DNA from: Chloroflexus aggregans DSM 9485
GTDB taxonomy: Bacteria > Chloroflexota > Chloroflexia > Chloroflexales > Chloroflexaceae
Length of the DNA stretch: 64,000 nucleotides
Direction of reading: 5' to 3'
Assembly (NCBI RefSeq): GCF_000021945.1
Contig: NC_011831.1
Coordinates: 124,001-188,000, forward strand
Shown: in pieces, positions 1 through 64,000 of the stretch
How positions within the stretch are numbered: the first letter of the stretch is position 1
Layout of the letters: each line of letters opens with the position of its first letter
Made by a program: the position numbers and the translations under genes
The notes under the pieces: generated by a model
What the model was told of the DNA's origin: nothing
The model's input: the letters and a program-made list of their open reading frames with translations, nothing else
Databases searched by the model: none

Positions 1-809
1 CCGTAGTCTTCGATATGGTTGACAATCAGTTGGCCGGCGTATTGTGGTGTCGGGTTGCTACCTGACAGGGCAACCCCGATAGTACCGGCCTGAAACGCGC
101 CGACAATTGCCATTACCGCGCCAAACAGCATCTGCGGCTTCATTGATGGGATGGTGATGTAGATGATCTCTTGCCAGCGACTGCTGACCCCATCGAGCGC
201 GCCGGCTTCGTATAATTCGGGATTGATGTCGAGCATGCCGGCCAGCATGGCCAAAAAGCCGACTCCCATACTGCTCCACAAGGTGACGATGATCATAATC
301 GTCATCAAATACTCTGGCGATTGCAGCCACTGGATCGGCGCTTGAATCAGGTTCAAGCTGAGCAGAAAACTGTTGAGGTAGCCGTTCTGATCGCCGCTAA
401 ACAGCGTCTGCCAGACCACCGCCATCGCTACGCCGCCGGTCATCGACGGCGAGTAGAGGATAAGGGCGAAAATGGTGCGCGGCGTGCGCGGCAATTGGGC
501 CAACATCCACGCCAGCAAAAAGGCCAGCACATAGCCCCCCGGCCCGACCAGCACCGCAAACTGGATCGTGTTGGGCAAGACGTAACGCATAAAGATGTCG
601 TCTTGGGTCAGCAACACGATATAGTTGAGTAAGCCGTTGAATTGCGGCGGCTGGATCGAGTCGAAAAAGGTGAACGAGAGCAAGAAGGCTGCCAGCACCG
701 GAATCGCGATAAAGATGGTGAACAGCACCGCATACGGGGCAATGAAGCCGTATGCGCTCGCCTCTTTGCGCCACTGTCTGCTTAGTTGGCTGCGCCACTC
801 AGTTTGCAT
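1..809 (-). CDS. Sugar ABC transporter permease (MalF/UgpA type), 3' part outside window
   Basis: Inner-membrane subunit of a carbohydrate ABC importer. Only the first 269 residues are visible; the frame runs off the left edge with no stop. Hydrophobic segments lie near residues 22-48, 82-106, 112-134, 168-192 and 226-250. The EAA loop that docks the ATPase is clear at about 201-222 ([15 protein letters not shown], then the TIP motif). The ATG at 809 overlaps the last 11 bases of the solute-binding gene upstream, so the two are co-translated. The second permease expected for this family should lie just beyond the window. The ATPase is not in view and may be a shared MsmX-like subunit encoded elsewhere (inference). 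Confidence 0.9.
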
Positions 810-3654
810 GCGCCATCCACTCCTTCACCGTCTCGATAGTCGGGATCGTCATCGTGCGCACCCGCTCGCCATTGCGGATGTAGCCGAACTCGGTCATCTT
901 GCGCACGATCTCGCGGTTGATCACCGTCACCGCATTGTCGATCGCGACGCGCGGGTTAGCTCCCTGAAAGACGATCCGGTTCCAGACGTTGCTCAACTCG
1001 CGCTCTTGCATATAGCTGCCCGGCAGCTTGATCGGCTCTTGCAGCCATTGCCACTGCTGCAAAATCACGTCGCGGTGCGTCGCCGAAATCGGGGTAAAGC
1101 GAAACGCCTCGAGGTTCGCTGAATTCCACAAATATTCCAACCCAAAATTCATAATTAATTCTTGTTGGAAGGCGACCTGAGTCTCGGTTGACATCCACCA
1201 CTTGAGGAAGGCCCAGCCCTGTTGCGGCTTATCGGTGTTGGCAAACATCATCGCCGCCTGCGCCGAGCCGGTCGCATAGCGCAACTGCCTGCCATCAGGC
1301 AAGACGGTGGCTGGGTAGAGGGCGATATCCCACAACCCATCGATCTCCGGCGCCGCAGTGAGCAATTTGAGGTAGGTTTCAAAGTTCGAGATGCCGACCG
1401 GCGTTTCACCGGCGCGAAAACTGTCGTAGAAACTGGCCGTGGTCAGCGGCATGCCGTAGATGGTGAAACTCTCGGCCATAAACCGGATCGCCTGAATCGC
1501 TTCGTCCGACCCCAAGCCCGACATGCCATCGGGTGTGTAGAGCGACGCGCCGTAGTTGAAGAGGTAAGGGGCCGTGACCAGATAGCCCTTCATGCCGCCG
1601 CCGCTTGAGAGCGGCGTGTTGTAGTTCATGCCGAAACGCTGTAATTCGGGCAAAATCTCTAATACTTCATTCCACGTTTGCGGCACCGGCAAATTCAGTG
1701 TTTCCAGAATATCTTTGCGATAGAACGTCACCCAAAAATCTTGCGTTTCAGGAATGGCGTATACCGAGTCGTTAATGATGTAGCTCAAGAGCGAGCCGGG
1801 GGCATAGATGCGGATGAAGTGGTCAAAGTCAGGGAAGCTGCGCAAATCGTAGAGCGCATTGCGGATCGCCAGCTCATACGGGATGTTGGTGCTGACACCG
1901 AGCGCAATATCGGGTTGGGTGCCGGCGGCGCAGGCCAAGATCAGCTTCGATTCGTTGGGCATGATCGAAAACTTGACCTTGATCCCGCTTTGTGGTGTGA
2001 AGCGCTCGTCGGTCATGCGCTGAAGTAAATTGACATATTGTTGCGGGCGATTCACCCACACTTCCAGCTCATCCGGCGCCGCGCCGATGCTCTGGTAGGG
2101 ATTGCTGCGGAATGAGCCGAGGAAGCGCTGGAACCAATCGGTCACGATTGCGCCGGTGGTGATGTTCGGTTCAGGAGGAATGACGTCCGGCGAATGGATA
2201 TAGATTTTATCAAGCGCCAGCGGTTGGCTCTGCAACGAGGGCAAAATGCTACCGAGCAGGTGCGCCGCCGAACCGGCCCCTTCTGATAACCGGCTCATAC
2301 GGGTTGGAATCCGGTTGGGGTCTTGGGCCAGCACCTCGAGGTTGTCGATCGCCATCTGGTAAGCGAGCACCTCTGGTGAGGCCGGGGTCTGGTTGACGGC
2401 CAGCAAGGCCTGTTGGTCGGCGCGCAGTTGGCTGACCAGCGCCGCCAGTCGTTCGCGAATATCGGGAATGTAATCGGCGATCTCCCACTCTTTGTAAATA
2501 TCGATCTGGTTACCGGTCAGGCGCTTAATGGCGAAGGCCAGATCGGCAATCGCTTTTAAACCGACTCGCACCCGCTCGATTGAGTCGTGATAAGGCGCGG
2601 TTGTGGCTTCGATGCCCAAGACGTGCCGACCTTGCTCAAGATAAATCTGGTATGGGGTGGATCCGCCCAGCGTGTAGTTGCGCCAATTCGTAGTGTAGCC
2701 AAACGGCACTGCATTCAACTCAGCAAAGAGCACGTGATCATCAAGTAGAATGCGGCGATACACGGTAAAATTATTCTTGTAATCTTGGATGGCGCGCAGG
2801 GTGATCGCATACCAGCCGCTCTGCGGCACGGTAAACTCGTAGTAGACCGCAGTACCGCTGCGGCTCCAGCTCTCGCCGCCGAGGGCATTCATCCGCAGAT
2901 GGTACGGATCATACGGCGTTACTTCCAGATTACGGCGGCTGATCGGGCGCACACTGGTATCATTCTTAAAACTTGGCCGCTCGGCTTCGAGTTCGATCAG
3001 CACTCCGCTGCTGCTCGGTGCTTGACGGCTAGCGTGGTCGACAGCGTAAGATGGGTACGAGTCGATCGCCGGCAACAGATAGAAGCTGCCCAGCGCCAGC
3101 TCGCCTTCGCCGAGGCTGAGTGAAATGCGCTGGTGGCCCGCCGGCAGCGTGAGCGCGATCGGGTACGGCCGGCTAAAGTTGGGGTCGCGCAAGAAGACGC
3201 GGCTCCAGCGGGCCAACCGGGCCTGCGGGATCAGGGTTTCGTTGCCGTAGCGGTCAAGCGGGAACTGATCGGCAGTATCGTGATAGAAAAGCGGCACAAT
3301 CAGCCGCCAGCGCTCAGTTTGGCCCTCGAACTGCACGAGCAGTTCAGGCGGGATCAAGGTGACCGCTTCCGGCACGGCGGCGTCAATCGCTAACGCATAC
3401 GCGCCGGCTTGCGGCACGGTGACGGTAAACGAGACCTGATCGCCGGCACGCATGATGACACTCGGCTTGGGATAACTAGCGGCCAACGGATGGGTCCCCA
3501 CCGGCAGACCGAGCATATCGGCGCGCACTTCAATGACCGGCGTGTTACCGCCCTCGGCTCGCACCGGCAGTGCGCCGGAGAGCAGGCTAGCGAGCGCCAG
3601 CCAAAGTACCATGAGGAGGCGGATAGCGGTTGTGATCTGCCGGTGCCAACCCAT
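799..3654 (-). CDS. Large extracellular solute-binding protein (family 1) with N-terminal beta-sandwich region
   Basis: A 951-residue secreted protein. It has a Sec signal peptide (hydrophobic core about 12-28, cleavage near VRA-EGG, residue 33) but no lipobox cysteine. Residues 34 to about 380 look like carbohydrate-binding beta-sandwich modules (for example [19 protein letters not shown]). A helical linker (about 380-480) follows. The C-terminal 450 residues resemble a type-1 sugar-binding protein: [48 protein letters not shown]. Usual family length is 400-550, so the N-terminal half is an addition. It sits between another binding protein and the permease, overlapping the permease start. 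The role is probably capture of an oligosaccharide or polysaccharide end. Sugar specificity cannot be read from the sequence. Confidence 0.85.
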
Positions 3655-3747
3655 AGCTTCACCTAAATATCCCTACGAACAATGTGTCGATGCTGTGCGG
3701 GAGATGCACGGCAGTGCGAGAGCCGCACTGCTGTGCGTTTGTACCTA

Positions 3748-5217
3748 CTATCGCAAGGCGGCGTCAACCTCGGCCCGCGCCGTATCGAGGATATTGTTGG
3801 CGAACGTCTCTAATTTCGGTGCGTAATCCTCGTACTTGTAGATGCCATCGCCGGCATGGGCGAACATGAACCACATGTTCACATCTTTATCTTCGCCGAT
3901 GTCGATGCCGGGTTTGCCTTCCCAGCGTGCCTGGATATAACCCGGTACGAGTTTGGCCAGTGACTCGACAAGGCTATTGTTCAGATTCTCAAGGGCTGCA
4001 TTGAGACCCGGCTTGTCGAAGAATTGGCGGTAGAGCGCCAGCGACTCAGTGTCAATCGCGACCGGCATTTTGCTTGGCACGCTACCCATCTCGCGGGCCA
4101 GTTCCACCTCTTTGGCGTAAGCGGCGCGGGCAAAGGTCATCCAGCGCGCGAATTGGTAGGCTTCCTCCAGATTCGGCGCCGTCTTCGAGACAGCGATGAT
4201 GTCCATCACAATCGCCTGATTACCGCCGGGGATGCCGACGAAGTCCCAGTCAAAGGTAGCGTTCTGCGCAATCTGCGGAATGGCCCAACCGCCTTCCCAG
4301 CGCATGCCGACTTCTTGGTTCAGGAACAGCTCCCACGGTCCGGCCGATTTGAAGTTGACCTTCTGCTCATCGGTCAAGCCCTGCCATGTGTAGGGCTTCA
4401 GCTCGGCCACCCGCGCCACCGTGTCTTTGAACGCCGGTGAGTTGTAGTTCATGTGAACGCCATCGAAGCTGAACCACTGCAACTTGTTGTCGAGCACGTG
4501 CGGGTACCAGCCCATCACGAACTCCATCTCGTCGAGACCGAGAACGCCTCGGGACGGGTTGTGTAAGCCGGTCACCGCCGCGTTGAACTCGTCGAGCGTG
4601 AAACCGTACTCAGGCGCATCAAGGTTAGCCGCTTCGTAGAGATCGCGGTTGACGAAATAGCCCATAATGAACTGCGCCGCCGGCAAACCCATCACCTTGC
4701 CGTTATAGGTGACACCTGACCGCAGCACTTGCGGGATGAGCGCCCAATCGGGATCATTCGCCACCAGCTCGGTCAAATCGGCCAGCCAGCCGTTCTTAAC
4801 GTAGAGCGGCATGTTGTTGGCCATAAAGACATCGGGTAGCTCACCGCGGGCTGCATAGGTGTTGAGCATATCGTCCCAGCCACCACCCGACATATCAACG
4901 AACTCGATCGTCACGTGCGGGTTCATCTCAGTATACGCCTTGACCAAGCGGCGCTGAATGTTGTTCTCTTCCTCAGTGCCGAGGTTCCAGTTGGCGTAGC
5001 GCAGGGTCACCGGTTGCTTGGCGGCAGCAGTGGGAGCAGCAGTCGGTGCAGCGGTCGGTGCGGCGGTCGGTGCGGCGGTCGGTTGCTCAGGGGGTGTCTG
5101 TGGCGCAGCGGTTGGCGCTTGGGGAGTCGGTGGTATAGCCGCTGGCGTACAGCCGGCCATGGCCGCGAGCAGCATCAGTATCACGAGCAGGAAGCCACCT
5201 TTGGCAGCGGGTTTCAT
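3748..5217 (-). CDS. Sugar-binding lipoprotein of ABC transporter (family 1)
   Basis: A 489-residue extracellular sugar-binding lipoprotein. Starting at MKPAAKGG (5217) gives a classical lipoprotein signal with lipobox LAAMAGC, then an Ala-Pro-Thr linker with repeated APTA units (about 25-65), then the binding fold ([52 protein letters not shown]). An AAGGAGG ribosome site at 5224-5230 supports this start over the longer frame opening at 5307. It lies 160 bases downstream of the GH94 gene and 93 bases upstream of the larger binding protein, all on the minus strand. Two unrelated-length binding proteins in one operon suggest two substrates or two stages of capture (inference). Confidence 0.9.
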
Positions 5218-5377
5218 ACATTTCCTCCTTGACATACAAACAGAGCTACGAACGAACGTTGCGGCATTGCAATCAGGTTTTTCGGCGCGTGTCACCTCCT
5301 TTCGCAACGGTGCGCCACGTTAGGATGTTGGCGCATTGATATGGCGAGTGGCAACTTGGCTGACGCTGCGACACTCG

Positions 5378-7759
5378 TTACCCCAAGACCACCCGCACCC
5401 GGTGGGTCTGGCCATCGGCGAAGACCGGCACGACGTTGCCAGCGAGCGGCTGGCCGTCCACCTCTACCGTCGCCACACCCCGGCTTACGTGCTGCGGGTT
5501 GAGCACCTCGATCTCGTATACCGCACCACGGAACGAACGGCGCACGGTGAACCGATCCCATGTCGCCGGGATCAGCGGATCGATCAGCAAGCCATTGGCC
5601 TGCGGCCTAATTCCCAAAATCCAATGGGTCGCCATCCGGTGCAGCCACTGGGCCGAACCGGTGTACCACGTCCAGCCGCCGCGCCCGAAATACGGCGATT
5701 GCGGGCCGTCAACGTTGCCCGGCGTGACGTAAGGTTCGGCTTTGTAGCGATCTGGGTCGGCGCTGCGGTTGGGCGGGCAGATACGGCGATAGGCTTCATA
5801 AGCTTGCTCGGCATCGCCGAGCAGGGCGTAGGCCCACACCGACCACGTGGCCGCGTGGGTATAGACGCCGCCGTTCTCACGCAAGCCCGGTGCATAGCGG
5901 GTGACATAACCGATGTCAGGACGGGGGCGGGTAAAGGCGGGATAGTTGAGCAACGTGCCATACTCGCAGAGCAGGTGGCGCGAAACCGACTCCATCGCCT
6001 GCCAGGCTCGTTCGCGATCGGCAATGCCGCTAATCACCGCCCAAATATTCGGCATCAAAAAGATGCGGCCCTCATCATTCGCATGCGATCCGAGCGGCAA
6101 GCCATCATCGGTCGTCGCCTGCAAAAACCACGCGCCATCCCAGCCGTAGCGGTTCGTCGCCCAACGCAGCGTCTCGCGCACCGCCGCGCAGCGTTCGGCG
6201 AACGCCTCATCACCGCGCTGCTGCGCCAGCGGCATCCAGCGCTCAAGGATCGCGTAGAGAAACTCAGCCACCCAAAAACTCTCGCCGCGCAGATGAGTGC
6301 CAACCGCATTAAGGCCATCGTTCCAATCGTGATCACCCATCAGCGGGATGCCGCGGGGCGAAAATCGGCTGAACGCGCGCTCGATCGCCCGCTTGCAATG
6401 CAGGTAGAGCGGCTCCGCCGGGCCGTTGAGGTACGGCACTGGCTCATCCAGAATTGCGACATCGTTGGTCTCTTGCAGGTACGAATCAACGATAAACGGC
6501 AGCCAGAGCAGATCGTCCGAACAGTTCGTGCGTGGGCCACCACCGCGGATCGAAAACCACCAGTGCAGCACATCGCCCTCGATAAATTGCTGGCCAGCGT
6601 GGAGCAAAATCTGGCGTTTGGTCAATTCAGGATCGCACACCAAAAAGATTTGGCTGTCTTGCAACTGATCGCGAAAGCCGTATCCGGCCGAGACTTGATA
6701 AAACGCCGATTTCGCCCACAACCGGCCTGAAATCGCCTGATACTTCAGCCAGTAGTTGGTCATCAGATTGAGCGCCGGATCAGGCGTTTCCACATGTTCG
6801 GCATCAACCAGTCGTGACCAAAAGGTATGTACTGCCGCCAATGTTTGCGCACTCGCTGCCGGTGAAGTCAAGCGGCGGATTAACTCGGCGGGGTCTTCAC
6901 GTCCCTGCTCAGCAGCACCCAACGTAAAGACAATCGTATGACTGACCCCCGGTTCCAGCGTCACTTCCACTTGCAACGCGGCAATTGCGTCACCAAAGCG
7001 ACCGGTGCGTTCGGCTAACGTTGCCATCCGCATCGCCTGCGGATGCTCAAGACTCTGGTACAGGCCAATAAACGACTCTTTATCGCCGTCGAAACTCTTG
7101 AGCGGTTCACTCGCCGCCATAAATGCCACGTATGGCCAATCGAGGTTGTTGTGCCGGCCCGCTTCGTCGGCAAACCCCCACAAATATTTACGCGCTAATA
7201 GCGCATTGAGCGACCGATCAACCGTAGTCTCAATAAACAGCTTGTGAAACTCACGGTGCTCGTCGGGTGCAAACCCTAGAAGCCATTCAACATACGTGGT
7301 TATATCGAGCCGGCGCACAAGATCGGTGCAATTGGTGAGCGTCAGTTCAAAAAACTCAACCGGGTCATAGGGTGCGACAAAGACGGTCAACTGGCTACGA
7401 ATGCCATGTACTTCCTGCTCAAAACGCGAATAACCGAGGCCGTGAGTGACCTGGTAGTGGTCATACGTATGGAGAGTTGGTTTGTAAGTTGCCGACCAAT
7501 AATGCCCACTATCGAGATCGCGCAGATAGAGGTATTTCCCCCAGTTGTCTTGCACTAAATCTTGAAACGAGCGGGTAATCCGATTCTGACCGGCGTTGTT
7601 ACGCCAGCTATAGCCCGAACCGGTTTGCGATACTATCATTGCGTAGTCACCGTTGCTGATCACATTACCCCATGGGCGCGGTGTCAGCGGTGTAGTGATG
7701 GTATATTCGCGGCCATCTGCACTAAAGTAGCCATAACGGCTAGAAAATAGACGTCTCAT
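5378..7759 (-). CDS. GH94 glycoside phosphorylase (cellobiose/beta-glucoside type)
   Basis: Cytoplasmic enzyme of glycoside hydrolase family 94 (former GT36). The family splits beta-glucosides with inorganic phosphate to give a sugar 1-phosphate, saving ATP. It is 793 residues, matching single-domain cellobiose/cellodextrin/laminaribiose phosphorylases rather than the giant NdvB proteins. The N-terminal beta-sandwich carries YGYFSADGREYTI and PRPWGNVISNGDY; the alpha/alpha barrel carries the motif GDHDWNDGLNAVG, with the expected general acid Asp at residue 478. The C-terminus has the usual jelly-roll (WDRFTVRRSFRGAVYEIEV). I start at 7759 because a promoter lies at 7878-7905, so the longer frame from 7927 would begin upstream of the transcript. 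Exact donor sugar is unknown; the transporter genes downstream suggest imported oligosaccharides. Confidence 0.88.
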   Translation of the reverse strand: MRRLFSSRYGYFSADGREYTITTPLTPRPWGNVISNGDYAMIVSQTGSGYSWRNNAGQNRITRSFQDLVQDNWGKYLYLRDLDSGHYWSATYKPTLHTYDHYQVTHGLGYSRFEQEVHGIRSQLTVFVAPYDPVEFFELTLTNCTDLVRRLDITTYVEWLLGFAPDEHREFHKLFIETTVDRSLNALLARKYLWGFADEAGRHNNLDWPYVAFMAASEPLKSFDGDKESFIGLYQSLEHPQAMRMATLAERTGRFGDAIAALQVEVTLEPGVSHTIVFTLGAAEQGREDPAELIRRLTSPAASAQTLAAVHTFWSRLVDAEHVETPDPALNLMTNYWLKYQAISGRLWAKSAFYQVSAGYGFRDQLQDSQIFLVCDPELTKRQILLHAGQQFIEGDVLHWWFSIRGGGPRTNCSDDLLWLPFIVDSYLQETNDVAILDEPVPYLNGPAEPLYLHCKRAIERAFSRFSPRGIPLMGDHDWNDGLNAVGTHLRGESFWVAEFLYAILERWMPLAQQRGDEAFAERCAAVRETLRWATNRYGWDGAWFLQATTDDGLPLGSHANDEGRIFLMPNIWAVISGIADRERAWQAMESVSRHLLCEYGTLLNYPAFTRPRPDIGYVTRYAPGLRENGGVYTHAATWSVWAYALLGDAEQAYEAYRRICPPNRSADPDRYKAEPYVTPGNVDGPQSPYFGRGGWTWYTGSAQWLHRMATHWILGIRPQANGLLIDPLIPATWDRFTVRRSFRGAVYEIEVLNPQHVSRGVATVEVDGQPLAGNVVPVFADGQTHRVRVVLG

Positions 7760-7808
7760 AACACTCCGGTTTGCGTAGACGATCAGGATAGCTTGGGTAT
7801 TACGTGGA

Positions 7809-7820
7809 TGAAACGTTTCA
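7809..7820. promoter_or_regulatory. LacI-family operator 1 (in leader)
   Basis: Perfect 12-base palindrome TGAAACGTTTCA with the central CG typical of LacI/GalR-family operators. It lies about 50-60 bases downstream of the predicted transcription start of the GH94 operon, a position suited to roadblock or loop repression. No LacI-family gene is present in this window. Confidence 0.65.
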
Positions 7821-7877
7821 CAAATATAAACAACAAACGAACCCTGCCGATAAAGCGTAACTGCTCTCGATGCGCTT

Positions 7878-7905
7878 ATTCTATCACTACTTTTTTGCTT
7901 GTCAA
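7878..7905 (-). promoter_or_regulatory. Sigma70-like promoter of the GH94/ABC operon
   Basis: On the minus strand TTGACA (7905-7900) and TAGAAT (7883-7878) are separated by 16 bases. The start of transcription would fall near 7870, giving a leader of about 110 bases before the GH94 ATG at 7759. One LacI-type palindrome lies inside the leader and two lie upstream. The rest of the 400-base gap between 7759 and 8160 shows no gene. Confidence 0.7.
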
Positions 7906-7914
7906 GACGGAGAG

Positions 7915-7926
7915 TGTAACGTTTCA
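7915..7926. promoter_or_regulatory. LacI-family operator 2 (upstream of -35)
   Basis: TGTAACGTTTCA, one mismatch from the palindrome at 7809-7820, placed ten bases upstream of the -35 box. Its centre is 106 bases from operator 1. Confidence 0.55.
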
Positions 7927-7987
7927 TAAAAAATTAATTGACGTGCAATAATTGAAATAGCGTGTGTCGATGTACAACGATCGATCG

Positions 7988-8001
7988 GTGAAATGTTTCA
8001 C
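7988..8001. promoter_or_regulatory. LacI-family operator 3
   Basis: GTGAAATGTTTCAC, with perfectly complementary 6-base arms and a TG centre, 74 bases (centre to centre) upstream of operator 2. It could serve the GH94 operon by looping, or a divergent promoter for the gene at 8160. Confidence 0.5.
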
Positions 8002-8159
8002 TTTACGTGCATTCGTTCAGCCACGGTGCGCCCACCCTCCTCACCTACCCCTGACCGCGCAGAATGGTCTTACCACCGACGACTGCTGATGATACCGGTA
8101 TCCGTCGTTCTTTCGTGTACAATACAAGGAGCAATACGCCGAAGACACCGAGGTGATCT

Positions 8160-8459
8160 ATGCGACTCAGCGAGGATAAAGTGCGTCGTATCGCGGAACG
8201 GTTGCATGACGAATTGGCCGAGCGCGGCCTATTGGCCTATCGCGATGCCCCCGGTCAGCGGCCGAGTGATGCTCGTGCGCTACGGGTCAAGGCGATCTAC
8301 GATGCAATCGTGGCCGATTTGAAAATCGAGGAAGAGATTGATGCCGAAGTTGAGCGGATTCTGGCAACCTACAGCCGTGAAATTAAGGGCACTGAGCGCG
8401 ATATTCTCTTCCGCAAGCATAAGGAAGAGGTAGCGCGCAAGCGGGGGTATGTGTTGTGA
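8160..8459 (+). CDS. DUF507 family protein
   Basis: A 99-residue cytoplasmic protein that opens MRLSEDKVRRIAERLHDEL, the recognisable start of the DUF507 family. The C-terminal half is highly charged and helical (DLKIEEEIDAEVERILATY, then RDILFRKHKEEVARKRGY). The family has no assigned function; members are short helical proteins in several thermophilic or delta-proteobacterial lineages, often in tandem pairs, but only one copy is seen here. A GAGGTGAT ribosome site lies directly upstream of the ATG. It is transcribed away from the sugar operon. Confidence 0.8.
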   Translation: MRLSEDKVRRIAERLHDELAERGLLAYRDAPGQRPSDARALRVKAIYDAIVADLKIEEEIDAEVERILATYSREIKGTERDILFRKHKEEVARKRGYVL

Positions 8460-8482
8460 AGGGAATGCGTCACCGCATCCTT

Positions 8483-8938
8483 TCACTGTTGATCCGTTGG
8501 TATCCAATAGATCAGCACATAGTGTGGCCCTGTGTGCGGTACAACAAACTCATCGCCATGGGTGACGAAGCCAAACGCACGATAGAATGGTAAGGCACCG
8601 GTGCGGCCATGACACCAAATCATATCGCCATGGTACCGACGGACGTGTTCGACACCGGCGGCTAACAGTGCCTTGCCAATACCACACCGGCGCATGTGAG
8701 GTACTACTCCCATCCCACGGAGACGCCATGCCGCCGGTGCTGCTACCCCAGGGCAAGCTTCCGGCGAAAATGAAGCGATCCCTACCAGTTGGTCTTCGAC
8801 AAATGCACCGACGTGGAGTGCCAGAGGATGGTCATCGCCGGGGTATACGAGTTCGTCTACCGCCTGGTGTGGGCGGAGAATCTGCTGGCGGAGCGGCCGA
8901 GTGGCGGCGGCGCTTATCGGACGGATGGAGTACTGCAT
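8483..8938 (-). CDS. GNAT family N-acetyltransferase
   Basis: A 151-residue acetyl-CoA-dependent acyltransferase fold. The acetyl-CoA motif A is visible as GMGVVPHMRRCGIGKALLAAG (V-x4-R-x2-G-I-G-x-A), followed by motif B features CHGRTGALPFYRAFGF. MQYSIRPIS at 8938 is chosen as start because it lies 4 bases after the ruvX stop, as expected for an operon, and removes an unlikely N-terminal extension. The substrate cannot be inferred. It is the last gene of the alaS-baseplateJ-ruvX run. Confidence 0.85.
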   Translation of the reverse strand: MQYSIRPISAAATRPLRQQILRPHQAVDELVYPGDDHPLALHVGAFVEDQLVGIASFSPEACPGVAAPAAWRLRGMGVVPHMRRCGIGKALLAAGVEHVRRYHGDMIWCHGRTGALPFYRAFGFVTHGDEFVVPHTGPHYVLIYWIPTDQQ

Positions 8939-8942
8939 AGCA

Positions 8943-9371
8943 TTAGAACGGGTTTCGTCGGGCGTCAAGATAATCTTGCAAGATGATCGATGCGGCAACC
9001 TGATCGATCTGTTCCTTGATTTTTGCCGGTTTTACACCAAGGTTCCGTAACATTTGCTCGGCGGCGACGCTTGTGAGCCGTTCGTCGAACATCTCAACCG
9101 GACAATTGAGGACAGCGGCAAGTGCATCGACAAAGCGCTGTATTGCGGCTGCTTGGGGGCCGTGTTCGCCCCGCATGGTGAGTGGTAATCCTACTACCAC
9201 CCGCCGAACTCCACGTTCAGCAACGAGGCGTGCAATCTGTGCAATCGCCCGTTCGGGAGGGTGGGCAGGAATGGTTGTCAGCGGAGCGGCGATGCGCGCT
9301 TCCACATCGCTAATCGCCACCCCGATCCGTCGTTCACCGACATCAAGCCCTAAGATTGTTTGCTCATTCAT
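8943..9371 (-). CDS. ruvX: Putative pre-16S rRNA nuclease / Holliday junction resolvase-like YqgF (RuvX)
   Basis: RNase H-fold protein of the YqgF family, implicated in maturing the 5' end of 16S rRNA. It is 142 residues, the normal family length. Seen: LGLDVGERRIGVAISD (first catalytic Asp), the RRVVVGLPLTMRGEHG segment, FDERLTSVAAEQML with the central acidic residue, and the terminal DQVAASIILQDYL with the last Asp. The start MNEQTILGLD overlaps the stop of the upstream baseplate-J gene by 8 bases (ATGAATGA), indicating coupled translation. The longer frame to 9734 is antisense to the neighbour and rejected. Confidence 0.93.
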   Translation of the reverse strand: MNEQTILGLDVGERRIGVAISDVEARIAAPLTTIPAHPPERAIAQIARLVAERGVRRVVVGLPLTMRGEHGPQAAAIQRFVDALAAVLNCPVEMFDERLTSVAAEQMLRNLGVKPAKIKEQIDQVAASIILQDYLDARRNPF

Positions 9372-11445
9372 TGCGAATCCGGATCTGCCAGCTCCAACTC
9401 GGAAAGCGCTCGATGTCTTTCGGTAACTCAAACCCGGCCAACCTCCCACTCGCGACCAGTGCCTGCAATTCGGCTTCGGCTTCGGCACGGCTTCGGCCAA
9501 GCACGGCGTTCTGAATGGCAGCCCGTGTTGCCGGATCAAGCTCATTACCACAGGCCGGGTCGGGGCCAACTTCACCGTCAATCTGTAGGGCTGACCCGTC
9601 CCAGCGCCAGCCACGCACGAACGCCGCTCGGCAATCACCTGGACGTAATTGACCGTTCTGGATGAGCTGCGTGTTAAACGCATCGGCCAGTTGGCGTTGG
9701 AATTGCGCGCTATCGCCGGCAATCGCCAGCCCACTATAGCGCGCCTGTACCGTCAAGGTAAACGAGCGAGTATCTCGCAACGTTGTGCCGACTGGCGGAA
9801 CGACAATCTGCTCGAAACCGGCCAGTTGTTCGAGTTCGGCCCGACTCGGCGAGACGGTCGTCGGCTCAAGACGCAGGTTGCGGGCCAGTGCCAGCCCATC
9901 AAGCTGTCGGCGCGCCTCTTGATCGAGGCTGGTCAGGGTTTCGGCCAAGTAGCGACGCACATCACTCTCTTTTATCACGAAGACCTCTTCGTCAGTCCCG
10001 CCACCAATTGCATCATGCACGACGGTCAAGATGCCACCGGTTAGCGTAATCGTCGGACCGCCGGGAATGCGAACTTCCCGAATGGAGTTCGCCGGGATGT
10101 TCGAGGCACTGCCGGGCGAACGGGCTGTGATCGGGACCTGCGCTTCACCGAGGGTAGTAATGATCTGGTTGCCCAGATTCGAGGTAACAGCACCCGGTAC
10201 TGTCACTTCGACATTGCTGATAAATGGGATCGGCTGGTTGTTAGGGCCAATCGCGATGAATTCACTCCCTGCCGGGATCGTGATCGGCTGCGTGTTGAGG
10301 TTGCGGAGGGTAATAACACCGGACGCACTCTCTACCGGTGTGAGGACTCCTTCCGTTACTTCACCACTTCGACTAATGGCTACCGTAGTGCTAATCGGCT
10401 CAGCGACGACGGCGCCCTGTGCGGTATTACCGGATACCGGCGACAGTGGAATGACTAAGCCATTGATCGGGACCGTCTCACGTGCCGGTAGACGAACAAC
10501 GATGGTCACGCTGCGAGTCACAACCAGAAAGATGCCGAAAGCGATAAGGGTGATGAGTAGAATACCGAGTAGGCTCCAACTGAGCTGAGATAATGGACGG
10601 TTTGCCGGACGTGCAGCCGCTTTGGGCGTTGCCGGTGGCGGAGTACGGGTGGGCAAGCGGCGTGGCCTCTCGGCTGTATCGGTTGCCGCAGTTGGGGGTG
10701 GCGTTGTGCGTTGCGGTGGCCGTGTCGGGCGTTTTGCTCGCTCGGTCTCACTCCGTTGCCCGATTTGATTCGCGCGTGCCGTTTCCGCCGCCGATAATTG
10801 AATATCCTCAGGACGAACCCGTGGCGGTTGAGCGCTTGATTCGCGTGATGAAGGGATAGGTGGTGGCGGTGCCCCAGTCCGCTCTTGCTCGAAAGCTGCG
10901 GCCAGGTCATCGAGTGCGTCAAAAAACTCGAGATCATCATCTCCCATCACCGGTGAGGATGGGGGAGCGGCACTATCGGACTGGGCCGGTAGCGGGCGGG
11001 TTGTCGGTGCGGCAATGGGACGAGTTTCGGCAGTTGATGGTTTCACGGGGGGGGTAAAGAGCATGGCAGACGAATCGGTTCCGGTCAACTCATCAAGTGC
11101 TGCCAAAAACTCGAGATCCTCGGCGGGAATATCCTCAGTCGTCGGCGAAGAAGTAGCCGGCGGTGGAGATTGCACGTGTGTACCGGTGACTTCAATCGTC
11201 GTTAAACCGCTCTGGCGGGCCGCTTTCAGAATCGCCGGATCAGAGCTAATAATCGTCAACGAAATCCCGGCTGCTGCTGCCAACGCACGCACTGTATCCG
11301 TCCCGGCCACACGTTGGAGTACCGTTGTACCTTCAGGGGCCAAGATTTGCACATTAGCAGCATGGGTTGCTCGTACCCGTGCCATGAGCGACTCGGCAGT
11401 ATCTTCGGGGAGCGCAAGGACAAGTGCCGTCTCATCGGTGATCAT
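9364..11445 (-). CDS. Membrane-anchored protein with baseplate-J-like domain
   Basis: A 693-residue protein. An alpha/beta N-terminal region (1-90, LVLALPEDTAESLMARV, GISLTIISSDPAI) is followed by about 220 residues of low-complexity Pro/Thr/Ala linker and a single transmembrane helix (SLLGILLITLIAFGIFLVV, about 303-321). The C-terminal extracytoplasmic part resembles baseplate J / gp47 proteins: SASGVITLRNLNTQPITIP, AGSEFIA, then ITARSPGSASNIPANS. There are no other phage tail genes nearby, so this is probably a host envelope protein that reuses the fold. It is tightly coupled to ruvX downstream and lies 67 bases after alaS. Function is unknown. Confidence 0.75.
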   Translation of the reverse strand: MITDETALVLALPEDTAESLMARVRATHAANVQILAPEGTTVLQRVAGTDTVRALAAAAGISLTIISSDPAILKAARQSGLTTIEVTGTHVQSPPPATSSPTTEDIPAEDLEFLAALDELTGTDSSAMLFTPPVKPSTAETRPIAAPTTRPLPAQSDSAAPPSSPVMGDDDLEFFDALDDLAAAFEQERTGAPPPPIPSSRESSAQPPRVRPEDIQLSAAETARANQIGQRSETERAKRPTRPPQRTTPPPTAATDTAERPRRLPTRTPPPATPKAAARPANRPLSQLSWSLLGILLITLIAFGIFLVVTRSVTIVVRLPARETVPINGLVIPLSPVSGNTAQGAVVAEPISTTVAISRSGEVTEGVLTPVESASGVITLRNLNTQPITIPAGSEFIAIGPNNQPIPFISNVEVTVPGAVTSNLGNQIITTLGEAQVPITARSPGSASNIPANSIREVRIPGGPTITLTGGILTVVHDAIGGGTDEEVFVIKESDVRRYLAETLTSLDQEARRQLDGLALARNLRLEPTTVSPSRAELEQLAGFEQIVVPPVGTTLRDTRSFTLTVQARYSGLAIAGDSAQFQRQLADAFNTQLIQNGQLRPGDCRAAFVRGWRWDGSALQIDGEVGPDPACGNELDPATRAAIQNAVLGRSRAEAEAELQALVASGRLAGFELPKDIERFPSWSWQIRIRNE

Positions 11446-11461
11446 AGCCCCTCACCTGGCC

Positions 11462-11486
11462 TCTGTGCTCACCCGGTGAGCACAGA
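11462..11486 (-). other. Strong inverted repeat between alaS and the baseplate-J gene
   Basis: Two 12-base perfectly complementary arms (TCTGTGCTCACC and its complement) around one base. In RNA this forms a tight hairpin in the 67-base gap. There is no U tract on either strand, so it is more likely an mRNA-processing or attenuation element than a complete intrinsic terminator. Confidence 0.5.
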
Positions 11487-11512
11487 AGACCTCCAGCAAT
11501 TTGATGCTTGAC

Positions 11513-14203
11513 CTATCCTACCTGTTCGGCCAACACGTCTACCGCAGCAGTGATAGCAGCCGCCAAGCGGTCGGGGGTCCGTCCACCGGCTTGCGCTATT
11601 TCCGGTCGGCCACCACCACCACCACCGACGATAGCGGCAAGCGGTTTGACAATATGCACTGCATTCAGGCCTCGCTTGACCAGATCGGACGTAACAATTG
11701 TAAGTAATTGCGGTTTACCGTTGATCTGAGCGCCAAGCACAATCACGGCACTACCCAGCTTATCGCGCAGATATTCACCCATCTCACGCAGGCGTTCGAC
11801 CGAATCGGCTTCCACCTCTGCTGCCAGCAGCGGAATCCCGGCGACCGTTTGCGTGCGATGTACCAGGGTATCAAGCATCTCGCGCGCCAACTTACTCCGC
11901 AGCGCCTCCAGCTCTTGCCGTCGTTGCCGGTTCTCGGCCAAAAGCGCCTCGATTCGTTCGATCAGTTGTGCAGGTTGCGCATTGATCCGTGCAGCCAGGT
12001 CGCGTAACGTCTGTGCTTGTTCTTCTGCCCATAACTCGGCGCCACGCCCGGTCAGAGCCTCAACGCGACGAATCCCACTACCGATACTCCCTTCACCGAG
12101 GATGCGGACAAACCCAATCTCACCGGTGCGATTCACGTGTGTGCCACCGCACAGCTCAAGGCTATCACGAGAAGCGTACTCACCGTTCTCAATTCCGGTA
12201 CCGCGTTCAATGGTCACGACGCGCACGGTATCACCGTACTTCTCGCCAAACAGCGCGATCGCACCGCGTGCTATGGCAGACCGGTAACCGGTAATTTCCC
12301 AGCGTACCGATGCATCGGCGCGGACCCACGCATTCAGACGGCGCTCGATCTCACGCAATTCTTCGGGATCGAGCGGTTTAGTATGGGTAAAGTCGAAGCG
12401 CAGCCGGTCGGGCGCCACCAACGAACCGGCTTGCGCCGCGTGTTCGCCGAGCACGTCGCGTAAGGCGCGCTGAAGCATATGGGTCGCAGTGTGGTTCCGC
12501 TGAATATCGGCCCGCCGTACCATATCAACCGTAGCCTGCACCTGATCGCCTACATGGATCGTACCGCTGACCACACGACCATAGTGAACGATCAGACCGG
12601 GCAATGGCCGGCGGGTATCTTCGATCTGCACCGAACCCTCTGGCCCGACCAGCACGCCGGTATCACCAACCTGACCGCCACTTTCGGCGTAGAAAGGCGT
12701 CGTATCGAGCACAATTTGCACTTGCCGTCCGACCATCGCAGACGTAATCGCATCGCCATCGGCCAACATACCGATCACCGTTGCTCGGTCGCTCAAGCGC
12801 TCGTAGCCGGTAAAGTGCGACGCAGGCAGATCAAGTTCGGCCCACAGATCGGCTTCACCGCCACGCTTCCCGGCCGCCGCCGCTCGTGAACGAGCGCGTT
12901 GTTCGGCCATTGCCGCCTCATAACCGGCTTCATCGACTGTCAACCCTTGTTCGGCAGCAATCTTCTGGGTCAAATCGAGGGGAAAGCCATACGTGTCTTT
13001 CAGCACGAACGCATCGGTACCGGGGATCACCGTCTCGCCACGGGTACGTACCTGCTCAATCACAGCATTGAGGCGGCTCAGGCCACCGCTCAGAGTACGC
13101 AAAAATTGGCGCTCTTCCTGGTCGGCGGCACTCAAGATAAGTTCGCGTCGATTTACTAATTCGGGGTACACCTCACCCATTTGATCGATCACCGTTGTAA
13201 TCACCTCGGCGAGGAATGGCCGTTCAAAGCCAATCGTGCGACCCTGATACGCGGCTCGGCGCAAAATACGGCGTAACACATACGGACGGCCCAGATTACC
13301 GGGCAAAACCCCATCGGCGATCAAGAACGCAATTGCACGTGAGTGGTCGGCGATAGCACGGTACGCGCTGCGATGGGCCTGATAATGCTCTTCGTCGCTA
13401 CCGCGCACGGCAATGATACGGTTAATAATGGACACGAACAGATCGGTATCATACGTGCTATGGACGCCTTGCATCACCATTGCCATTCGCTCAAGACCCA
13501 TACCGGTATCGACCGAAGGCCGTGGTAGCGGCTGCATGGTGGCGCGGTCGTACTGCATGAACACATTATTCCAGATCTCGACATAATTCGGATCGTCGGA
13601 ATTAACGCCCTCGGCACGCATTTGGCTCAGATCATCACCGATGTAGATGGTAATCTCCGAGCATGGACCACAGGGACCGGTATCGCCCATCACCCAAAAG
13701 TTGTCTTTACGGCCAAAGCGCAACACCCGCGACGGGTCGGCGCCTTGCGCGATCCACAACGCTGCCGCCTCATCATCAGGTGGCACTTCATCATCGCCGG
13801 CAAACACCGTAAACCAAAGTCTTTCGACCGGCAACTGGAACTCTTCGGTTAGCAATTTCCACGCCAATCGAATCGCCTCGGCTTTGAAGTAATCGCCGAA
13901 CGAGAAGTTGCCTAACATTTCAAAGAAGGTATGGTGGCGTGGTGAGGGGCCAACTTCTTCGAGATCGTTGTGTTTACCGCTAACACGCAAACACTTTTGG
14001 GCAGTTACAGCACGAGTATACGGGCGTTGTTCGCGACCCAAAAAAACATCTTTAAACTGCACCATGCCGGAATTAGCGAACAGCAACGTTGGATCGTCGG
14101 CGACAACCAACGACGAGCTGGGTACATGGGTATGGCCATGGCGCTTAAAAAACGATATGAACGTTTCACGAATCTGAGCGGCGGTCAGTTTTTGCATACG
14201 CAT
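11513..14203 (-). CDS. alaS: Alanine--tRNA ligase
   Basis: Charges tRNA-Ala with alanine and edits mischarged Ser/Gly. About 896 residues, usual for bacterial AlaRS. The class II core at the N-terminus shows FFKRHGHTHVPSSSLVV, DDPTLLFANSGMVQFKDVFLG and RVSGKHNDLEEVG. The editing domain has the zinc-type motifs HTATHMLQRAL and CGGTHVNRTGEIG. The C-terminal C-Ala region ends in a glycine-rich segment (AIVGGGGGGRPEIAQAGG). The start is MRMQKL at 14203 or MQKL at 14197, with a weak AGG site upstream of both; the frame back to 14443 is not supported. It is the first gene of the minus-strand run alaS-baseplateJ-ruvX-GNAT. Confidence 0.95.
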   Translation of the reverse strand: MRMQKLTAAQIRETFISFFKRHGHTHVPSSSLVVADDPTLLFANSGMVQFKDVFLGREQRPYTRAVTAQKCLRVSGKHNDLEEVGPSPRHHTFFEMLGNFSFGDYFKAEAIRLAWKLLTEEFQLPVERLWFTVFAGDDEVPPDDEAAALWIAQGADPSRVLRFGRKDNFWVMGDTGPCGPCSEITIYIGDDLSQMRAEGVNSDDPNYVEIWNNVFMQYDRATMQPLPRPSVDTGMGLERMAMVMQGVHSTYDTDLFVSIINRIIAVRGSDEEHYQAHRSAYRAIADHSRAIAFLIADGVLPGNLGRPYVLRRILRRAAYQGRTIGFERPFLAEVITTVIDQMGEVYPELVNRRELILSAADQEERQFLRTLSGGLSRLNAVIEQVRTRGETVIPGTDAFVLKDTYGFPLDLTQKIAAEQGLTVDEAGYEAAMAEQRARSRAAAAGKRGGEADLWAELDLPASHFTGYERLSDRATVIGMLADGDAITSAMVGRQVQIVLDTTPFYAESGGQVGDTGVLVGPEGSVQIEDTRRPLPGLIVHYGRVVSGTIHVGDQVQATVDMVRRADIQRNHTATHMLQRALRDVLGEHAAQAGSLVAPDRLRFDFTHTKPLDPEELREIERRLNAWVRADASVRWEITGYRSAIARGAIALFGEKYGDTVRVVTIERGTGIENGEYASRDSLELCGGTHVNRTGEIGFVRILGEGSIGSGIRRVEALTGRGAELWAEEQAQTLRDLAARINAQPAQLIERIEALLAENRQRRQELEALRSKLAREMLDTLVHRTQTVAGIPLLAAEVEADSVERLREMGEYLRDKLGSAVIVLGAQINGKPQLLTIVTSDLVKRGLNAVHIVKPLAAIVGGGGGGRPEIAQAGGRTPDRLAAAITAAVDVLAEQVG

Positions 14204-14279
14204 ATAGCCTATGATGAAAAAGAAGGCATCTTTGCCTATCTTAACTAGCTTCCTCGCGGTATTGTAGACGATTGTGGCG

Positions 14280-14308
14280 CTGACCGTCAACCGTTTGCAC
14301 GGTATAAT
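14280..14308 (+). promoter_or_regulatory. Possible promoter for the GNAT-like gene at 14389
   Basis: A perfect TATAAT (14303-14308) lies 17 bases after a weak -35 (CTGACC, 14280-14285), in the 185-base region divergent between alaS and the plus-strand gene. Confidence 0.45.
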
Positions 14309-14388
14309 GGCGCGTAAGACCGGCGCTGCCAACAGGTGCTGCGTTGAACAACGAGGTCTCTGCCAAACAATGACCAAGAGATGAGTGT

Positions 14389-15165
14389 ATGCCATTGCAG
14401 ATCGTTCCTGTGACTGCCGAACACTACCCTGCGGTAAACGCATTCTTACGCCGGTCGCCGTACCGCAACGCGATTACGTTAGCGTTCTTGTATCGCCGAA
14501 ACGGGTCGGTGTCGATCAGAGCTGCTTTGAGCAATTATGTGGTGGTCGGAGTCGCTGCCGTGTGGCATGATGGATCACCGGTTCGTCTATCGTTCACCGT
14601 TGACGTGCCGCAGGCGCTTCCCATGCTGCTCGAAGCCTTGGCGATGGATAATCCCGAACTATGGAACCGGCCGTTTGAAATCGTTATGCCGGTTGCGCAC
14701 GTACCGTTATTGACCAACACAGCCCATCTTGAATCAGTTCACTTCCTGTACCAGATGGTGGTTGAACCGGAAACGTTGCATCCTATCGCACAACCACCTG
14801 CCCGTCGGATACAGAAAGACGATGTACAAGCGGTGAAAGACCTTCGGGCAACGGCGGCGCCTTGGCAGATCTGGACACCCGATTCGGTCCCGGCATTTGG
14901 TGTATTTGCGGCTGATGGTAGCTTGCTAGCGACCGCCGTGACCTGTTTTGCAACCGGTGATGTGGTTGAGCTAGGCTGGGCGATGCAGACCGGATCACTA
15001 CCGGCACTGCAATCCGCGCTCAGTGCCTTAATCCAGAGTTGCTTTAGTATCACTTCACGAGTCTATCTCTTCGTTGATGCCACAGATAGTACCCTCTTTG
15101 ATGCCTGTCGGAGGCTTGGCTTCTGGCCGGCCGAACGGTTTATCTGGGCAACGACCCGCTTGTGA
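14389..15165 (+). CDS. GNAT-like acetyltransferase-fold protein, substrate unknown
   Basis: A 258-residue cytoplasmic protein. The N-terminal PVTAEHYPAVNAFLRRSPYRNAI and the C-terminal half (FGVFAADGSLLATAVTCF, VVELGWAMQTGSLPALQSAL, LFDACRRLGFWPAERFIWA) follow the order of a GNAT fold: a beta-strand, an AcCoA-binding helix, and a final 'rLGF' strand. The usual R-x-x-G-x-G/A loop is degenerate. It may be a two-lobed GNAT in which only the second lobe is intact. Transcribed divergently from alaS. Confidence 0.6.
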   Translation: MPLQIVPVTAEHYPAVNAFLRRSPYRNAITLAFLYRRNGSVSIRAALSNYVVVGVAAVWHDGSPVRLSFTVDVPQALPMLLEALAMDNPELWNRPFEIVMPVAHVPLLTNTAHLESVHFLYQMVVEPETLHPIAQPPARRIQKDDVQAVKDLRATAAPWQIWTPDSVPAFGVFAADGSLLATAVTCFATGDVVELGWAMQTGSLPALQSALSALIQSCFSITSRVYLFVDATDSTLFDACRRLGFWPAERFIWATTRL

Positions 15166-15205
15166 TAAATTTTCACCATAAGCCAATCTAACACTTTTCT
15201 TCTGG

Positions 15206-15235
15206 TTGACATTGCGGATCGTTCTGTGCTACACT
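15206..15235 (+). promoter_or_regulatory. Promoter of the acyl-CoA dehydrogenase gene
   Basis: TTGACA (15206-15211), 18-base spacer, TACACT (15230-15235). It is followed by an AGGAGG ribosome site just before the ATG at 15328. Confidence 0.6.
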
Positions 15236-15327
15236 GCTCTTGACGCATTGCGTCATCCCGTTCTCCTCTTAAAACAAGATCGCACAACAATGACGTTACA
15301 AGATCCAGCGTTGATCAGGAGGTAGAT

Positions 15328-16656
15328 ATGGCATTCGTTACCCTTCCGGCCAACCTCACCCGTATGATGCAGCAGGTACAGGTACCATTCGTTGACACCT
15401 TTCGGGCGTTACGTGGTGTTACACCGCAAGAGATCGGTCTGCTGCTAAAAAGCATTACCGCCAAACGACGACCAAAGCGGGTGCCGCCGGTGAACAGTGA
15501 TTTCTACGATATTCTGGCCGAACTCTCACCCGAAGAGCAAGCGATCCAGCAGAAGATTCGCTCATACATGGAAGAGAAGATTCGGCCAATCGCCAACAGC
15601 TTCTGGGAGCGCGGCGAGTTTCCGCACGAGATCGTCCCCGGTTTTGCCCGTCTCATCGCCGAGACCTTCGGCTCACGGCCCTACGCCATCGACGCGCTCG
15701 GTCCAGTCCTCACCGGTGTAGCGTGTATGGAGATGGCACGGGTCGATCCCTCAATTTACACCTTTTTCGGGGTACATTGGGGTTTGTGCATGGGGTCAAT
15801 CGATCTCTTTGGTTCTCCCGAACAGAAGCAGCGCTGGTTACCACCGATGCAGCGGTTTGAGCTAATCGGCTCGTGGGCACTTACCGAACCGGATGTTGGT
15901 TCGGCAACTGCCGCCGGTCTCCAGACCACGGCCCGCTTTGAGCGTGGTCACTGGGTGCTCAACGGTGCGAAGAAATGGAGCGGGAATGCACCGATCGCCG
16001 ATATTAACATCATTTGGGCACGCGATGTGTCGAACAATCAGGTGCAAGGCTTCATCGTTGAGCGCAACACACCGGGGTACGAAGTCGAGCGGCTCGAAGG
16101 AAAGATTGCGCTACGCACCGTACAAAATGCCAACATCCGGCTGGTGAATTGTCGTATACCTGAAGCAAACCGCTTACCCAACGTCGGCGGTTTTCGCGGT
16201 GTAGCGCGTCAACTGGCGATCACCCGGGCGGCAGTAGCATGGGCGATGACCGGCGTGGCAATGGGTGCTTACGAACAGGCTCTCACTTACGCCCAACAGC
16301 GCATTCAATTTGGGCGGCCTATCGGTAGTTTTCAACTGGTTCAAAATAGTTTAGTGCAGATGCTGGCGAATGTGACGGCGATGCAGACGATGTGCCTGCG
16401 CATGAGTCAGATCGCTGCTCGTACCGGCAAAATCAGCCAAGAGCAGGCCTCGCTGGCGAAGGTTTTTTGTGGTGAAAAGATGCGCGAGACGGTGGCGCTG
16501 GCTCGCGCGGTTCTTGGCGGTAACGGTATTCTCCTCGAACACGGTGTTGCACGTTATTTCGCCGATGCTGAGGCGCTCTACTCATACGAAGGCACGCACG
16601 AGATGAATACGTTGATCGTGGGCCGGGCAATTACCGGAATCTCGGCTTTTGTCTAG
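15328..16656 (+). CDS. Acyl-CoA dehydrogenase family flavoprotein
   Basis: FAD enzyme of the acyl-CoA dehydrogenase fold, 442 residues. It probably oxidises an acyl-CoA at alpha-beta, with electrons passed to ETF. Seen: the N-terminal helical domain (LSPEEQAIQQKIRSYMEEKI), the mid-domain FAD motif IGSWALTEPDVGSATAAG followed by LNGAKKWSGNAPIADI, and the C-terminal bundle with YAQQRIQFGRPIGSFQLVQ and RAVLGGNGILLEHGVARYF. The YSYEGTHEMNTLIVGRAI segment holds the Glu in the position of the catalytic base of glutaryl-/short-chain types (EGT motif). Residues 1-45 are longer than usual. It has its own promoter and stands alone, so the substrate is not fixed by context; glutaryl-CoA-dehydrogenase-like is the best guess. 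Confidence 0.88.
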   Translation: MAFVTLPANLTRMMQQVQVPFVDTFRALRGVTPQEIGLLLKSITAKRRPKRVPPVNSDFYDILAELSPEEQAIQQKIRSYMEEKIRPIANSFWERGEFPHEIVPGFARLIAETFGSRPYAIDALGPVLTGVACMEMARVDPSIYTFFGVHWGLCMGSIDLFGSPEQKQRWLPPMQRFELIGSWALTEPDVGSATAAGLQTTARFERGHWVLNGAKKWSGNAPIADINIIWARDVSNNQVQGFIVERNTPGYEVERLEGKIALRTVQNANIRLVNCRIPEANRLPNVGGFRGVARQLAITRAAVAWAMTGVAMGAYEQALTYAQQRIQFGRPIGSFQLVQNSLVQMLANVTAMQTMCLRMSQIAARTGKISQEQASLAKVFCGEKMRETVALARAVLGGNGILLEHGVARYFADAEALYSYEGTHEMNTLIVGRAITGISAFV

Positions 16657-16689
16657 GCGAACGAAGCAGAGTGGTGTTGGGGGTATTCG

Positions 16690-17790
16690 CGCCCTTTGCC
16701 GCCTTTGCGGCCTTTGTGTTACGGTCTTGGCATGGGGTGGCACGGCGTGCCGTGCCCCTACCGGTGGCGCGCTGTGCGTCCACACCCTTTGCGCCCTTTG
16801 CGGCCTTTGTGTTACGGTCTTGGCATAGGGGGCACGGCACGCCGTGCCCCTACAGGTGGCGCGCCTGTGCGTCCACACCCTTTGCGGCCTTTGCGGCCTT
16901 TGCGTTACGGTCTTGGCATGGGGGGCACGGCGGTGCCGTGCCCCTACCGGTGGCGCGCTGTGCGTCCACACCCTTTGCGCCCTTTGCGGCCTTTGCGTTA
17001 CGGTCTTGGCATGGGGTGGCACGGCGGTGCCGCGCCCCTACCGGTGGCGCGCTGTGCGTCCACACCCTTTGCGCCCTTTGCCGCCTCTGCGACCTTTGCG
17101 TTACGGTCTTGGCATGGGGTGGCACGGCGTGCCGCGCCCCTACCGGTGGCGCGCTGTGCGTCCACACCCTTTGCGCCCTTTGCCGCCTCTGCGGCCTTGG
17201 CGTTACGGTCTTGGCATGGGGTGGCACGGCGTGCCGCGCCCCTACCGGTGGCGCGCCTGTGCGTCAGTATCTTTGCGCCCTTTGCCGCCTCTGCGGCCTT
17301 TGCGTGAGCAGCTTTGCCGCCTCTGCGGCCTTCGCGTTACGGCCTTGGCATGGGGGGCACGGCACGCCGTGCCCCTACAGGTGGCGCGCTGTGCGTCCAC
17401 ACCCTTTGCGGCCTTTGCGGCCTTCGCGTTACGGCCTTGGCATGGGGGGCACGGCACGCCGTGCCCCTACCGGTAGCGCGCCTGTGCGTCAGTATCTTGG
17501 CGCCCTTTGCCGCCTCTGCGGCCTTTGCGTGAGCAGCTTTGCCGCCTCTGCGGCCTTTGTGTTACGGTCTTGGCATGGGGTGGCACGGCGTGCCGCGCCC
17601 CTACCGGTGGCGCGCCTGTACGACCACATCTTTGCGCCCTTTACCGCCTCTGCGGTCTTTGCGTGAGCAGCTTTGCCGCCTCTGCGGCCTTTGCGTAAGC
17701 AGCTTTGCGCCCTTTGCCCCCTTGGCGGTCTTTGCGTGAGCAGCTTTGCCCCCTTTGCGGCCTTTGCGTAAGCAGCTTTGCGTCAGCGTC
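16690..17790. repeat. Composite tandem array: hairpin module plus CTTTGCG module
   Basis: About 1.1 kb of intergenic imperfect tandem repeat. Nine units carry the landmark ACGGT(C)CTTGGCAT at 16721, 16814, 16907, 17000, 17103, 17205, 17339, 17431 and 17564. Spacings are 93, 93, 93, 103, 102, 134, 92 and 133. Each unit holds a GC-rich palindrome (GGCACGGCGTGCC or a longer GGGGCACGG...CCGTGCCCC hairpin), a GTGCGTCCACACC block and several CTTTGCGCC/CTTTGCGGCC words. The 133-134-base units have an extra 31-base module (CTTTGCGTGAGCAG...). The last 150 bases consist only of that short module. Long open frames on both strands here are artefacts of the repeat. Confidence 0.92.
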
Positions 17791-17814
17791 ATTCCATCTT
17801 CGGTCTTTCTTTCG

Positions 17815-17843
17815 TTGACAAAATATGCCTTCGTTGATATATT
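17815..17843 (+). promoter_or_regulatory. Strong promoter of the nicotinate phosphoribosyltransferase gene
   Basis: TTGACA (17815-17820), 17-base spacer, TATATT (17838-17843): close to the sigma70 consensus, immediately after the end of the repeat array. Confidence 0.75.
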
Positions 17844-17845
17844 AA

Positions 17846-17862
17846 AGTGTAATAATTACACT
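17846..17862. promoter_or_regulatory. Palindromic operator in the pncB leader
   Basis: AGTGTAAT-A-ATTACACT, a perfect 8+1+8 palindrome starting two bases after the -10 box and so covering the transcription start. This is a classic repressor position. The gene makes NAD precursors, so a niacin/NAD-responsive repressor (NrtR or NiaR type) is plausible, but the cognate regulator is not in the window. Confidence 0.65.
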
Positions 17863-17877
17863 ATTTTGGAGTGTCCT

Positions 17878-19425
17878 ATGAATGGCGCACAGCTCCGCAC
17901 CGCCACCGGTATTCTCTTTACCGATCAATACCAGTTGACGATGGCCCAGCTCTATTTTCGCATGGGCATCCACGAACGCCTCGCCCAATTCGATCACTTC
18001 TTCCGTCAGCCACCGAACTACGGTTTGCACGCTGCCGGTTACTGTATTGCCGCCGGGCTAGAATGGTTGCTCGACTGGATGGAGACGGCATATTTCGGCC
18101 CAGCCGAGATCGAAGTATTACGTGGTCAACGTAACCGTGTTGGCAAGCCGATTTTTGGCGAGGACTTTCTCGCTTATCTGCGCGATAACGGCAACTTTAG
18201 CGGGATCACCATGTGGGCAGTGCCTGAAGGGCGTGTCGTGCATGCGCAGGCGCCGATGACTATCGTGCGTGGGCCGTTGCTTATGGCGCAGATTCTTGAG
18301 ACCGCGTTGCTCAACCATCTCAATTACCAGACGCTGGTAGCAACCAAAGCTAGCCGCATCCGCGAAGCAAGCGGTGCCAGTACGGTGCTCGAGTTTGGCT
18401 TACGGCGTGGGCAGGGTTTGGGGGCAAATGCCGGTACACGCGCAGCTTTGATCGGTGGTGCTGATTTTACCTCAAATGTCGGTCTGGCCTACACCATCGG
18501 CCAAACCGCGAAAGGAACCCATGCCCATGCAATGGTGCAGTCGTTCCTCGCTCTTGGTATGAGCGAACTCGATGCCTTCCGTGCTTATGCAGAGGTCTAC
18601 CCTGACGATTGTCTGTTGCTTGTCGATACGATCGACACGTTACAAAGCGGTGTGCCCAACGCAATCCGCGTTTTTGAGGAGTTACGCGCCAAAGGTCATA
18701 AACCGGTTGGGGTACGGCTCGATTCGGGCGATCTTGCCTATCTCGCCATCCAGACGGCCCTGATGCTCGATCAGGCCGGTTTTCCCGATACCGTAATCGT
18801 CCTCTCGAACGATCTTGATGAACTGGTGATCTGGCAAATTCAGAGCCAAATTGCCCAAGAAGCACGGCGTTACAACGCCGACGCCGATGCGATCATTCGG
18901 CGACTGGTGTACGGTGTCGGGACGCGGCTCGTTACTTCACACGGTGAAGGCGCTCTTGGCGGAGTTTATAAACTGGTAGCAGTCCATGATGGTCAAACGT
19001 GGCAACCGGCGATCAAAATCGCCGAGAGTGCAGTGAAACTGACCAATCCCGGTCTCAAGCGGGTTTGGCGTTTGTACGATGATCGGGGCAAAGCGACCGC
19101 CGACCTGATCGCACTCGAAGACGAAGATCCGACGAGTGAAGAGTATATTCGCCTCCGTCACCCAACCGATCACACTCGTCAGCGGCTGCTCAAACGTACC
19201 GAGCTGACCGGGATCGAGCCATTACTCGAACCGGCGATGGTGAATGGGCAACGGGTAGCCGAGCCGTTACCACTGGAGCAGATGCGGGCACGACGCCATG
19301 CTGATGTTGAACGGCTCGATCTCGGTGTTCGCCGAATTATGAACCCGCACATTTACCACGTCTCGCTTAGTCAACGTTTGTGGGAACTGAAGCAAGAGCT
19401 GCTGGCCCGCTTGCAACAGGTCTAG
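17878..19425 (+). CDS. pncB: Nicotinate phosphoribosyltransferase
   Basis: Preiss-Handler/salvage enzyme: nicotinate + PRPP (with ATP) to nicotinate mononucleotide. 515 residues. Seen: [17 protein letters not shown] at the N-terminus, [33 protein letters not shown] (with the phosphorylated-His region), [18 protein letters not shown], and [14 protein letters not shown] for PRPP/phosphate binding. The start at 17878 has GGAG six bases upstream and follows the promoter and operator. The frame upstream to 17746 is repeat sequence. Single-gene unit; the 74-bp array follows. Confidence 0.94.
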
Positions 19426-19450
19426 GTGCAGAGGATGGTAAACGCAAAGG

Positions 19451-19850
19451 CGCTAAGGACGCAGAGGTTGCCAAGGTTTTTGGGCTTTATGACCTTACGA
19501 TCAACGGTGCAACGCGCAGTGTCGCGCTAAGGACGCAGAGGTTGCCAAGGTTTTTGGGCTTTATGACCTTACGATCAACGGTGCAACGCGCAGTATCGCC
19601 CTAAGGACGCAGAGGTTGCCAAGGTTTTTGGGCTTTATGACCTTACGATCAACGGTGCAACGCGCAGTGTCGCGCTAAGGACGCAGAGGTTGCCAAGGTT
19701 TTTGGGCTTTATGACCTTACGATCAACGGTGCAACGCGCAGTGTCGCGCTAAGGACGCAGAGGTTGCCAAGGTTTTTGGGCTTTATGACCTTACGATCAA
19801 CGGTGCAACGCGCAGTGTCGCACTAAGGACACAGGGTGCCACAGGGTGCC
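19451..19850. repeat. Tandem 74-bp repeat, five copies plus a decayed sixth
   Basis: Units begin CGCTAAGGACGCAGAGG at 19451, 19525, 19599, 19673 and 19747, exactly 74 bases apart and almost identical, with a diverged copy from 19821. Each contains TTGCCAAGGTTTTTGGGC and ACGATCAACGGTGCAACGCG. The near-identity implies recent expansion. No coding function is evident. Confidence 0.93.
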
Positions 19851-19900
19851 AAAGTTTTTTGGCAGTTACAAAGCGCGCTTGTGCCCAGATGATAACATCC

Positions 19901-19968
19901 TTTGCGCCCTTTGCGCTCTTCGAGTCTTTGCGTTCCCGGACTTTGCGTCTTCGCACCCTTTGCGCCTC
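19901..19968. repeat. Short CTTTGCG-word repeat upstream of rnpB
   Basis: About 70 bases of CTTTGCGCCCTTTGCGCTC-type words, the same vocabulary as the 16.7-17.8 kb array. It reaches into the -35 region of the rnpB promoter. Confidence 0.6.
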
Positions 19969-19987
19969 TCCATCAGTGTGCTATACT
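19960..19987 (+). promoter_or_regulatory. Promoter of rnpB
   Basis: TATACT at 19982-19987 about seven bases before the predicted 5' end of the RNA. The -35 candidate TTGCGC (19960-19965, 16-base spacer) is formed by the CTTTGCG repeat words. Confidence 0.5.
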
Positions 19988-19993
19988 AAAGTT

Positions 19994-20438
19994 GGTGCCG
20001 ACGCATGACGCGCCGCCGCTGGGGTTCTTCCCAGAGGAACTTCCCGACTCCTCGCCCGCTACAAGGCGGAAGGCTGCCTCGCGAAACAGCAAGCGAGGGC
20101 ACCGGTTGAGTGATCGACCGGTGACGCAAGACGGCAACAGAGAATAGTCCCGCCGGTTAACCGGTAAGGGGTGAAACGGTCGGGTAAGAGCCGACCAGCG
20201 CCGGCAGTAATGTCGGCGGCTAGGCGACTGCGCCAGCCGATGGGGAGCAAGGTGCGTGGGGCGGGCTTATCGGTGGGAGAATGCGACAGCAATGCATTCG
20301 CGGTACCACCCCGCTCGCTCGCATCGCCGCCGCGACGGCAACCCGGGTAACACCCGGCGCGCCAGGAGCGGCCGCTGCTTGGCAGCGAGAGAGATGGCGG
20401 CAGAAACAGAATCGGGGGTACGGTCATGCGTCGGCTCG
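19994..20438 (+). ncRNA. rnpB: RNase P RNA (catalytic subunit), bacterial A-like
   Basis: Ribozyme that removes tRNA 5' leaders. The conserved core is readable: AGAGGAAcTTCCcGACTCC (20032-20050) in place of the usual GAGGAAAGTCCGGGCTCC. ACAGAGAATAGTCCCGCC, then GGTAAGGGGTGAAACGGT and GGGTAAGAGCCGACCAGC follow (about 20137-20202), with GGGGAGCAAGG near 20240 and AGAAACAGAATCGG near 20402. The ends pair: GCCGACGCATGA (19997-20008) is fully complementary to TCATGCGTCGGC (20424-20435), making the P1 helix. Length of about 440 is within the bacterial range. Its 3' strand of P1 overlaps the stop codon of the convergent histidine kinase gene. End points are good to a few bases. Confidence 0.93.
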
Positions 20439-22715
20439 TTTTCCTACCATCTGCTCAACGTTTATCACCGGCAAATCACAATAGAAGACGGAACCTTCAC
20501 CCGGTGTACTTGTTACGCCGATAGTTCCACCCATGTGGGTGATCAGGCGGCGGCAAATGGCCAAGCCGAGACCAACGCCATGCACGCGTTCTCCATTCGG
20601 TGAGCGAGCACGCTGAAACTCGGCAAAGATTCGTTCTTGATCCTCCGGTGCAATTCCGACCCCAGAATCCTTGACATTAATACGCAGCCACGCTCCACGC
20701 GGTTCGACACTGATCTCGATCCAGCCTTGCGGACGGTTGAACTTGATCGCGTTGCTCAGCAGATTGATCAGTACTTGCTCCAACCGACCAATATTGGCTG
20801 CGATCTGAGGTATATCGGGCGGAATGGTGACGTTTACGGTCAAGTCACGTTCGCGCGCTTGGGGTAACATCTGCCCGACTACATTCTGGATAATGGCACC
20901 CACCTCAACCGGTTCAATCTCGATCGACAGTTGACCGGCCTCGATCCGTGAAAACTCAAGAATATCGTTGATTTGTCGCATCAGGTTCAGGCTAGCTTGC
21001 CGCATATACCCCAAGGTCTCTTGTACCTCAGGGCTAAGTTCGCCTAAGATGCCGCGGCGTAACACATCGGTGTACCCGATGATCGAAGTCAGTGGCGTGC
21101 GTAGCTCGTGGCTTACCGTAGCGAGAAACGTTGTCTTGAGCCGGTCGGCGTGCTGCACCTGTTCGTACAGGCGAATGCGAATAATCGCATCGGTAATCAG
21201 TTCGCCGATCGCAGTGACAAGTTCGCTCAGCGCCGGCGTCATCGTTTTTGGCTCATGGCCGGCAAAACCAAGGATACCGGTAGCTTGATGATCGTGGCGG
21301 AGTGGTGCCACTAAGAGTGATTGCAAACCCTCTCGATGCAACCCGGCAGCCAGTGGATCATCGGTATCAAGTTCGCTGAGTTGGATGAGTTCGGGTCGTC
21401 CCTGTCGAATACGTTTAATCAACTGTGCGGCAGGCAAACCGGTAATCACCTCGCCTTGCAAGCGACCGGGACCGCTCACGGTGTAGTCCACTGCTACCGT
21501 AATGTGCTGCTTTGTTTCATCGATCAAGCCAATCGATACACGTTCCCAGTGGCCTTCCTGCACGATAATGCGCGCAATCGTGTTGAGCAGTGAATTGGTC
21601 TCTTGGGCAGTATTTGCACTGCGGGCAATCGCATTGATCAGGCGTAGAGCAGCAATGTGGCGAGATCGCTCCTGTTCTGCCCGCATCCGCTCGCTCACAT
21701 CACGGATCAACAGTAATGAACCGGTTGCAATGCCGGTAGCCGATTGCAGTGGGCGGAAACGAACTTCAATAGCCCGCGTTCCATTATCGAGGATGGATGG
21801 TCGATTTGCACTCGAAGGGTTGGCTTGTAGAATGTGTTGCAGATCGTTACCAAATGGTGAATTGCGTACCAGGTGGGCAAGTGATCGACCGATCCAGCGT
21901 TCTTTCTCGATGCCAAGCAGACGTGGTGCGTGTTGATTGATCTCAACAATTAGCCCGCGACTATCCAGAATAATCAGACCATCCGGTAAACTGGCAATCA
22001 CCTCTTGTTCGGCCAGCGGTGCCAAATCGAAGAGGTGGTAACGCACAGTGGTATAAATCCCAAGGGCCGCCGAAATCAAAAGTAAAATAGGTGTGGGGTC
22101 ATCATTCCATGGGACGCGAACGCCGCTAAGAAACGCAATGTTACCCACCGCAGGAATGAGCGCAGCGACGAGCATCAGCCGTGAGTGAAGACGGTGGATC
22201 GGCGGTGCTTGCCAGGACGAGCGGATCAGCACAATAATCCCAACCGCCAGACAGACATAAGCGTACACACTATGCGCCCAAAAGGCGGGGCCACGGGTGA
22301 CCGACAACCACAGAAAGGGTCGCGATGTGTCGGCTACAACCGTCGACCACCAAAGGTTGTGGAGATTGTTGGTCAAGGCAAAAATCAGCGCGACGAACTC
22401 AGGGACAAAGATACCTCGTCGCAACCAGCGCGGCACACGCCACCACTCACCGGAATAGGCGAGTGCGATTAAGAGCCAACACGGCCCGATCAGCACAATC
22501 CCTAAATTCTGCAACAACGACCAGAAGAGTGTCCCTTCAAAGGTAGTGTCTATGATACTGAGCGCGTGACAGAGATTCCACCAAGCAATGGCGATCAGTA
22601 ACAGGGTAAAAGGTCTTCCACCACGATAGTAACGGCGTTGCCACATAAAAACCGCCAACACGGCTGCGACAATGGCCGGAATCAGATAAATCATCATGAA
22701 GGGAATTGCCGCCAT
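20424..22715 (-). CDS. Membrane sensor histidine kinase (7TM-PAS-GAF-HisKA-HATPase)
   Basis: 763 residues. Seven hydrophobic helices fill the first 215 residues, resembling the N-terminal 7TM histidine-kinase module. A PAS domain (about 230-345, IIDSRG-type ILDSRGLIVEINQHAPRLLG) and a GAF domain (about 355-510) follow. The HisKA domain has phospho-acceptor H536 in VSHELRTPLTSIIGYTD. The ATPase domain has an N box (NLLSNAIKFN), G1 (DSGVGIAPEDQERIF) and G2 (GVGLGLAICRRL). All catalytic boxes are intact. No response regulator is adjacent (the nearest, at 58.7 kb, is unlinked), so it is an orphan. Stimulus is unknown. Its last codons are antisense to the rnpB 3' end. Confidence 0.9.
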   Translation of the reverse strand: MAAIPFMMIYLIPAIVAAVLAVFMWQRRYYRGGRPFTLLLIAIAWWNLCHALSIIDTTFEGTLFWSLLQNLGIVLIGPCWLLIALAYSGEWWRVPRWLRRGIFVPEFVALIFALTNNLHNLWWSTVVADTSRPFLWLSVTRGPAFWAHSVYAYVCLAVGIIVLIRSSWQAPPIHRLHSRLMLVAALIPAVGNIAFLSGVRVPWNDDPTPILLLISAALGIYTTVRYHLFDLAPLAEQEVIASLPDGLIILDSRGLIVEINQHAPRLLGIEKERWIGRSLAHLVRNSPFGNDLQHILQANPSSANRPSILDNGTRAIEVRFRPLQSATGIATGSLLLIRDVSERMRAEQERSRHIAALRLINAIARSANTAQETNSLLNTIARIIVQEGHWERVSIGLIDETKQHITVAVDYTVSGPGRLQGEVITGLPAAQLIKRIRQGRPELIQLSELDTDDPLAAGLHREGLQSLLVAPLRHDHQATGILGFAGHEPKTMTPALSELVTAIGELITDAIIRIRLYEQVQHADRLKTTFLATVSHELRTPLTSIIGYTDVLRRGILGELSPEVQETLGYMRQASLNLMRQINDILEFSRIEAGQLSIEIEPVEVGAIIQNVVGQMLPQARERDLTVNVTIPPDIPQIAANIGRLEQVLINLLSNAIKFNRPQGWIEISVEPRGAWLRINVKDSGVGIAPEDQERIFAEFQRARSPNGERVHGVGLGLAICRRLITHMGGTIGVTSTPGEGSVFYCDLPVINVEQMVGKRADA

Positions 22716-23057
22716 GATCGCATCTCACCTTATGTACGTGCGTATTGGTGGTCTGACAAACAGGATTGATTTACCTCGAATAGTTCTGTTGCAACATCCA
22801 GAAATATGGGTTTGGAGTACGACGATTATTGTATCTTAAAAACGATAAACGACAAGAGGTGCGATATCTTTCACGTTATACTGATGCGATTTCCGGCTTT
22901 TCGTTGGCTCATACTCCTGCTCCTCTGGAGGTTTTGTCATGATGACTATGCCATCTACCCATTGCCGATGCACCGCATAACAACGGAATCGGACGATACG
23001 AAGCACTCACTGCCGAACCGCTATCCACCGAATACATGGTGCCTTCCCGATAGGCGC
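22716..23057. other. Intergenic region with no supported gene
   Basis: Divergent spacer between the histidine kinase and the CopZ-like gene, lower in GC than its neighbours. A 101-codon frame at 22806-23111 has no ribosome site and no protein-like composition. I see only the MerR-type promoter at its right end. Confidence 0.6.
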
Positions 23058-23088
23058 TTGACATTCCGGTTGCTGGAAGGTGTATCTT
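23058..23088 (+). promoter_or_regulatory. MerR/CueR-type promoter with 19-bp spacer and dyad
   Basis: TTGACA (23058-23063) and TATCTT (23083-23088) are 19 bases apart, the over-long spacer that MerR-family activators twist into shape. The spacer holds the dyad ACATTCC-7-GGAAGGT (23061-23081, one mismatch). It closely resembles the dyad of E. coli copA (CTTCC...GGAAGG) recognised by CueR. The gene 39 bases downstream encodes a CopZ-type protein, which fits copper or another thiophilic metal. The regulator gene is not in the window. Confidence 0.75.
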
Positions 23089-23126
23089 CTGTGTGCATAA
23101 CAAATCGGTAGTGAGAGGGATGATAT

Positions 23127-23615
23127 ATGTGTACTCCTTATGGCTGTGCGGTGGATTCGAGTGCGATACCAGGCGACACGAAGCTGCCTCAGTCTTCGGT
23201 TCGTCTGTGTCCGTCCTGTGGCGCAACCGGCAAAAAAGTGCCAATCCAAACGGTACGTGCGTTAGCTGCGATCAGTTTGCGGCGGGTAACGGCACAAGAG
23301 TACCGGTTTTGTCAAACGGCAGATTGTCCGGTTGTGTACTTCAGCACGGATGACTCGCAGACACTAACGGTAGCGCAAGTTCGTGAGCGCGTGTTTCAAA
23401 AAGAAGCTCACCGACCGGATGTGTTTGTGTGCTACTGTTTCCAGTATCGGATAGGTGATCTGAACGGCGCGAGCCAGGCCGATTACGAAGCGATTGTTGC
23501 TGATATTAAAGCCGGTATTGCTGCCGACCAGTGTGCATGCGATCTCCGGAATCCGCAAGGTGTATGTTGTTTGGGGAATGTCATGCGGATCATCCATGCC
23601 CGGCAGAATAGTTAG
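23127..23615 (+). CDS. CopZ-like [2Fe-2S]/zinc-binding protein (no HMA domain)
   Basis: 162 residues, Cys-rich, no signal peptide. The middle carries the zinc-ribbon signature of the CopZ N-terminal region: CPSCGATGKKVPIQTVRAL, then YRFCQTADCPVVYF. The C-terminal third has a BFD-like [2Fe-2S] pattern: VCYCFQYRIGDL and then CACDLRNPQGVCCLGNV. In Archaeoglobus CopZ this module is fused to a copper-binding HMA domain and may reduce and deliver Cu(I). Here the HMA domain is absent. The MerR-type promoter upstream supports a metal-responsive role. Two extra Cys at the N-terminus (MCTPYGC) could bind metal (inference). Confidence 0.82.
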   Translation: MCTPYGCAVDSSAIPGDTKLPQSSVRLCPSCGATGKKVPIQTVRALAAISLRRVTAQEYRFCQTADCPVVYFSTDDSQTLTVAQVRERVFQKEAHRPDVFVCYCFQYRIGDLNGASQADYEAIVADIKAGIAADQCACDLRNPQGVCCLGNVMRIIHARQNS

Positions 23616-23695
23616 AAGTTCTAAATATTCTTGTCGAGAGCAGTGAATTATGCTATCGTTGTCGCAGCACAGGTCAGCGGTTACGCAGAACAATT

Positions 23696-24619
23696 ATGAC
23701 CACGGCTGAGACAACTATTTCGATCATTACAACCGATCACGATTTGATCGATCATCTACAGACCTTACCAGGCGCAGAATGGCAACTGGTGCCGGCTGCG
23801 GAGGTCAAACACTCCCATCCACATTTAATCGATCTGCGTGTCCAGATCCCGGCTAATCTTGCGGCCCAAGCTGAGCAAGCGCCGCTGATCGGATTAGTTG
23901 CCGATATTGCTGCGATCGGTGAAGTCTTACGATCCGGCGTTCACGAGGTCATCACGATGGCCGATCTGCAACCGATCTGTTTGCATCGCGCCATCAGCAC
24001 TGCGCAGATCCGTTGGCAGATCGAGCAGATGCGGCGTCAGCAGCTCGCCGAGGCACGGGCGCAAGTCCAGGCGTTGACGGTGCGGTTGCAGAACGAACAG
24101 ATCCGTGATCCTCTTACCGGCCTGTATACCCGCCGCTATCTTAACGAGACGTTAGAGCGCGAATTGCGTCGTGCTGACCGAGAACAAATTGTGTTGAGTG
24201 CCGTCCTGATCGATATTGACCAACTCGATCAGGTAAACTGGCAGTTCGGTCGTGCGCTTGGTGATGCGGTCATCCAACATCTGGCCACTCTGATTGGGCG
24301 TCAGGTACGTGGTGGTGATATTTTCTGCCGCTATGGGAGTGATGAGTTACTGCTTTTGTTGCCACGTGTAAGCCGTGAAACGATCTTGCACCGTGCCGAG
24401 CAATGGCGGGCATCGGTCGCAGAAACGATCATTCGCCCCGGAACACTCGATTTGCAAGTAACCATCTCGATCGGTATCGCCACTTTTCCCCACGATGCGC
24501 GTAATGCCGTTGAGTTGCTCAATCAGGCGCACGAAGCACTCTATGCGGCTAAGGCGGCTGGCGGCAACTGCGTGCGCTTATGGCCCGGTGCTCAGAAGCA
24601 AACTCCGTTTGGTGCATAG
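23696..24619 (+). CDS. GGDEF-domain diguanylate cyclase with receiver-like N-terminus
   Basis: 307 residues, cytoplasmic. The first 115 residues follow the beta-alpha order of a response-regulator receiver (SIITTDHDLIDHLQ, LIGLVADIAAIGEVLRSGVHEVI), but the phospho-acceptor pocket is not evident. A coiled-coil linker (about 100-140) leads to a GGDEF domain: DPLTGLYTRRYLNETLEREL, IDIDQLDQVNWQFG. The active-site loop is G214-S215-D216-E217-L218 rather than GGDEF. The I-site RxxD is present as RGGD (205-208). It may make c-di-GMP or be a degenerate sensor. 80 bases after the CopZ-like gene, so possibly co-transcribed. Confidence 0.85.
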   Translation: MTTAETTISIITTDHDLIDHLQTLPGAEWQLVPAAEVKHSHPHLIDLRVQIPANLAAQAEQAPLIGLVADIAAIGEVLRSGVHEVITMADLQPICLHRAISTAQIRWQIEQMRRQQLAEARAQVQALTVRLQNEQIRDPLTGLYTRRYLNETLERELRRADREQIVLSAVLIDIDQLDQVNWQFGRALGDAVIQHLATLIGRQVRGGDIFCRYGSDELLLLLPRVSRETILHRAEQWRASVAETIIRPGTLDLQVTISIGIATFPHDARNAVELLNQAHEALYAAKAAGGNCVRLWPGAQKQTPFGA

Positions 24620-24711
24620 CCGGATGAGGTACAGCAATCGCTGACTATTGTCGGGTACAACGTAAACTGTGTTCCTGTAACGTAGGGCTGTGGTAGAAGG
24701 AGTGTTATGGT

Positions 24712-25236
24712 ATGCGACTGGCAGGAAAGCGGATCGCTATTCTATTGGCCGAAGGGGTAGAAGACCTGGAGTTCTACGTGCCGATGATGCGGTTGCAGGA
24801 AGAGGGAGCCGATGTGGTCGCTGCCGGGCTAGACTTACGACCGGTGCGGGGGAAGAATGGGCTTGAGATCACACCAACTACTACCGTTGCCGATCTGCGT
24901 ACCGATGATCTCTTTGGTCTTGTATTGCCCGGTGGCTGGGCACCGGATAAACTGCGTCGGTATCGCGAGGTGACCGACCTGGTACGCGCTATGGATGCTG
25001 CCGGTAAGGTGATCGGGATCATTTGTCACGGTGGTTCAATTGCGATCTCGGCGGGTATTGTCCGTGGCCGTCCGGCTACCGGTTCGACCGGGATTAAAGA
25101 CGATCTGATCAATGCCGGTGCCCACTGGCGTGATGAAGCGGCGTTCCGTGATGGCAATCTCGTGTGGGGGCGGGTTGTCGCAGATATTCCCGCTTTTTGT
25201 CGTGAGCTGGTTGCAGCATTGGTTGAGCGCGTATGA
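24712..25236 (+). CDS. DJ-1/PfpI family protein
   Basis: 174 residues. Flavodoxin-like fold of the PfpI/YhbO group, described as proteases or glyoxalase/deglycase-type stress proteins. Seen: KRIAILLAEGVEDLEFYVPM with the conserved Glu of the nucleophile elbow partner, LVLPGGWAPDKLRRY, and the nucleophile elbow IGIICHGGSIAIS with C105-H106. Ends GRVVADIPAFCRELVAAL, typical of the family. AAGGAG lies nine bases before the start. Its stop overlaps the start of the glycosyltransferase by four bases (ATGA). Confidence 0.9.
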   Translation: MRLAGKRIAILLAEGVEDLEFYVPMMRLQEEGADVVAAGLDLRPVRGKNGLEITPTTTVADLRTDDLFGLVLPGGWAPDKLRRYREVTDLVRAMDAAGKVIGIICHGGSIAISAGIVRGRPATGSTGIKDDLINAGAHWRDEAAFRDGNLVWGRVVADIPAFCRELVAALVERV

Positions 25237-26642
25237 TGCCGCGGATCGCGTATTGCTCGCCTGTTAACCCGGCTGCGTCGGGTATTTCCGACTATAGCGA
25301 GGAGCTGTTACCTTATCTTGCCCAATACGCCGACATCACTCTGCTTGTCGACGATGGGCTGCATCCGACGAATCCGTTCCTTCGTCAGTACTTAACCATT
25401 CAACCCCTGCGCAAACTCGAACATTTTGTTCGGCGCGGGGCATTCGATGCAATTGTCTACCACATGGGCAATAGCCCGGTTCACGCCAGAATATGGCAGT
25501 CAGCCCAACGTATTCCCGGGGTGGTGGTGTTGCACGACTTTGTGTTACACCACTTTATGCTCTGGTATGCCGCGAACGTTCAGCGTGATGTGCAGCGTTA
25601 TGTGACGATGATGCGCACACGCTACGGAGATGAGGGGTGGCATGTTGCTCAGCTCATGATCCGCTCACGTTTTAGTGCGGCTGCTTTTAACTTTCCGTGC
25701 AACGAAGATGTGCTCGCTGCTGCCCAAGCCGTGATCGGTCACAGTCGGCATATCCTCGATCGCGTGGCCGCGATCCGTCCCGATCTGCCCCGTGGTCTCG
25801 TGCCGATGGGTATTCCCTTACCACCACTGATTGACCGCAACGAGGCCCGTCAACGGCTTGGTATCCCGCTCGACCGTCCACTATTGGCGAGTTTTGGTCA
25901 TATCAATGCGTGGAAGCGGATCGAGCCAATGCTGCGTGCGCTTGCTCTCCTGCGTCGCGAAGGTATTGACGCCCATTGTGTGCTCGTAGGTTCGGTGTCA
26001 CCAAACTATGACCTCGATAGCCTAATCTGGCGTCTTGGCCTGCAAACGGCGGTAACGGTGACCGGGTATGTTCCAAGAACGCAATTTGAGTACTACGTGG
26101 CGGCAGCCGACATTTGTTTCAATTTGCGCTACCCAACTGCCGGTGAAACGAGTGCCAGTCTATTGCGACTGCTAGGTGCCGGCAAACCAACGCTGGTCAG
26201 CGCGGTCGATGCGTTTTGCGAATTACCTCCTGATGTTGCCGCGCAGGTTGATGTGGACGGGAGTGAGATCGACTTAATCGTCGCCTATTGCCGACGGTTA
26301 TTGTCCGATCGCTCCTTGGCTGCGGCGTTGGGGGCACGGGCGCGGGAATATGTTGCCACCGAACATACCCTCCCCGGTGCCGCACAGGCGATGATCCGCT
26401 TTTTGGCCGACGTATACGGTTGGCCGCCACCTCGCTTGATCCACCCCCAACCCCTCTGGGATCCAACACCGGTCTGTGAACCGGAACCGGTAGAAACGTC
26501 GGCGCCAACGATAACTGCACCTGCCCAGCCATCGCTTCTGATACAATCGGCAGCCCGCGCTGCTGCAGAGATCGGTCTGACCGAAGACGATACAGATGCG
26601 CTGCGTTCGGTAGCGGTGCGGATTAACGAATTAACCGCATGA
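25233..26642 (+). CDS. Glycosyltransferase family 4 protein
   Basis: 469 residues, GT-B fold. N-terminal half: PVNPAASGISDYSEELLPYL (acceptor-side glycine loop). C-terminal half: LLASFGHINAWKRIEPMLRAL for the nucleotide-sugar site, TVTGYVPRTQFEYYVAAADI, then LRYPTAGETSASLLRLLGAGKP with the E-x7-E region expected for GT4. The last 60 residues form a Pro-rich tail and a short helix. Likely a cytoplasmic or membrane-face enzyme adding a sugar to a polysaccharide or lipid; substrate unknown. Coupled to the PfpI gene (ATGA) and to the transporter gene (ATGA at 26639). Confidence 0.85.
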   Translation: MMPRIAYCSPVNPAASGISDYSEELLPYLAQYADITLLVDDGLHPTNPFLRQYLTIQPLRKLEHFVRRGAFDAIVYHMGNSPVHARIWQSAQRIPGVVVLHDFVLHHFMLWYAANVQRDVQRYVTMMRTRYGDEGWHVAQLMIRSRFSAAAFNFPCNEDVLAAAQAVIGHSRHILDRVAAIRPDLPRGLVPMGIPLPPLIDRNEARQRLGIPLDRPLLASFGHINAWKRIEPMLRALALLRREGIDAHCVLVGSVSPNYDLDSLIWRLGLQTAVTVTGYVPRTQFEYYVAAADICFNLRYPTAGETSASLLRLLGAGKPTLVSAVDAFCELPPDVAAQVDVDGSEIDLIVAYCRRLLSDRSLAAALGARAREYVATEHTLPGAAQAMIRFLADVYGWPPPRLIHPQPLWDPTPVCEPEPVETSAPTITAPAQPSLLIQSAARAAAEIGLTEDDTDALRSVAVRINELTA

Positions 26643-28479
26643 CGACAGCGATTGCTTTTGTCTTTACTGTGCTGGCAACGATGATCGTCCTGTTTGTCAG
26701 CGATCGGCTTCGGCTCGATCTCGTTGCCATCATGGGCATACTTGCACTCTTGCTCGGTGGCATTCTCACACCGGCCGAAGCGGTTGCCGGTTTTGGCGAT
26801 ACTACTGTACTCCTTATCGCTGCACTGATGATCGTCGGTGATGGATTATTGCAAACCGGTGTCGCAGCGTGGATCGGGCAACGACTCGGACAAATCGCCG
26901 GTGTGAACGAGCGACGTATCTTGGTGACGTTGATGATACCGGTTGCAATACTGTCGGCGTTTATTAGCTCTACCGGTACGGTCGCTATTATGTTGCCGAT
27001 TGCGATCAACATTGCCCGTCAAGCCGGTATTAGTCCGTCACGTCTCTTGTTACCGGTTGCGTATGCCGCCTTGACCGGCGGAATGCTAACGCTCGTTGGG
27101 ACACCGCCCAATATCATTGCTGCCGAAGCACTCATTGCAGTTGGTCGACCTTCGCTTGGTTTTTTTAGCTTTACTCCCATCGGTAGCCTTGTGATCATTG
27201 CTGTCACGTTGGTTATGGTACTGTTTGGAAACTGGTTACTACCGATGAGGGTTGTCTCACCTACCGAAGATACCCATGGCCCAACCCTTGCCGAACTAGT
27301 CGCCGATTATCGTTTGACCGAAGGATTGGCGCAGGTGCGGGTTGCACCAGATTCGCCGCTGGCCGGCTTAACGTTGGCAGAAGCTCGGTTGCATAGTCGA
27401 TACGGCGTAACGGTTGTCGGGATTCGCCGTTGGTCAGACGGTCAGGCTATTCCCAGCCCGGCTCGGGCGGTAACTGCCGCAACCCGTATTTTGGCCGGTG
27501 ATCTGCTTGATGTGATCGGTGATGATGCAGCGATAGCGACAATGTGCCGCACTGAGCGTGTCATCCCACAAACGCTGCAACTCGATCTCCCGTTTGGGCC
27601 AGAGTTACACGTAATGGAAGTCGCGTTGACACCACGCTCTCGCTTTATCGGTCAAACGGTTGCTACGGCTGAATTACGCCAACGCTTTGGGGTGACGGTC
27701 TTGGGTGCCCGTCGGCTTGGTCTGCCGTTTACCGGTGATTTGGCGCACGAGACGTTGCGGTTTGGTGATACCTTACCGGTGGCCGGTAGCCCAACCCAAT
27801 TGACCAAGATTCTGAATGAACAGCGTACCTTCGGAGACCTGGCTGTCGTGGCATTGCCACGCGATCTTAGCACTAGTAGCGACCGGTTTCATCGACGGGC
27901 ATGGCTGGCAATTGCGATCGTAGTAGCGATGCTGGTGTTGATGACAGGTGACTGGTTACCAACTGTGACGGTAGCGTTGTTAGCAGCGGTAGCTATGGTA
28001 CTGAGTGGTTGTGTGCCGATCAATGATGTCTATCGTCGGCTCAGTTGGGAAAGCCTTGTCCTGATCGCAGCAATGTTGCCAATGGCGACGGTACTAACCA
28101 AGACCGGCGGTGCTGCTCTGATCGCACGCGAATTGGCGACTGCGTTAGGCACATTTTCACCGTTGGTCGTTCTAGCCGGTATCTTTATCATCACCGGTTT
28201 TCTGAGCCAGTTCATCTCGAATACTGCTACTTCTGTGTTAATGATGCCAATTGCTTTGGTATTGTTCAGCAGTTAGGGTTAGCTCCCGAACCGTTCGTCA
28301 TAACGGCTGCGATCGCTGCCTCGACCGCATTTAGCACCCCGATCGCTTCGCCGGTCAACACCCTTGTGTTGGTCCCCGGAAGCTACCGGTTCGCCGATTA
28401 TGCCCGTGCCGGTATTCCATTACAGGTAGTCGTACTGGTGATCTGCTTGTTGGTCATCCCATTCTTGTTTCCGTGGTGA
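26639..28479 (+). pseudogene. SLC13/DASS-type anion transporter with internal RCK-C domains, frameshifted
   Basis: Polytopic inner-membrane protein of the ArsB/SLC13 fold with two TrkA-C-like regulatory domains in the middle (about 215-295 and 305-390, e.g. DSPLAGLTLAEARLHSRYGV). The first frame (26639-28276, 545 aa) contains the signature SSTGTVAIMLPIA and the second-half equivalent NTATSVLMMPIAL, then stops. The last 65 residues continue in another frame (QQLGLAPEPFVITAAIAAS to FLFPW, stop at 28479). One missing base near 28255-28265 would restore a normal protein of about 613 residues. Either a real inactivating mutation or a sequencing error; neighbours are intact. Substrate (sulfate, phosphate, dicarboxylate) cannot be told. 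Confidence 0.85.
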
Positions 28480-28481
28480 CT

Positions 28482-29744
28482 TCAATACCGGTATGTTGAG
28501 ATCACATTGCCGTTCCTGTCGATGAGAAAAGCAGTATCGCGATCACCATCGCCGTCTTGATCGGTATTATTCCAAACGGCTTGATTGCGTCCCCAGTACA
28601 GATGTTCATTGGTATTGATACCACTACCCGTCCATACCTGCACGCGGCCACCGGCGGGTACGACAGAAAATGGGAAGACAAACGTGGCTCCGGCCTCATC
28701 GCGTAATATCCAATCGGTTAGATCAACCGGTGTCGTTCCCTCGTTCACGATACGGACGTATTCACCCACTACATCATCACCCGGTGGATTGTATTCGATG
28801 TAGGTGATGCGTACCGCCGGTGGAATCGGCGTCGGCGTCGGTGTTGGTGGAATCGGTGTCGGCGTCGATTCATTCGTGCCTTCGGCCTGACCGATCACGA
28901 GCGGAAGAAAGATTTTCTGGGGATTGGTTGAGCAGTGTGGTCCGGCCAATGCCGCTTGGATTTCCGGTGCTACGTTGCTGAGCAGATCAAGTCCGGTCCG
29001 TTGTTCGATACAGGCGATTGAAGAGCGGTACTCAGTATAATCGTTGCTGAGACCATTGATGTTCGGCATAATCACCGCGACGACTTCAGTCTCGGCAGTG
29101 ATGCGAGCGAGATCATTATCGCCCTCCGGTAAGACGACCACGACTTTCCATAACTCGGCAGGAACAACAATCTTCCCGTTCCCAATCGTACCATTACTCC
29201 CAATTGTTCCCCCGATCACATAGGCTTCGTTACCGGCACGCACCCGGTTGCGCGTATGTTCTTCGAGCAATCGCCATGGCCCTTGGTTATTATCCGGAGC
29301 TTGCGGTACGATATTGGCGAGGTAGAAGGTCTCACGCTGTACCAGATCGCTCGAGAGACGATCGCCGGAAGGGGTGAGATGACCACGGTCGTAGCCGGTG
29401 TTGGTGTAATCACTGTGCGTCGCGTATGGCCAACCAAGCGCACTGATGGTAGGATCGACGATAAAATTGCCACTATACCGATCGGTTTGTGCCGGACTAA
29501 AATCGGTCAAGGTCAGATGCCAGCTTACCCAGCGTGCAATTCCACTGTCGCGCTGATACGCCAGTGCATATGCCTCGCGTTCGATTAAGTAGTTGTTGGG
29601 CTGGGCGGGATCGGCTACAGCATTGCTCGGATTGCCAAGAGCGAGATGTCGACTCGTTGATGTGTTGACCGCAGTCGGTACGGAATAGGCGCTGAAGCAG
29701 GCAACCCAGAGGAGAAGTAAAAGCCACAGATAGCGTCTACTCAT
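28482..29744 (-). CDS. Secreted DNA/RNA non-specific endonuclease (NucA type) with lamin-tail domain
   Basis: 420 residues. Signal peptide 1-21 (YLWLLLLLWVACFSAYS). The beta-beta-alpha-metal nuclease domain (about 45-265) shows the catalytic DRGH in TGYDRGHLTPSGDR and the metal-ligand Asn in APDNNQGPWRLLEEHTRN. After a Thr-Pro linker (about 295-310) a lamin-tail domain closes the protein: YIEYNPPGDDVVGEYVRIVN, LTDWILRDEAGATFVFP. The enzyme should cut nucleic acid outside the cell; the tail probably binds envelope or DNA. One base separates it from the upstream inhibitor gene, so the pair is an operon. Stop is three bases from the end of the convergent transporter. Confidence 0.92.
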   Translation of the reverse strand: MSRRYLWLLLLLWVACFSAYSVPTAVNTSTSRHLALGNPSNAVADPAQPNNYLIEREAYALAYQRDSGIARWVSWHLTLTDFSPAQTDRYSGNFIVDPTISALGWPYATHSDYTNTGYDRGHLTPSGDRLSSDLVQRETFYLANIVPQAPDNNQGPWRLLEEHTRNRVRAGNEAYVIGGTIGSNGTIGNGKIVVPAELWKVVVVLPEGDNDLARITAETEVVAVIMPNINGLSNDYTEYRSSIACIEQRTGLDLLSNVAPEIQAALAGPHCSTNPQKIFLPLVIGQAEGTNESTPTPIPPTPTPTPIPPAVRITYIEYNPPGDDVVGEYVRIVNEGTTPVDLTDWILRDEAGATFVFPFSVVPAGGRVQVWTGSGINTNEHLYWGRNQAVWNNTDQDGDGDRDTAFLIDRNGNVISTYRY

Positions 29745-29745
29745 G

Positions 29746-30159
29746 TCATGTCTCGATCACCTTCGTTTGTACACCGGCAACCGTACCATCATCCAGATAA
29801 CCGATAATGAGCACGATTACCGTTCCTTCCCCAAAACGATAGACCACCGGATCGCGCAAATACGCGGCTAAGGTATCACGTAATCCGGCAAAGCCAACGA
29901 GTGTCGGTAAATCATCGGTCGTATGCCACGGTTGGCGGGTTGTTAGTGGGGCAAAAAAGTGCTCAAACGATTGGACGCTCACCAGAGTGTTGAGCGGAAT
30001 ATCAAGGGCCTGCGCTACTGTCTGTGGTGATAACGTGATCATACCGAGTATGACCGGGATAAACGGGTGATCGCGTTCACTCGGCATAAGCAAGTCGCCG
30101 GTGGCAGCGTTGAATGCGGCCAGAGCAGCCGTTGTAGCAGGCGAGAACGGTTCCGGCAT
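29746..30159 (-). CDS. NuiA-like nuclease A inhibitor
   Basis: 137 residues, no signal peptide. It resembles NuiA of Anabaena, the cytoplasmic inhibitor of the secreted nuclease NucA: ATGDLLMPSERDHPFIPV at the N-terminus, SFEHFFAPLTTRQPW in the middle, and YRFGEGTVIVLIIGYLDDG followed by AGVQTKVIET at the end. This match is from memory of the family, not from a search. MPEPFSP at 30159 is chosen as start because GAGGAG lies six bases upstream, inside the longer frame. It precedes the nuclease gene by one base, so inhibitor is made before nuclease. It protects the cell from enzyme not yet exported (inference). Confidence 0.82.
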   Translation of the reverse strand: MPEPFSPATTAALAAFNAATGDLLMPSERDHPFIPVILGMITLSPQTVAQALDIPLNTLVSVQSFEHFFAPLTTRQPWHTTDDLPTLVGFAGLRDTLAAYLRDPVVYRFGEGTVIVLIIGYLDDGTVAGVQTKVIET

Positions 30160-30251
30160 AGCCATCTCCTCAGTTGATCCAAACAAACGGACTACTGAGC
30201 TACTATAGTACCATGTCGCGCGTAAAACGAGGCCTTATGCTACAATCAGCT

Positions 30252-30276
30252 TTGCCGGTATTAAGTATACCGGCAA
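30252..30276. promoter_or_regulatory. Inverted repeat between nuiA and the ATP-grasp gene
   Basis: TTGCCGGTAT-5-ATACCGGCAA, two perfect 10-base arms, in the 198-base divergent region. It could be an operator for one or both units. No U tract follows, so a terminator is less likely. A weaker dyad (ACAAT/ATTGT) follows at about 30275-30289. Confidence 0.5.
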
Positions 30277-30357
30277 CAATCTGAAATTGTGCAAAGGCGG
30301 AGTAGCAACAGATGCGGCTCCACCTGTATAGCGTGATACACGATGAGGAGGGTTATC

Positions 30358-31428
30358 GTGAGTGAGAAAAAGATCGGCATTCTCGTCGGTCGCGAGTGGT
30401 CGTGGCCGCCTGCGTTTATCGAAGAGGTCAATCGGCGCAACGTTGGCGTGCGGGCTGAGTTTATCAAACTAGGCGGGACGCGGATGGCAGAGTTGTGTGA
30501 CTACGACGTGATTGTCGATCGCATTAGCCATGAAATCCCGTATTACCGGACATTTTTGAAGACGGCGGCGCTCAGTGGAACACGGATTGTCAATAATCCA
30601 TTCTGGTGGAGCGCTGATGATAAATTCTTCGGTGCGTCGTTGGCGACGGCTCTTGGTATTCCCCATCCGCGCACCGTCGCCTTACCCTCGCATTCCTACA
30701 TTGAGGGTGTGGTTGAAGAGTCCCTGCGTAATCTGATCTACCCAATTCCGTGGAAGGATCACGTGGATTACGTCGGTGGTTTTCCGGTGATTCTCAAACC
30801 GGCGTGGGGCGGTGGCTTTAAGAAGGTCTACAAAGTCCATTCGTATGAGGAGTTGTGGCGCGCCTACAATGAGACCGGCATCGAGTGCATGATGCTGCAA
30901 GAGTACATCGCGTGGGAGAAATATGTGCGCTGCATTGTCATTGGTCGTCGCCACATCATGACGATCAAGTTTGACGCCAATGCACCGTGGCCACACCGCT
31001 ACTTCCGCGATGACAACTATCTCACACCTGACGAAGGCCGACAAGTGGTTGATGCTGCGTTGAAGCTGAATCAGGCGCTCGGCTACGACATGAACACTGT
31101 CGAGTTCGCGATTCGCAATGGTGTAGCCTACGCTATCGATTTTACTAATCCGGCCCCTGACTTTGATGTGAATTCTCTCACGCCGTTCTACTTCGATTGG
31201 GTTGTACGGACAATGGCCGATTTCACGATTGAATTGGCCTTACAGGGTCGTGCCAGGCCAGAGGAGTTTGCGTGGCATCGTTTGTTGAACGGACCAATGG
31301 CGCCGGCAACTGCTCCGGTTGCAGCAGCGACGGTGAACAGCGACCCACCGCCCCCTGATCCGGTAGAGGCACCGACAGCTCCGAAGCGCCGCCGTACCAC
31401 GAAGAAAAAGACTACAGAAGAGGCCTAA
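30358..31428 (+). CDS. ATP-grasp domain ligase, product unknown
   Basis: 356 residues. The start is the GTG at 30358: GAGGAGGG (30345-30352) is an ideal ribosome site, while the upstream ATG at 30343 sits inside it. N-terminal Rossmann-like part KKIGILVGREWSWPPAF; central ATP-grasp core GGFPVILKPAWGGGFKKVYKV with the phosphate-loop glycines and MLQEYIAWEKYVRCIVIG. The C-terminal metal site is NTVEFAIRNGVAYAIDFTNP, with Glu and Asn ligands. The tail is Pro/Ala-rich and ends in a basic run (KRRRTTKKK). It resembles RimK/carboxylate-amine ligases in fold. It lies 99 bases upstream of a second, circularly permuted ATP-grasp gene, suggesting the two act on one product. Confidence 0.82.
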   Translation: MSEKKIGILVGREWSWPPAFIEEVNRRNVGVRAEFIKLGGTRMAELCDYDVIVDRISHEIPYYRTFLKTAALSGTRIVNNPFWWSADDKFFGASLATALGIPHPRTVALPSHSYIEGVVEESLRNLIYPIPWKDHVDYVGGFPVILKPAWGGGFKKVYKVHSYEELWRAYNETGIECMMLQEYIAWEKYVRCIVIGRRHIMTIKFDANAPWPHRYFRDDNYLTPDEGRQVVDAALKLNQALGYDMNTVEFAIRNGVAYAIDFTNPAPDFDVNSLTPFYFDWVVRTMADFTIELALQGRARPEEFAWHRLLNGPMAPATAPVAAATVNSDPPPPDPVEAPTAPKRRRTTKKKTTEEA

Positions 31429-31527
31429 ATCTCTCAAAACAGTTCGTGAAACGCCAAGGCGCGAGGTGTATCCGCAAGCCTTGGCGTCAGTTATTACGAT
31501 TGACATAACTGAACAGAAAGGATGCCC

Positions 31528-32916
31528 ATGACTCTTGTTCAAGCAATCGCCGACTACCATGCCCTACTCGATCCGAAACTGGCGGCTGCCTCGTGGCAAT
31601 GTTTGACCGAGGAGATGCGGGCAAGACGTTTGTATTTTGGTGAGCGTCCGCTGGCTACCGTCCTCCGTCCGCGTCTCATGACGATGACGCAGTATGAGCT
31701 GTTACGACACGGCACGAAGCAGGTTGCCGAAGCCGCCCGCCTGATCGTCGCAGCGGCGTTGGCCGATGATGAAGTCGGGCGGGCTGTGCGTGAGGTGCTG
31801 ATGCTGACCCCGCTTGAAGAACGGTTGATCGCGATGCACCCCGGCTACCTCGAGCCGAGCGCACATTCACGAATGGATACGTTCTTGACCGTTGATGGTT
31901 CGTCGTTGCAGTTTGTTGAATATAACGCCGAAAGTCCGGCGGCGATTGCTTACGAAGATCTGTTGGCACAGGCCTTTTTGGCGATGCCGGTGATGCAAGA
32001 GTTTATCAAGCGCTACCCGCTGCTGCCGTTACCGGCACGTCAATATATGTTGCGTACTCTGCTCAATTGTTGGCGGACTGCCGGTAGCCCCGGCCACGAG
32101 CCGCGAGTGGCGATTGTAGATTGGTATGGAGTGCCGACGGCTACCGAGTTTGAGATGTTCCGACAGTATTTTAGTGAGCACGGCTTGCCCACCGTTATCT
32201 GTTCCCCGCACGATCTCGTCTTCCGCGACGGACAATTAATTGCCAAGACTGCTGACGGTGGCGAGATGCCGGTAACGATTGTCTTCAAGCGTGTGCTGAC
32301 CAGCGAATTCTTGAGTCATTATGGTGATGATGCGCTCTCGCATCCGCTGGTGCAGGCTTATGCTGCCGGTGCGTGTGTCATTGTGAACTCGTTCCGGGCC
32401 AAGCTACTCCACAAAAAGTCTCTCTTTGCACTTCTCTCTGATGAACGGTTCCACGAACCGCTCAGCGCCGAGCAACGGTCAGCAGTAGCGGCCCACGTCC
32501 CATGGACACGAGTGGTACGGCCCGGGCAGACAACGTATCAGGGAGAAACGATTGACTTACTGGCGTTTGCCCGCGCTAACCGCGAGCGATTGGTGTTAAA
32601 ACCGAACGATGAATACGGCGGCAAGGGAATTACTATTGGCTGGGAAGTCAGTGCCGATGCGTGGGATGCTGCTCTCCAAGCTGCGCTCGAGACGCCGTTT
32701 GTCGTGCAAGAACGAGTGACGATTGCCTATGAGCCGTATCCGGCGTTTGTCGATGGGCAAGTCGTGATCGCCGATCGATTGGTTGATAGCGATCCCTATT
32801 TGTTTGGCACCACCGTGCATAGCTGCTTGTGTCGCCTCTCTACGGTCACGTTACTCAACGTGACGGCGGGTGGTGGAAGTACCGTGCCGGTGTTTGTGAT
32901 TGAAGATCGACCATAA
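31528..32916 (+). CDS. Circularly permuted ATP-grasp family protein
   Basis: 462 residues, cytoplasmic. GAAAGG six bases before the ATG at 31528 decides the start. The substrate-side region comes first (TVDGSSLQFVEYNAESPAAIAYEDLLAQAF) and the nucleotide-binding strands come last (RLVLKPNDEYGGKGITIGWEV, TPFVVQERVTIAYEPYP, TVTLLNVTAGGGSTVPVFVIE). This is the order of the circularly permuted ATP-grasp group (glutathionylspermidine-synthase-like and relatives). Such enzymes join an amine to a carboxylate through an acyl phosphate. No accompanying alpha-E or transglutaminase partner, which often follows this group, is present. Substrate unknown. Confidence 0.8.
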   Translation: MTLVQAIADYHALLDPKLAAASWQCLTEEMRARRLYFGERPLATVLRPRLMTMTQYELLRHGTKQVAEAARLIVAAALADDEVGRAVREVLMLTPLEERLIAMHPGYLEPSAHSRMDTFLTVDGSSLQFVEYNAESPAAIAYEDLLAQAFLAMPVMQEFIKRYPLLPLPARQYMLRTLLNCWRTAGSPGHEPRVAIVDWYGVPTATEFEMFRQYFSEHGLPTVICSPHDLVFRDGQLIAKTADGGEMPVTIVFKRVLTSEFLSHYGDDALSHPLVQAYAAGACVIVNSFRAKLLHKKSLFALLSDERFHEPLSAEQRSAVAAHVPWTRVVRPGQTTYQGETIDLLAFARANRERLVLKPNDEYGGKGITIGWEVSADAWDAALQAALETPFVVQERVTIAYEPYPAFVDGQVVIADRLVDSDPYLFGTTVHSCLCRLSTVTLLNVTAGGGSTVPVFVIEDRP

Positions 32917-32935
32917 CGTCTGTAGCGGAGTAAGT

Positions 32936-33718
32936 ATGCGGTTCAGTGATGCTCTCGGTCGTCAGTTTGAACTACCTGCACCACCCCGCCGGATCATCTC
33001 GCTGGTGCCAAGTATGACCGAGTGGTTGTTCAGCGTTGGCGCCGGCGAGCGCGTGGTGGCTGTGACCGACTATTGTGTCGAACCGGCGGCAGCAATTGCC
33101 CATTTGCCACGGGTGCGTGGTACCAAAAATCCGGATCGGGCAGCGATTATTTCGCTCCAGCCCGACCTGGTTATCGCCGAGCAAGAAGAAAACCGCGAAC
33201 GTGATGTGCGGGCACTGTCTGAGGCCGGGATCAATGTCTATGTCACTGCTATTCGCAGTGTCGCCGATGCTGTTAAGCAATTGGCTGCTTTGGCTGCTGT
33301 GCTTGACGTTACGCCGGCGGCAGCGCCGATGCTTGCAGCGATGGAGGCAGCGATTGCTGTGCCTCCTCCGCCAACGCGACGGGTGCTGGCCTTGATTTGG
33401 CGCGATCCGTGGATGGCGGTCGGGCAAGCTACTTACGCCGGTGATGTGCTGCGTCTCAGTGGTGGGATCAATGTCGCCGCCGAGTTGCCCGGTCGCTATC
33501 CACGAGCCACGTTAGCCGAGTTTCTCGCATTCGATCCAGAAGTCATTCTGCTACCGAGCGAACCGTATCCGTTTAGCGAACGCGATCTGCCGGCGTTTGC
33601 CGAGGTGACCGGACGTTGCCGTCTCGCTTTTTGTGATGGAATGGCGCTGACATGGCCCGGCCCGCGCACGGTGACGGCTCTGACAACCTTCCGTCATCTC
33701 CTCGAGGATGCGCTATGA
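32936..33718 (+). CDS. BtuF-like metal/cobalamin receptor fold, no signal peptide
   Basis: 260 residues with the helical-backbone metal-receptor fold: RFSDALGRQFELPAPPRRIISLVPSMTEWLFSVGA is the usual opening of periplasmic cobalamin/siderophore receptors, followed by PDLVIAEQEENRERDVRAL, VLALIWRDPWMAVGQATYAGDVLRLSGGINVA and PEVILLPSEPYPFS. At MRF (32936, with GGAG upstream) there is no signal peptide or lipobox, so it should be cytoplasmic. No permease or ATPase is nearby. It overlaps the DUF547 gene by four bases. Probably not a transport component; it may sense or hand over a corrinoid or metal (inference). Confidence 0.78.
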   Translation: MRFSDALGRQFELPAPPRRIISLVPSMTEWLFSVGAGERVVAVTDYCVEPAAAIAHLPRVRGTKNPDRAAIISLQPDLVIAEQEENRERDVRALSEAGINVYVTAIRSVADAVKQLAALAAVLDVTPAAAPMLAAMEAAIAVPPPPTRRVLALIWRDPWMAVGQATYAGDVLRLSGGINVAAELPGRYPRATLAEFLAFDPEVILLPSEPYPFSERDLPAFAEVTGRCRLAFCDGMALTWPGPRTVTALTTFRHLLEDAL

Positions 33719-34587
33719 ACCAACTAATCAGACTGCGTGAAGCGATGTTGGGGTTGGTGATCGGCAAGCGGGCTAATGATGTGCTCAATCGTGGCCCTGC
33801 TGCGGCTACAGTAGTTGATGGTGGAGCACTGGCCGGTGCGATCAAACGGGCCGTCAACCAATTTAAGGCGCTGGCAATGGATGAAACCGGGACACAGGTG
33901 GACTACGACCGGCTACGTGATCATCCGGCGTACCAGACGTTTCGCCATGAACTTACCCCGCAATTACAGACGTTCGATCCGACCACGTTACCCGATCGGG
34001 CAACACGGTTGGCCTTCTGGATCAATCTCTACAACGCATTAGTGATCGATGCTGTGATTGCTTTTGCGGTTAAGCAGAGCGTTGCCGATGAGTTAGCCGG
34101 TCTCAGCTTTTTTCAAGCGGCTGCCTATTTGATCGGTGGTCAGCGCTGTTCGCTGAACGATATTGAGCACGGCATCCTGCGCGCCAATCGTGGCCATCCG
34201 TTTATTCCCGGCCCCCAATTCGCCGCCGACGATCCACGTTTGGCATGGCTGATCGATCCGCCCGATCCGCGTATCCATTTTGCACTAAACTGTGCGAGTC
34301 GTTCGTGCCCGCCAATTGCCGTCTATAGCGCCGATCAGATCGATCATCAACTCGACATGGCGTTGCGCCATTTTGTCGCGACTGATGTGACCGTTGATCC
34401 TGAGCGTGGCGAGATTCATGTATCTCGCATTTTTGACCGGTACCGCGAAGATTTTGGTGGTCTTCAGGGGATTGTACAGCTCTTACGGCACGCATTGCCC
34501 GACGATGAGCGACGGGCATGGCTGTTGCAAACACAACGTGGGCGTTTTGTGTTTCGTCCGTACAATTGGGCTTTGAACCATAGCTAG
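33715..34587 (+). CDS. DUF547 domain protein
   Basis: 290 residues from the ATG at 33715 that overlaps the previous stop (ATGA). The DUF547 core is visible: RATRLAFWINLYNALVIDAVI, FFQAAAYLIGGQRCSLNDIEHGIL, IHFALNCASRSCPPIAVYSAD (the conserved N-C-A-S-x-S-C-P-P), and VSRIFDRYREDFGG. The family is thought to be related to the transglutaminase/papain-like fold, and Cys and His are conserved, but no activity is proven. Last gene of the ATP-grasp cluster; a 176-base gap precedes the convergent GH57 gene. Confidence 0.88.
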   Translation: MNQLIRLREAMLGLVIGKRANDVLNRGPAAATVVDGGALAGAIKRAVNQFKALAMDETGTQVDYDRLRDHPAYQTFRHELTPQLQTFDPTTLPDRATRLAFWINLYNALVIDAVIAFAVKQSVADELAGLSFFQAAAYLIGGQRCSLNDIEHGILRANRGHPFIPGPQFAADDPRLAWLIDPPDPRIHFALNCASRSCPPIAVYSADQIDHQLDMALRHFVATDVTVDPERGEIHVSRIFDRYREDFGGLQGIVQLLRHALPDDERRAWLLQTQRGRFVFRPYNWALNHS

Positions 34588-34763
34588 AAACAGGTAGTAG
34601 TGGTGACCGGTGCAATCGTTCGCAGGTGAACTTAATCGTCTGGCCGTTCAACATTAGCCCAACGCTCAAGCAACATCTCCACGCACTGCGGTGAGATTTA
34701 TCCGACTTCACAAACCTCTCACCGAACATCAACAAACGATAGCTCCCGTGCCGTCGGGACGGA

Positions 34764-36206
34764 TCACCCTCGTCCAAACAAACGATAATTAAGCACCGGA
34801 AAGATCGCATCGTAGGTCTCGATTTGTTCGAGGGTGAAGAGATCGGTCGCGCTGAGCGACTCTTGGCGCGCAAGGATCAACAACTGCTCAAAGCGATCAA
34901 GGTGGCGTTGCCAGCCCAACTCGTGTGGTGCATCGATCCAATCACTTTGTTCGGCAAGGAAAAGCTCGCGGGCAGCCTGCGTCAGTACACGCTCGCGGAG
35001 ACCCTCCGCAGATGGGTAGGTAGCGACCAAATCGGCGAAGCGCTGTTCGGCATCGGCCAGCGCTTGCCAATACCGCTGTGAAACGATATTCTGCCGGCGT
35101 CCGTGCTTATTGGAGATCGCGAGATCGGGGCGTAACGTCACCACGTCACTTACCCGCAAATCGGTCAACGCCGTTCCTGGATGCGTTAGGCGTAAGCGGG
35201 TATCTGTGGCACAACGGGTCAAGACGGCCTGGAACCAAGTTGGTGCCTCAAACCATCTGCTTCCCCACAAGCGTGTATCAATCGGGACTACAACAACCGC
35301 TTCCGCAGGCAGTTGTTGGATGCGGTGTAGCAGTTGTTCGACAAAATGGTTGGCATGTTCTTGCGCACGACGGAGCGCATCATATGGATCATAGGGCTGT
35401 GGCGTATGTGTACCGTTCGCAGTATAGCCGGTAGGATCGTCGGGATTGCGATAGAGCGGGTCACCGGGATAGCCCAGCTCGACGGAATTCACATGGTGGG
35501 CCAGCGCATCGTCAATCCCAATTGCCGCCAGCCGGCGCGGCACGATCCAGCCGGGTAATGATCCCGATGCGACACTCGTCGGCTCAACCAACACGTAACG
35601 CAGATCGAGTTCGAGGGCAATTTGCTCGATCCCCGGTCGCCAGGCACGGTTGGGTAACCACAGGCCTTCCGGTCGTTTTAGATGGCGCGAAATGTACAAT
35701 AAACCGTGTTCGAGTTGTGCGCGCACCATACTCTCACGACTCAAAAGAGGCAGAATCGCATGGCTGGCCGGCAAACAGAGCGGGACGACGATTTCGGCAA
35801 GGGTGAGTTCTTGCAGCCGCCCTACCAGATTCCGGCGGTATCGAGTCGTGAACGTGCGTAGGAGTTGACGATCCCAATCGAGGTAAAACCGGGCTAAGTA
35901 GGCTCCATGACGGTTGCCTTCCGCTTCAAAACGGTTCAACTCAGCTTGATGATACGTAACACGATCCTCTAACCATTGCCCGAAATGCTTACTCACAATC
36001 GGATCAAGCCACTGTTCTAATGCAATTGGCGAACAGGCGAGGGTGATTGTGATCGGGAGGTGGTGACGTTGCAATTCGCCGAGCAGATCGAGTAACGGTA
36101 TCAACAACTGCGCAATGACGGTATGTAAGCGCTCCTCACCAATCGGATGCCGTCCGGGATGGCGCACATACGGTGTATGAACCTCGATCACAAATGCTAT
36201 TGGCAT
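34764..36206 (-). CDS. GH57-family protein lacking the catalytic nucleophile
   Basis: 480 residues. N-terminal catalytic-barrel start VIEVHTPYVRHPG corresponds to the family's first His motif. Motif 3, which should read WLPE with Glu as nucleophile, reads GLWLPNRAWRPG, so Asn replaces Glu. Motif 4 keeps the acid Asp (VPIDTRLWGSRWFEAPTW), but the surrounding residues differ from the usual DTELFGHWW. The C-terminal helical part (TDLFTLEQIETYDAIFPVLN) is like that of DUF1957 branching-enzyme relatives. It is therefore probably not an active retaining glycosidase; it may bind alpha-glucan or regulate it. Single-gene unit convergent with the DUF547 gene. Confidence 0.75.
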   Translation of the reverse strand: MPIAFVIEVHTPYVRHPGRHPIGEERLHTVIAQLLIPLLDLLGELQRHHLPITITLACSPIALEQWLDPIVSKHFGQWLEDRVTYHQAELNRFEAEGNRHGAYLARFYLDWDRQLLRTFTTRYRRNLVGRLQELTLAEIVVPLCLPASHAILPLLSRESMVRAQLEHGLLYISRHLKRPEGLWLPNRAWRPGIEQIALELDLRYVLVEPTSVASGSLPGWIVPRRLAAIGIDDALAHHVNSVELGYPGDPLYRNPDDPTGYTANGTHTPQPYDPYDALRRAQEHANHFVEQLLHRIQQLPAEAVVVVPIDTRLWGSRWFEAPTWFQAVLTRCATDTRLRLTHPGTALTDLRVSDVVTLRPDLAISNKHGRRQNIVSQRYWQALADAEQRFADLVATYPSAEGLRERVLTQAARELFLAEQSDWIDAPHELGWQRHLDRFEQLLILARQESLSATDLFTLEQIETYDAIFPVLNYRLFGRG

Positions 36207-36262
36207 CTTAGCCTCGCCGGTTTCTGTTGAATGAACTAAGATAGCTCACCGTTATGTTAGAA

Positions 36263-38065
36263 CTACGGATTTATTGGCGTGACCGGTAGAGGTGTAGGGA
36301 GATCGGTTGGCGATGGTGTCACCGTTTCGGTTGGTGTAAGCGTTGCCGTAACGTTAAGTGTCGATGTCGATGTAGTCGTCTCGGTCGGTGTTACCGTTGG
36401 CGTAGTCGTCTCGGTCGGTGTTACCGTTGGCGTAGTCGTCTCGGTCGGTGTTACCGTTGGCGTAGTCGTCTCGGTCGGTGTTACCGTTGGCGTAGTCGTC
36501 TCGGTCGGTGTTACCGTTGGCGTAGTCGTCTCGGTCGGTGTTACCGTTGGCGTAGTCGTCTCGGTCGGTGTTGCGGTAGCCGTTGCCGTCTCGGTCGGTG
36601 TTGGCATAGTTGTAGGACTTGGTGCCGATGGCGGTACCGGTGATGGAGGGACCGGCGACGGTGTATCAGTTGGTGACGGTGTTTCAGTCGGAGGTACAGT
36701 AGGTACGACGGTAAACGTTGCCGTCGCCGTTGGTAACGGGATAGCCAGAGTTGGTGATGGCAGAACTATGCCGGTCGGATTCGGGGTGGGCCGGTTATCG
36801 TCGTTAAATGCCCGGGCAACGAATGCAATCACGGCCGCAACGATCACTAACAGCAGGCCTCCGATGATCAGAAACGGCAATTGATCGGCTCGATCAACGG
36901 TTGCAACGGTATTCGGGCTATACGCGCGAGCCGGAGTATCACTTTGCAGCAGATCGGGTGGTTGGGCAGGGGGTGTTGCCGTGACCGGTGGGATTTTGGG
37001 GGGTGGACGTTGTGCGGCGCCGTCCGGTGTTGCAGGCCGATTACGTACCACCCCGGCGGATACCGGTACGCGCGGTGGTGATGGTGTGCCATCACGGCTT
37101 GCTAACTGCATCGGCGACGCCGGTACGGTTGGTTGGGCCTGAGGTGGCACAACGAGTGCCGCCAATTCAGAGGGAGTGGCCGGTTTGATCCCGTTATGTT
37201 CGGCAATATCGCGCAATGCCGTCACGAAAGCGTTACCGGTCTGAAATCGCCGTTCTGGACGTTTTGCTAATGCACGGGTGAGCACCAAATCGAGATCGGT
37301 CGGTAGGTCGGGTACAATTGAGGAGATTGGTGGTGGCGGTAGCTGGGCATGAGCGACGATCAACTGCGGTGTCGCACCGCTAAACGGCACACGCCCGGCA
37401 ATAATCTCATAGGCGACCACGGCCAGTGAGTACAGATCACTACGACCATCAACGCGGCGGGCCTCGGCTTGTTCAGGGGAGATATATTCCGGTGTACCCA
37501 TAAACACACCGGTACGGGTTAGCCGCTGCTCATCCGCCTCTGGGGTCTGGGCAATACCAAAATCGGTTAAGACCACTCGCCCATTGCGGTCAATCAAAAT
37601 ATTATGCGGCTTCACATCACGGTGAACGGCACCGGCTTGATGGGCATAATCGAGCGCGTTGGCTACCGGTTCGAGGATCGCGATGGCATACCCAAGCCCC
37701 AGCGCGCCATAGCGTTCGAGAATAGTGTGTAGGGGTAAGCCATCGACATACTCCATTGCGATGTAGTGTAAACCCTGCTCCTCGCCAATGTCGTATACGG
37801 TAACAATATTCGGGTGCCGCAGATTTGCAGCAGTCCTTGCCTCACGCTCGAAGCGCTTGATGAACTCTGCGTCCATACTCAGTTGTGCGGCCAGTACTTT
37901 GAGAGCAACGATCCGTTGCAGTTGGGTATCACGAGCACGATACACTCGTGCCATACCACCACGGCCAAGCTCCTCGATCAATTCGTACCGACCGATTCGC
38001 CGCCCGCTGATACTACTCACCGGTGTCTCCGAGTGCCTATTATCGCCATAGAATGGCGCATTCAA
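36263..38065 (-). CDS. PASTA-less Ser/Thr protein kinase with TM helix and Thr-Pro repeat tail
   Basis: 600 residues. Hanks-type kinase domain (about 26-285) with all key residues: GRGGMARVYRA loop, Lys in IVALKVLA, catalytic HRDVKPHNILID, metal-binding DFGIAQ, and activation-segment GTPEYISPEQ. A Pro-rich linker follows, then one transmembrane helix (FLIIGGLLLVIVAAVIAFVA, about 397-416), then an extracytoplasmic tail almost wholly Thr/Pro/Glu/Val. The tail has six exact copies of a 10-residue unit (PTETTTPTVT). No PASTA or sensor fold is seen, so the tail may be a wall-spanning stalk. Divergent from the FHA regulator gene, whose FHA domain is an obvious phosphothreonine partner (inference). 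Confidence 0.92.
   Translation of the reverse strand: MNAPFYGDNRHSETPVSSISGRRIGRYELIEELGRGGMARVYRARDTQLQRIVALKVLAAQLSMDAEFIKRFEREARTAANLRHPNIVTVYDIGEEQGLHYIAMEYVDGLPLHTILERYGALGLGYAIAILEPVANALDYAHQAGAVHRDVKPHNILIDRNGRVVLTDFGIAQTPEADEQRLTRTGVFMGTPEYISPEQAEARRVDGRSDLYSLAVVAYEIIAGRVPFSGATPQLIVAHAQLPPPPISSIVPDLPTDLDLVLTRALAKRPERRFQTGNAFVTALRDIAEHNGIKPATPSELAALVVPPQAQPTVPASPMQLASRDGTPSPPRVPVSAGVVRNRPATPDGAAQRPPPKIPPVTATPPAQPPDLLQSDTPARAYSPNTVATVDRADQLPFLIIGGLLLVIVAAVIAFVARAFNDDNRPTPNPTGIVLPSPTLAIPLPTATATFTVVPTVPPTETPSPTDTPSPVPPSPVPPSAPSPTTMPTPTETATATATPTETTTPTVTPTETTTPTVTPTETTTPTVTPTETTTPTVTPTETTTPTVTPTETTTPTVTPTETTTSTSTLNVTATLTPTETVTPSPTDLPTPLPVTPINP
36381..36560 (-). repeat. Six identical 30-bp repeats inside the kinase gene
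   Basis: The 30-base unit TCGGTCGGTGTTACCGTTGG+10 repeats six times without a single difference, then a partial copy. The period is a multiple of three, so copy-number change keeps the kinase frame and only alters tail length. Confidence 0.97.
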
Positions 38066-38112
38066 CCTGCGATGGTGGAATATGCTATGGTATAATCAGC
38101 AAAGCCATAGCG

Positions 38113-38141
38113 ATTGTACCATATCGCATCTACGTATTCAA
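38113..38141 (-). promoter_or_regulatory. Promoter of the Ser/Thr kinase gene
   Basis: Minus strand TTGAAT (38141-38136), 17-base spacer, TACAAT (38118-38113), in the 100-base divergent region. A TATAAT at 38091-38096 on the plus strand is a candidate -10 for the FHA gene but has no good -35. Confidence 0.6.
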
Positions 38142-38165
38142 AGTATTGAAGCTGGAGGCTGGTGA

Positions 38166-38825
38166 ATGATGCAATCCGCTTCCGCTCCACAACTGATTGT
38201 CAAACGCGGTAACGGTGATTACCGCGAAATTGTCTGGGATCGACCGATTATCACTGTTGGTCGCGATGCAGCCAACGATATTATTATCGATCACCCGCTC
38301 GCTTCGCGACGGCATGCACGGTTTGAACAGACAGAGGAAGGATTTTTTGTGCGTGATCTCGATAGCACAAATGGTACGTTTCTTAATCAAGAACGGGTGA
38401 TCGGTACCCGCGGCCTCCACCATGCCGATCAAATTCTGATCGCCGATACCGTGATCATCTTCAACGATCCGGCGGCTACCATGAAAGGCGTGCTCGATCC
38501 TACCCTCTTACGTGCCGTGCGTGCCGAAATCCGAATTGATGAACCGACCAAATCGGTCTATATCCGCGGTGAGCTATTGACCCCACCACTGACGGTGAAA
38601 GAGTTTCAATTGTTGGCGTTACTCTATCGCCGACAGGGGGAAGTGGTCAGCAAGGAAGAGATTGCCAATCACGTTTGGGATTACGCGATCTTTGATTACA
38701 ATGCAATTGATGCACTTGTGTACCGATTGCGCCAGCGTATCGAACCTGATCCATCGCGTCCACGGTATTTGATTACGCAGCGTGGATTTGGGTATAAGCT
38801 TGTGGTGGCGCCTGAGGTTGAGTAG
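38166..38825 (+). CDS. FHA domain - winged-helix transcription regulator
   Basis: 219 residues. N-terminal FHA domain (about 10-105) with IITVGRDAANDIIID, SRRHARFE and DLDSTNGTFLNQ. These carry the Arg, Ser, His and Asn that bind phosphothreonine. The C-terminal OmpR/PhoB-type winged helix (about 120-215) shows LTPPLTVKEFQLLALLYRRQ, VSKEEIANHVWDY, IDALVYRLRQRIEPDPSRP and YLITQRGFGYKLV. There is no receiver domain: phosphothreonine recognition replaces aspartate phosphorylation as the likely input. GGAGG lies upstream of the ATG. Divergent from the kinase, 100 bases apart; together they look like a one-to-one kinase/regulator pair (inference). Confidence 0.9.
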   Translation: MMQSASAPQLIVKRGNGDYREIVWDRPIITVGRDAANDIIIDHPLASRRHARFEQTEEGFFVRDLDSTNGTFLNQERVIGTRGLHHADQILIADTVIIFNDPAATMKGVLDPTLLRAVRAEIRIDEPTKSVYIRGELLTPPLTVKEFQLLALLYRRQGEVVSKEEIANHVWDYAIFDYNAIDALVYRLRQRIEPDPSRPRYLITQRGFGYKLVVAPEVE

Positions 38826-38910
38826 TCATCTTTTTGGTTGTGCGCAATATGCGGGGCAGAGGCGTTTATTAGGTTAAAGTTGTTATGTTGCTGAGAGTGG
38901 AATTATCGTG

Positions 38911-40218
38911 ATGACGGAGATAACGTTAACCGCACCCAAGCGTTTGCGCGGAGTTATTCAGGTACCGGGAGATAAATCGATCTCACACCGATCGGTGTTG
39001 CTGAACGCGATTGCTACCGGCAGTGCTCACATTACGAACTTTTTACCCGGTGCCGATTGTCTTTCCTCGGTAGCCTGTGTGCGAAGCCTAGGCGTAACGG
39101 TCGAGCAGCCTCATGAGCGTGAATTGATTATCCACGGTGTTGGTCTGGGTGGATTACGTGAATCAACCGATGTGCTCGACTGTGGTAATTCCGGTACTAC
39201 GCTGCGTCTGCTGGCCGGCATACTGTCCGGTCAGCCGTTTTTTAGTGTCTTGAGCGGTGATTCATCGTTGCGTTCGCGTCCGCAGCGGCGGGTTGTTGGG
39301 CCACTGCGTGCAATGGGTGCGCAGATCGATGGGCGCGCCGACGGCGACCGGGCACCGCTGGCAATTCGCGGTAGTACGCTACGTGGTGGTCAGTACGAAT
39401 TGACTATCGCGTCCGCCCAGGTGAAATCTGCTCTCTTGTTGGCTGCACTGTATGCCGATGGCCCACTGACGCTCGGTGGACGGATCGATTCGCGCGATCA
39501 TACCGAGCGGATGCTTGCGGCAATGGGGGTGGAGATAACCGTATCGCCTGACCGGATTACCCTGCATCCGCCGACAGCAGCAACTGCCCCGGTCGCTCTT
39601 TCCCTGCGGGTCCCCGGTGATCCCTCCTCGGCAGCGTTTTGGTGGGTAGCTGCTGCGATCCATCCCGATGCCGAACTTGTCACTCCTGGCGTCTGTCTCA
39701 ACCCGACCCGTACCGGTGCCCTTGATGTGCTGCGGGCGATGGGGGCTGAGATTGAAATAATGAACGAGCGGTTGGAAGGGAGTGAGTTGGTCGGCGATGT
39801 CGTCGTCCGCTCTTCGGTGTTGCGGGGGACAACCATCGCCGGCTCTCTGATCCCTCGTCTGATTGATGAAATTCCGGTGCTAGCCGTCGCTGCTGCCTGT
39901 GCCGATGGTGAAACGGTTATTCGTGATGCGCAAGAATTGCGCGCTAAAGAGACCGATCGGATCACCACCGTGGCTGCCGGGCTGAGTGCGTTGGGGGTTA
40001 CCGTCGAACCAACGATTGATGGTATGGTGATCACCGGTAAACCCGATCAACTCACCGGTGCTACTTTGCACAGCTATCACGACCATCGCCTGGCAATGGC
40101 ATGGGCCGTTGCCGCCCTTGTCGCTCGTGGTGAAACAACCATTGTTGAACCGGCAGCAGTGGTGATCAGCTATCCCGATTTCTGGCAGACTCTCGCCGCG
40201 ATCCAGGAGGACGTATGA
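38911..40218 (+). CDS. aroA: 3-phosphoshikimate 1-carboxyvinyltransferase (EPSP synthase)
   Basis: Sixth step of the shikimate pathway: PEP + shikimate 3-phosphate to EPSP. 435 residues. Signature motifs: VPGDKSISHRSVLLNAIA (Lys/Arg for substrate phosphate), LDCGNSGTTLRLLAGIL, SLRSRPQRRVVGPLRAMG, SAQVKSALLLAAL, LIDEIPVLAVAAA and ELRAKETDRI. All expected residues are present. GTG at 38908 is an alternative start one codon earlier. Coupled by ATGA to the next gene. The FHA regulator 85 bases upstream could read into it. Confidence 0.96.
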   Translation: MTEITLTAPKRLRGVIQVPGDKSISHRSVLLNAIATGSAHITNFLPGADCLSSVACVRSLGVTVEQPHERELIIHGVGLGGLRESTDVLDCGNSGTTLRLLAGILSGQPFFSVLSGDSSLRSRPQRRVVGPLRAMGAQIDGRADGDRAPLAIRGSTLRGGQYELTIASAQVKSALLLAALYADGPLTLGGRIDSRDHTERMLAAMGVEITVSPDRITLHPPTAATAPVALSLRVPGDPSSAAFWWVAAAIHPDAELVTPGVCLNPTRTGALDVLRAMGAEIEIMNERLEGSELVGDVVVRSSVLRGTTIAGSLIPRLIDEIPVLAVAAACADGETVIRDAQELRAKETDRITTVAAGLSALGVTVEPTIDGMVITGKPDQLTGATLHSYHDHRLAMAWAVAALVARGETTIVEPAAVVISYPDFWQTLAAIQEDV

Positions 40219-40808
40219 CCAACGGCTTTTCGTTTACCGTCGAGATTTTCATGCCGACGGTGCTCTATACCGGCAGTTATACCCTCCCTCTGTATCGCCG
40301 CGTCAGCGATGCTCTGAATAATCGTTTGAGTCGTTTTATTCACCTCCATCAGGTGAGTATTGCCCCACTCTGGCGACCCCAACAAGCCCAACGGATGCCA
40401 CAAGCGTTGGTAGCATGGGGTGATGCGTTGTTGGTCGCGGTGGTAGCTGAGCCGGAACCGCCACCCGATCATCGGACTACTGTTATTCCAAGGGCCATGG
40501 AGCCCGTCATGTTTTTTACCAGTGAATTTGCCGTGCGTGCCGAGATATATCGCCGCCCAGATATTGGGTTGGATGAGATGCTCAATGAACTGACCGATGA
40601 CTTCATTCCATTACGAAATGCAACGATTTTCCCGATCCACGGCGGGACACCGTTGCAGCGCTCATTTGTGTGCCTGGCCCAACGCACAATACAGGCACTC
40701 TATGCGATCCGCCAACCGAGTTCTTCTGAACCGGTAGAGGAAATTGCGGCTCCATCAGAGCATACCGTAGCTTCGGAAGATACCTCTACTGCCCAGAGTG
40801 GGTCGTAG
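40215..40808 (+). CDS. Conserved-looking protein of unknown function
   Basis: 197 residues, not recognised. Start overlaps the aroA stop (ATGA), so it is translated with aroA. A beta-rich N-terminus ([20 protein letters not shown]) and a central region ([38 protein letters not shown]) look folded. The last 35 residues are acidic and Ser/Pro-rich, probably disordered. No signal peptide or membrane helix. It is real by codon usage and coupling; no function is proposed. Confidence 0.7.
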
Positions 40809-40861
40809 GTTGGGTGTGCTACACTTCGCTATGCTGTCTTGAGGGGAGGGAGACAATCCGC

Positions 40862-41848
40862 ATGAAGATTTTAGTTACCGGCGGTGCCGGCTACATCGGG
40901 AGTATCACCAGCGCCGAACTGATCCGAGCCGGTCATGAAGTGATTGTGATCGATAATCTGTATCAAGGTCATCGGGCGGCTGTGCCCCCAGAAGCCGTCT
41001 TCATCGAAGCTGATTTGGCCGACCGTAAAACGCTGAGCGAGATCTTTGCCGCCTACCCCGGTATCGACGGCATTATGCATTTCGCCTCGTACACGCTGGT
41101 CGGCGAGAGTATGGAGAAGCCATTTCTCTATCTACGGGATAATCTGACGAATGCAGCAAATCTGCTTGAGGCTGCCATTGCTGCCGGTGTCCGTCGGTTT
41201 ATCCTTTCGTCTACGGCCAATCTGTTCGATCGGCCAGAACGTATTCCCATTGCCGAGCACGAACGGATCGTGCCCGGTTCGCCTTACGGTGAGTCGAAGT
41301 TTTTCATCGAGCGCACGTTACACTGGATGGCCCGTATTTATGGCATGCGCTACGCTTGTTTGCGTTACTTCAACGCTTGTGGCGATACTCCTGATCGAGG
41401 TGAAGATCACGACCCCGAAACCCACCTGATCCCGATTGTGTTGCAAGTTGCACTTGGTCAGCGTCCGCACGTTACTATCTTTGGCGACGATTATCCGACC
41501 CGTGATGGTACGTGTGTTCGCGACTATATCCACGTGCTCGACTTGGCGAGTGCCCACATTTTGGCAATGGAAGCGCTCGACCGTCTGGGTGAGCGTCGCT
41601 ATAACTTGGGGAATGGTCAAGGGTTTACGGTACGTGAGGTGATTGAGACTGCACGTAAAGTGACCGGCCATCCGATTCCGGCAGTGGTTGGTCCGCGTCG
41701 GCCCGGCGATCCGGCAGTGTTGGTTGCTTCATCAGACACAATACGGGCTGAACTAGGTTGGCAACCACAGTATCCTGACCTTGAGACGATCATTGCCTCG
41801 GCTTGGGAATGGCATCGGACGCATCCATATGGCTATGACGATAAATAA
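40862..41848 (+). CDS. galE: UDP-glucose 4-epimerase
   Basis: NAD-dependent short-chain dehydrogenase fold, 328 residues. It interconverts UDP-glucose and UDP-galactose. Start [20 protein letters not shown] carries the GxxGxxG dinucleotide site. The catalytic triad is Ser-Thr in [13 protein letters not shown] and Tyr/Lys in [14 protein letters not shown]. The family segment [24 protein letters not shown] follows, then [33 protein letters not shown] ribosome site precedes the ATG; the frame from 40814 is rejected. Its last 20 bases overlap the start of the kinase-like gene in another frame. Confidence 0.93.
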
Positions 41849-43793
41849 ACCGACCTTTACCAATCTGCCGCGCACATTTGGGCAATATGACATCGACCAC
41901 CTCATCGGGCGCGGCGAATCGAGTCAAGTGTTTCGCGCTCATCATCGCTATATCCCTGAGCATAAAGTTGCGCTGAAAGTGCTCTTGAGTCAAGAGACGG
42001 CGCGTATCCAACGTTTTACCCAAGAGGCGAGTATTGCTGCTCGCCTTCGTCATCCCCATATCTCACGCCTGATCGATTACGGTGTACAGAATCCGTTTCA
42101 CTATACGGTGTTTGAATATATTAACGGTAACTCGTTACGCGATTTGGTGAAAAGTAAAGAACATCGTTTACCGCCCGATAAGGTGTTGCGCTATTTCCAG
42201 CAAATTGCCGATGCGCTTGATTATGCGCATAGTCTCAATATTGTGCATCGTGATGTAGCACCGGGTAATATTTTGATCGATAGTGATGCAGAAAATGCTT
42301 ATGTGATCGATTTTGGCATTGCTCGTGATCCCGATCAATCGCTCACCTCAACCGGAATGGTGATGGGTACAACCGGTTTTATTGCTCCTGAATGCATGAT
42401 TTCTGCAAATAATGCGACTCATCTATCCGATATTTTTAGCCTGGGTGTTGCTTTATTTTTTATGCTGACCGGTGAATTGCCGTGGTATGAAGTGCCAAAA
42501 ATGGTTGATTCATCGCTCACAGTGTTTCAACGGGTGCGCACGTTGGCCGAGGCTGGGGTTAAGTTACCCGGAGAAGTTGACCGGATTATTCGGGTATTGC
42601 TGGCGCTTGATCCATCACATCGCTATGCACACGCCGGTATAGCGGCTGCTGAGTTGGAAGCGGTGCTCGGCCCCCATTTCTCACAAACTCAGATCGTTAC
42701 CGGAACAACGTCCGTACAGCCGATTCGCAAGACGAAACAGATCGTTCTCATCGAGCCAAACGAAGTAGAGCAAGCGTTGAGTGGTTTACTCGTTCATGAA
42801 CCGCTTGAACGCGCGCTTGAACGGGCACGTATGCTCGATGAGGTCCGCATTAGCCAGTTGCTCGATCAGTGGTCGCAAGAGCGTCCGTTACGCTTGCCAT
42901 TGCTTGGCCGTTTGGTCCGGATTCATGAAATCAAACACTACAATGTGTTCTTTTTCCATCTTCGCTTGCTCATCGAGCAACGCCGTGACGCCGGAGTGAC
43001 CGAAGAACCCGATACCAACCAAAAACCAATACCACTTCAGCCTGAGTACGATCGCTGGCAGATTGAATTGCCGTCGCCAAAAGAGTTTACGCACGAACAG
43101 GGAAAACCTATGGTCGTACCCGGTTCGGAACGGGTGATCAATTGTCCGAATTGTAACGGGCTTGGCATTATCGTTTGCCAAAAGTGTAAAGGTGCCAGGC
43201 GGATAACCATCGAGGAGCGTGATTCTGCACAATCGGCAACCGATGATCGGTCCACGTCATCGAACACACCGGTAGTACGCCAACGGGTGATTTCTTGTCC
43301 CACATGCGAGGGCCGCGGTAAGATACCCTGCGAACGGTGCAAAAGTATCGGACGGTTGCTGCAACGTAAGCTGATGGAATGGTCGCGTTGGCCAAAGTTC
43401 GATCGGGCGCAGAACGACTTACCTGAGGTTGATGAAAATTGGCTACACCGCACTTGCCGCGAGGAATTGGTCTATCGCAAACGAGAAAACCGCATTCCCA
43501 CAGAGTGGTTGCAGATCACCGAAGTCAAAGCGATGATCGAACGTCAACAGCGCGAGCTTGATCAGGATAGCCGAATTGTTATGGCCGAATTACAGATCAA
43601 TTTTATTCCGCTCACCGAGATTGAGTTCGATCTCGGCAATCCAGCACAACCGTACCAATTGGCGATCTATGGTTTCGAGAACCTGATCCCGTCTGATTGG
43701 CGCTTTTTGCACTGGGAGCGGATCCTCTTTTCTGCCGGTATTGGTCTCCTTTCGTTCTTTTTGGTGATAAGTTTGGTATTCCTCGCAATGTAA
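41829..43793 (+). CDS. Ser/Thr kinase fused to DnaJ-type zinc ribbons with a C-terminal membrane helix
   Basis: 654 residues (alternative ATG at 41835). Kinase domain about 15-290: [13 protein letters not shown], Lys in KVALKVLL, catalytic [21 protein letters not shown] and GTTGFIAPE. The HRD loop has Ala-Pro-Gly where most kinases have Lys-Pro. A helical region (about 310-410) follows. Then come two cysteine ribbons like the DnaJ central domain: [18 protein letters not shown] and, about 45 residues later, [19 protein letters not shown]. The end is a transmembrane helix ([21 protein letters not shown]) with three residues after it, so it is tail-anchored. Followed 73 bases later by a MoxR ATPase. 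The combination is unusual; role unknown. Confidence 0.82.
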
Positions 43794-43866
43794 CGGTGGA
43801 TTCCGCGAATCTGGCGCAATTCATGGTACGATACCCAGTAGGTGATGGAATAGTGGAGTACGCCTC

Positions 43867-44814
43867 ATGCAGACAGCACAGCTAGCCTCGGCGTTGCTCG
43901 CTGAAGCGCGTAAGACGTTGGTTGGGCAAGACGAGACATTGATATTGCTCTTGACGGCGCTGTTGAGCAACGGTCATGTGCTGTTGGAAGGCCCTCCTGG
44001 TACCGCCAAAACATTAATGGCGAAGACATTAGCCCAGATGATCCAGGCCGAGTTTCGTCGTGTCCAATTTACACCTGATTTGATGCCGGCAGATGTGATC
44101 GGGACACAAGTGTACGATCTGAGTAGTGGTCAATTCCGGTTACGACAGGGGCCGATCTTTACCCAAGTCTTGCTCGGTGATGAGATTAACCGTGCTCCGG
44201 CAAAAACTCAAAGCGCGTTGCTTGAGGCGATGGAAGAGCGGCAAGTGACGATTGAAGGGCAGCGGTTACCGTTGCCGGAGCCGTTTTTCGTGATTGCGAC
44301 CCAGAACCCTATCGAATACGAAGGTACCTATCCGTTGCCGGAGGCGCAACTCGACCGATTTTTGTTCAAGATCGTCATCGACTATGCACCGCGTGAGGTT
44401 GAGATAGAAGTGTTGCGGCGTTACCATTTTGGGTTCGATGCGCATCAGTTAGCTGCCGCCGGTCTACAAACCATTGTCACCACCGAGAGCTTGCGCGCCT
44501 GTCGAGCCGAGATCGCCCAGGTTCAGGTTGAACAAGGTATTCTCGACTACATTGTCGCGATTGTGCAGGCAACTCGCACGAGTCCTGAATTGCTCGTGGG
44601 TGCATCGTTGCGGGCCGGGATCGCGTTGTTGTTGGCGGCGAAGGCATTGGCGGCGATCAATGACCGCGCCTACGTGACACCTGATGAGGTCAAAACCTTA
44701 GCCCGTCCGGTATTGCGCCACCGCATTATCTTGCGGCCAGAAGCTGAAATTGAGGGCTTGAATGCCGATATGGCGATAGGGCGTATTCTCAATCGGATCG
44801 AAGTACCACGCTAA
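43867..44814 (+). CDS. MoxR family AAA+ ATPase
   Basis: 315 residues, chaperone-like ATPase. Walker [18 protein letters not shown], Walker [28 protein letters not shown], sensor 1 [24 protein letters not shown] (Asn, and the arginine finger DRF) and sensor 2 [15 protein letters not shown] are all present. MoxR ATPases usually sit beside DUF58 and VWA-domain genes and help insert metals or assemble complexes. Here the usual partners are absent; the neighbours are the kinase-zinc-ribbon gene upstream and an FtsX-type permease downstream. Confidence 0.93.
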
Positions 44815-44877
44815 TCCGTGGGTCATCGTTTACCTCGTGCAATTCCTATTGGTCGCGTACCCTAGAGAGAAGCTTTC

Positions 44878-47415
44878 ATGCTTGTTCGCAGTTCGCTGCG
44901 TTGGATTCTTCGCCACCCGTGGCAGATGCTGCTCTGCGTATTAGGTGTTGCGTTAGGGGTGGCTGTAGTTGTTGCCATCGATTTGGCAAATGCCAGTGCT
45001 CGACGCGCGTTTCAACTTGCCGGTGATACGGTGGCCGGTCAGGCTACCCACCAGATTGTCGGTGGCCCAACAGGATTGGCCGAAACCGTCTACACCGCAT
45101 TGCACCGGCAATTGCCCGCTTTAGCTGCCGCTCCAATCGTCGAAGGTTACGTCACCGCACCGGCACTGGGTCCCGGTGTTTATCAACTGTTCGGTGTTGA
45201 CCCATTTGCTGAAGCGCCGTTTCGTCCCTACCTTGCTGCCGATGGTACTGTTGATCTGGCAGCATTGTTGATCGAGCCGGGAGCCGCCTTGCTGTCGCGC
45301 GCCAACGCCGAACGGGCCGGTTTACAACTGGGCGATACTCTGTCGATCCAGATCGGTGCCCGTTCGGCAACGGTTCGGGTCGTTGGGGTGCTTGATCCGG
45401 CTGATGACCTGAGCCGACGCGCATTGGACGGTTTGATCGTGGTTGATATTGCCAGTGCGCAAGAATTATTGGCAACTACCGGTCGTTTGAGCCGAGTTGA
45501 TCTGATTATCCCGCCAGTGTTTGATCTGAAATCACTGACATCGCTCTTGCCCGCGGGGGTGACGGTACAGCCGGTCGCAGCACGGGCAGGTACGTTGCAA
45601 CAAATGACGGCTGCATTCGAGCTAAATCTGACGGCGCTTAGTCTGTTGGCGCTGATCGTCGGTATGTTTCTCATCTACAATACGATGACGTTCAGTGTGG
45701 TGCAGCGTCGCACATTGCTCGGTACCCTGCGCTGTGTTGGCGTGAGCCGCGGGCAATTGGCTGTTCTGGTGCTGGCCGAGGCATTCGTCATTAGCTTGCT
45801 GGGAGTGGCAAGTGGCTTGACGCTCGGTGTTGTGCTGGGTCGCGGTTTGGTTGGTCTGGTGACGCAGACAATCAACGATCTGTACTTTGTTGTGACGGTT
45901 CGCGATCTGAGTCTTGAGCCGTTCGTGCTGGTGAAGGGTGCTGTTCTTGGGATTGTGGCGACGCTTGCGGCGGCGCTGGCTCCGGCCCTTGAAGCGATGT
46001 ATACGCCACCACGTACCGTATTGCGACGTTCGAGTATCGAAGAGCGGGTGCGACGTGCAACACCACGATTGGCCGTAGCCGGTGTCGGCTTGTTGGCTGG
46101 CGGAGGTGTCTTGTTGGCATTGCCGGCAACTGCCGGAACAACCGGTCTGTATCTGGCTTTTGCCGGTTTGTTCGCTCTTGTCATCGGGTCAGCATTGCTA
46201 ACGCCCGTCGCACTGGTTGGTCTGATGTTTGTCATCCGACCGCTACTGGGCCGTGTCCTGGGCTTGCTTGGGCGGATGGCTGCCCGTGATGTGGTGGCCA
46301 GTCTTTCACGGACTGCGGTGGCGGTCGCCGCACTGATGGTTGCCGTTTCGGTGACTATCGGTGTTGGAATTATGATCGGTAGTTTTCGCCAAACGGTGAT
46401 CAATTGGCTTGAACAGAGTCTGATAGCCGATATTTATCTCTCGCCGCCGAGTAATGTGGCAAATCGGATCGATACGACGCTCGATCCGACATTACCGGCT
46501 GTGTTAGCAACATTGCCGGCAGTCGAGGCAATTACGACGTTCCGAAGTGTCCAGATCGACCTGCCAACCGGACCTACCACGCTGGTTGCCATTGATGGTG
46601 CAACCGAGCGTGGTCGGCGTGCGCTGCGCTTTCAGCAAGGGGGCGATGATGCCGCATGGGAAGCATGGGAACGCGGTGCAGTGTTTATCTCCGAACCGCT
46701 CGCTTTCCGTAGTGGGTTGGGGGTCGGTGATACGCTCACGCTGCGGACCGATCGCGGTCTCCGTGAACTGCCAATTGCCGGTGTCTACTACGACTACACC
46801 TCCGATCGGGGCGTGATACGGATCAATGCTGCGACGTATCGGGCGTTGTGGGACGATCCGGCTCTTTCGTCGCTGGCCATCTATGTGCGTGACGGTTACG
46901 GTGTCGATACCGTCATCGAGCAGGTCCGTTTGGTGAGTGCTGGGTACGGGACGGTGTTGGTCAATTCGAGCCGAGCATTGCGTGAGGGGACGTTAGTCGT
47001 CTTTGATCGCACCTTTGCGATTACATCGGTCTTGCAATTACTGGCGACCATTGTTGCATTCATCGGTATCTTGAGTGCGCTGATGGCGTTACAACTTGAG
47101 CGCACGCGCGAGCTTGGTGTCTTGCGAGCCGTTGGTCTCACACCTGGCCAACTTTGGGGATCGGTGCTGAGCCAAACCGGGTTGATGGGATTGGCCGCCG
47201 GAGTGTTGGCTGCGCCACTCGGTTTGGTGTTAGCGCTCGTGCTGACCTACGTGATCAACAAGCGTTCATTTGGTTGGACGCTTGAATTAGTGGTTGATCC
47301 GTTACTCTTCGCTCAAGCGTTCGCCGTTGCAATTAGTGCCGCATTATTGGCCGGAATTTGGCCGGCACTGCGTATGAGTCGGATCAGCCCGGCAATTGCA
47401 CTGCGCGATGAATAA
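44878..47415 (+). CDS. FtsX/LolC-type ABC permease, duplicated (no ATPase adjacent)
   Basis: 845 residues. TM helix near the N-terminus (LLCVLGVALGVAVVVAIDLA), a periplasmic domain, a first FtsX domain (about 245-375, LALIVGMFLIYNTMTFSVVQRRTLLGTLRCVGVSRGQL), a second core (about 395-520), a second periplasmic domain, and a terminal FtsX domain (about 715-840, ALQLERTRELGVLRAVGLTPGQL). This is the double-FtsX layout of lipoprotein- or macrolide-export permeases (type VII ABC). It needs an ATP-binding partner, which is not encoded here. Starts 64 bases after moxR. Confidence 0.85.
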   Translation: MLVRSSLRWILRHPWQMLLCVLGVALGVAVVVAIDLANASARRAFQLAGDTVAGQATHQIVGGPTGLAETVYTALHRQLPALAAAPIVEGYVTAPALGPGVYQLFGVDPFAEAPFRPYLAADGTVDLAALLIEPGAALLSRANAERAGLQLGDTLSIQIGARSATVRVVGVLDPADDLSRRALDGLIVVDIASAQELLATTGRLSRVDLIIPPVFDLKSLTSLLPAGVTVQPVAARAGTLQQMTAAFELNLTALSLLALIVGMFLIYNTMTFSVVQRRTLLGTLRCVGVSRGQLAVLVLAEAFVISLLGVASGLTLGVVLGRGLVGLVTQTINDLYFVVTVRDLSLEPFVLVKGAVLGIVATLAAALAPALEAMYTPPRTVLRRSSIEERVRRATPRLAVAGVGLLAGGGVLLALPATAGTTGLYLAFAGLFALVIGSALLTPVALVGLMFVIRPLLGRVLGLLGRMAARDVVASLSRTAVAVAALMVAVSVTIGVGIMIGSFRQTVINWLEQSLIADIYLSPPSNVANRIDTTLDPTLPAVLATLPAVEAITTFRSVQIDLPTGPTTLVAIDGATERGRRALRFQQGGDDAAWEAWERGAVFISEPLAFRSGLGVGDTLTLRTDRGLRELPIAGVYYDYTSDRGVIRINAATYRALWDDPALSSLAIYVRDGYGVDTVIEQVRLVSAGYGTVLVNSSRALREGTLVVFDRTFAITSVLQLLATIVAFIGILSALMALQLERTRELGVLRAVGLTPGQLWGSVLSQTGLMGLAAGVLAAPLGLVLALVLTYVINKRSFGWTLELVVDPLLFAQAFAVAISAALLAGIWPALRMSRISPAIALRDE

Positions 47416-47489
47416 GTATGCTGCACTCCCTAGCGCTGTGGAATGTGGTACGATACAGCCGTCATCCGAATCTGAGTGAGGAGATCAAT

Positions 47490-47756
47490 ATGAGTGATCT
47501 ACGCGCAGCTTTTGAACGAGCCGCTCAAGAGGTGCAGACACTGCCCCGCCGACCCGATAATGAGACGTTGTTGCAACTATACGCCTTGTACAAACAGGCG
47601 ACCGTCGGCGATATCCAGGGTACGCGCCCGGGAGTGCTCGATATGACCGGTCGGCTGAAGTATGATGCTTGGGCGAAACTGAAAGGCGTGACGGCTGAAG
47701 AGGCAATGAAGCGTTATATTGAACTAGTCGAGCGGCTCAAGCAGACGATCAAGTAG
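47490..47756 (+). CDS. Acyl-CoA-binding protein
   Basis: 88 residues, the compact four-helix ACBP fold that binds long-chain acyl-CoA in the cytoplasm. Family residues are clear: FERAAQEVQTLPRRPDNETLLQLYALYKQAT, then GDIQGTRPGVLDMTGRLKYDAW (the KYDAW acyl-CoA-contacting core) and KGVTAEEAMKRYIELVERL. The ATG at 47490 has GAGGAG seven bases upstream. ACBP is mainly eukaryotic and patchy in bacteria. An intrinsic terminator follows directly. Confidence 0.93.
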   Translation: MSDLRAAFERAAQEVQTLPRRPDNETLLQLYALYKQATVGDIQGTRPGVLDMTGRLKYDAWAKLKGVTAEEAMKRYIELVERLKQTIK

Positions 47757-47761
47757 ATACG

Positions 47762-47795
47762 AAAAGAGGGGTAGATGTGTACTACCCCTCTTTTT
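47762..47795. terminator. Bidirectional intrinsic terminator
   Basis: A 13-bp stem (AAAAGAGGGGTAG with its complement) and 7-base loop ending in TTTTT on the plus strand and preceded by AAAA, which gives a U tract on the other strand. It ends the ACBP unit and also serves the convergent RRM gene. Confidence 0.88.
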
Positions 47796-47852
47796 CTCTA
47801 GACGTATCGTTGCGCTGAGAGGGTCGCAAAGACGCTCACCCTCTAGACCGAA

Positions 47853-48137
47853 TCAATAGCGACGGCGAAAATCACCACGCGATGAACTACGCGGCTTATC
47901 TTCTGCCTCGTTCACGCGCAGATTGCGCCCGCCAATCTCAAGGCCGTCGGTTGCGCGGATCACGCCGGCGACATTATTGGTTTCGATCTCAACAAATCCG
48001 AAGCCACGCGACCGACCGGTATCACGGTCATTGATGACGCGCGCACTCTGTACTTCGCCGTGCGGCTCGAAGATCGCACCCAGCTCAGCATCGCCAACAC
48101 TCCACGGCAAGTTTCCGACGAACAGTTTCACTAACAT
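47853..48137 (-). CDS. RRM-type RNA-binding protein (Rbp family)
   Basis: 94 residues. A single RNA-recognition motif with RNP-2 (KLFVGNLPW) and RNP-1 (RGFGFVEI) and aromatic residues in place, then a short Arg/Ser/Gly tail (KPRSSSRGDFRRRY). Like cyanobacterial Rbp proteins, it likely binds single-stranded RNA and may help at low temperature (family knowledge). The start MLVKLFVG at 48137 is preferred to the frame from 48200, because RRM proteins begin directly with the first strand. Convergent with the ACBP gene. Confidence 0.92.
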   Translation of the reverse strand: MLVKLFVGNLPWSVGDAELGAIFEPHGEVQSARVINDRDTGRSRGFGFVEIETNNVAGVIRATDGLEIGGRNLRVNEAEDKPRSSSRGDFRRRY

Positions 48138-48359
48138 TGCATTCCACTCCACAGAGACTTGGTTCGACACACGTCCATGCATGTCAAAACCGGCTATCAC
48201 AGACCTCTCGTACAGCCGCCGCCGCTAATTGCTTAGCGGACGTTCGCCCCGGCAATCGACAACGTACTTGCTTCGAGCGATGAAGCACTGCCGATCGACC
48301 TAACGCTTGAGAGTTCTCTGATGCCGGTCTCGCAGCACACGACGTTGATTGACTTCCTC

Positions 48360-48387
48360 ACTATACCACACTTCTGAAGAATTGCAA
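48360..48387 (-). promoter_or_regulatory. Promoter of the RRM gene, with long leader
   Basis: Minus strand TTGCAA (48387-48382), 16-base spacer, TATAGT (48365-48360). Transcription would start near 48352, leaving a leader of about 215 bases before the ATG. Nothing else coding is seen in 48138-48494. Confidence 0.5.
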
Positions 48388-48494
48388 GTAGCAATTTATG
48401 TGGCGATCCGTCGTGCGGACGATCCGATGAACGGTTATGGCGTTTCGATGGGACTAATTATCGTACCATCGTTCATCAGCGATAGGAACATTGT

Positions 48495-49760
48495 ATGACG
48501 ACAGCCTCAGAAGAGGTGCTTACCCGTTATGCCCGCCGCAATTTCTGGTTGAACGTTCTCGATGGCAGCGCATTTACCTTTGGAATCAGTCTTGTTTCGC
48601 GATTTACCGTCTTACCGCTGATCGTTGAGCGCTTAACCGATGCACGTTGGGTACAGGGATTGATCCCGGCGATTTTTTTTGCCGGATGGTTATTACCGGG
48701 ATTATTGACAGCACCGCTGATAGCAGCTCAGCCACGGCGTAAACCATGGGTTCTACTGGCAACCATAGGTGAACGGTTGCCATTTTTGATAATGGGTATT
48801 TTGCTGCTGACACTACCTGATTTACCGGCGAGTACATTGCTGATTATTGTGCTGAATCTGTATGCAATCTTTGCTACTAGCGCTGGATTGACTTCGATTG
48901 CCTGGCAGGATCTGATTGCACGAGTGATTCCAGCGCAACGTTGGGGTGTCTTTTTCGGGTTACAAGCCGGTTTAGGCGGTTTACTCGGCATCGGTGGTGG
49001 TGCGATAGCGGCAGCGATTCTGGCGCAGCAACCTTTTCCACAAAGCGCCGGTATACTTGCTCTGATCTGTTTTGGGGCAATGGTAGTGTCATACATCTTT
49101 CTTGCGCTTACCGTCGAACCGGCGCAGACACCGGTACCGGCTCGCCCATTTCATGTCTTTTTGCGCGGTTTGGGGCCACTCTTGCGAAGCAACGTTGCGT
49201 TTCGCCGCTATCTTTTTTGCCGTGCGGCGATTGCGCTTGGTTTGACCGGACACAGTTTTCTGACGGCGGCTGTGCTCGAACGGTTTCAGTTACCGGCTGC
49301 CGAGATTGGGCTGTTTACCGGTGTAATGTTGGCAGCGCAGGCAGTAGGCAACATTGGGTTGGGTGCGTTAGCCGACCGATGGGGGCATAAGCAGGTGTTG
49401 GCGCTAGCGGCAACGATGGGCATGGCTGCGCTTATCTTGGCCCTGTTGGCTCCGACCAGTAGCTGGTTCTATTTCATTTTTGCGTTAGTCGGCGCAGCAC
49501 AGGCTGGGTATCAGCTCTCCGGCTTTACGCTCGTCTTTGCTTTTAGTCCGCCAGAAGAACGCACGACCTACATCGGTGTGGCGAATCTTGCGTTGGCACC
49601 GGTGGCAGCACTTGGCCCAATCGTGGTTGGTGTGTTGGCAACATTTACCGGCTATGGCGTGATATTTGCGCTGTTGGCGGTTATCGGTCTGATCGGGGTG
49701 GGAATACTCCACCGGCAGGTAGCTGCACCGGTGCGAGCCGGTCAAGCTTCGATGGCGTAG
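48495..49760 (+). CDS. Major facilitator superfamily transporter
   Basis: 421 residues with about twelve hydrophobic segments in two sixes. N-terminal half: GSAFTFGISLVSRFTVLPLIVERL, FFAGWLLPGLLTAPLIA and the loop-2/3-like AAQPRRKPWVLLATIGERLPF. Second half: LADRWGHKQVLALAATMGMA (the motif A equivalent, D-R-x-G-x-K). Direction and substrate cannot be told; probably an efflux or uptake carrier. Single gene with AGGA before the ATG. Its 3' end is 60 bases from the minisatellite. Confidence 0.88.
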   Translation: MTTASEEVLTRYARRNFWLNVLDGSAFTFGISLVSRFTVLPLIVERLTDARWVQGLIPAIFFAGWLLPGLLTAPLIAAQPRRKPWVLLATIGERLPFLIMGILLLTLPDLPASTLLIIVLNLYAIFATSAGLTSIAWQDLIARVIPAQRWGVFFGLQAGLGGLLGIGGGAIAAAILAQQPFPQSAGILALICFGAMVVSYIFLALTVEPAQTPVPARPFHVFLRGLGPLLRSNVAFRRYLFCRAAIALGLTGHSFLTAAVLERFQLPAAEIGLFTGVMLAAQAVGNIGLGALADRWGHKQVLALAATMGMAALILALLAPTSSWFYFIFALVGAAQAGYQLSGFTLVFAFSPPEERTTYIGVANLALAPVAALGPIVVGVLATFTGYGVIFALLAVIGLIGVGILHRQVAAPVRAGQASMA

Positions 49761-49824
49761 CGATGAGTTGGCTATGGAGAATGTAGGCATAAATTAACTT
49801 ATGACGCCGGTGAGCATCACACAA

Positions 49825-51083
49825 GCGCCGGAGTGCGCCGGCGGGTGACGGCCCTGCACGCGCGCCGGGGTGCGCCGGCGGGTGACGGCCCTGCACGCGC
49901 GCCGGGGTGCGCCGGCGGGTGACGGCCCTGCACGAGCGCCGGAGTGTGCCGGCGGGGTGACGGTCCTGCGCGAGCGCCGGAGTGTGCCGGCGGGGTGACG
50001 GTCCTGCGCGAGCGCCGGAGTGCGGCGGCAGGTGACGGCCCTACACGAGCGCCGGAGTGTGCCGGCGGGGTGACGGTCCTGCACGCGCGCCGGGGTGCGC
50101 CGGCGGGTGACGGCCCTGCATGAGCGCCGGGGTGCGCCGGCGGGTGACGGCCCTGCACGCGCGCCGGGGTGCGCCGGCGGGTGACGGCCCTGCACGCGCG
50201 CCGGGGTGCGCCGGCGGGTGACGGCCCTGCACGCGCGCCGGGGTGTGCCGGCGGGGTGACGGTCCTGCGCGAGCGCCGGGGTGTGCCGGCGGGTGACGGC
50301 CCTGCACGAGCGCCGGAGTGTGCCGGCGGGGTGACGGTCCTGCACGCGCGCCGGGGTGCGGCGGCAGGTGACGGCCCTGCACGAGCGCCGGGGTGCGCCG
50401 GCGGGGTGACGGTCCTGCACGAGCGCCGGGGTGCGGCGGCAGGTGACGGCCCTGCACGAGCGCCGGGGTGCGCCGGCAGGTGACGGCCCTGCACGAGCGC
50501 CGGGGTGCGCCGGCAGGTGACGGCCCTGCACGAGCGCCGGAGTGTGCCGGCAGGTGACGGTCCTGCACGAGCGTCGGGGTGCGCCGGCAGGTGACGGCCC
50601 TGCACGAGCGCCGGAGTGTGCCGGCGGGTGACGGCCCTGCACGCGCGCCGGAGTGCGCCGGCGGGGTGACGGTCCTGCACGAGCGCCGGGGTGCGGCGGC
50701 AGGTGACGGCCCTGCACGCGCGCCGGAGTGCGGCGGCAGGTGACGGCCCTGCACGAGCGCCGGGGTGCGCCGGCGGGTGACGGCCCTGCACGAGCGCCGG
50801 GGTGCGCCGGCGGGTGACGGCCCTGCACGAGCGCCGGAGTGTGCTGGCGGGGTGACGGTCCTGCGCGAGCGCCGGAGTGTGCCGGCGGGTGACGGCCCTG
50901 CACGCGCGCCGGGGTGCGCCGGCGGGGTGACGGTCCTGCACGAGCGCCGGGGTGCGGCGGCAGGTGACGGCCCTGCACGAGCGCCGGAGTGCGGCGGCAG
51001 GTGACGGCCCTGCACGAGCGCCGGAGTGTGCCGGCGGGGTGACGGTCCTGCACGAGCGTCGGAGTGTGCCGGCGGGGTGACGG
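49825..51083. repeat. GC-rich minisatellite, about 34 units of 37 or 38 bp
   Basis: The landmark GTGACGG occurs 34 times from 49845 to 51077, at spacings of 37 or 38 bases. Unit: GTGACGGCCCTGCACGAGCG + CCGG(G/A)GTGCGCCGGCGG. Variation is confined to a few positions: CACGCGCG/CACGAGCG/CGCGAGCG, GGGGTG/GGAGTG, TGCGCC/TGTGCC/TGCGGC, GGCGG/GGCAG. 38-base units (extra G before GTGACGG) almost always carry GGTCCTG instead of GGCCCTG. There are no unique spacers, so it is not a CRISPR. Because 37 is not a multiple of three, all three minus frames stay open (351-449 codons) without being genes. Confidence 0.97.
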
Positions 51084-51215
51084 TAGCATGCAACACACAC
51101 TAAGATATAGTATTACGTTGGGCGCCGGTTGAGTCCGTAGCAATACACCGCAATGCCGTCGCGTCGGCGGATGCTACTATAGTGAAGGTGTTATCCGTCG
51201 AAGGTACACTTTAGA

Positions 51216-51324
51216 GCTTTATCCGTCAATGGTGGGCTTTCACTCTATCAACCTTCGGCGTTTGCTGTATCCCCCTCCAACAATGCTTTGCTTTATCCGT
51301 CAATGGTAGGCTTTCACTCTATCA
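51216..51324. repeat. Pair of 35-bp direct repeats 74 bp apart
   Basis: GCTTTATCCGTCAATGGT(G/A)GGCTTTCACTCTATCA occurs at 51216-51250 and 51290-51324 with one difference, separated by a 39-base unlike segment. A shorter related word (TTATCCGTCGAAGGT) lies at about 51191. The stretch 51084-51334 holds no gene; it lies between the minisatellite and the winged-helix gene. Confidence 0.8.
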
Positions 51325-51334
51325 CACCCTGCAC

Positions 51335-51877
51335 TTATAGCCCGGTGGCGAAGGAGAGGGTATTGCGTGCCGGTGAAAGTTGTACAGGTAATGCTGGACC
51401 ACAGTAGTACAGTCGATCCTCGCGCCAGTCGGCTAGCCCGATTTCGGTGAGCCATGAAGTAACAGTGGCGGCTCGCCGCAGGGCAGTTGATTCGGCGAGT
51501 GGGGCGAGTTGTTGGAGGATTCGTGCGACATCTGCCCGGGAGAGGCCTTCGGGATGATCACGGAGGGCGACAATCACCGAACGAGTGGGTTCGTAACGGA
51601 GCAGTTGACGGCGCAGTGCAGCCCGTTGATCAGCACGGTTGTAGCGGATGAAGGCTAGCCCAAATTTAGTTAGTTGTGCCGTTTCCGTCTGCTCGCCGAT
51701 TTCGATCAGGCCAATGATCCGCGCTGCTTGCATGTAGTAGAGGCCTTGTCGCTGACCTTTGGCTCCAATGTATTCACCGATTTCGCTTGCCGTGACTCGT
51801 CCGCGTGCAATCGCTTCTGCAACACGCGCTACGTCCCAAAGTACATCGGCCTGGGGAATGTCCACTGTGGTCAGCAT
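51335..51877 (-). CDS. Double winged-helix-like protein, function unknown
   Basis: 180 residues, no known name. The first half (AEAIARGRVTASEIGEYIGAKGQRQGLYYMQAARIIGLIEIG, LTKFGLAFIRYN) and the second half (VALRDHPEGLSRADVARILQQL, STALRRAATVTSWLTEIGLADWREDRLYYCG) each read as a helix-turn-helix followed by a hairpin wing. This is the layout of DNA-binding modules found in some restriction-associated and regulatory proteins. No nuclease, methylase or ATPase is fused or adjacent. GGAGG lies upstream of the ATG. It stands alone next to the repeats. Confidence 0.65.
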   Translation of the reverse strand: MLTTVDIPQADVLWDVARVAEAIARGRVTASEIGEYIGAKGQRQGLYYMQAARIIGLIEIGEQTETAQLTKFGLAFIRYNRADQRAALRRQLLRYEPTRSVIVALRDHPEGLSRADVARILQQLAPLAESTALRRAATVTSWLTEIGLADWREDRLYYCGPALPVQLSPARNTLSFATGL

Positions 51878-51980
51878 AAGAGCCTCCTCTTCCTTACACG
51901 TACTCGCTCGTACTATAGTTCTACCATATCATACTCGAACGTTTGTGTCAATAGGGAATTTTGCGCACATGTTCACGTGT

Positions 51981-52030
51981 AAACGCAAAGACGCAAAGGC
52001 GCAAAGGCGCAAAGACGCAAAGGCGCAAAG
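51981..52030. repeat. Short GCAAAG(A/G)C direct repeat
   Basis: Six successive 8-9-base words (ACGCAAAG, GCGCAAAG) in 50 bases, forward strand. The reverse complement matches the CTTTGCG words of the arrays at 16.7-17.8 kb and 19.9 kb. Confidence 0.8.
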
Positions 52031-52150
52031 ATATCCCGAAACACAACGGTGTCATTTGATAGTGCGTTTGGAGGTATGATACTCATGGTGCGTAACTGGG
52101 GCACGGTCGGATAATGCACTGACGTTACTCTATTTCAGAGGAGATGACCT

Positions 52151-53245
52151 ATGACATTTACTGACCTTCCGCTAACATCGACCCACGACGTGGCGATCGT
52201 TGGCGCTGGTCCGATCGGTCTGGAATTGGCAGTCTGCTTGAAGCAAGCTGGGGTTGACTACATTCACTTTGATGCGCACCAGGTCGGTTATACGATGACG
52301 TGGTGGCCGCGCAATACGAGTTTTTTCAGTACAACCGAGCGACTAGCGATTGCCGGTGTACCTATTCCCAATAATCATCAGCAACGGATTACCGGTGAAG
52401 AGTACTTGGCGTATTTGCGATCGGTTGTGGAGTTGTTCGATCTCCACGTGCAGAGTTATGAGCCGGTTAGCTCATTGCAACGCGATGACGAAGGCTTTAC
52501 GCTCATAACGAAACCACTGACCGGGCCACGGCGTTATCGTGCGCGTCGTGTGGTGTTGGCGATCGGTGATATGCACTTCCCCCACCGTCTCAATATTCCC
52601 GGTGAGGATTTGCCCCATGTGAGCCATTATTTCCGTGATCCGCACGATTATTTTCGCCGCCGGTTGTTGATCGTTGGCGGTAAGAACTCGGCGGTCGAAG
52701 CAGCGTTACGCTGCTGGCGGGCCGGCGTACAGGTAACGGTATCCTACCGGCGCGCTCGGCTTGATGAGAAGCGGGTGAAGCATTGGTTGTTACCCGATTT
52801 TGTTGCGCAGGTTGAAGCCGGGACGATCCGGTTTTTGCCGAATACGACGCCGGTTGCGATCGATCCCGGTGGGGTGACATTGGCCTGTACCGATGACGAT
52901 GGTCAGCCCACAACCGAGCAGTTCTACTATCCGACCGATTTTGTCTTGCTTGCTACCGGTTTTCGTGGTGATCAGCGATTGCTTGAACAGGCTGGAGTTG
53001 TCTTGCACGGACCGAACCGCGTGCCGGAATACAATCCGGCCACAATGGAGACGAACGTTCCCGGTCTGTATTTAGCCGGTACGGTAGCGGCCGGTATTCA
53101 ACTGCGTTATACCCTCTTCATTGAGAACTGCCACGAACACGCCGGCAAGATTACGCAAGCAATAACGGGACGTTGGCCGGCCCGGTTGGGCGATATCCCA
53201 ATGCGTACCTACCAACTCGGTTTCGAGCAAATTGCCGCGAATTGA
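52151..53245 (+). CDS. YpdA-like FAD/NAD(P)-dependent disulfide reductase
   Basis: 364 residues. Two dinucleotide folds: FAD site [20 protein letters not shown] at the N-terminus and NAD(P) site [20 protein letters not shown] in the middle, then the ATG-type [15 protein letters not shown] and [13 protein letters not shown]. The family member YpdA (Bdr) reduces bacillithiol disulfide in Firmicutes using a single Cys rather than a CxxC pair. No CxxC is present here either. The native thiol in this organism is not known from the window. AGAGGAG ribosome site upstream; single gene. Confidence 0.85.
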
Positions 53246-53267
53246 GCATTCTATTGTCCAATTACGC

Positions 53268-53296
53268 TTGCCAAAATCGCGTAGTCTGAGTATAGT
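53268..53296 (+). promoter_or_regulatory. Promoter of tRNA-Arg
   Basis: TTGCCA (53268-53273), 17-base spacer, TATAGT (53291-53296), twelve bases before the mature tRNA 5' end. Confidence 0.65.
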
Positions 53297-53307
53297 AATG
53301 AACGTGC

Positions 53308-53383
53308 GGGGCTGTAGCTCAATGGATAGAGCACCGACCTTCTAAGTCGATGGTTGCGCGTTCGAGTCGCGCCAGCCCCGCCA
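53308..53383 (+). tRNA. tRNA-Arg (anticodon TCT)
   Basis: 76 bases with encoded CCA. Acceptor GGGGCTG pairs with CAGCCCC; D arm GCTC...GAGC; anticodon arm CCGAC-CTTCTAA-GTCGA with TCT at positions 34-36 and a C27-A43 mismatch at the top of the stem; T arm GCGCG-TTCGAGT-CGCGC. Reads AGA (and AGG by wobble). Lies 9 bases from the convergent channel gene. Confidence 0.96.
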
Positions 53384-53392
53384 ATCCCTTTT

Positions 53393-54118
53393 TCACAGTT
53401 GTTTTTCCTCTCCAGCCCGTTGTGCTAATAGTTGCTCAATGCGCGTTAAGCGTTGCTGAATCTCGGTGAGCATTTCTCTTTGGCGATCTGCCGCTTCGTC
53501 TTCAACAAATAAAGCGGCAATATTCGCGGTAAGCAACCCAAATAACGAAATACCGGCTAGCATCAGAAAGACTGCCACGCCGCGCCCCAATACTGTTACC
53601 GGATAGGTGTCGCCATACCCAACCGTTGTAACGGTGGTCAGCGCCCACCAGATGGCATCGGCGAACGAGGCGATAGGGCCACCGCTACCCTGTTCGGCAA
53701 CGAACATGAGGGTGGCTGCCACTAACACAACGATGAGACTGGTGATGCCGATAAACGCCGGCATGCGTTGGCGTAAGGTTTGGCGCGATTGTCGCCAGAG
53801 CCGGGTGAGAATGATCGGGAGCCATAAGAGCCGTAATGGGCGCAGAAATGGAATTGCGATCATCACTATCTCGATCCAGTTCGCACGAAGGTAAGCTACC
53901 CGATCGGGAGATAGATACCATTTGATCAGAAGTTCAATTCCAAATATTCCCCAAATGATCCAGAGTATGCCATCGAGAACAAGTGTAGTTGTAGTACTGA
54001 GTGTCCTGCTTTCGATTAAAAAGAAAATGACGAGAAAGCAGATCGATAAAAAGAGCATTGGGATTTCGGTAATTCGATAAAAACGATCGAGCAGTAATGT
54101 ACGTTGTGCATGTGTCAT
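53393..54118 (-). CDS. Voltage-sensor-type potassium channel (6TM)
   Basis: 241 residues. S1 (MLFLSICFLVIFFLIESR), S2 (ILWIIWGIFGIELLIKWYLS), S3/S4 with spaced arginines (PFLRPLRLLWLPIILTRLWRQSRQTLRQR), S5 (ITSLIVVLVAATLMFVAEQ), the pore helix and selectivity filter TTVTTVGYGD, and S6 (GVAVFLMLAGISLFGLLTAN). A short C-terminal coiled coil (QREMLTEIQQRLTRIEQLLAQ) probably makes the tetramer. The start MTHAQRT at 54118 has GGAGGAT upstream; the frame to 54325 overlaps the divergent pepF gene and is rejected. Confidence 0.92.
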   Translation of the reverse strand: MTHAQRTLLLDRFYRITEIPMLFLSICFLVIFFLIESRTLSTTTTLVLDGILWIIWGIFGIELLIKWYLSPDRVAYLRANWIEIVMIAIPFLRPLRLLWLPIILTRLWRQSRQTLRQRMPAFIGITSLIVVLVAATLMFVAEQGSGGPIASFADAIWWALTTVTTVGYGDTYPVTVLGRGVAVFLMLAGISLFGLLTANIAALFVEDEAADRQREMLTEIQQRLTRIEQLLAQRAGEEKQL

Positions 54119-54209
54119 ACAAGCATCCTCCGATTTGAGTAATGGTGAAATAATCGTACAGGGGATATAATACTTCCGAACCGCTATCGTATCATAGGAG
54201 CTAATAGCA

Positions 54210-56024
54210 ATGCAGACTGTTCGCGAACGCAGTGAGATTCCAGAGCAGTACAAGTGGGATCCGTTTAGTATCTTTCCTTCACAGGCTGCATGGGAAGCGG
54301 CCATCGACGAGGTTAATACGCTCATTGCACGCGCTGCTCAGTTTCGTGGTCGGTTACACGAAGGCCCACCCGTTATCGCCGACTTTCTTGGCCTGAGCGA
54401 GACGATTATGCGCAACGTCGGCCAAATTACGGTCTTCGCCACGATGTTCTATACCGTCGATACCAATGACCGTGAAGCGAGTGCAATGCGTGATCGGGCA
54501 ATTGGGCTGCAAGCCCGAGCAAGTGCAGCATTGGCGTTTGGTGAGCCTGAGTTGTTGGCCATCGGCGCCGATCAGTTGTTGACCTGGGCGGATCAAGATG
54601 AGTATCTGGCAACCTACCGCCACTATTTTGAACGCCTGATCGCTCGTGCTCCTCATGTGCGTTCTGCCGAAGTGGAAGAGTTGTTGGGGCAGGTACGCGA
54701 TCCGTTCGCTGCGGCAAGTGCAGTCCACGGTGTATTGGCCAATGCTGAATTACGCTTTCCCCTCGCCTACGACAGCAATGGTGAGGCGTATGAGATTACG
54801 CAAGGCACGATTAATGCACTCATTACCCATCCTGATCGCACCTTGCGTAAGCAGGCGTGGGAAGGGTATGCCGACGCGCACATTGCCGTCGAAAATACGA
54901 TGGCCCAGTGCTTAGCCACCGGCGTCAAACAGAATGTCTTTCTTGCCCGTGCGCGTCGGTATGCCTCGGCTCTTGAAGCCGCACTGAAGCCGAATTTTAT
55001 TCCACTTGAGGTCTTTCACAACCTGATCGCTACGTTCGAGCGCCATTTACCGATCTGGCACCGGTATTGGCGGGTACGTCGTGCGGCCCTCGGTGTTGAT
55101 GAATTGCATGTTTACGATACCAAAGCACCGTTAGCGACCCCGCTTATCGTGCCTTATGAGCGAGCTGTCGATTGGATCTGCGCCGGTATGGCTCCGCTGG
55201 GCAATGAATATGTCCAGATTATGCGGCGTGGGTTGCGCGAACAGCGTTGGGTTGATGTCTATCCCAATCGGGGTAAGCGGGCCGGTGCGTTCTCAACCGG
55301 TGCACCGGGCACCCACCCGTTTATTATGATGTCGTACAACGATGACATCTTCAGCCTTAGTACCCTTGCCCACGAGTTGGGTCACTCGATGCATTCGTAC
55401 TATACGCGGCGTACCCAACCGGTGATCTATACCAACTATGGTCTGTTCCTGGCGGAAGTAGCCTCGAATTTCAATCAGGCGTTGGTGCGCGCGTATCTGT
55501 TCCAAACGTTAACCGACCGCAATGCCCAGATCGGCTTAATCGAAGAGGCGATGGCGAACTTCCATCGCTATTTCTTCATTATGCCGACGCTGGCTCGCTT
55601 TGAGTTGGCTATCCATCAGCGCGCTGAACGCGGTCAACCGTTAACCGCGACCATCTTTAACGAGTTGATGGCCGATCTCTTTGCCGAGGGGTATGGTAGC
55701 GAGGTCGTCGTTGATCGGGCGCGCGTCGGTAATACGTGGGCGCAGTTTTCTACCCATCTGTACGCCAATTTCTATGTCTATCAGTATGCAACCGGTATTG
55801 CCGGTGCCCACGCGCTGGCCGCACCTATCCTCGCCGGTAATGCCGATGCCGCCGATCGCTATATCAATGAGTTTCTCAAGGCCGGTGGTTCACGCTTTCC
55901 ACTTGATACGTTGCGACAGGCCGGGGTTGATCTAACTTCACCCGAACCGGTTGAGCAGACCTTTGCCGTGATGGCATCTTACATTGATCGGCTTGAGCAG
56001 TTGGTCGGTGGATCAGGTTCATAA
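54210..56024 (+). CDS. pepF: Oligoendopeptidase F (M3B zinc metallopeptidase)
   Basis: 604 residues, cytoplasmic, degrades short peptides. Zinc motif [11 protein letters not shown] (HExxH), with the downstream Glu in [14 protein letters not shown] as third ligand. Typical N-terminal [47 protein letters not shown] and the C-terminal [16 protein letters not shown] complete the family pattern, and length is as expected. Divergent from the channel gene with a 91-base shared upstream region. Confidence 0.95.
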
Positions 56025-56111
56025 CGATGCAGAATAGTAGAACAGGAGTCACTTGGTGGGATACCGCCACGTATCTCACACCATGTGACTCTCCATCGAA
56101 AGATGTTTCCT

Positions 56112-56875
56112 ATGAAGCGACGAGTGCCGGTCTTTGGTGGAATCGGTATTACGCTGCTGCTCCTTGCTACCGTAACCTTCGCGCAGTTGCCGTACCGAGT
56201 TCATCTGCCATTGGTGATGCGCGCGGGGCAAAACCCGCTGATGAGCGGTGAGGCAACGTTCTATCTTGAAGCCGATGGTAGTGGTGCATGTCTGTTCGAA
56301 TTCTATCCCCGGTGATCGGATGGTGGCGGCAATCAGTTATCTCAATTATGGTAACGCCGACTATTGCGGTGCGTATGTTGAGGTGTTTGGGCCAACAAGG
56401 AAGCGTTGTAGTACGGATTGTCGATGAATGTCCCGATAATCCCGGTTGTGGCCTCAATCATCTCGATCTCAGCCCTGAGGCATTCGACCGTATTGCGCCG
56501 CGAGCGTGGGGGCGCGTGTCGATCACGTGGCGGGTGATCAGTCCGCCTCTTACCGATCCGGTGCAATTTCATCTCAAAGATGGCAGTAATCCGTGGTGGT
56601 TAGCTTTTCAGGTGCGCCATCACCGAAACCCGATTGCCAAACTCGAGTATCGTACACCGCAAGGGCAGTGGGTGCAACTCAACCGAACGCCCTATAACTA
56701 CTTCATCCGTGAGTGTCAGTGTGCCGGCGGCGAACGTGGCCCTTTCGTCTTGCGAGTCACCGACATCTACGGCAATACACTCACCGAGACGGTACAATTT
56801 ACGACCCTCTCGTCCGGTGGTTTATCACCCGGCGAGTTGGTTAGTGGCAGTGGTCAGTTTCCCTACGGACCGTAG
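56112..56875 (+). pseudogene. Bacterial expansin (DPBB + CBM63), two +1 frameshifts
   Basis: Expansin-like cell-wall-loosening protein. Signal peptide near the N-terminus (GIGITLLLLATVTFAQ). D1 double-psi barrel: GEATFYLEADGSGACLFEFYP, then in frame 2 GDRMVAAISYLNYGNADYCGAYVEVF, then in frame 3 GSVVVRIVDECPDNPGCG and LDLSPEAFDRIA with the key Asp. The CBM63-like D2 carries NPWWLAFQVRHHRNPIAKLEY, YNYFIRECQC and FVLRVTDIYGN. Removing one C from CCCC (56307-56310) and one G from GGG (56389-56391) restores a single frame of about 254 residues from MKRRVPV. ATG at 56103 is an alternative start. Whether the shifts are biological or sequencing errors cannot be told. Confidence 0.85.
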
Positions 56876-56893
56876 CAAGGCTGATGTCAGCGT

Positions 56894-58498
56894 TTAATCG
56901 GGGAATAGCTCATCGGCCTCTTGTTGGGCCGTGACCATATCACGCGCCCGGCGTGTGCGTTGCTCGATGAAGCGATAAAAGGTCTCATCGTAGGGTCGTG
57001 TTCGTACCACTACCGGCATTGGAACAGCGTGACCAAGCACGAGAGCTTGCTGGCGGGTGTCGAGATTAGCCAGAACCATGCGTAGTCGGTTACTACCACC
57101 GACACCGGTGAACACGGCATCGATGTCCTGTTCATCGCTTAGCAGCGCGGTAATTCGGGTACCAAGCTGACTCAGCACCTCGCTGTCAATCGATGAAGGT
57201 CGTTGATCAACGACCAGTAGCGTCACGCTGTATTTGCGCATCTCGCGTGCAATCGTACCGAAGATGGTCTGACGGGCAAGGCGTGGGTTGAGGAACTTGT
57301 GAGCTTCTTCGATGGTAATCATCAATGGGCGCGGTCGATCAGATTCAAGTTTTGAATGAAGATACCGCTCGGTCTGTTCGCGCCAGCGTTGATGAATCCG
57401 CCGGGTTATGACATTGGCGACCAGCATATACGCTAAGGGATCGTCGTAACGACCAAAACTTAGCACCACGTGCCGCCCGGTCATGAGGGCATTGATGAGA
57501 TGATCGATCGGTGACAGATCGGCACGCTCGCGCACAAAACCCAAACGTTTGAGTTGCAACGTCTTACGCTTGAGCGCGTTCAACGAGGCGAGGCTCGCAC
57601 TCTTCTCATCGGCAAAGTTCTTGAGATCGGCTTGATCCATCTTCCAAAGCTGAGCAAGCCAGTCGGTGCCATAGGTGTCAACCAGCAACTCAGCCGTTTC
57701 GGCGGCGGTAGGGTTGAGATTCAACTCTTCACTTAGCAACAACACATCTTCAGGTTCGATCTGATCGTAACCGATCATAATCTCCCCATCGATCAATTTA
57801 CGATCAAACGCTCCACCGGCCAGCGCATACAGCAACACTTTACTACCGAAAAGCTGGCGTAATCCTTTAACGAAATGTGCCCCTTCTGAGCGCGCCGCCC
57901 ATCCGTATTCGTCGTGCATATCGAATATAAGATTAGAAGCCACGTCGTTCAGAATAACCCCACAGACCAAGAGGCGGGTCAGAAAGCTCTTGCCGGTACC
58001 ACTCTTCCCGAATACTCCGTTCGAGCGCTCGACCAGCCGATTGAGGTCGATACAAACCGGCACATCCATATCGAGCGGAGATCCGATCATAAACTGACTC
58101 CCCTCTTCGCGCCCAAAGACATGCTGAAAATCTTCCGCGTTCGCCTCGAATAGCGGCGCAAAATGGTGGGGGACCGTCTTAACCGGTAATAGCTCGGCAC
58201 TCCCGTCGAGCGGCAACATCAGCCGTAGATCGAGCCGTAGTTCACCATACGTAGTAGTCCCACTCAGCACATTGGCGAAGAATTCATCAGCCGGTGGCGG
58301 ATCGAGCATGACCTTCGGCGTTACCGCTCCGAGTCGTACATCCGTCACCATCGAAAAAAAGGTGAAGCGTTGACCGTGCACAACAACAAACTTGCCAACG
58401 CGCACATCCTCAACCGAAGTACCGGCATCGAGCCGCACCGTTAAGCCATCGAGGAGCGAACCACCGGTGACTACACCGAGTCGTTGGCGTCGTTGCAT
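56894..58498 (-). CDS. HerA-like ATPase (DUF87 / FtsK-HerA superfamily)
   Basis: 534 residues. An N-terminal beta-barrel (HAS-barrel-like, LDAGTSVEDVRVGKFVVVHG) is followed by a RecA-type motor. Walker A GVFGKSGTGKSFLTRLLVCG, the SNLIFDMHDEYG segment, Walker B-like RPLMITIEEAHKFLNPRL with the catalytic Glu, and ALLVVDQRPSSIDSEVLSQLGTRI fit the HerA helicase/translocase group. HerA in archaea works with the nuclease NurA in end resection; no NurA gene is adjacent, so its partner is unknown. Convergent with the expansin gene. Confidence 0.88.
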   Translation of the reverse strand: MQRRQRLGVVTGGSLLDGLTVRLDAGTSVEDVRVGKFVVVHGQRFTFFSMVTDVRLGAVTPKVMLDPPPADEFFANVLSGTTTYGELRLDLRLMLPLDGSAELLPVKTVPHHFAPLFEANAEDFQHVFGREEGSQFMIGSPLDMDVPVCIDLNRLVERSNGVFGKSGTGKSFLTRLLVCGVILNDVASNLIFDMHDEYGWAARSEGAHFVKGLRQLFGSKVLLYALAGGAFDRKLIDGEIMIGYDQIEPEDVLLLSEELNLNPTAAETAELLVDTYGTDWLAQLWKMDQADLKNFADEKSASLASLNALKRKTLQLKRLGFVRERADLSPIDHLINALMTGRHVVLSFGRYDDPLAYMLVANVITRRIHQRWREQTERYLHSKLESDRPRPLMITIEEAHKFLNPRLARQTIFGTIAREMRKYSVTLLVVDQRPSSIDSEVLSQLGTRITALLSDEQDIDAVFTGVGGSNRLRMVLANLDTRQQALVLGHAVPMPVVVRTRPYDETFYRFIEQRTRRARDMVTAQQEADELFPD

Positions 58499-58658
58499 AA
58501 TTCTGCCTCCTTATCTGCAATACCGTATCTGATCGTATCACACCTTCGGGTCTGGAAGACCAAAAATGAACAGAGTGTTATGCAAAGCATGCGGAAATCC
58601 AGACTCCTCTCTCGTTTGATGAAGTGACGTTGACCGAAATAGGACGTGAGACGAGATT

Positions 58659-59006
58659 ATGCGTATTCTCATTGTAGACGACGAATCAAGCACGCGATCA
58701 ACTTTACAGCGTCTCATGGCGAAACTGCGAAACGCCAAGATCGACACGGCCAGCAACGGCGCCGACGGTCTGAAACTGGCACGCCGACATTGGTATGATC
58801 TGATCATTACCGATTATCATATGCCGAAGATGGACGGTATTGACTTGATCTATAACCTACGGCAAGAGGGGTATGCGATACCGATGGTGCTCATATCAGG
58901 CGACCCAATCGAAGGTTATGCAATGTCGGCCGGCGCAAACCTCTTTCTCCAAAAGCCGATAGACATTGACGATCTACGCACTATGCTCGATAGGTTAGGT
59001 TTATAA
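58659..59006 (+). CDS. Stand-alone CheY-like response regulator receiver
   Basis: 115 residues, receiver domain only. Acidic pair in ILIVDDESSTRSTLQRL, phospho-acceptor Asp in DLIITDYHMPKMDGIDLIYNL, Thr/Ser in VLISGDP and Lys in LFLQKPIDIDDLRTML: all phospho-relay residues are in place. No output domain and no kinase next to it, so the partner is elsewhere. Confidence 0.93.
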   Translation: MRILIVDDESSTRSTLQRLMAKLRNAKIDTASNGADGLKLARRHWYDLIITDYHMPKMDGIDLIYNLRQEGYAIPMVLISGDPIEGYAMSAGANLFLQKPIDIDDLRTMLDRLGL

Positions 59007-59103
59007 GCGACATTCATTCCGCTTGGCGATCATGCATCTTTTTACCCAAGGTATGGTACCATCAAGCTGAGTACTGGATAACGAGATCGCGACCGGAGAC
59101 ATC

Positions 59104-59895
59104 ATGCAATTCATTCCTCGTTACGATGGATATATCTTCGACCTTGATGGTACTATCTATCTCGGCGACATCCTTCTACCCGGTGTTGCCGAACTGTTGG
59201 CGACACTCCGCCGTGAGGGGCGGCGGATCGTCTTTCTCTCGAATAATCCAACCAAGACACGCCGGCAATACGCCGAGCGTTTGCGGCGTCTCGGCATTGA
59301 TGCCGATGAGCATGAGATTGTCAATAGCTCGGCGGTGATGGTGGAATGGTTGCTTGCCAATGCCCCCGGCGCACCGTTATTTGTCGTCGGTGAGGCACCA
59401 CTCATCGGTGAACTCGAGGCGGCTGGGTTCCCGTTGAGTGAGCGACCGGGTGAGATTGCTTTTGTTGTCGCTTCGTTTGATCGCACGTTTACCTATCGTA
59501 AACTCCAGATTGCCTTCGATGCGATCCGGGCCGGCGCACGCCTCGTCGCCACCAACCCCGACCGCTTTTGCCCGGTCCCCGGTGGGGGCGAGCCGGATGC
59601 AGCAGCGATCATTGCTGCGATCGAGGCGTGTACCGATACCCGTTGCGAGGTGATCGTCGGTAAACCATCGCCGATTATGGCCCGCACGGTAAGTAGGCTG
59701 ATCAACCTACCACCCGAACGGTGTATTATTGTCGGTGATCGGTTAATGACCGATATTGCAATGGGGATCACAGCCGGTATGGATACGGCATTGGTGTTAA
59801 CCGGGGATAGCCGGCGTGCCGATCTTGAGCACTCGTCATACCGGCCAACTTACGTGCTCGAGCGGATTGATGAATTGATCCGAGAAACGTCTTGA
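59104..59895 (+). CDS. HAD-IIA (NagD-like) phosphatase
   Basis: 263 residues. HAD motif I DGYIFDLDGTIYLGD (nucleophile Asp and acid Asp), motif II FLSNNPTKTRRQYAERL, the large C2A cap, motif III Lys in VIVGKPSPIMARTV, and motif IV IIVGDRLMTDIAMGITAGM. The NagD/PNPase-like group dephosphorylates small metabolites such as UMP or p-nitrophenyl phosphate analogues; substrate not determined. GGAG ribosome site close to the ATG. Confidence 0.92.
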   Translation: MQFIPRYDGYIFDLDGTIYLGDILLPGVAELLATLRREGRRIVFLSNNPTKTRRQYAERLRRLGIDADEHEIVNSSAVMVEWLLANAPGAPLFVVGEAPLIGELEAAGFPLSERPGEIAFVVASFDRTFTYRKLQIAFDAIRAGARLVATNPDRFCPVPGGGEPDAAAIIAAIEACTDTRCEVIVGKPSPIMARTVSRLINLPPERCIIVGDRLMTDIAMGITAGMDTALVLTGDSRRADLEHSSYRPTYVLERIDELIRETS

Positions 59896-59950
59896 CGAGA
59901 GTCCTACTTCCGACTACACTACCTATACTACAGCATAGAGAGGAGAACCC

Positions 59951-60187
59951 ATGACTGCCGCTCGCCGTACTTCCCCTACCCTGTATCAACCACGATTGAC
60001 CGGTGATCAGTCATCGCCTGCCGAAACTGCCGATACGATGTGGCCATTGGCGTTGCGGGCATTGCTGCTGCTGCACGGCGTGGCGTTACCGTCCGATCCA
60101 ACGCTTACGGCACTCTCCGAGGCTGACCAGATTGCGTTGCGCGGTAGTCTGGTGCTGCTCTCTGATGAACCGGCCAATATTGCGTAA
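59951..60187 (+). CDS. Small protein of unknown function
   Basis: 78 residues, not recognised. A strong AGAGGAG site before the ATG and a hairpin after the stop support a real gene. The N-terminal 25 residues look disordered; the rest is a short helical stretch (MWPLALRALLLLHGVALPSD, LSEADQIALRGSLVLL). It follows the HAD gene by 55 bases and could share its transcript. Confidence 0.6.
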   Translation: MTAARRTSPTLYQPRLTGDQSSPAETADTMWPLALRALLLLHGVALPSDPTLTALSEADQIALRGSLVLLSDEPANIA

Positions 60188-60216
60188 GCATCATTACTGT
60201 CATGTTATCTATCAGT

Positions 60217-60245
60217 AGCGGGGTGAGCCTCGTGCCCACCCCGCT
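60217..60245 (+). terminator. Possible intrinsic terminator
   Basis: AGCGGGGTG and CACCCCGCT form a 9-bp GC-rich stem. The following CTGTTATT is a poor U tract, so termination may be weak or the hairpin may only stabilise the mRNA 3' end. Confidence 0.5.
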
Positions 60246-60369
60246 CTGTTATTGCGGTATGCCACCCATCCGCTACCCTGTATTGCACGTACCGTATCAT
60301 ACAACCCGACGCTTGCTGCATGCTGCGTGGTATACTGATAACAGACTGTAGTGATGAGGTGAATCGTCA

Positions 60370-61296
60370 ATGCTCCGCCTGAACCCACTTAGCGAACGTC
60401 TTTGGCATATCGTCAGTTGGCGACGGGTACCGGCGCATCGCCGTGGCCGGTGGTTGCTAGGCACCCTTCTGATGCTGTTTGGTATCGGGGTGTTACTATA
60501 TGTCTTGGTGACGACGTTGCAAATCGAGTACTACCGCTGGGCTGCGCGCGGTGATTCGCCACTCCCTGCACCACGGGTTACAACGAGTAGTTTTCGCCCC
60601 GCCGATGAGCGGCCTTTGCCGTTATTACCCGAACTATCGCTCACCTCCTCCGTAACCGGTACAACCGATACGCTCGACCCATCTGTTGCGCGTACAACGC
60701 AAGACGTACCTACCTCGGCGAGCAGCGCCCTGCCGACGGTCGATAGTGGTCTGCTCATCTCAGAACCGCCTGAACCGGTGCAAGCCGATTGGGTAGCAAC
60801 GGTAGAGCGCTTGGTGATTCCAGCGATTAAAGTGGACTCGAAAGTGATCGAAGTAGGTTGGGAGACCATCGAAGAGAATGGTCAACCGATCTCAGTCTGG
60901 CAGGTTGCCGAGTACGCCGTCGGCCAGCATCGCGGTTCGGCCAATCCCGGCGAGGGTGAGAATATTGTCTTGGCCGGTCACGTTGGAGGGTACGGTCGCG
61001 TCTTCAAAGACCTCTTCTATCTCAAACGGGGTGATGAAGTCATCGTATACAGTCGTGGTCAACCGTACCGCTACCTCGTCAGCGAGCGGATTGTCGTTGA
61101 TGAAGAGGGCGCGCCACCTGAGCAGCGTCTCGCCAATGCCCGTTATATTGCCCCAACCGGCTACGAAGTGGTAACGATGATCACGTGTTGGCCGCCCAAT
61201 GGCCCCGATAAGTTTAAGCAGCGGGTGATTGTGCGGGCGTTACCGGTGCAGCCGACGACTGATAACGGCACAGCGCTGCCGGACAGCACGCGCTAG
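60370..61296 (+). CDS. Sortase family transpeptidase
   Basis: 308 residues. A TM anchor near the N-terminus (LLGTLLMLFGIGVLLYVLVTT) is followed by a Ser/Thr/Pro-rich linker (about 60-135). The sortase beta-barrel has catalytic His204 in IVLAGHVGGYGRVFKDL and Cys273 in TMITCWPPNGPDKFKQR, where the trailing Arg completes the triad. The spacing resembles class D/E-like sortases outside Firmicutes. The conserved TLxTC is modified to TMITC. No LPxTG-type substrate or pilin gene is adjacent, so its client protein is unknown. Confidence 0.9.
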   Translation: MLRLNPLSERLWHIVSWRRVPAHRRGRWLLGTLLMLFGIGVLLYVLVTTLQIEYYRWAARGDSPLPAPRVTTSSFRPADERPLPLLPELSLTSSVTGTTDTLDPSVARTTQDVPTSASSALPTVDSGLLISEPPEPVQADWVATVERLVIPAIKVDSKVIEVGWETIEENGQPISVWQVAEYAVGQHRGSANPGEGENIVLAGHVGGYGRVFKDLFYLKRGDEVIVYSRGQPYRYLVSERIVVDEEGAPPEQRLANARYIAPTGYEVVTMITCWPPNGPDKFKQRVIVRALPVQPTTDNGTALPDSTR

Positions 61297-61351
61297 AATA
61301 GCCTACCGTCGATATACGACCACAGCATTCCGCGTGCTCGCTGCGGTCGCA

Positions 61352-61570
61352 TTACTCCTCATCATGCTCGCCATGGATGCGGGTCGTTTCCAACATCTCT
61401 AACACGCTGGTCCCGCGAATAAAGACACGGCGCAACCCAGCGGGCCGACTGGCTGCTAGTTGCCCGCTGCTAATCAGGCGTTTTACGGTGCTCAAGCTAA
61501 CGCCGAGCAAGCGAGCTATCTCTTCGCGTGAATAGACGGCATCAGGATTGATCCCCTCACGGCGCGCCAT
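61352..61570 (-). CDS. Excisionase/MerR-like helix-turn-helix protein
   Basis: 72 residues. VYSREEIARLLGVSLSTVKRLISSGQLAAS is a winged helix-turn-helix of the excisionase (Xis/AlpA) type, followed by a short wing (RRVFIRGTSVLEMLE) and an acidic tail. The start MARREG at 61570 has AGGAAACG upstream. It lies 11 bases after the stop of the PAP2-like gene, so it is the last gene of the operon. There is no integrase or mobile element nearby, so it is more likely a small regulator. Confidence 0.82.
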   Translation of the reverse strand: MARREGINPDAVYSREEIARLLGVSLSTVKRLISSGQLAASRPAGLRRVFIRGTSVLEMLETTRIHGEHDEE

Positions 61571-61581
61571 ATTTCGTTTCC

Positions 61582-62223
61582 TCACACCAGCCCAAACAGC
61601 CGGAACACTCCAAGGACGCAGACTACCGCCAGACTCATCCCGGCGATCACCTGCATCAAGGTGTGATTGCGGGTGCGCAGCCGTGCCCATCCTAACACAA
61701 CGGCTGCCGCCCAACATAACCCTCCCAGCGCCGGCAAGTAGATGCTGACCAGTGTGGCGCATGAGCCAATACTGGCCGAGTGAATGCTAATCTTCCAAAA
61801 CAGATTAATAACGAACGAGATCGCGTTCATCACCGCGACCGATACCAGCATCGCTATTATCGGGAGCGGTGCTTGTAATGCCCACAGAATCGCCATCCCG
61901 ATCAGCACATTAGCCATCCCAAACAGATACAGTTCGTTGCGTTGGGTACGCACCGAAATATCGTCATCGCTATACGCGCCTTGGCGCAGGCGAATGTTGA
62001 AAAAGATGGTCGGCGGCACCACGTGCAATAACGCGCACACGATCGACCACCACAACCCGCTCACCCGGTTGTCGCTGCCAAGCACGCCAACGATAAAAAT
62101 ACTGACAATACCCAGCGGCACGGGGTGCAGAATCTGCGAGATGCGCCGGGCTATCGCGTAGCCGCGTCCCGGTAGTGCGCCGCGGCTAAGTGCTTCTGCG
62201 GTCAGATCGTTTGGTTGCATCAT
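61582..62223 (-). CDS. PAP2-like membrane protein, divergent active site
   Basis: 213 residues from MMQPNDL; GAGG lies upstream of a cluster of ATGs from 62232 to 62220. Five or six membrane helices. The layout matches PAP2 lipid phosphatases (SVRTQRNELYLFGMANV, IHSASIGSCA for the PSGH region, WARLRTRNHTLMQVIAGM for the SR-x5-H region). But the phosphatase signature K-x6-RP is not conserved and the last Asp is Gln. It may bind or dephosphorylate a polyprenyl or phosphatidyl lipid, or be inactive. In operon with glycosyltransferase and flippase-like genes. Confidence 0.75.
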   Translation of the reverse strand: MMQPNDLTAEALSRGALPGRGYAIARRISQILHPVPLGIVSIFIVGVLGSDNRVSGLWWSIVCALLHVVPPTIFFNIRLRQGAYSDDDISVRTQRNELYLFGMANVLIGMAILWALQAPLPIIAMLVSVAVMNAISFVINLFWKISIHSASIGSCATLVSIYLPALGGLCWAAAVVLGWARLRTRNHTLMQVIAGMSLAVVCVLGVFRLFGLV

Positions 62224-62234
62224 GCTCATCATCC

Positions 62235-63389
62235 TCAAGTGGCAGCGGCTTTTGCCGCGAGCTCACGGTAGATTGCCACCAGCGCCTGTCCGGTCTGTTC
62301 CCAGCGAAAGGTCGCAGCCTGCGGTGGCCCGGCAGCGCGGAGCGGCGCCGGATCGGCGAGCGCAGCGTGGATACCAGCAGCAATATCTTCGACCTCTAGC
62401 GGATCGACCATAATGGCGGCCGATCCGGCCACTTCTGGTAAGCTCGCCACTTTAGTCGTGACAACCGGCGTTCCGCAGGCGAGCGCCTCGAGTACCGGAA
62501 AGCCAAACCCTTCGTACAACGATGGGTAAACGAAGGCTTCGGCTAAATTATACAATGCCGGTAGATCGTCGTCGGCAACAAAATCGAGGAAACGTACTCG
62601 GTCGGCCACCTGATACTGCGTTACCGCAGCAAAAATCTCGTCGTACAACCAACCACGTCGCCCGGCAATAACGAGCTGCAAGTCGGGATAGTCAGATTGT
62701 ACCAGGGAAAAGGCATGTAACAGGCGGACAAGGTTTTTACGCGGTTCAAGCGTTCCGACAAAGAGCAGGAATCGATCCGGTAGCGCTAGCCTTGTGCGCA
62801 CCGTGGCGAGTTCGTCCGGCGGTAATGGTCGAAAACGTGCATCCACGGCCGGATAGAGCAGACGTACACGCCGACTCGGTATCCCATAGAGCCGCCCCAA
62901 ATCGTTCGCCGTAGACTGTGAGTCGACAACAATGAGATCGGCCCGTCGGAGTGAACGGGGTACTGCCTCACTCAAATAGCGTCGCAAGCCGGGTTCGGCA
63001 CAACCCGGTTCGACCAGAAACGTGAGGTCGTGAATAGTCAGCAGGGTGCGCGACTGTGTCGGCGGTAAGACAAAATCCGGTGCATGCACCACATCCATCG
63101 GTCCGATAAACCACTCGATCCGCAGTGGCAATCGTAGCCGTTGCCAGATGATCGTGAGCAGGCGCGGACTGATCGGTAGCGGCCGTAACGTGACATTTGG
63201 ATAGGTAGCCGCCAGTTCCTGTGCATAATGGGCAAAGGGATTATTTGGCCTGATCCCACCGGCCGCGTAGAAGAGGTGAAACGTCAGATCAGGCCCGGCT
63301 TGGGCAGCAGCACGCACCAGTTCTCGCGTGTAGCGACCAATCCCTGCTCCTTGCCAAATACCTGCTGTAAAGTCGACACCGATACGCAT
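62235..63389 (-). CDS. Glycosyltransferase family 4 (mannosyltransferase-like)
   Basis: 384 residues from MRIGVDFTAGIWQGAGIGRYTRELV, which gives the normal GT4 start; the frame to 63662 is antisense to the neighbour. GT-B fold with RFLLFVGTLEPRKNLVRLLHAF, VRFLDFVADDDLPALYNLAEAFVYPSLYEGFGFPVLEALACGTPVVTT: the E-x7-E motif is EGFGFPVLE. Final region SAAIMVDPLEVEDIAAGIHAAL. Likely adds a hexose to a lipid or polysaccharide. Start is two bases after the stop of the upstream membrane protein gene. Confidence 0.92.
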   Translation of the reverse strand: MRIGVDFTAGIWQGAGIGRYTRELVRAAAQAGPDLTFHLFYAAGGIRPNNPFAHYAQELAATYPNVTLRPLPISPRLLTIIWQRLRLPLRIEWFIGPMDVVHAPDFVLPPTQSRTLLTIHDLTFLVEPGCAEPGLRRYLSEAVPRSLRRADLIVVDSQSTANDLGRLYGIPSRRVRLLYPAVDARFRPLPPDELATVRTRLALPDRFLLFVGTLEPRKNLVRLLHAFSLVQSDYPDLQLVIAGRRGWLYDEIFAAVTQYQVADRVRFLDFVADDDLPALYNLAEAFVYPSLYEGFGFPVLEALACGTPVVTTKVASLPEVAGSAAIMVDPLEVEDIAAGIHAALADPAPLRAAGPPQAATFRWEQTGQALVAIYRELAAKAAAT

Positions 63390-63391
63390 TA

Positions 63392-64000
63392 CTACTTCCG
63401 CCGGCTGAACAGATAGAGGATGAAACCAAACACGACAATACTCCAGAAGTTGATCAGCCGGTCGAGCAGCGTAACTGCCCCACCAAGACTCGTTGCAATG
63501 CCGAAGAGAGTCAATACGACGGTAATCGTTCCCTCGACCACTCCCAAACCGGCGGGGGTAATCGGTAGTGCTGTCAGCAATGACGATGCTAACGCAACAA
63601 AAATAATCGCGGCGAGGTTCAGATCCAGACCGGTATGATTCAAGGACTGAATAACAAACCAAAGCCGAAAACCCTCAAGTAACCAAATAGCACCGGTGAA
63701 GGCAAGTAAGCGGGGAAGGATTGCCGGCGTAAACGACCGCAGCGCCGATTGCTCAAAATTGCCGTAGACGCGATGCAAACGGCGTGGAATAAACCAGCGT
63801 ATCTGCGGCCCCAGCCAGCGCATACCGGCCAGACCACTGATAATAATCACGACCAAGAGTGCCCCAAAGCCAAATACAATCTGCGTCCCTTCGGGCATAT
63901 GCGCACCAAAGGTAAGATACCCGGAGATCACGAGCAAGCTGAATAGGCCGATCATGTCAAGCAACCGTTCGGCAAAAATCGTGCCGAAGGTGGCCGAAAA
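63392..64000 (-). CDS. Lysylphosphatidylglycerol synthase TM-region family protein (5' end outside window)
   Basis: 203 C-terminal residues are visible; the frame stays open to the right edge (internal Met at 63964 is not the start). Hydrophobic helices, the conserved SLLTALPITPAGLGVVEGTI and the end ILYLFSRRK match UPF0104/LPG-synthase flippase-like proteins, which are polytopic and may move lipids. Next to a GT4 glycosyltransferase and a PAP2-like protein, suggesting glycolipid or polysaccharide precursor handling (inference). Confidence 0.82.
   Translation of the reverse strand, partial: FSATFGTIFAERLLDMIGLFSLLVISGYLTFGAHMPEGTQIVFGFGALLVVIIISGLAGMRWLGPQIRWFIPRRLHRVYGNFEQSALRSFTPAILPRLLAFTGAIWLLEGFRLWFVIQSLNHTGLDLNLAAIIFVALASSLLTALPITPAGLGVVEGTITVVLTLFGIATSLGGAVTLLDRLINFWSIVVFGFILYLFSRRK

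Follow-up and report, generated by a model that had tools for sequence, protein, structure and literature searches.

A NucA-NuiA-type nuclease and inhibitor pair with an antidote-first gene order and a lamin tail in Chloroflexus aggregans

How does a bacterium that makes a non-specific nuclease for export keep that enzyme from damaging its maker? In Bacillus NucA/NucB-Nin and in barnase-barstar, a secreted nuclease is guarded in the cytosol by an inhibitor, and the gene of barnase adjoins that of its inhibitor. NucA and NuiA from Anabaena are likewise a known nuclease-inhibitor pair. The window, a stretch of 64,000 nucleotides from the 4,684,931-base, single-contig genome of Chloroflexus aggregans DSM 9485, contains two adjacent genes that raise the question again; in gene order and in the domains of the nuclease they differ from the NucA-NuiA kind. 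The relevant features are as follows:

28482-29744, minus strand: NucA-type DNA/RNA non-specific endonuclease, 420 aa from an ATG (open reading frame, Pfam, PDB, fold)
Nuclease aa 1 to about 25, minus strand: export-type hydrophobic segment (sequence, model)
Nuclease aa 39-259, minus strand: catalytic domain, with DRGH at 119-122 (Pfam, alignment)
28824-28949, minus strand: linker, aa about 266-307, with IFLPLVIG at aa 278-285 followed by a Thr/Pro-rich stretch (by inspection)
28482-28823, minus strand: lamin tail domain, nuclease aa 308-420 (profile match)
29746-30159, minus strand: NuiA-family nuclease inhibitor, 137 aa from an ATG (open reading frame, Pfam, PDB, fold)
29755-29762, minus strand: Shine-Dalgarno-like site AGGTGATC, within the last inhibitor codons, 10 nt before the nuclease ATG
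28480-30231, no strand: segment absent from three sister species, bounded by the permease stop on the left and a conserved 28-base block on the right

The product of 28482-29744 matches the Pfam family Endonuclease_NS (PF01223) over residues 39-259 (E 7.3e-44, 150.5 bits, cut-off 23) and the PDB sequences of NucA (1zm8, E 1e-54; 2o3b_A, E 6e-54), far beyond chance. Its structure model, good across the catalytic domain and poor across the tail, has 2o3b_A (TM 0.93 by target) and 1zm8 as top matches. Residues D119, G121, H122, N153, E161 and R165 are invariant in 23/23 aligned nuclease rows, while R120 is replaced by Lys in some of them; in NucA, the catalytic D-R-G-H, N, E and R are at positions 121-124, 155, 163 and 167. 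A sequence-only reading of this DNA had proposed a NucA-type nuclease here, and that identity holds. The catalytic part also matches a phage nuclease family in PHROGs (4.4e-26). At the N-terminus, the model places a hydrophobic helix at 2-17, and no canonical lipobox is seen by eye. The nucleases of relatives likewise start with a hydrophobic, export-type segment, several of them lipobox-like by eye.

The linker contains a motif of the type [FYL]LP[LY][VI] (aa 278-285), of which the nuclease is the sole carrier in the window. The motif recurs in export-type proteins of the order (L066, L061, L020 and L076), where it lies between domains, at the C-terminus or after a signal. It is possibly a sorting or anchoring motif.

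The upstream gene encodes the inhibitor. Its ATG is preceded at a short distance by GAGGAG, and an in-frame ATG two codons earlier, at 30165, is also a possible start. The product matches the NuiA family (PF07924, E 3.3e-25, 89.3 bits, cut-off 22.1) and the NuiA sequences 2o3b_B and 1j57 in the PDB (E ~1e-11), again far above chance. The earlier reading had staked the name NuiA on the fold of 29746-30159, and the fold bears it out: an AlphaFold2 model from 33 rows (pLDDT 88.8) is closest to 2o3b_B, both by Foldseek (E 3.4e-12, TM 0.89) and by VIA (Z 21.0, rmsd 1.8 A over 132 residues). In the VIA comparison, the other NuiA entry, 1j57, follows with Z 8.6, ahead of the top unrelated row at Z 5.7. 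For neither protein was an NCBIfam family found above cut-off, and PHROGs gave nothing for the inhibitor.

In the alignment, inhibitor E28 corresponds to NuiA E24 and the C-terminal T137 to NuiA T135, which is presumably an interface contact with the nuclease. E28 is present in 27/27 of the rows that span the site and T137 in 28/28, out of 28 rows aligned; in a second set, both are invariant in 33/33 rows. A passage in PMC5374557, where the chain labels are swapped, has NuiA E24 in contact with NucA D121; the same source gives an experimental pKd of 11.49 (~3 pM) for the complex and calls NuiA intracellular. The C. aggregans inhibitor is divergent (none of the 64 other rows is more than 40% identical to it, and its end branch is 1.81), so its affinity for the nuclease may differ. 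Its best 12-residue N-terminal hydropathy is 1.22, compared with 2.56 in the signal-bearing paralogue described below, and none of 47 NuiA open reading frames from cyanobacteria, Bacteroidota and one Herpetosiphon exceeded 1.9. Judged by hydropathy, no export signal is seen, and the inhibitor would thus be cytosolic.

The junction between the genes reads ...ATCGAGACATGA|C|ATGAGT, with exactly one base from the inhibitor stop to the nuclease ATG, as had been claimed from the sequence. Since the nuclease has a Shine-Dalgarno-like site of its own, AGGTGATC, it need not depend wholly on translational coupling. Scans of 28000-30600 found nothing above shuffled sequence for promoters (1 vs. 2.5 in shuffles) or terminators (3 vs. 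2.2, sd 1.4); the probable co-transcription of the two genes is therefore suggested by their layout. Upstream of the inhibitor gene, at 30252-30276, there is a perfect palindrome, TTGCCGGTAT-TAAGT-ATACCGGCAA, that overlaps a promoter-like TATACT. Allowing up to 3 mismatches, the genome contains no second site of this kind, so no regulon can be inferred from it.

The antidote-first order is shared by all linked pairs found in the window's family. All 11 are on the same strand with the inhibitor first, and the gaps, measured between the inhibitor stop and the ATG assumed to start the nuclease, are 1 (the window), 13, 13, 13, 18, 9, 10, 2, 6, 8 and 18 nt, the three 13-nt pairs also having earlier in-frame start codons. 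One of the nucleases (G405) is frame-broken near its start, and one inhibitor frame (G400) lacks its N-terminal part. Five pairs (G222, G253, G260, G375 and G400) have an AGGAG(G) ribosome site that overlaps the stop codon of the inhibitor gene; the nuclease ribosome sites are weak in the remaining five, the window having AGGTGATC. Outside the family, the order is different: 44/44 linked pairs from cyanobacteria, Bacteroidota and other Chloroflexota are convergent and 0/44 tandem, although all these pairs, inside and outside the family, are related by descent and do not amount to 55 independent events.

The convergent pairs come from several sources. A non-exhaustive scan of one genome collection gave 43 NuiA loci, 37 of them with a nuclease nearby, convergent in 37/37; in the remaining 6/43, no nuclease was found near NuiA. 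Of 22 matching plasmid records, four loci were opened, and all four are convergent. In one of these, from Nodularia spumigena (L059:4348-5013), the nuclease beside NuiA is an unannotated 221-aa open reading frame that runs into an annotated reverse-transcriptase gene. The three Chloroflexota pairs outside the family are also convergent, with one nuclease (G423) cut by the contig end. A third arrangement is found in the seven f2 genomes, where NuiA is beside no nuclease: the genes are at least 56 kb apart in three and on other contigs in four, NuiA lying near a contig end in one genome (G070). Gene order is thus not essential for having the pair.

The trees do not establish a single origin of the tandem order. 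In the nuclease tree, a clade of just the 11 tandem nucleases is rejected (AU 1.25e-5); unlinked paralogues branch from within this set, and the nucleases of G288 and G415 lie apart from the rest. When the paralogues were added and four rows from outside the order dropped, the 16 family rows formed one side of a branch, with a support of only 21. In the NuiA tree, the tandem rows as one clade are not rejected (AU 0.41).

The two genes go together in genomes as well. Among 82 genomes of the order, 21 have NuiA and 23 the nuclease: both occur in 21, neither in 59, and the nuclease alone in two (G417, 95% complete, and G428, a partial match with E 2.8e-5). In an even sample of 400 genomes of the phylum, 14 have NuiA and 18 the nuclease, with the nuclease present in 14/14 of the NuiA genomes and the four nuclease-only genomes all outside the order. 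Fisher tests, uncorrected for ancestry, gave 1.4e-17 (82 genomes), 8e-8 (34 genera) and 1.3e-22 (400 genomes). Within genera, genomes have both genes or neither: both are found in 1/8 genomes of g1, 2/6 of g2 and 2/4 of g238, counts that include some genomes that are only 80-86% complete.

In C. aggregans, the two genes are the only ones in a segment, 28480-30231, with clean edges. In three sister genomes (G206, G267 and G086), the pair is absent and an ATP-grasp-like gene directly follows the permease gene. Alignment of the flanks stops at 28479, resumes at the 28-base block 30232-30259, which lies upstream of the ATP-grasp-like gene, and continues from 30343; in G086, the block is below the BLAST limit and visible in the alignment. 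The ATP-grasp-like neighbour, so called by reading of its sequence as Pfam gave no match, is present in 8/8 genomes of the genus. The permease and ATP-grasp-like genes are apart in G118 and G134, G052 is fragmented and G404 gave no permease match, so these four genomes are uninformative on gain or loss. The segment was either gained in the window's lineage or lost in the others. A mobile element was considered and finds no support: the segment has no insertion-sequence gene, and no end repeats were seen by eye at its junctions. Third-position G+C is 0.54-0.55 in the pair, similar to the permease gene (0.53) and below the ATP-grasp-like gene (0.62). The neighbouring permease gene, CitMHS (26639-28479, plus strand), is broken by a frameshift close to its 3' end, either a sequencing error or a real lesion; in the three sister genomes, it is one intact frame of about 617 codons.

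Transfer from cyanobacteria is not supported as an origin of the pair. In the nuclease tree, the window row groups with 13 others from its family (SH-aLRT 86, not starred); the 42 cyanobacterial and Bacteroidota rows form a separate group (98*). In the NuiA tree, the window row is tentatively with the convergent Chloroflexota rows, on its 1.81-long branch and without a star.

The other departure from classical NucA is the lamin tail. Residues 308-420 match PF00932 (E 4.5e-22, 78.9 bits, cut-off 34.3). The structure model has low confidence there (pLDDT about 24-50, from too few related rows), and the tail is therefore assigned by its profile. The same part, 28482-28823, matches a phage tail-protein family in PHROGs (phrog_7043, E 8.5e-13). 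The tail had been described as foreign to classical NucA, and this is correct for 22/22 aligned cyanobacterial and Bacteroidota relatives, in which the nuclease stops after the catalytic domain. One NucA relative from Nostoc (L107:4412-5584, minus strand) has another C-terminal addition, with a weak, below-cut-off match to Excalibur (calcium-binding).

Other Chloroflexota with both the pair and the tail, which the sequence-only reading had proposed to look for, do exist. Among the linked family nucleases, the tail is above the Pfam cut-off in the window, G400, G401 and G402 and recognizable below it in G222, G253, G260 and G405; it is missing in 3/11 (G288 and G375 by Pfam; G415, which is too short). 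Unlinked nucleases of the order also have it (L023, L024, L029 and L032, and weakly L033), while none was found in the two f2 nucleases L020 and L042. Since the tail occurs on unlinked nucleases and is missing from some linked ones, it is no hallmark of the pair. Across the C. aggregans genome, eight lamin-tail matches fall in four open frames. One of these frames (L150:2127-2972, minus strand, on C1 near 4601141) has 281 codons, no obvious signal and a C-terminal lamin tail 46% identical to that of the nuclease. According to passages of PMC8289736, lamin tails are also present in DNA-degradation loci of Izemoplasmatales. No paper joining a lamin tail domain to a non-specific endonuclease was found in the literature searched, nor any relevant title on nuclease A inhibitor or a C. 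aggregans secreted nuclease.

What, then, does the pair do? It very probably works as a two-gene unit in which the inhibitor acts in the cytosol as a safety catch on a nuclease destined for export. The 420-aa nuclease would be exported by means of its N-terminal signal and would cut DNA and RNA outside the membrane, with the lamin-tail module placed after its catalytic domain. The 137-aa inhibitor would remain in the cytosol and plug the active site of any nuclease folded before export, as Anabaena NuiA does on NucA, with E28 at the active-site aspartate or metal and the C-terminal Thr at the interface. Since its gene comes first and the gaps are 1-18 nt, the inhibitor would be produced ahead of the nuclease on every message, which may benefit the producing cell. 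Passages of PMC4890671 support the safety-catch logic: Anabaena NucA induced inside Synechocystis kills the cells with some of the promoters tried, and NuiA was supplied to restrain NucA leakage. Nutrient scavenging or turnover of matrix DNA would be a plausible role for the enzyme.

Nuclease-inhibitor pairs look like toxin-immunity pairs, and the earlier reading had offered an interbacterial weapon as one role, in which the nuclease would kill neighbours and NuiA would be the immunity protein of kin. The same source, PMC4890671, repeats that such nucleases are believed to be nutritional “and sometimes” bacteriocides. Nothing found at the locus supports this idea, and it is very improbable: Pfam shows only the catalytic domain and the lamin tail, with no further domain above cut-off and thus no delivery or import domain of a polymorphic or contact-dependent toxin; there is no match among the 5,027 defence models of PADLOC; and the segment has only two genes, with no secretion-system gene among the five neighbours scanned (0/5). 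An inhibitor without an export signal would, moreover, guard the cytosol. The antidote-first order, the short gap and the presence or absence of the pair as a unit are also reminiscent of an intracellular toxin-antitoxin module, in which the nuclease would hit its own cell once the inhibitor decays. This is hardly credible for a nuclease that starts with a hydrophobic export-type segment, as its relatives do, and for genes that are convergent in the other lineages examined.

A further possibility concerns the tail rather than the inhibitor and is compatible with the safety catch. The lamin tail might be the functional point, binding DNA or the envelope and making the nuclease a surface-bound collector of DNA to be taken up. 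Extracellular nucleases elsewhere, such as ExeM and those of the Izemoplasmatales loci, have lamin tails too, and in this order the tails are on linked and unlinked nucleases alike. However, a passage of PMC6085458 describes the role of the bacterial domain as not elucidated, and another states that ExeM without its lamin tail keeps residual activity; 3/11 linked family nucleases are tail-less, and an uptake gene was found in 0/5 of the neighbours scanned. A collector seems unlikely on balance, though far from absurd, and the tail as an anchor, which the sequence-only reading had also suggested, would be a guess.

With the safety catch as the preferred reading, the pair can be set beside known systems. 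Both proteins are homologous over their domains to NucA and NuiA of Anabaena sp. PCC 7120 (PDB 2O3B, 1ZM8, 1J57) and have the same folds, and the contact residues checked are conserved. Unlike the cyanobacterial and Bacteroidota relatives, which are convergent in 41/41 linked loci (a sample outside which Anabaena PCC 7120 itself lies), the window pair is on one strand with the inhibitor first and a lamin tail added, which makes it a variant of the known NucA-NuiA system. Shewanella ExeM, as described in parts of PMC6085458, is an extracellular nuclease that also has a lamin tail domain, but its catalytic domain is of the EEP type and its tail is N-terminal, whereas the window nuclease is of the NucA type, has its tail at the C-terminus and comes with an inhibitor of its own. 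In Bacillus NucA/NucB-Nin, too, a nuclease gene adjoins its inhibitor gene, and Nin inhibits both nucleases in lysates, according to a passage of PMC5758888.

The three genomes of the sister genus g5 encode a second, unlinked NuiA of 170 aa (L075:6081-6590, minus strand; L076:6544-7053, plus strand; L077:6116-6625, plus strand). It starts with a signal-peptide-like MRVL...CTLAFA, followed by an FLPLI motif, matches PF07924 (E 2.3e-22 to 2.1e-20) and retains the contact glutamate and the C-terminal ET. Across the three pairings of g5 genomes, dN/dS is 0.17-0.25 for this copy and 0.15-0.18 for the linked one, which points to purifying selection. A related second copy, with no visible start codon, is present in G400. 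By eye and hydropathy, the second NuiA is possibly an exported nuclease inhibitor.

On its own, the window is mostly a well-supported annotation. Its wider interest lies in the gene-order contrast for one well-characterised picomolar pair, which is convergent in the cyanobacteria and Bacteroidota examined, antidote-first in this family and non-adjacent in the Herpetosiphon type; with such close homologues, it becomes testable whether gene order protects the maker of a dangerous secreted enzyme. A tentative and rather doubtful extension would be that, in this family, the convergent NucA-NuiA genes were recast as an antidote-first unit, gained and lost as a whole, and that in one sister genus the inhibitor was duplicated and the copy acquired an export signal. 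The same fold would then guard the nuclease both inside and outside the membrane and could tune its extracellular activity. Both the tail and the second, possibly exported NuiA suggest that nuclease activity is controlled at the cell surface, and an exported NuiA, if real, would represent a novel type of matrix-DNA regulator.
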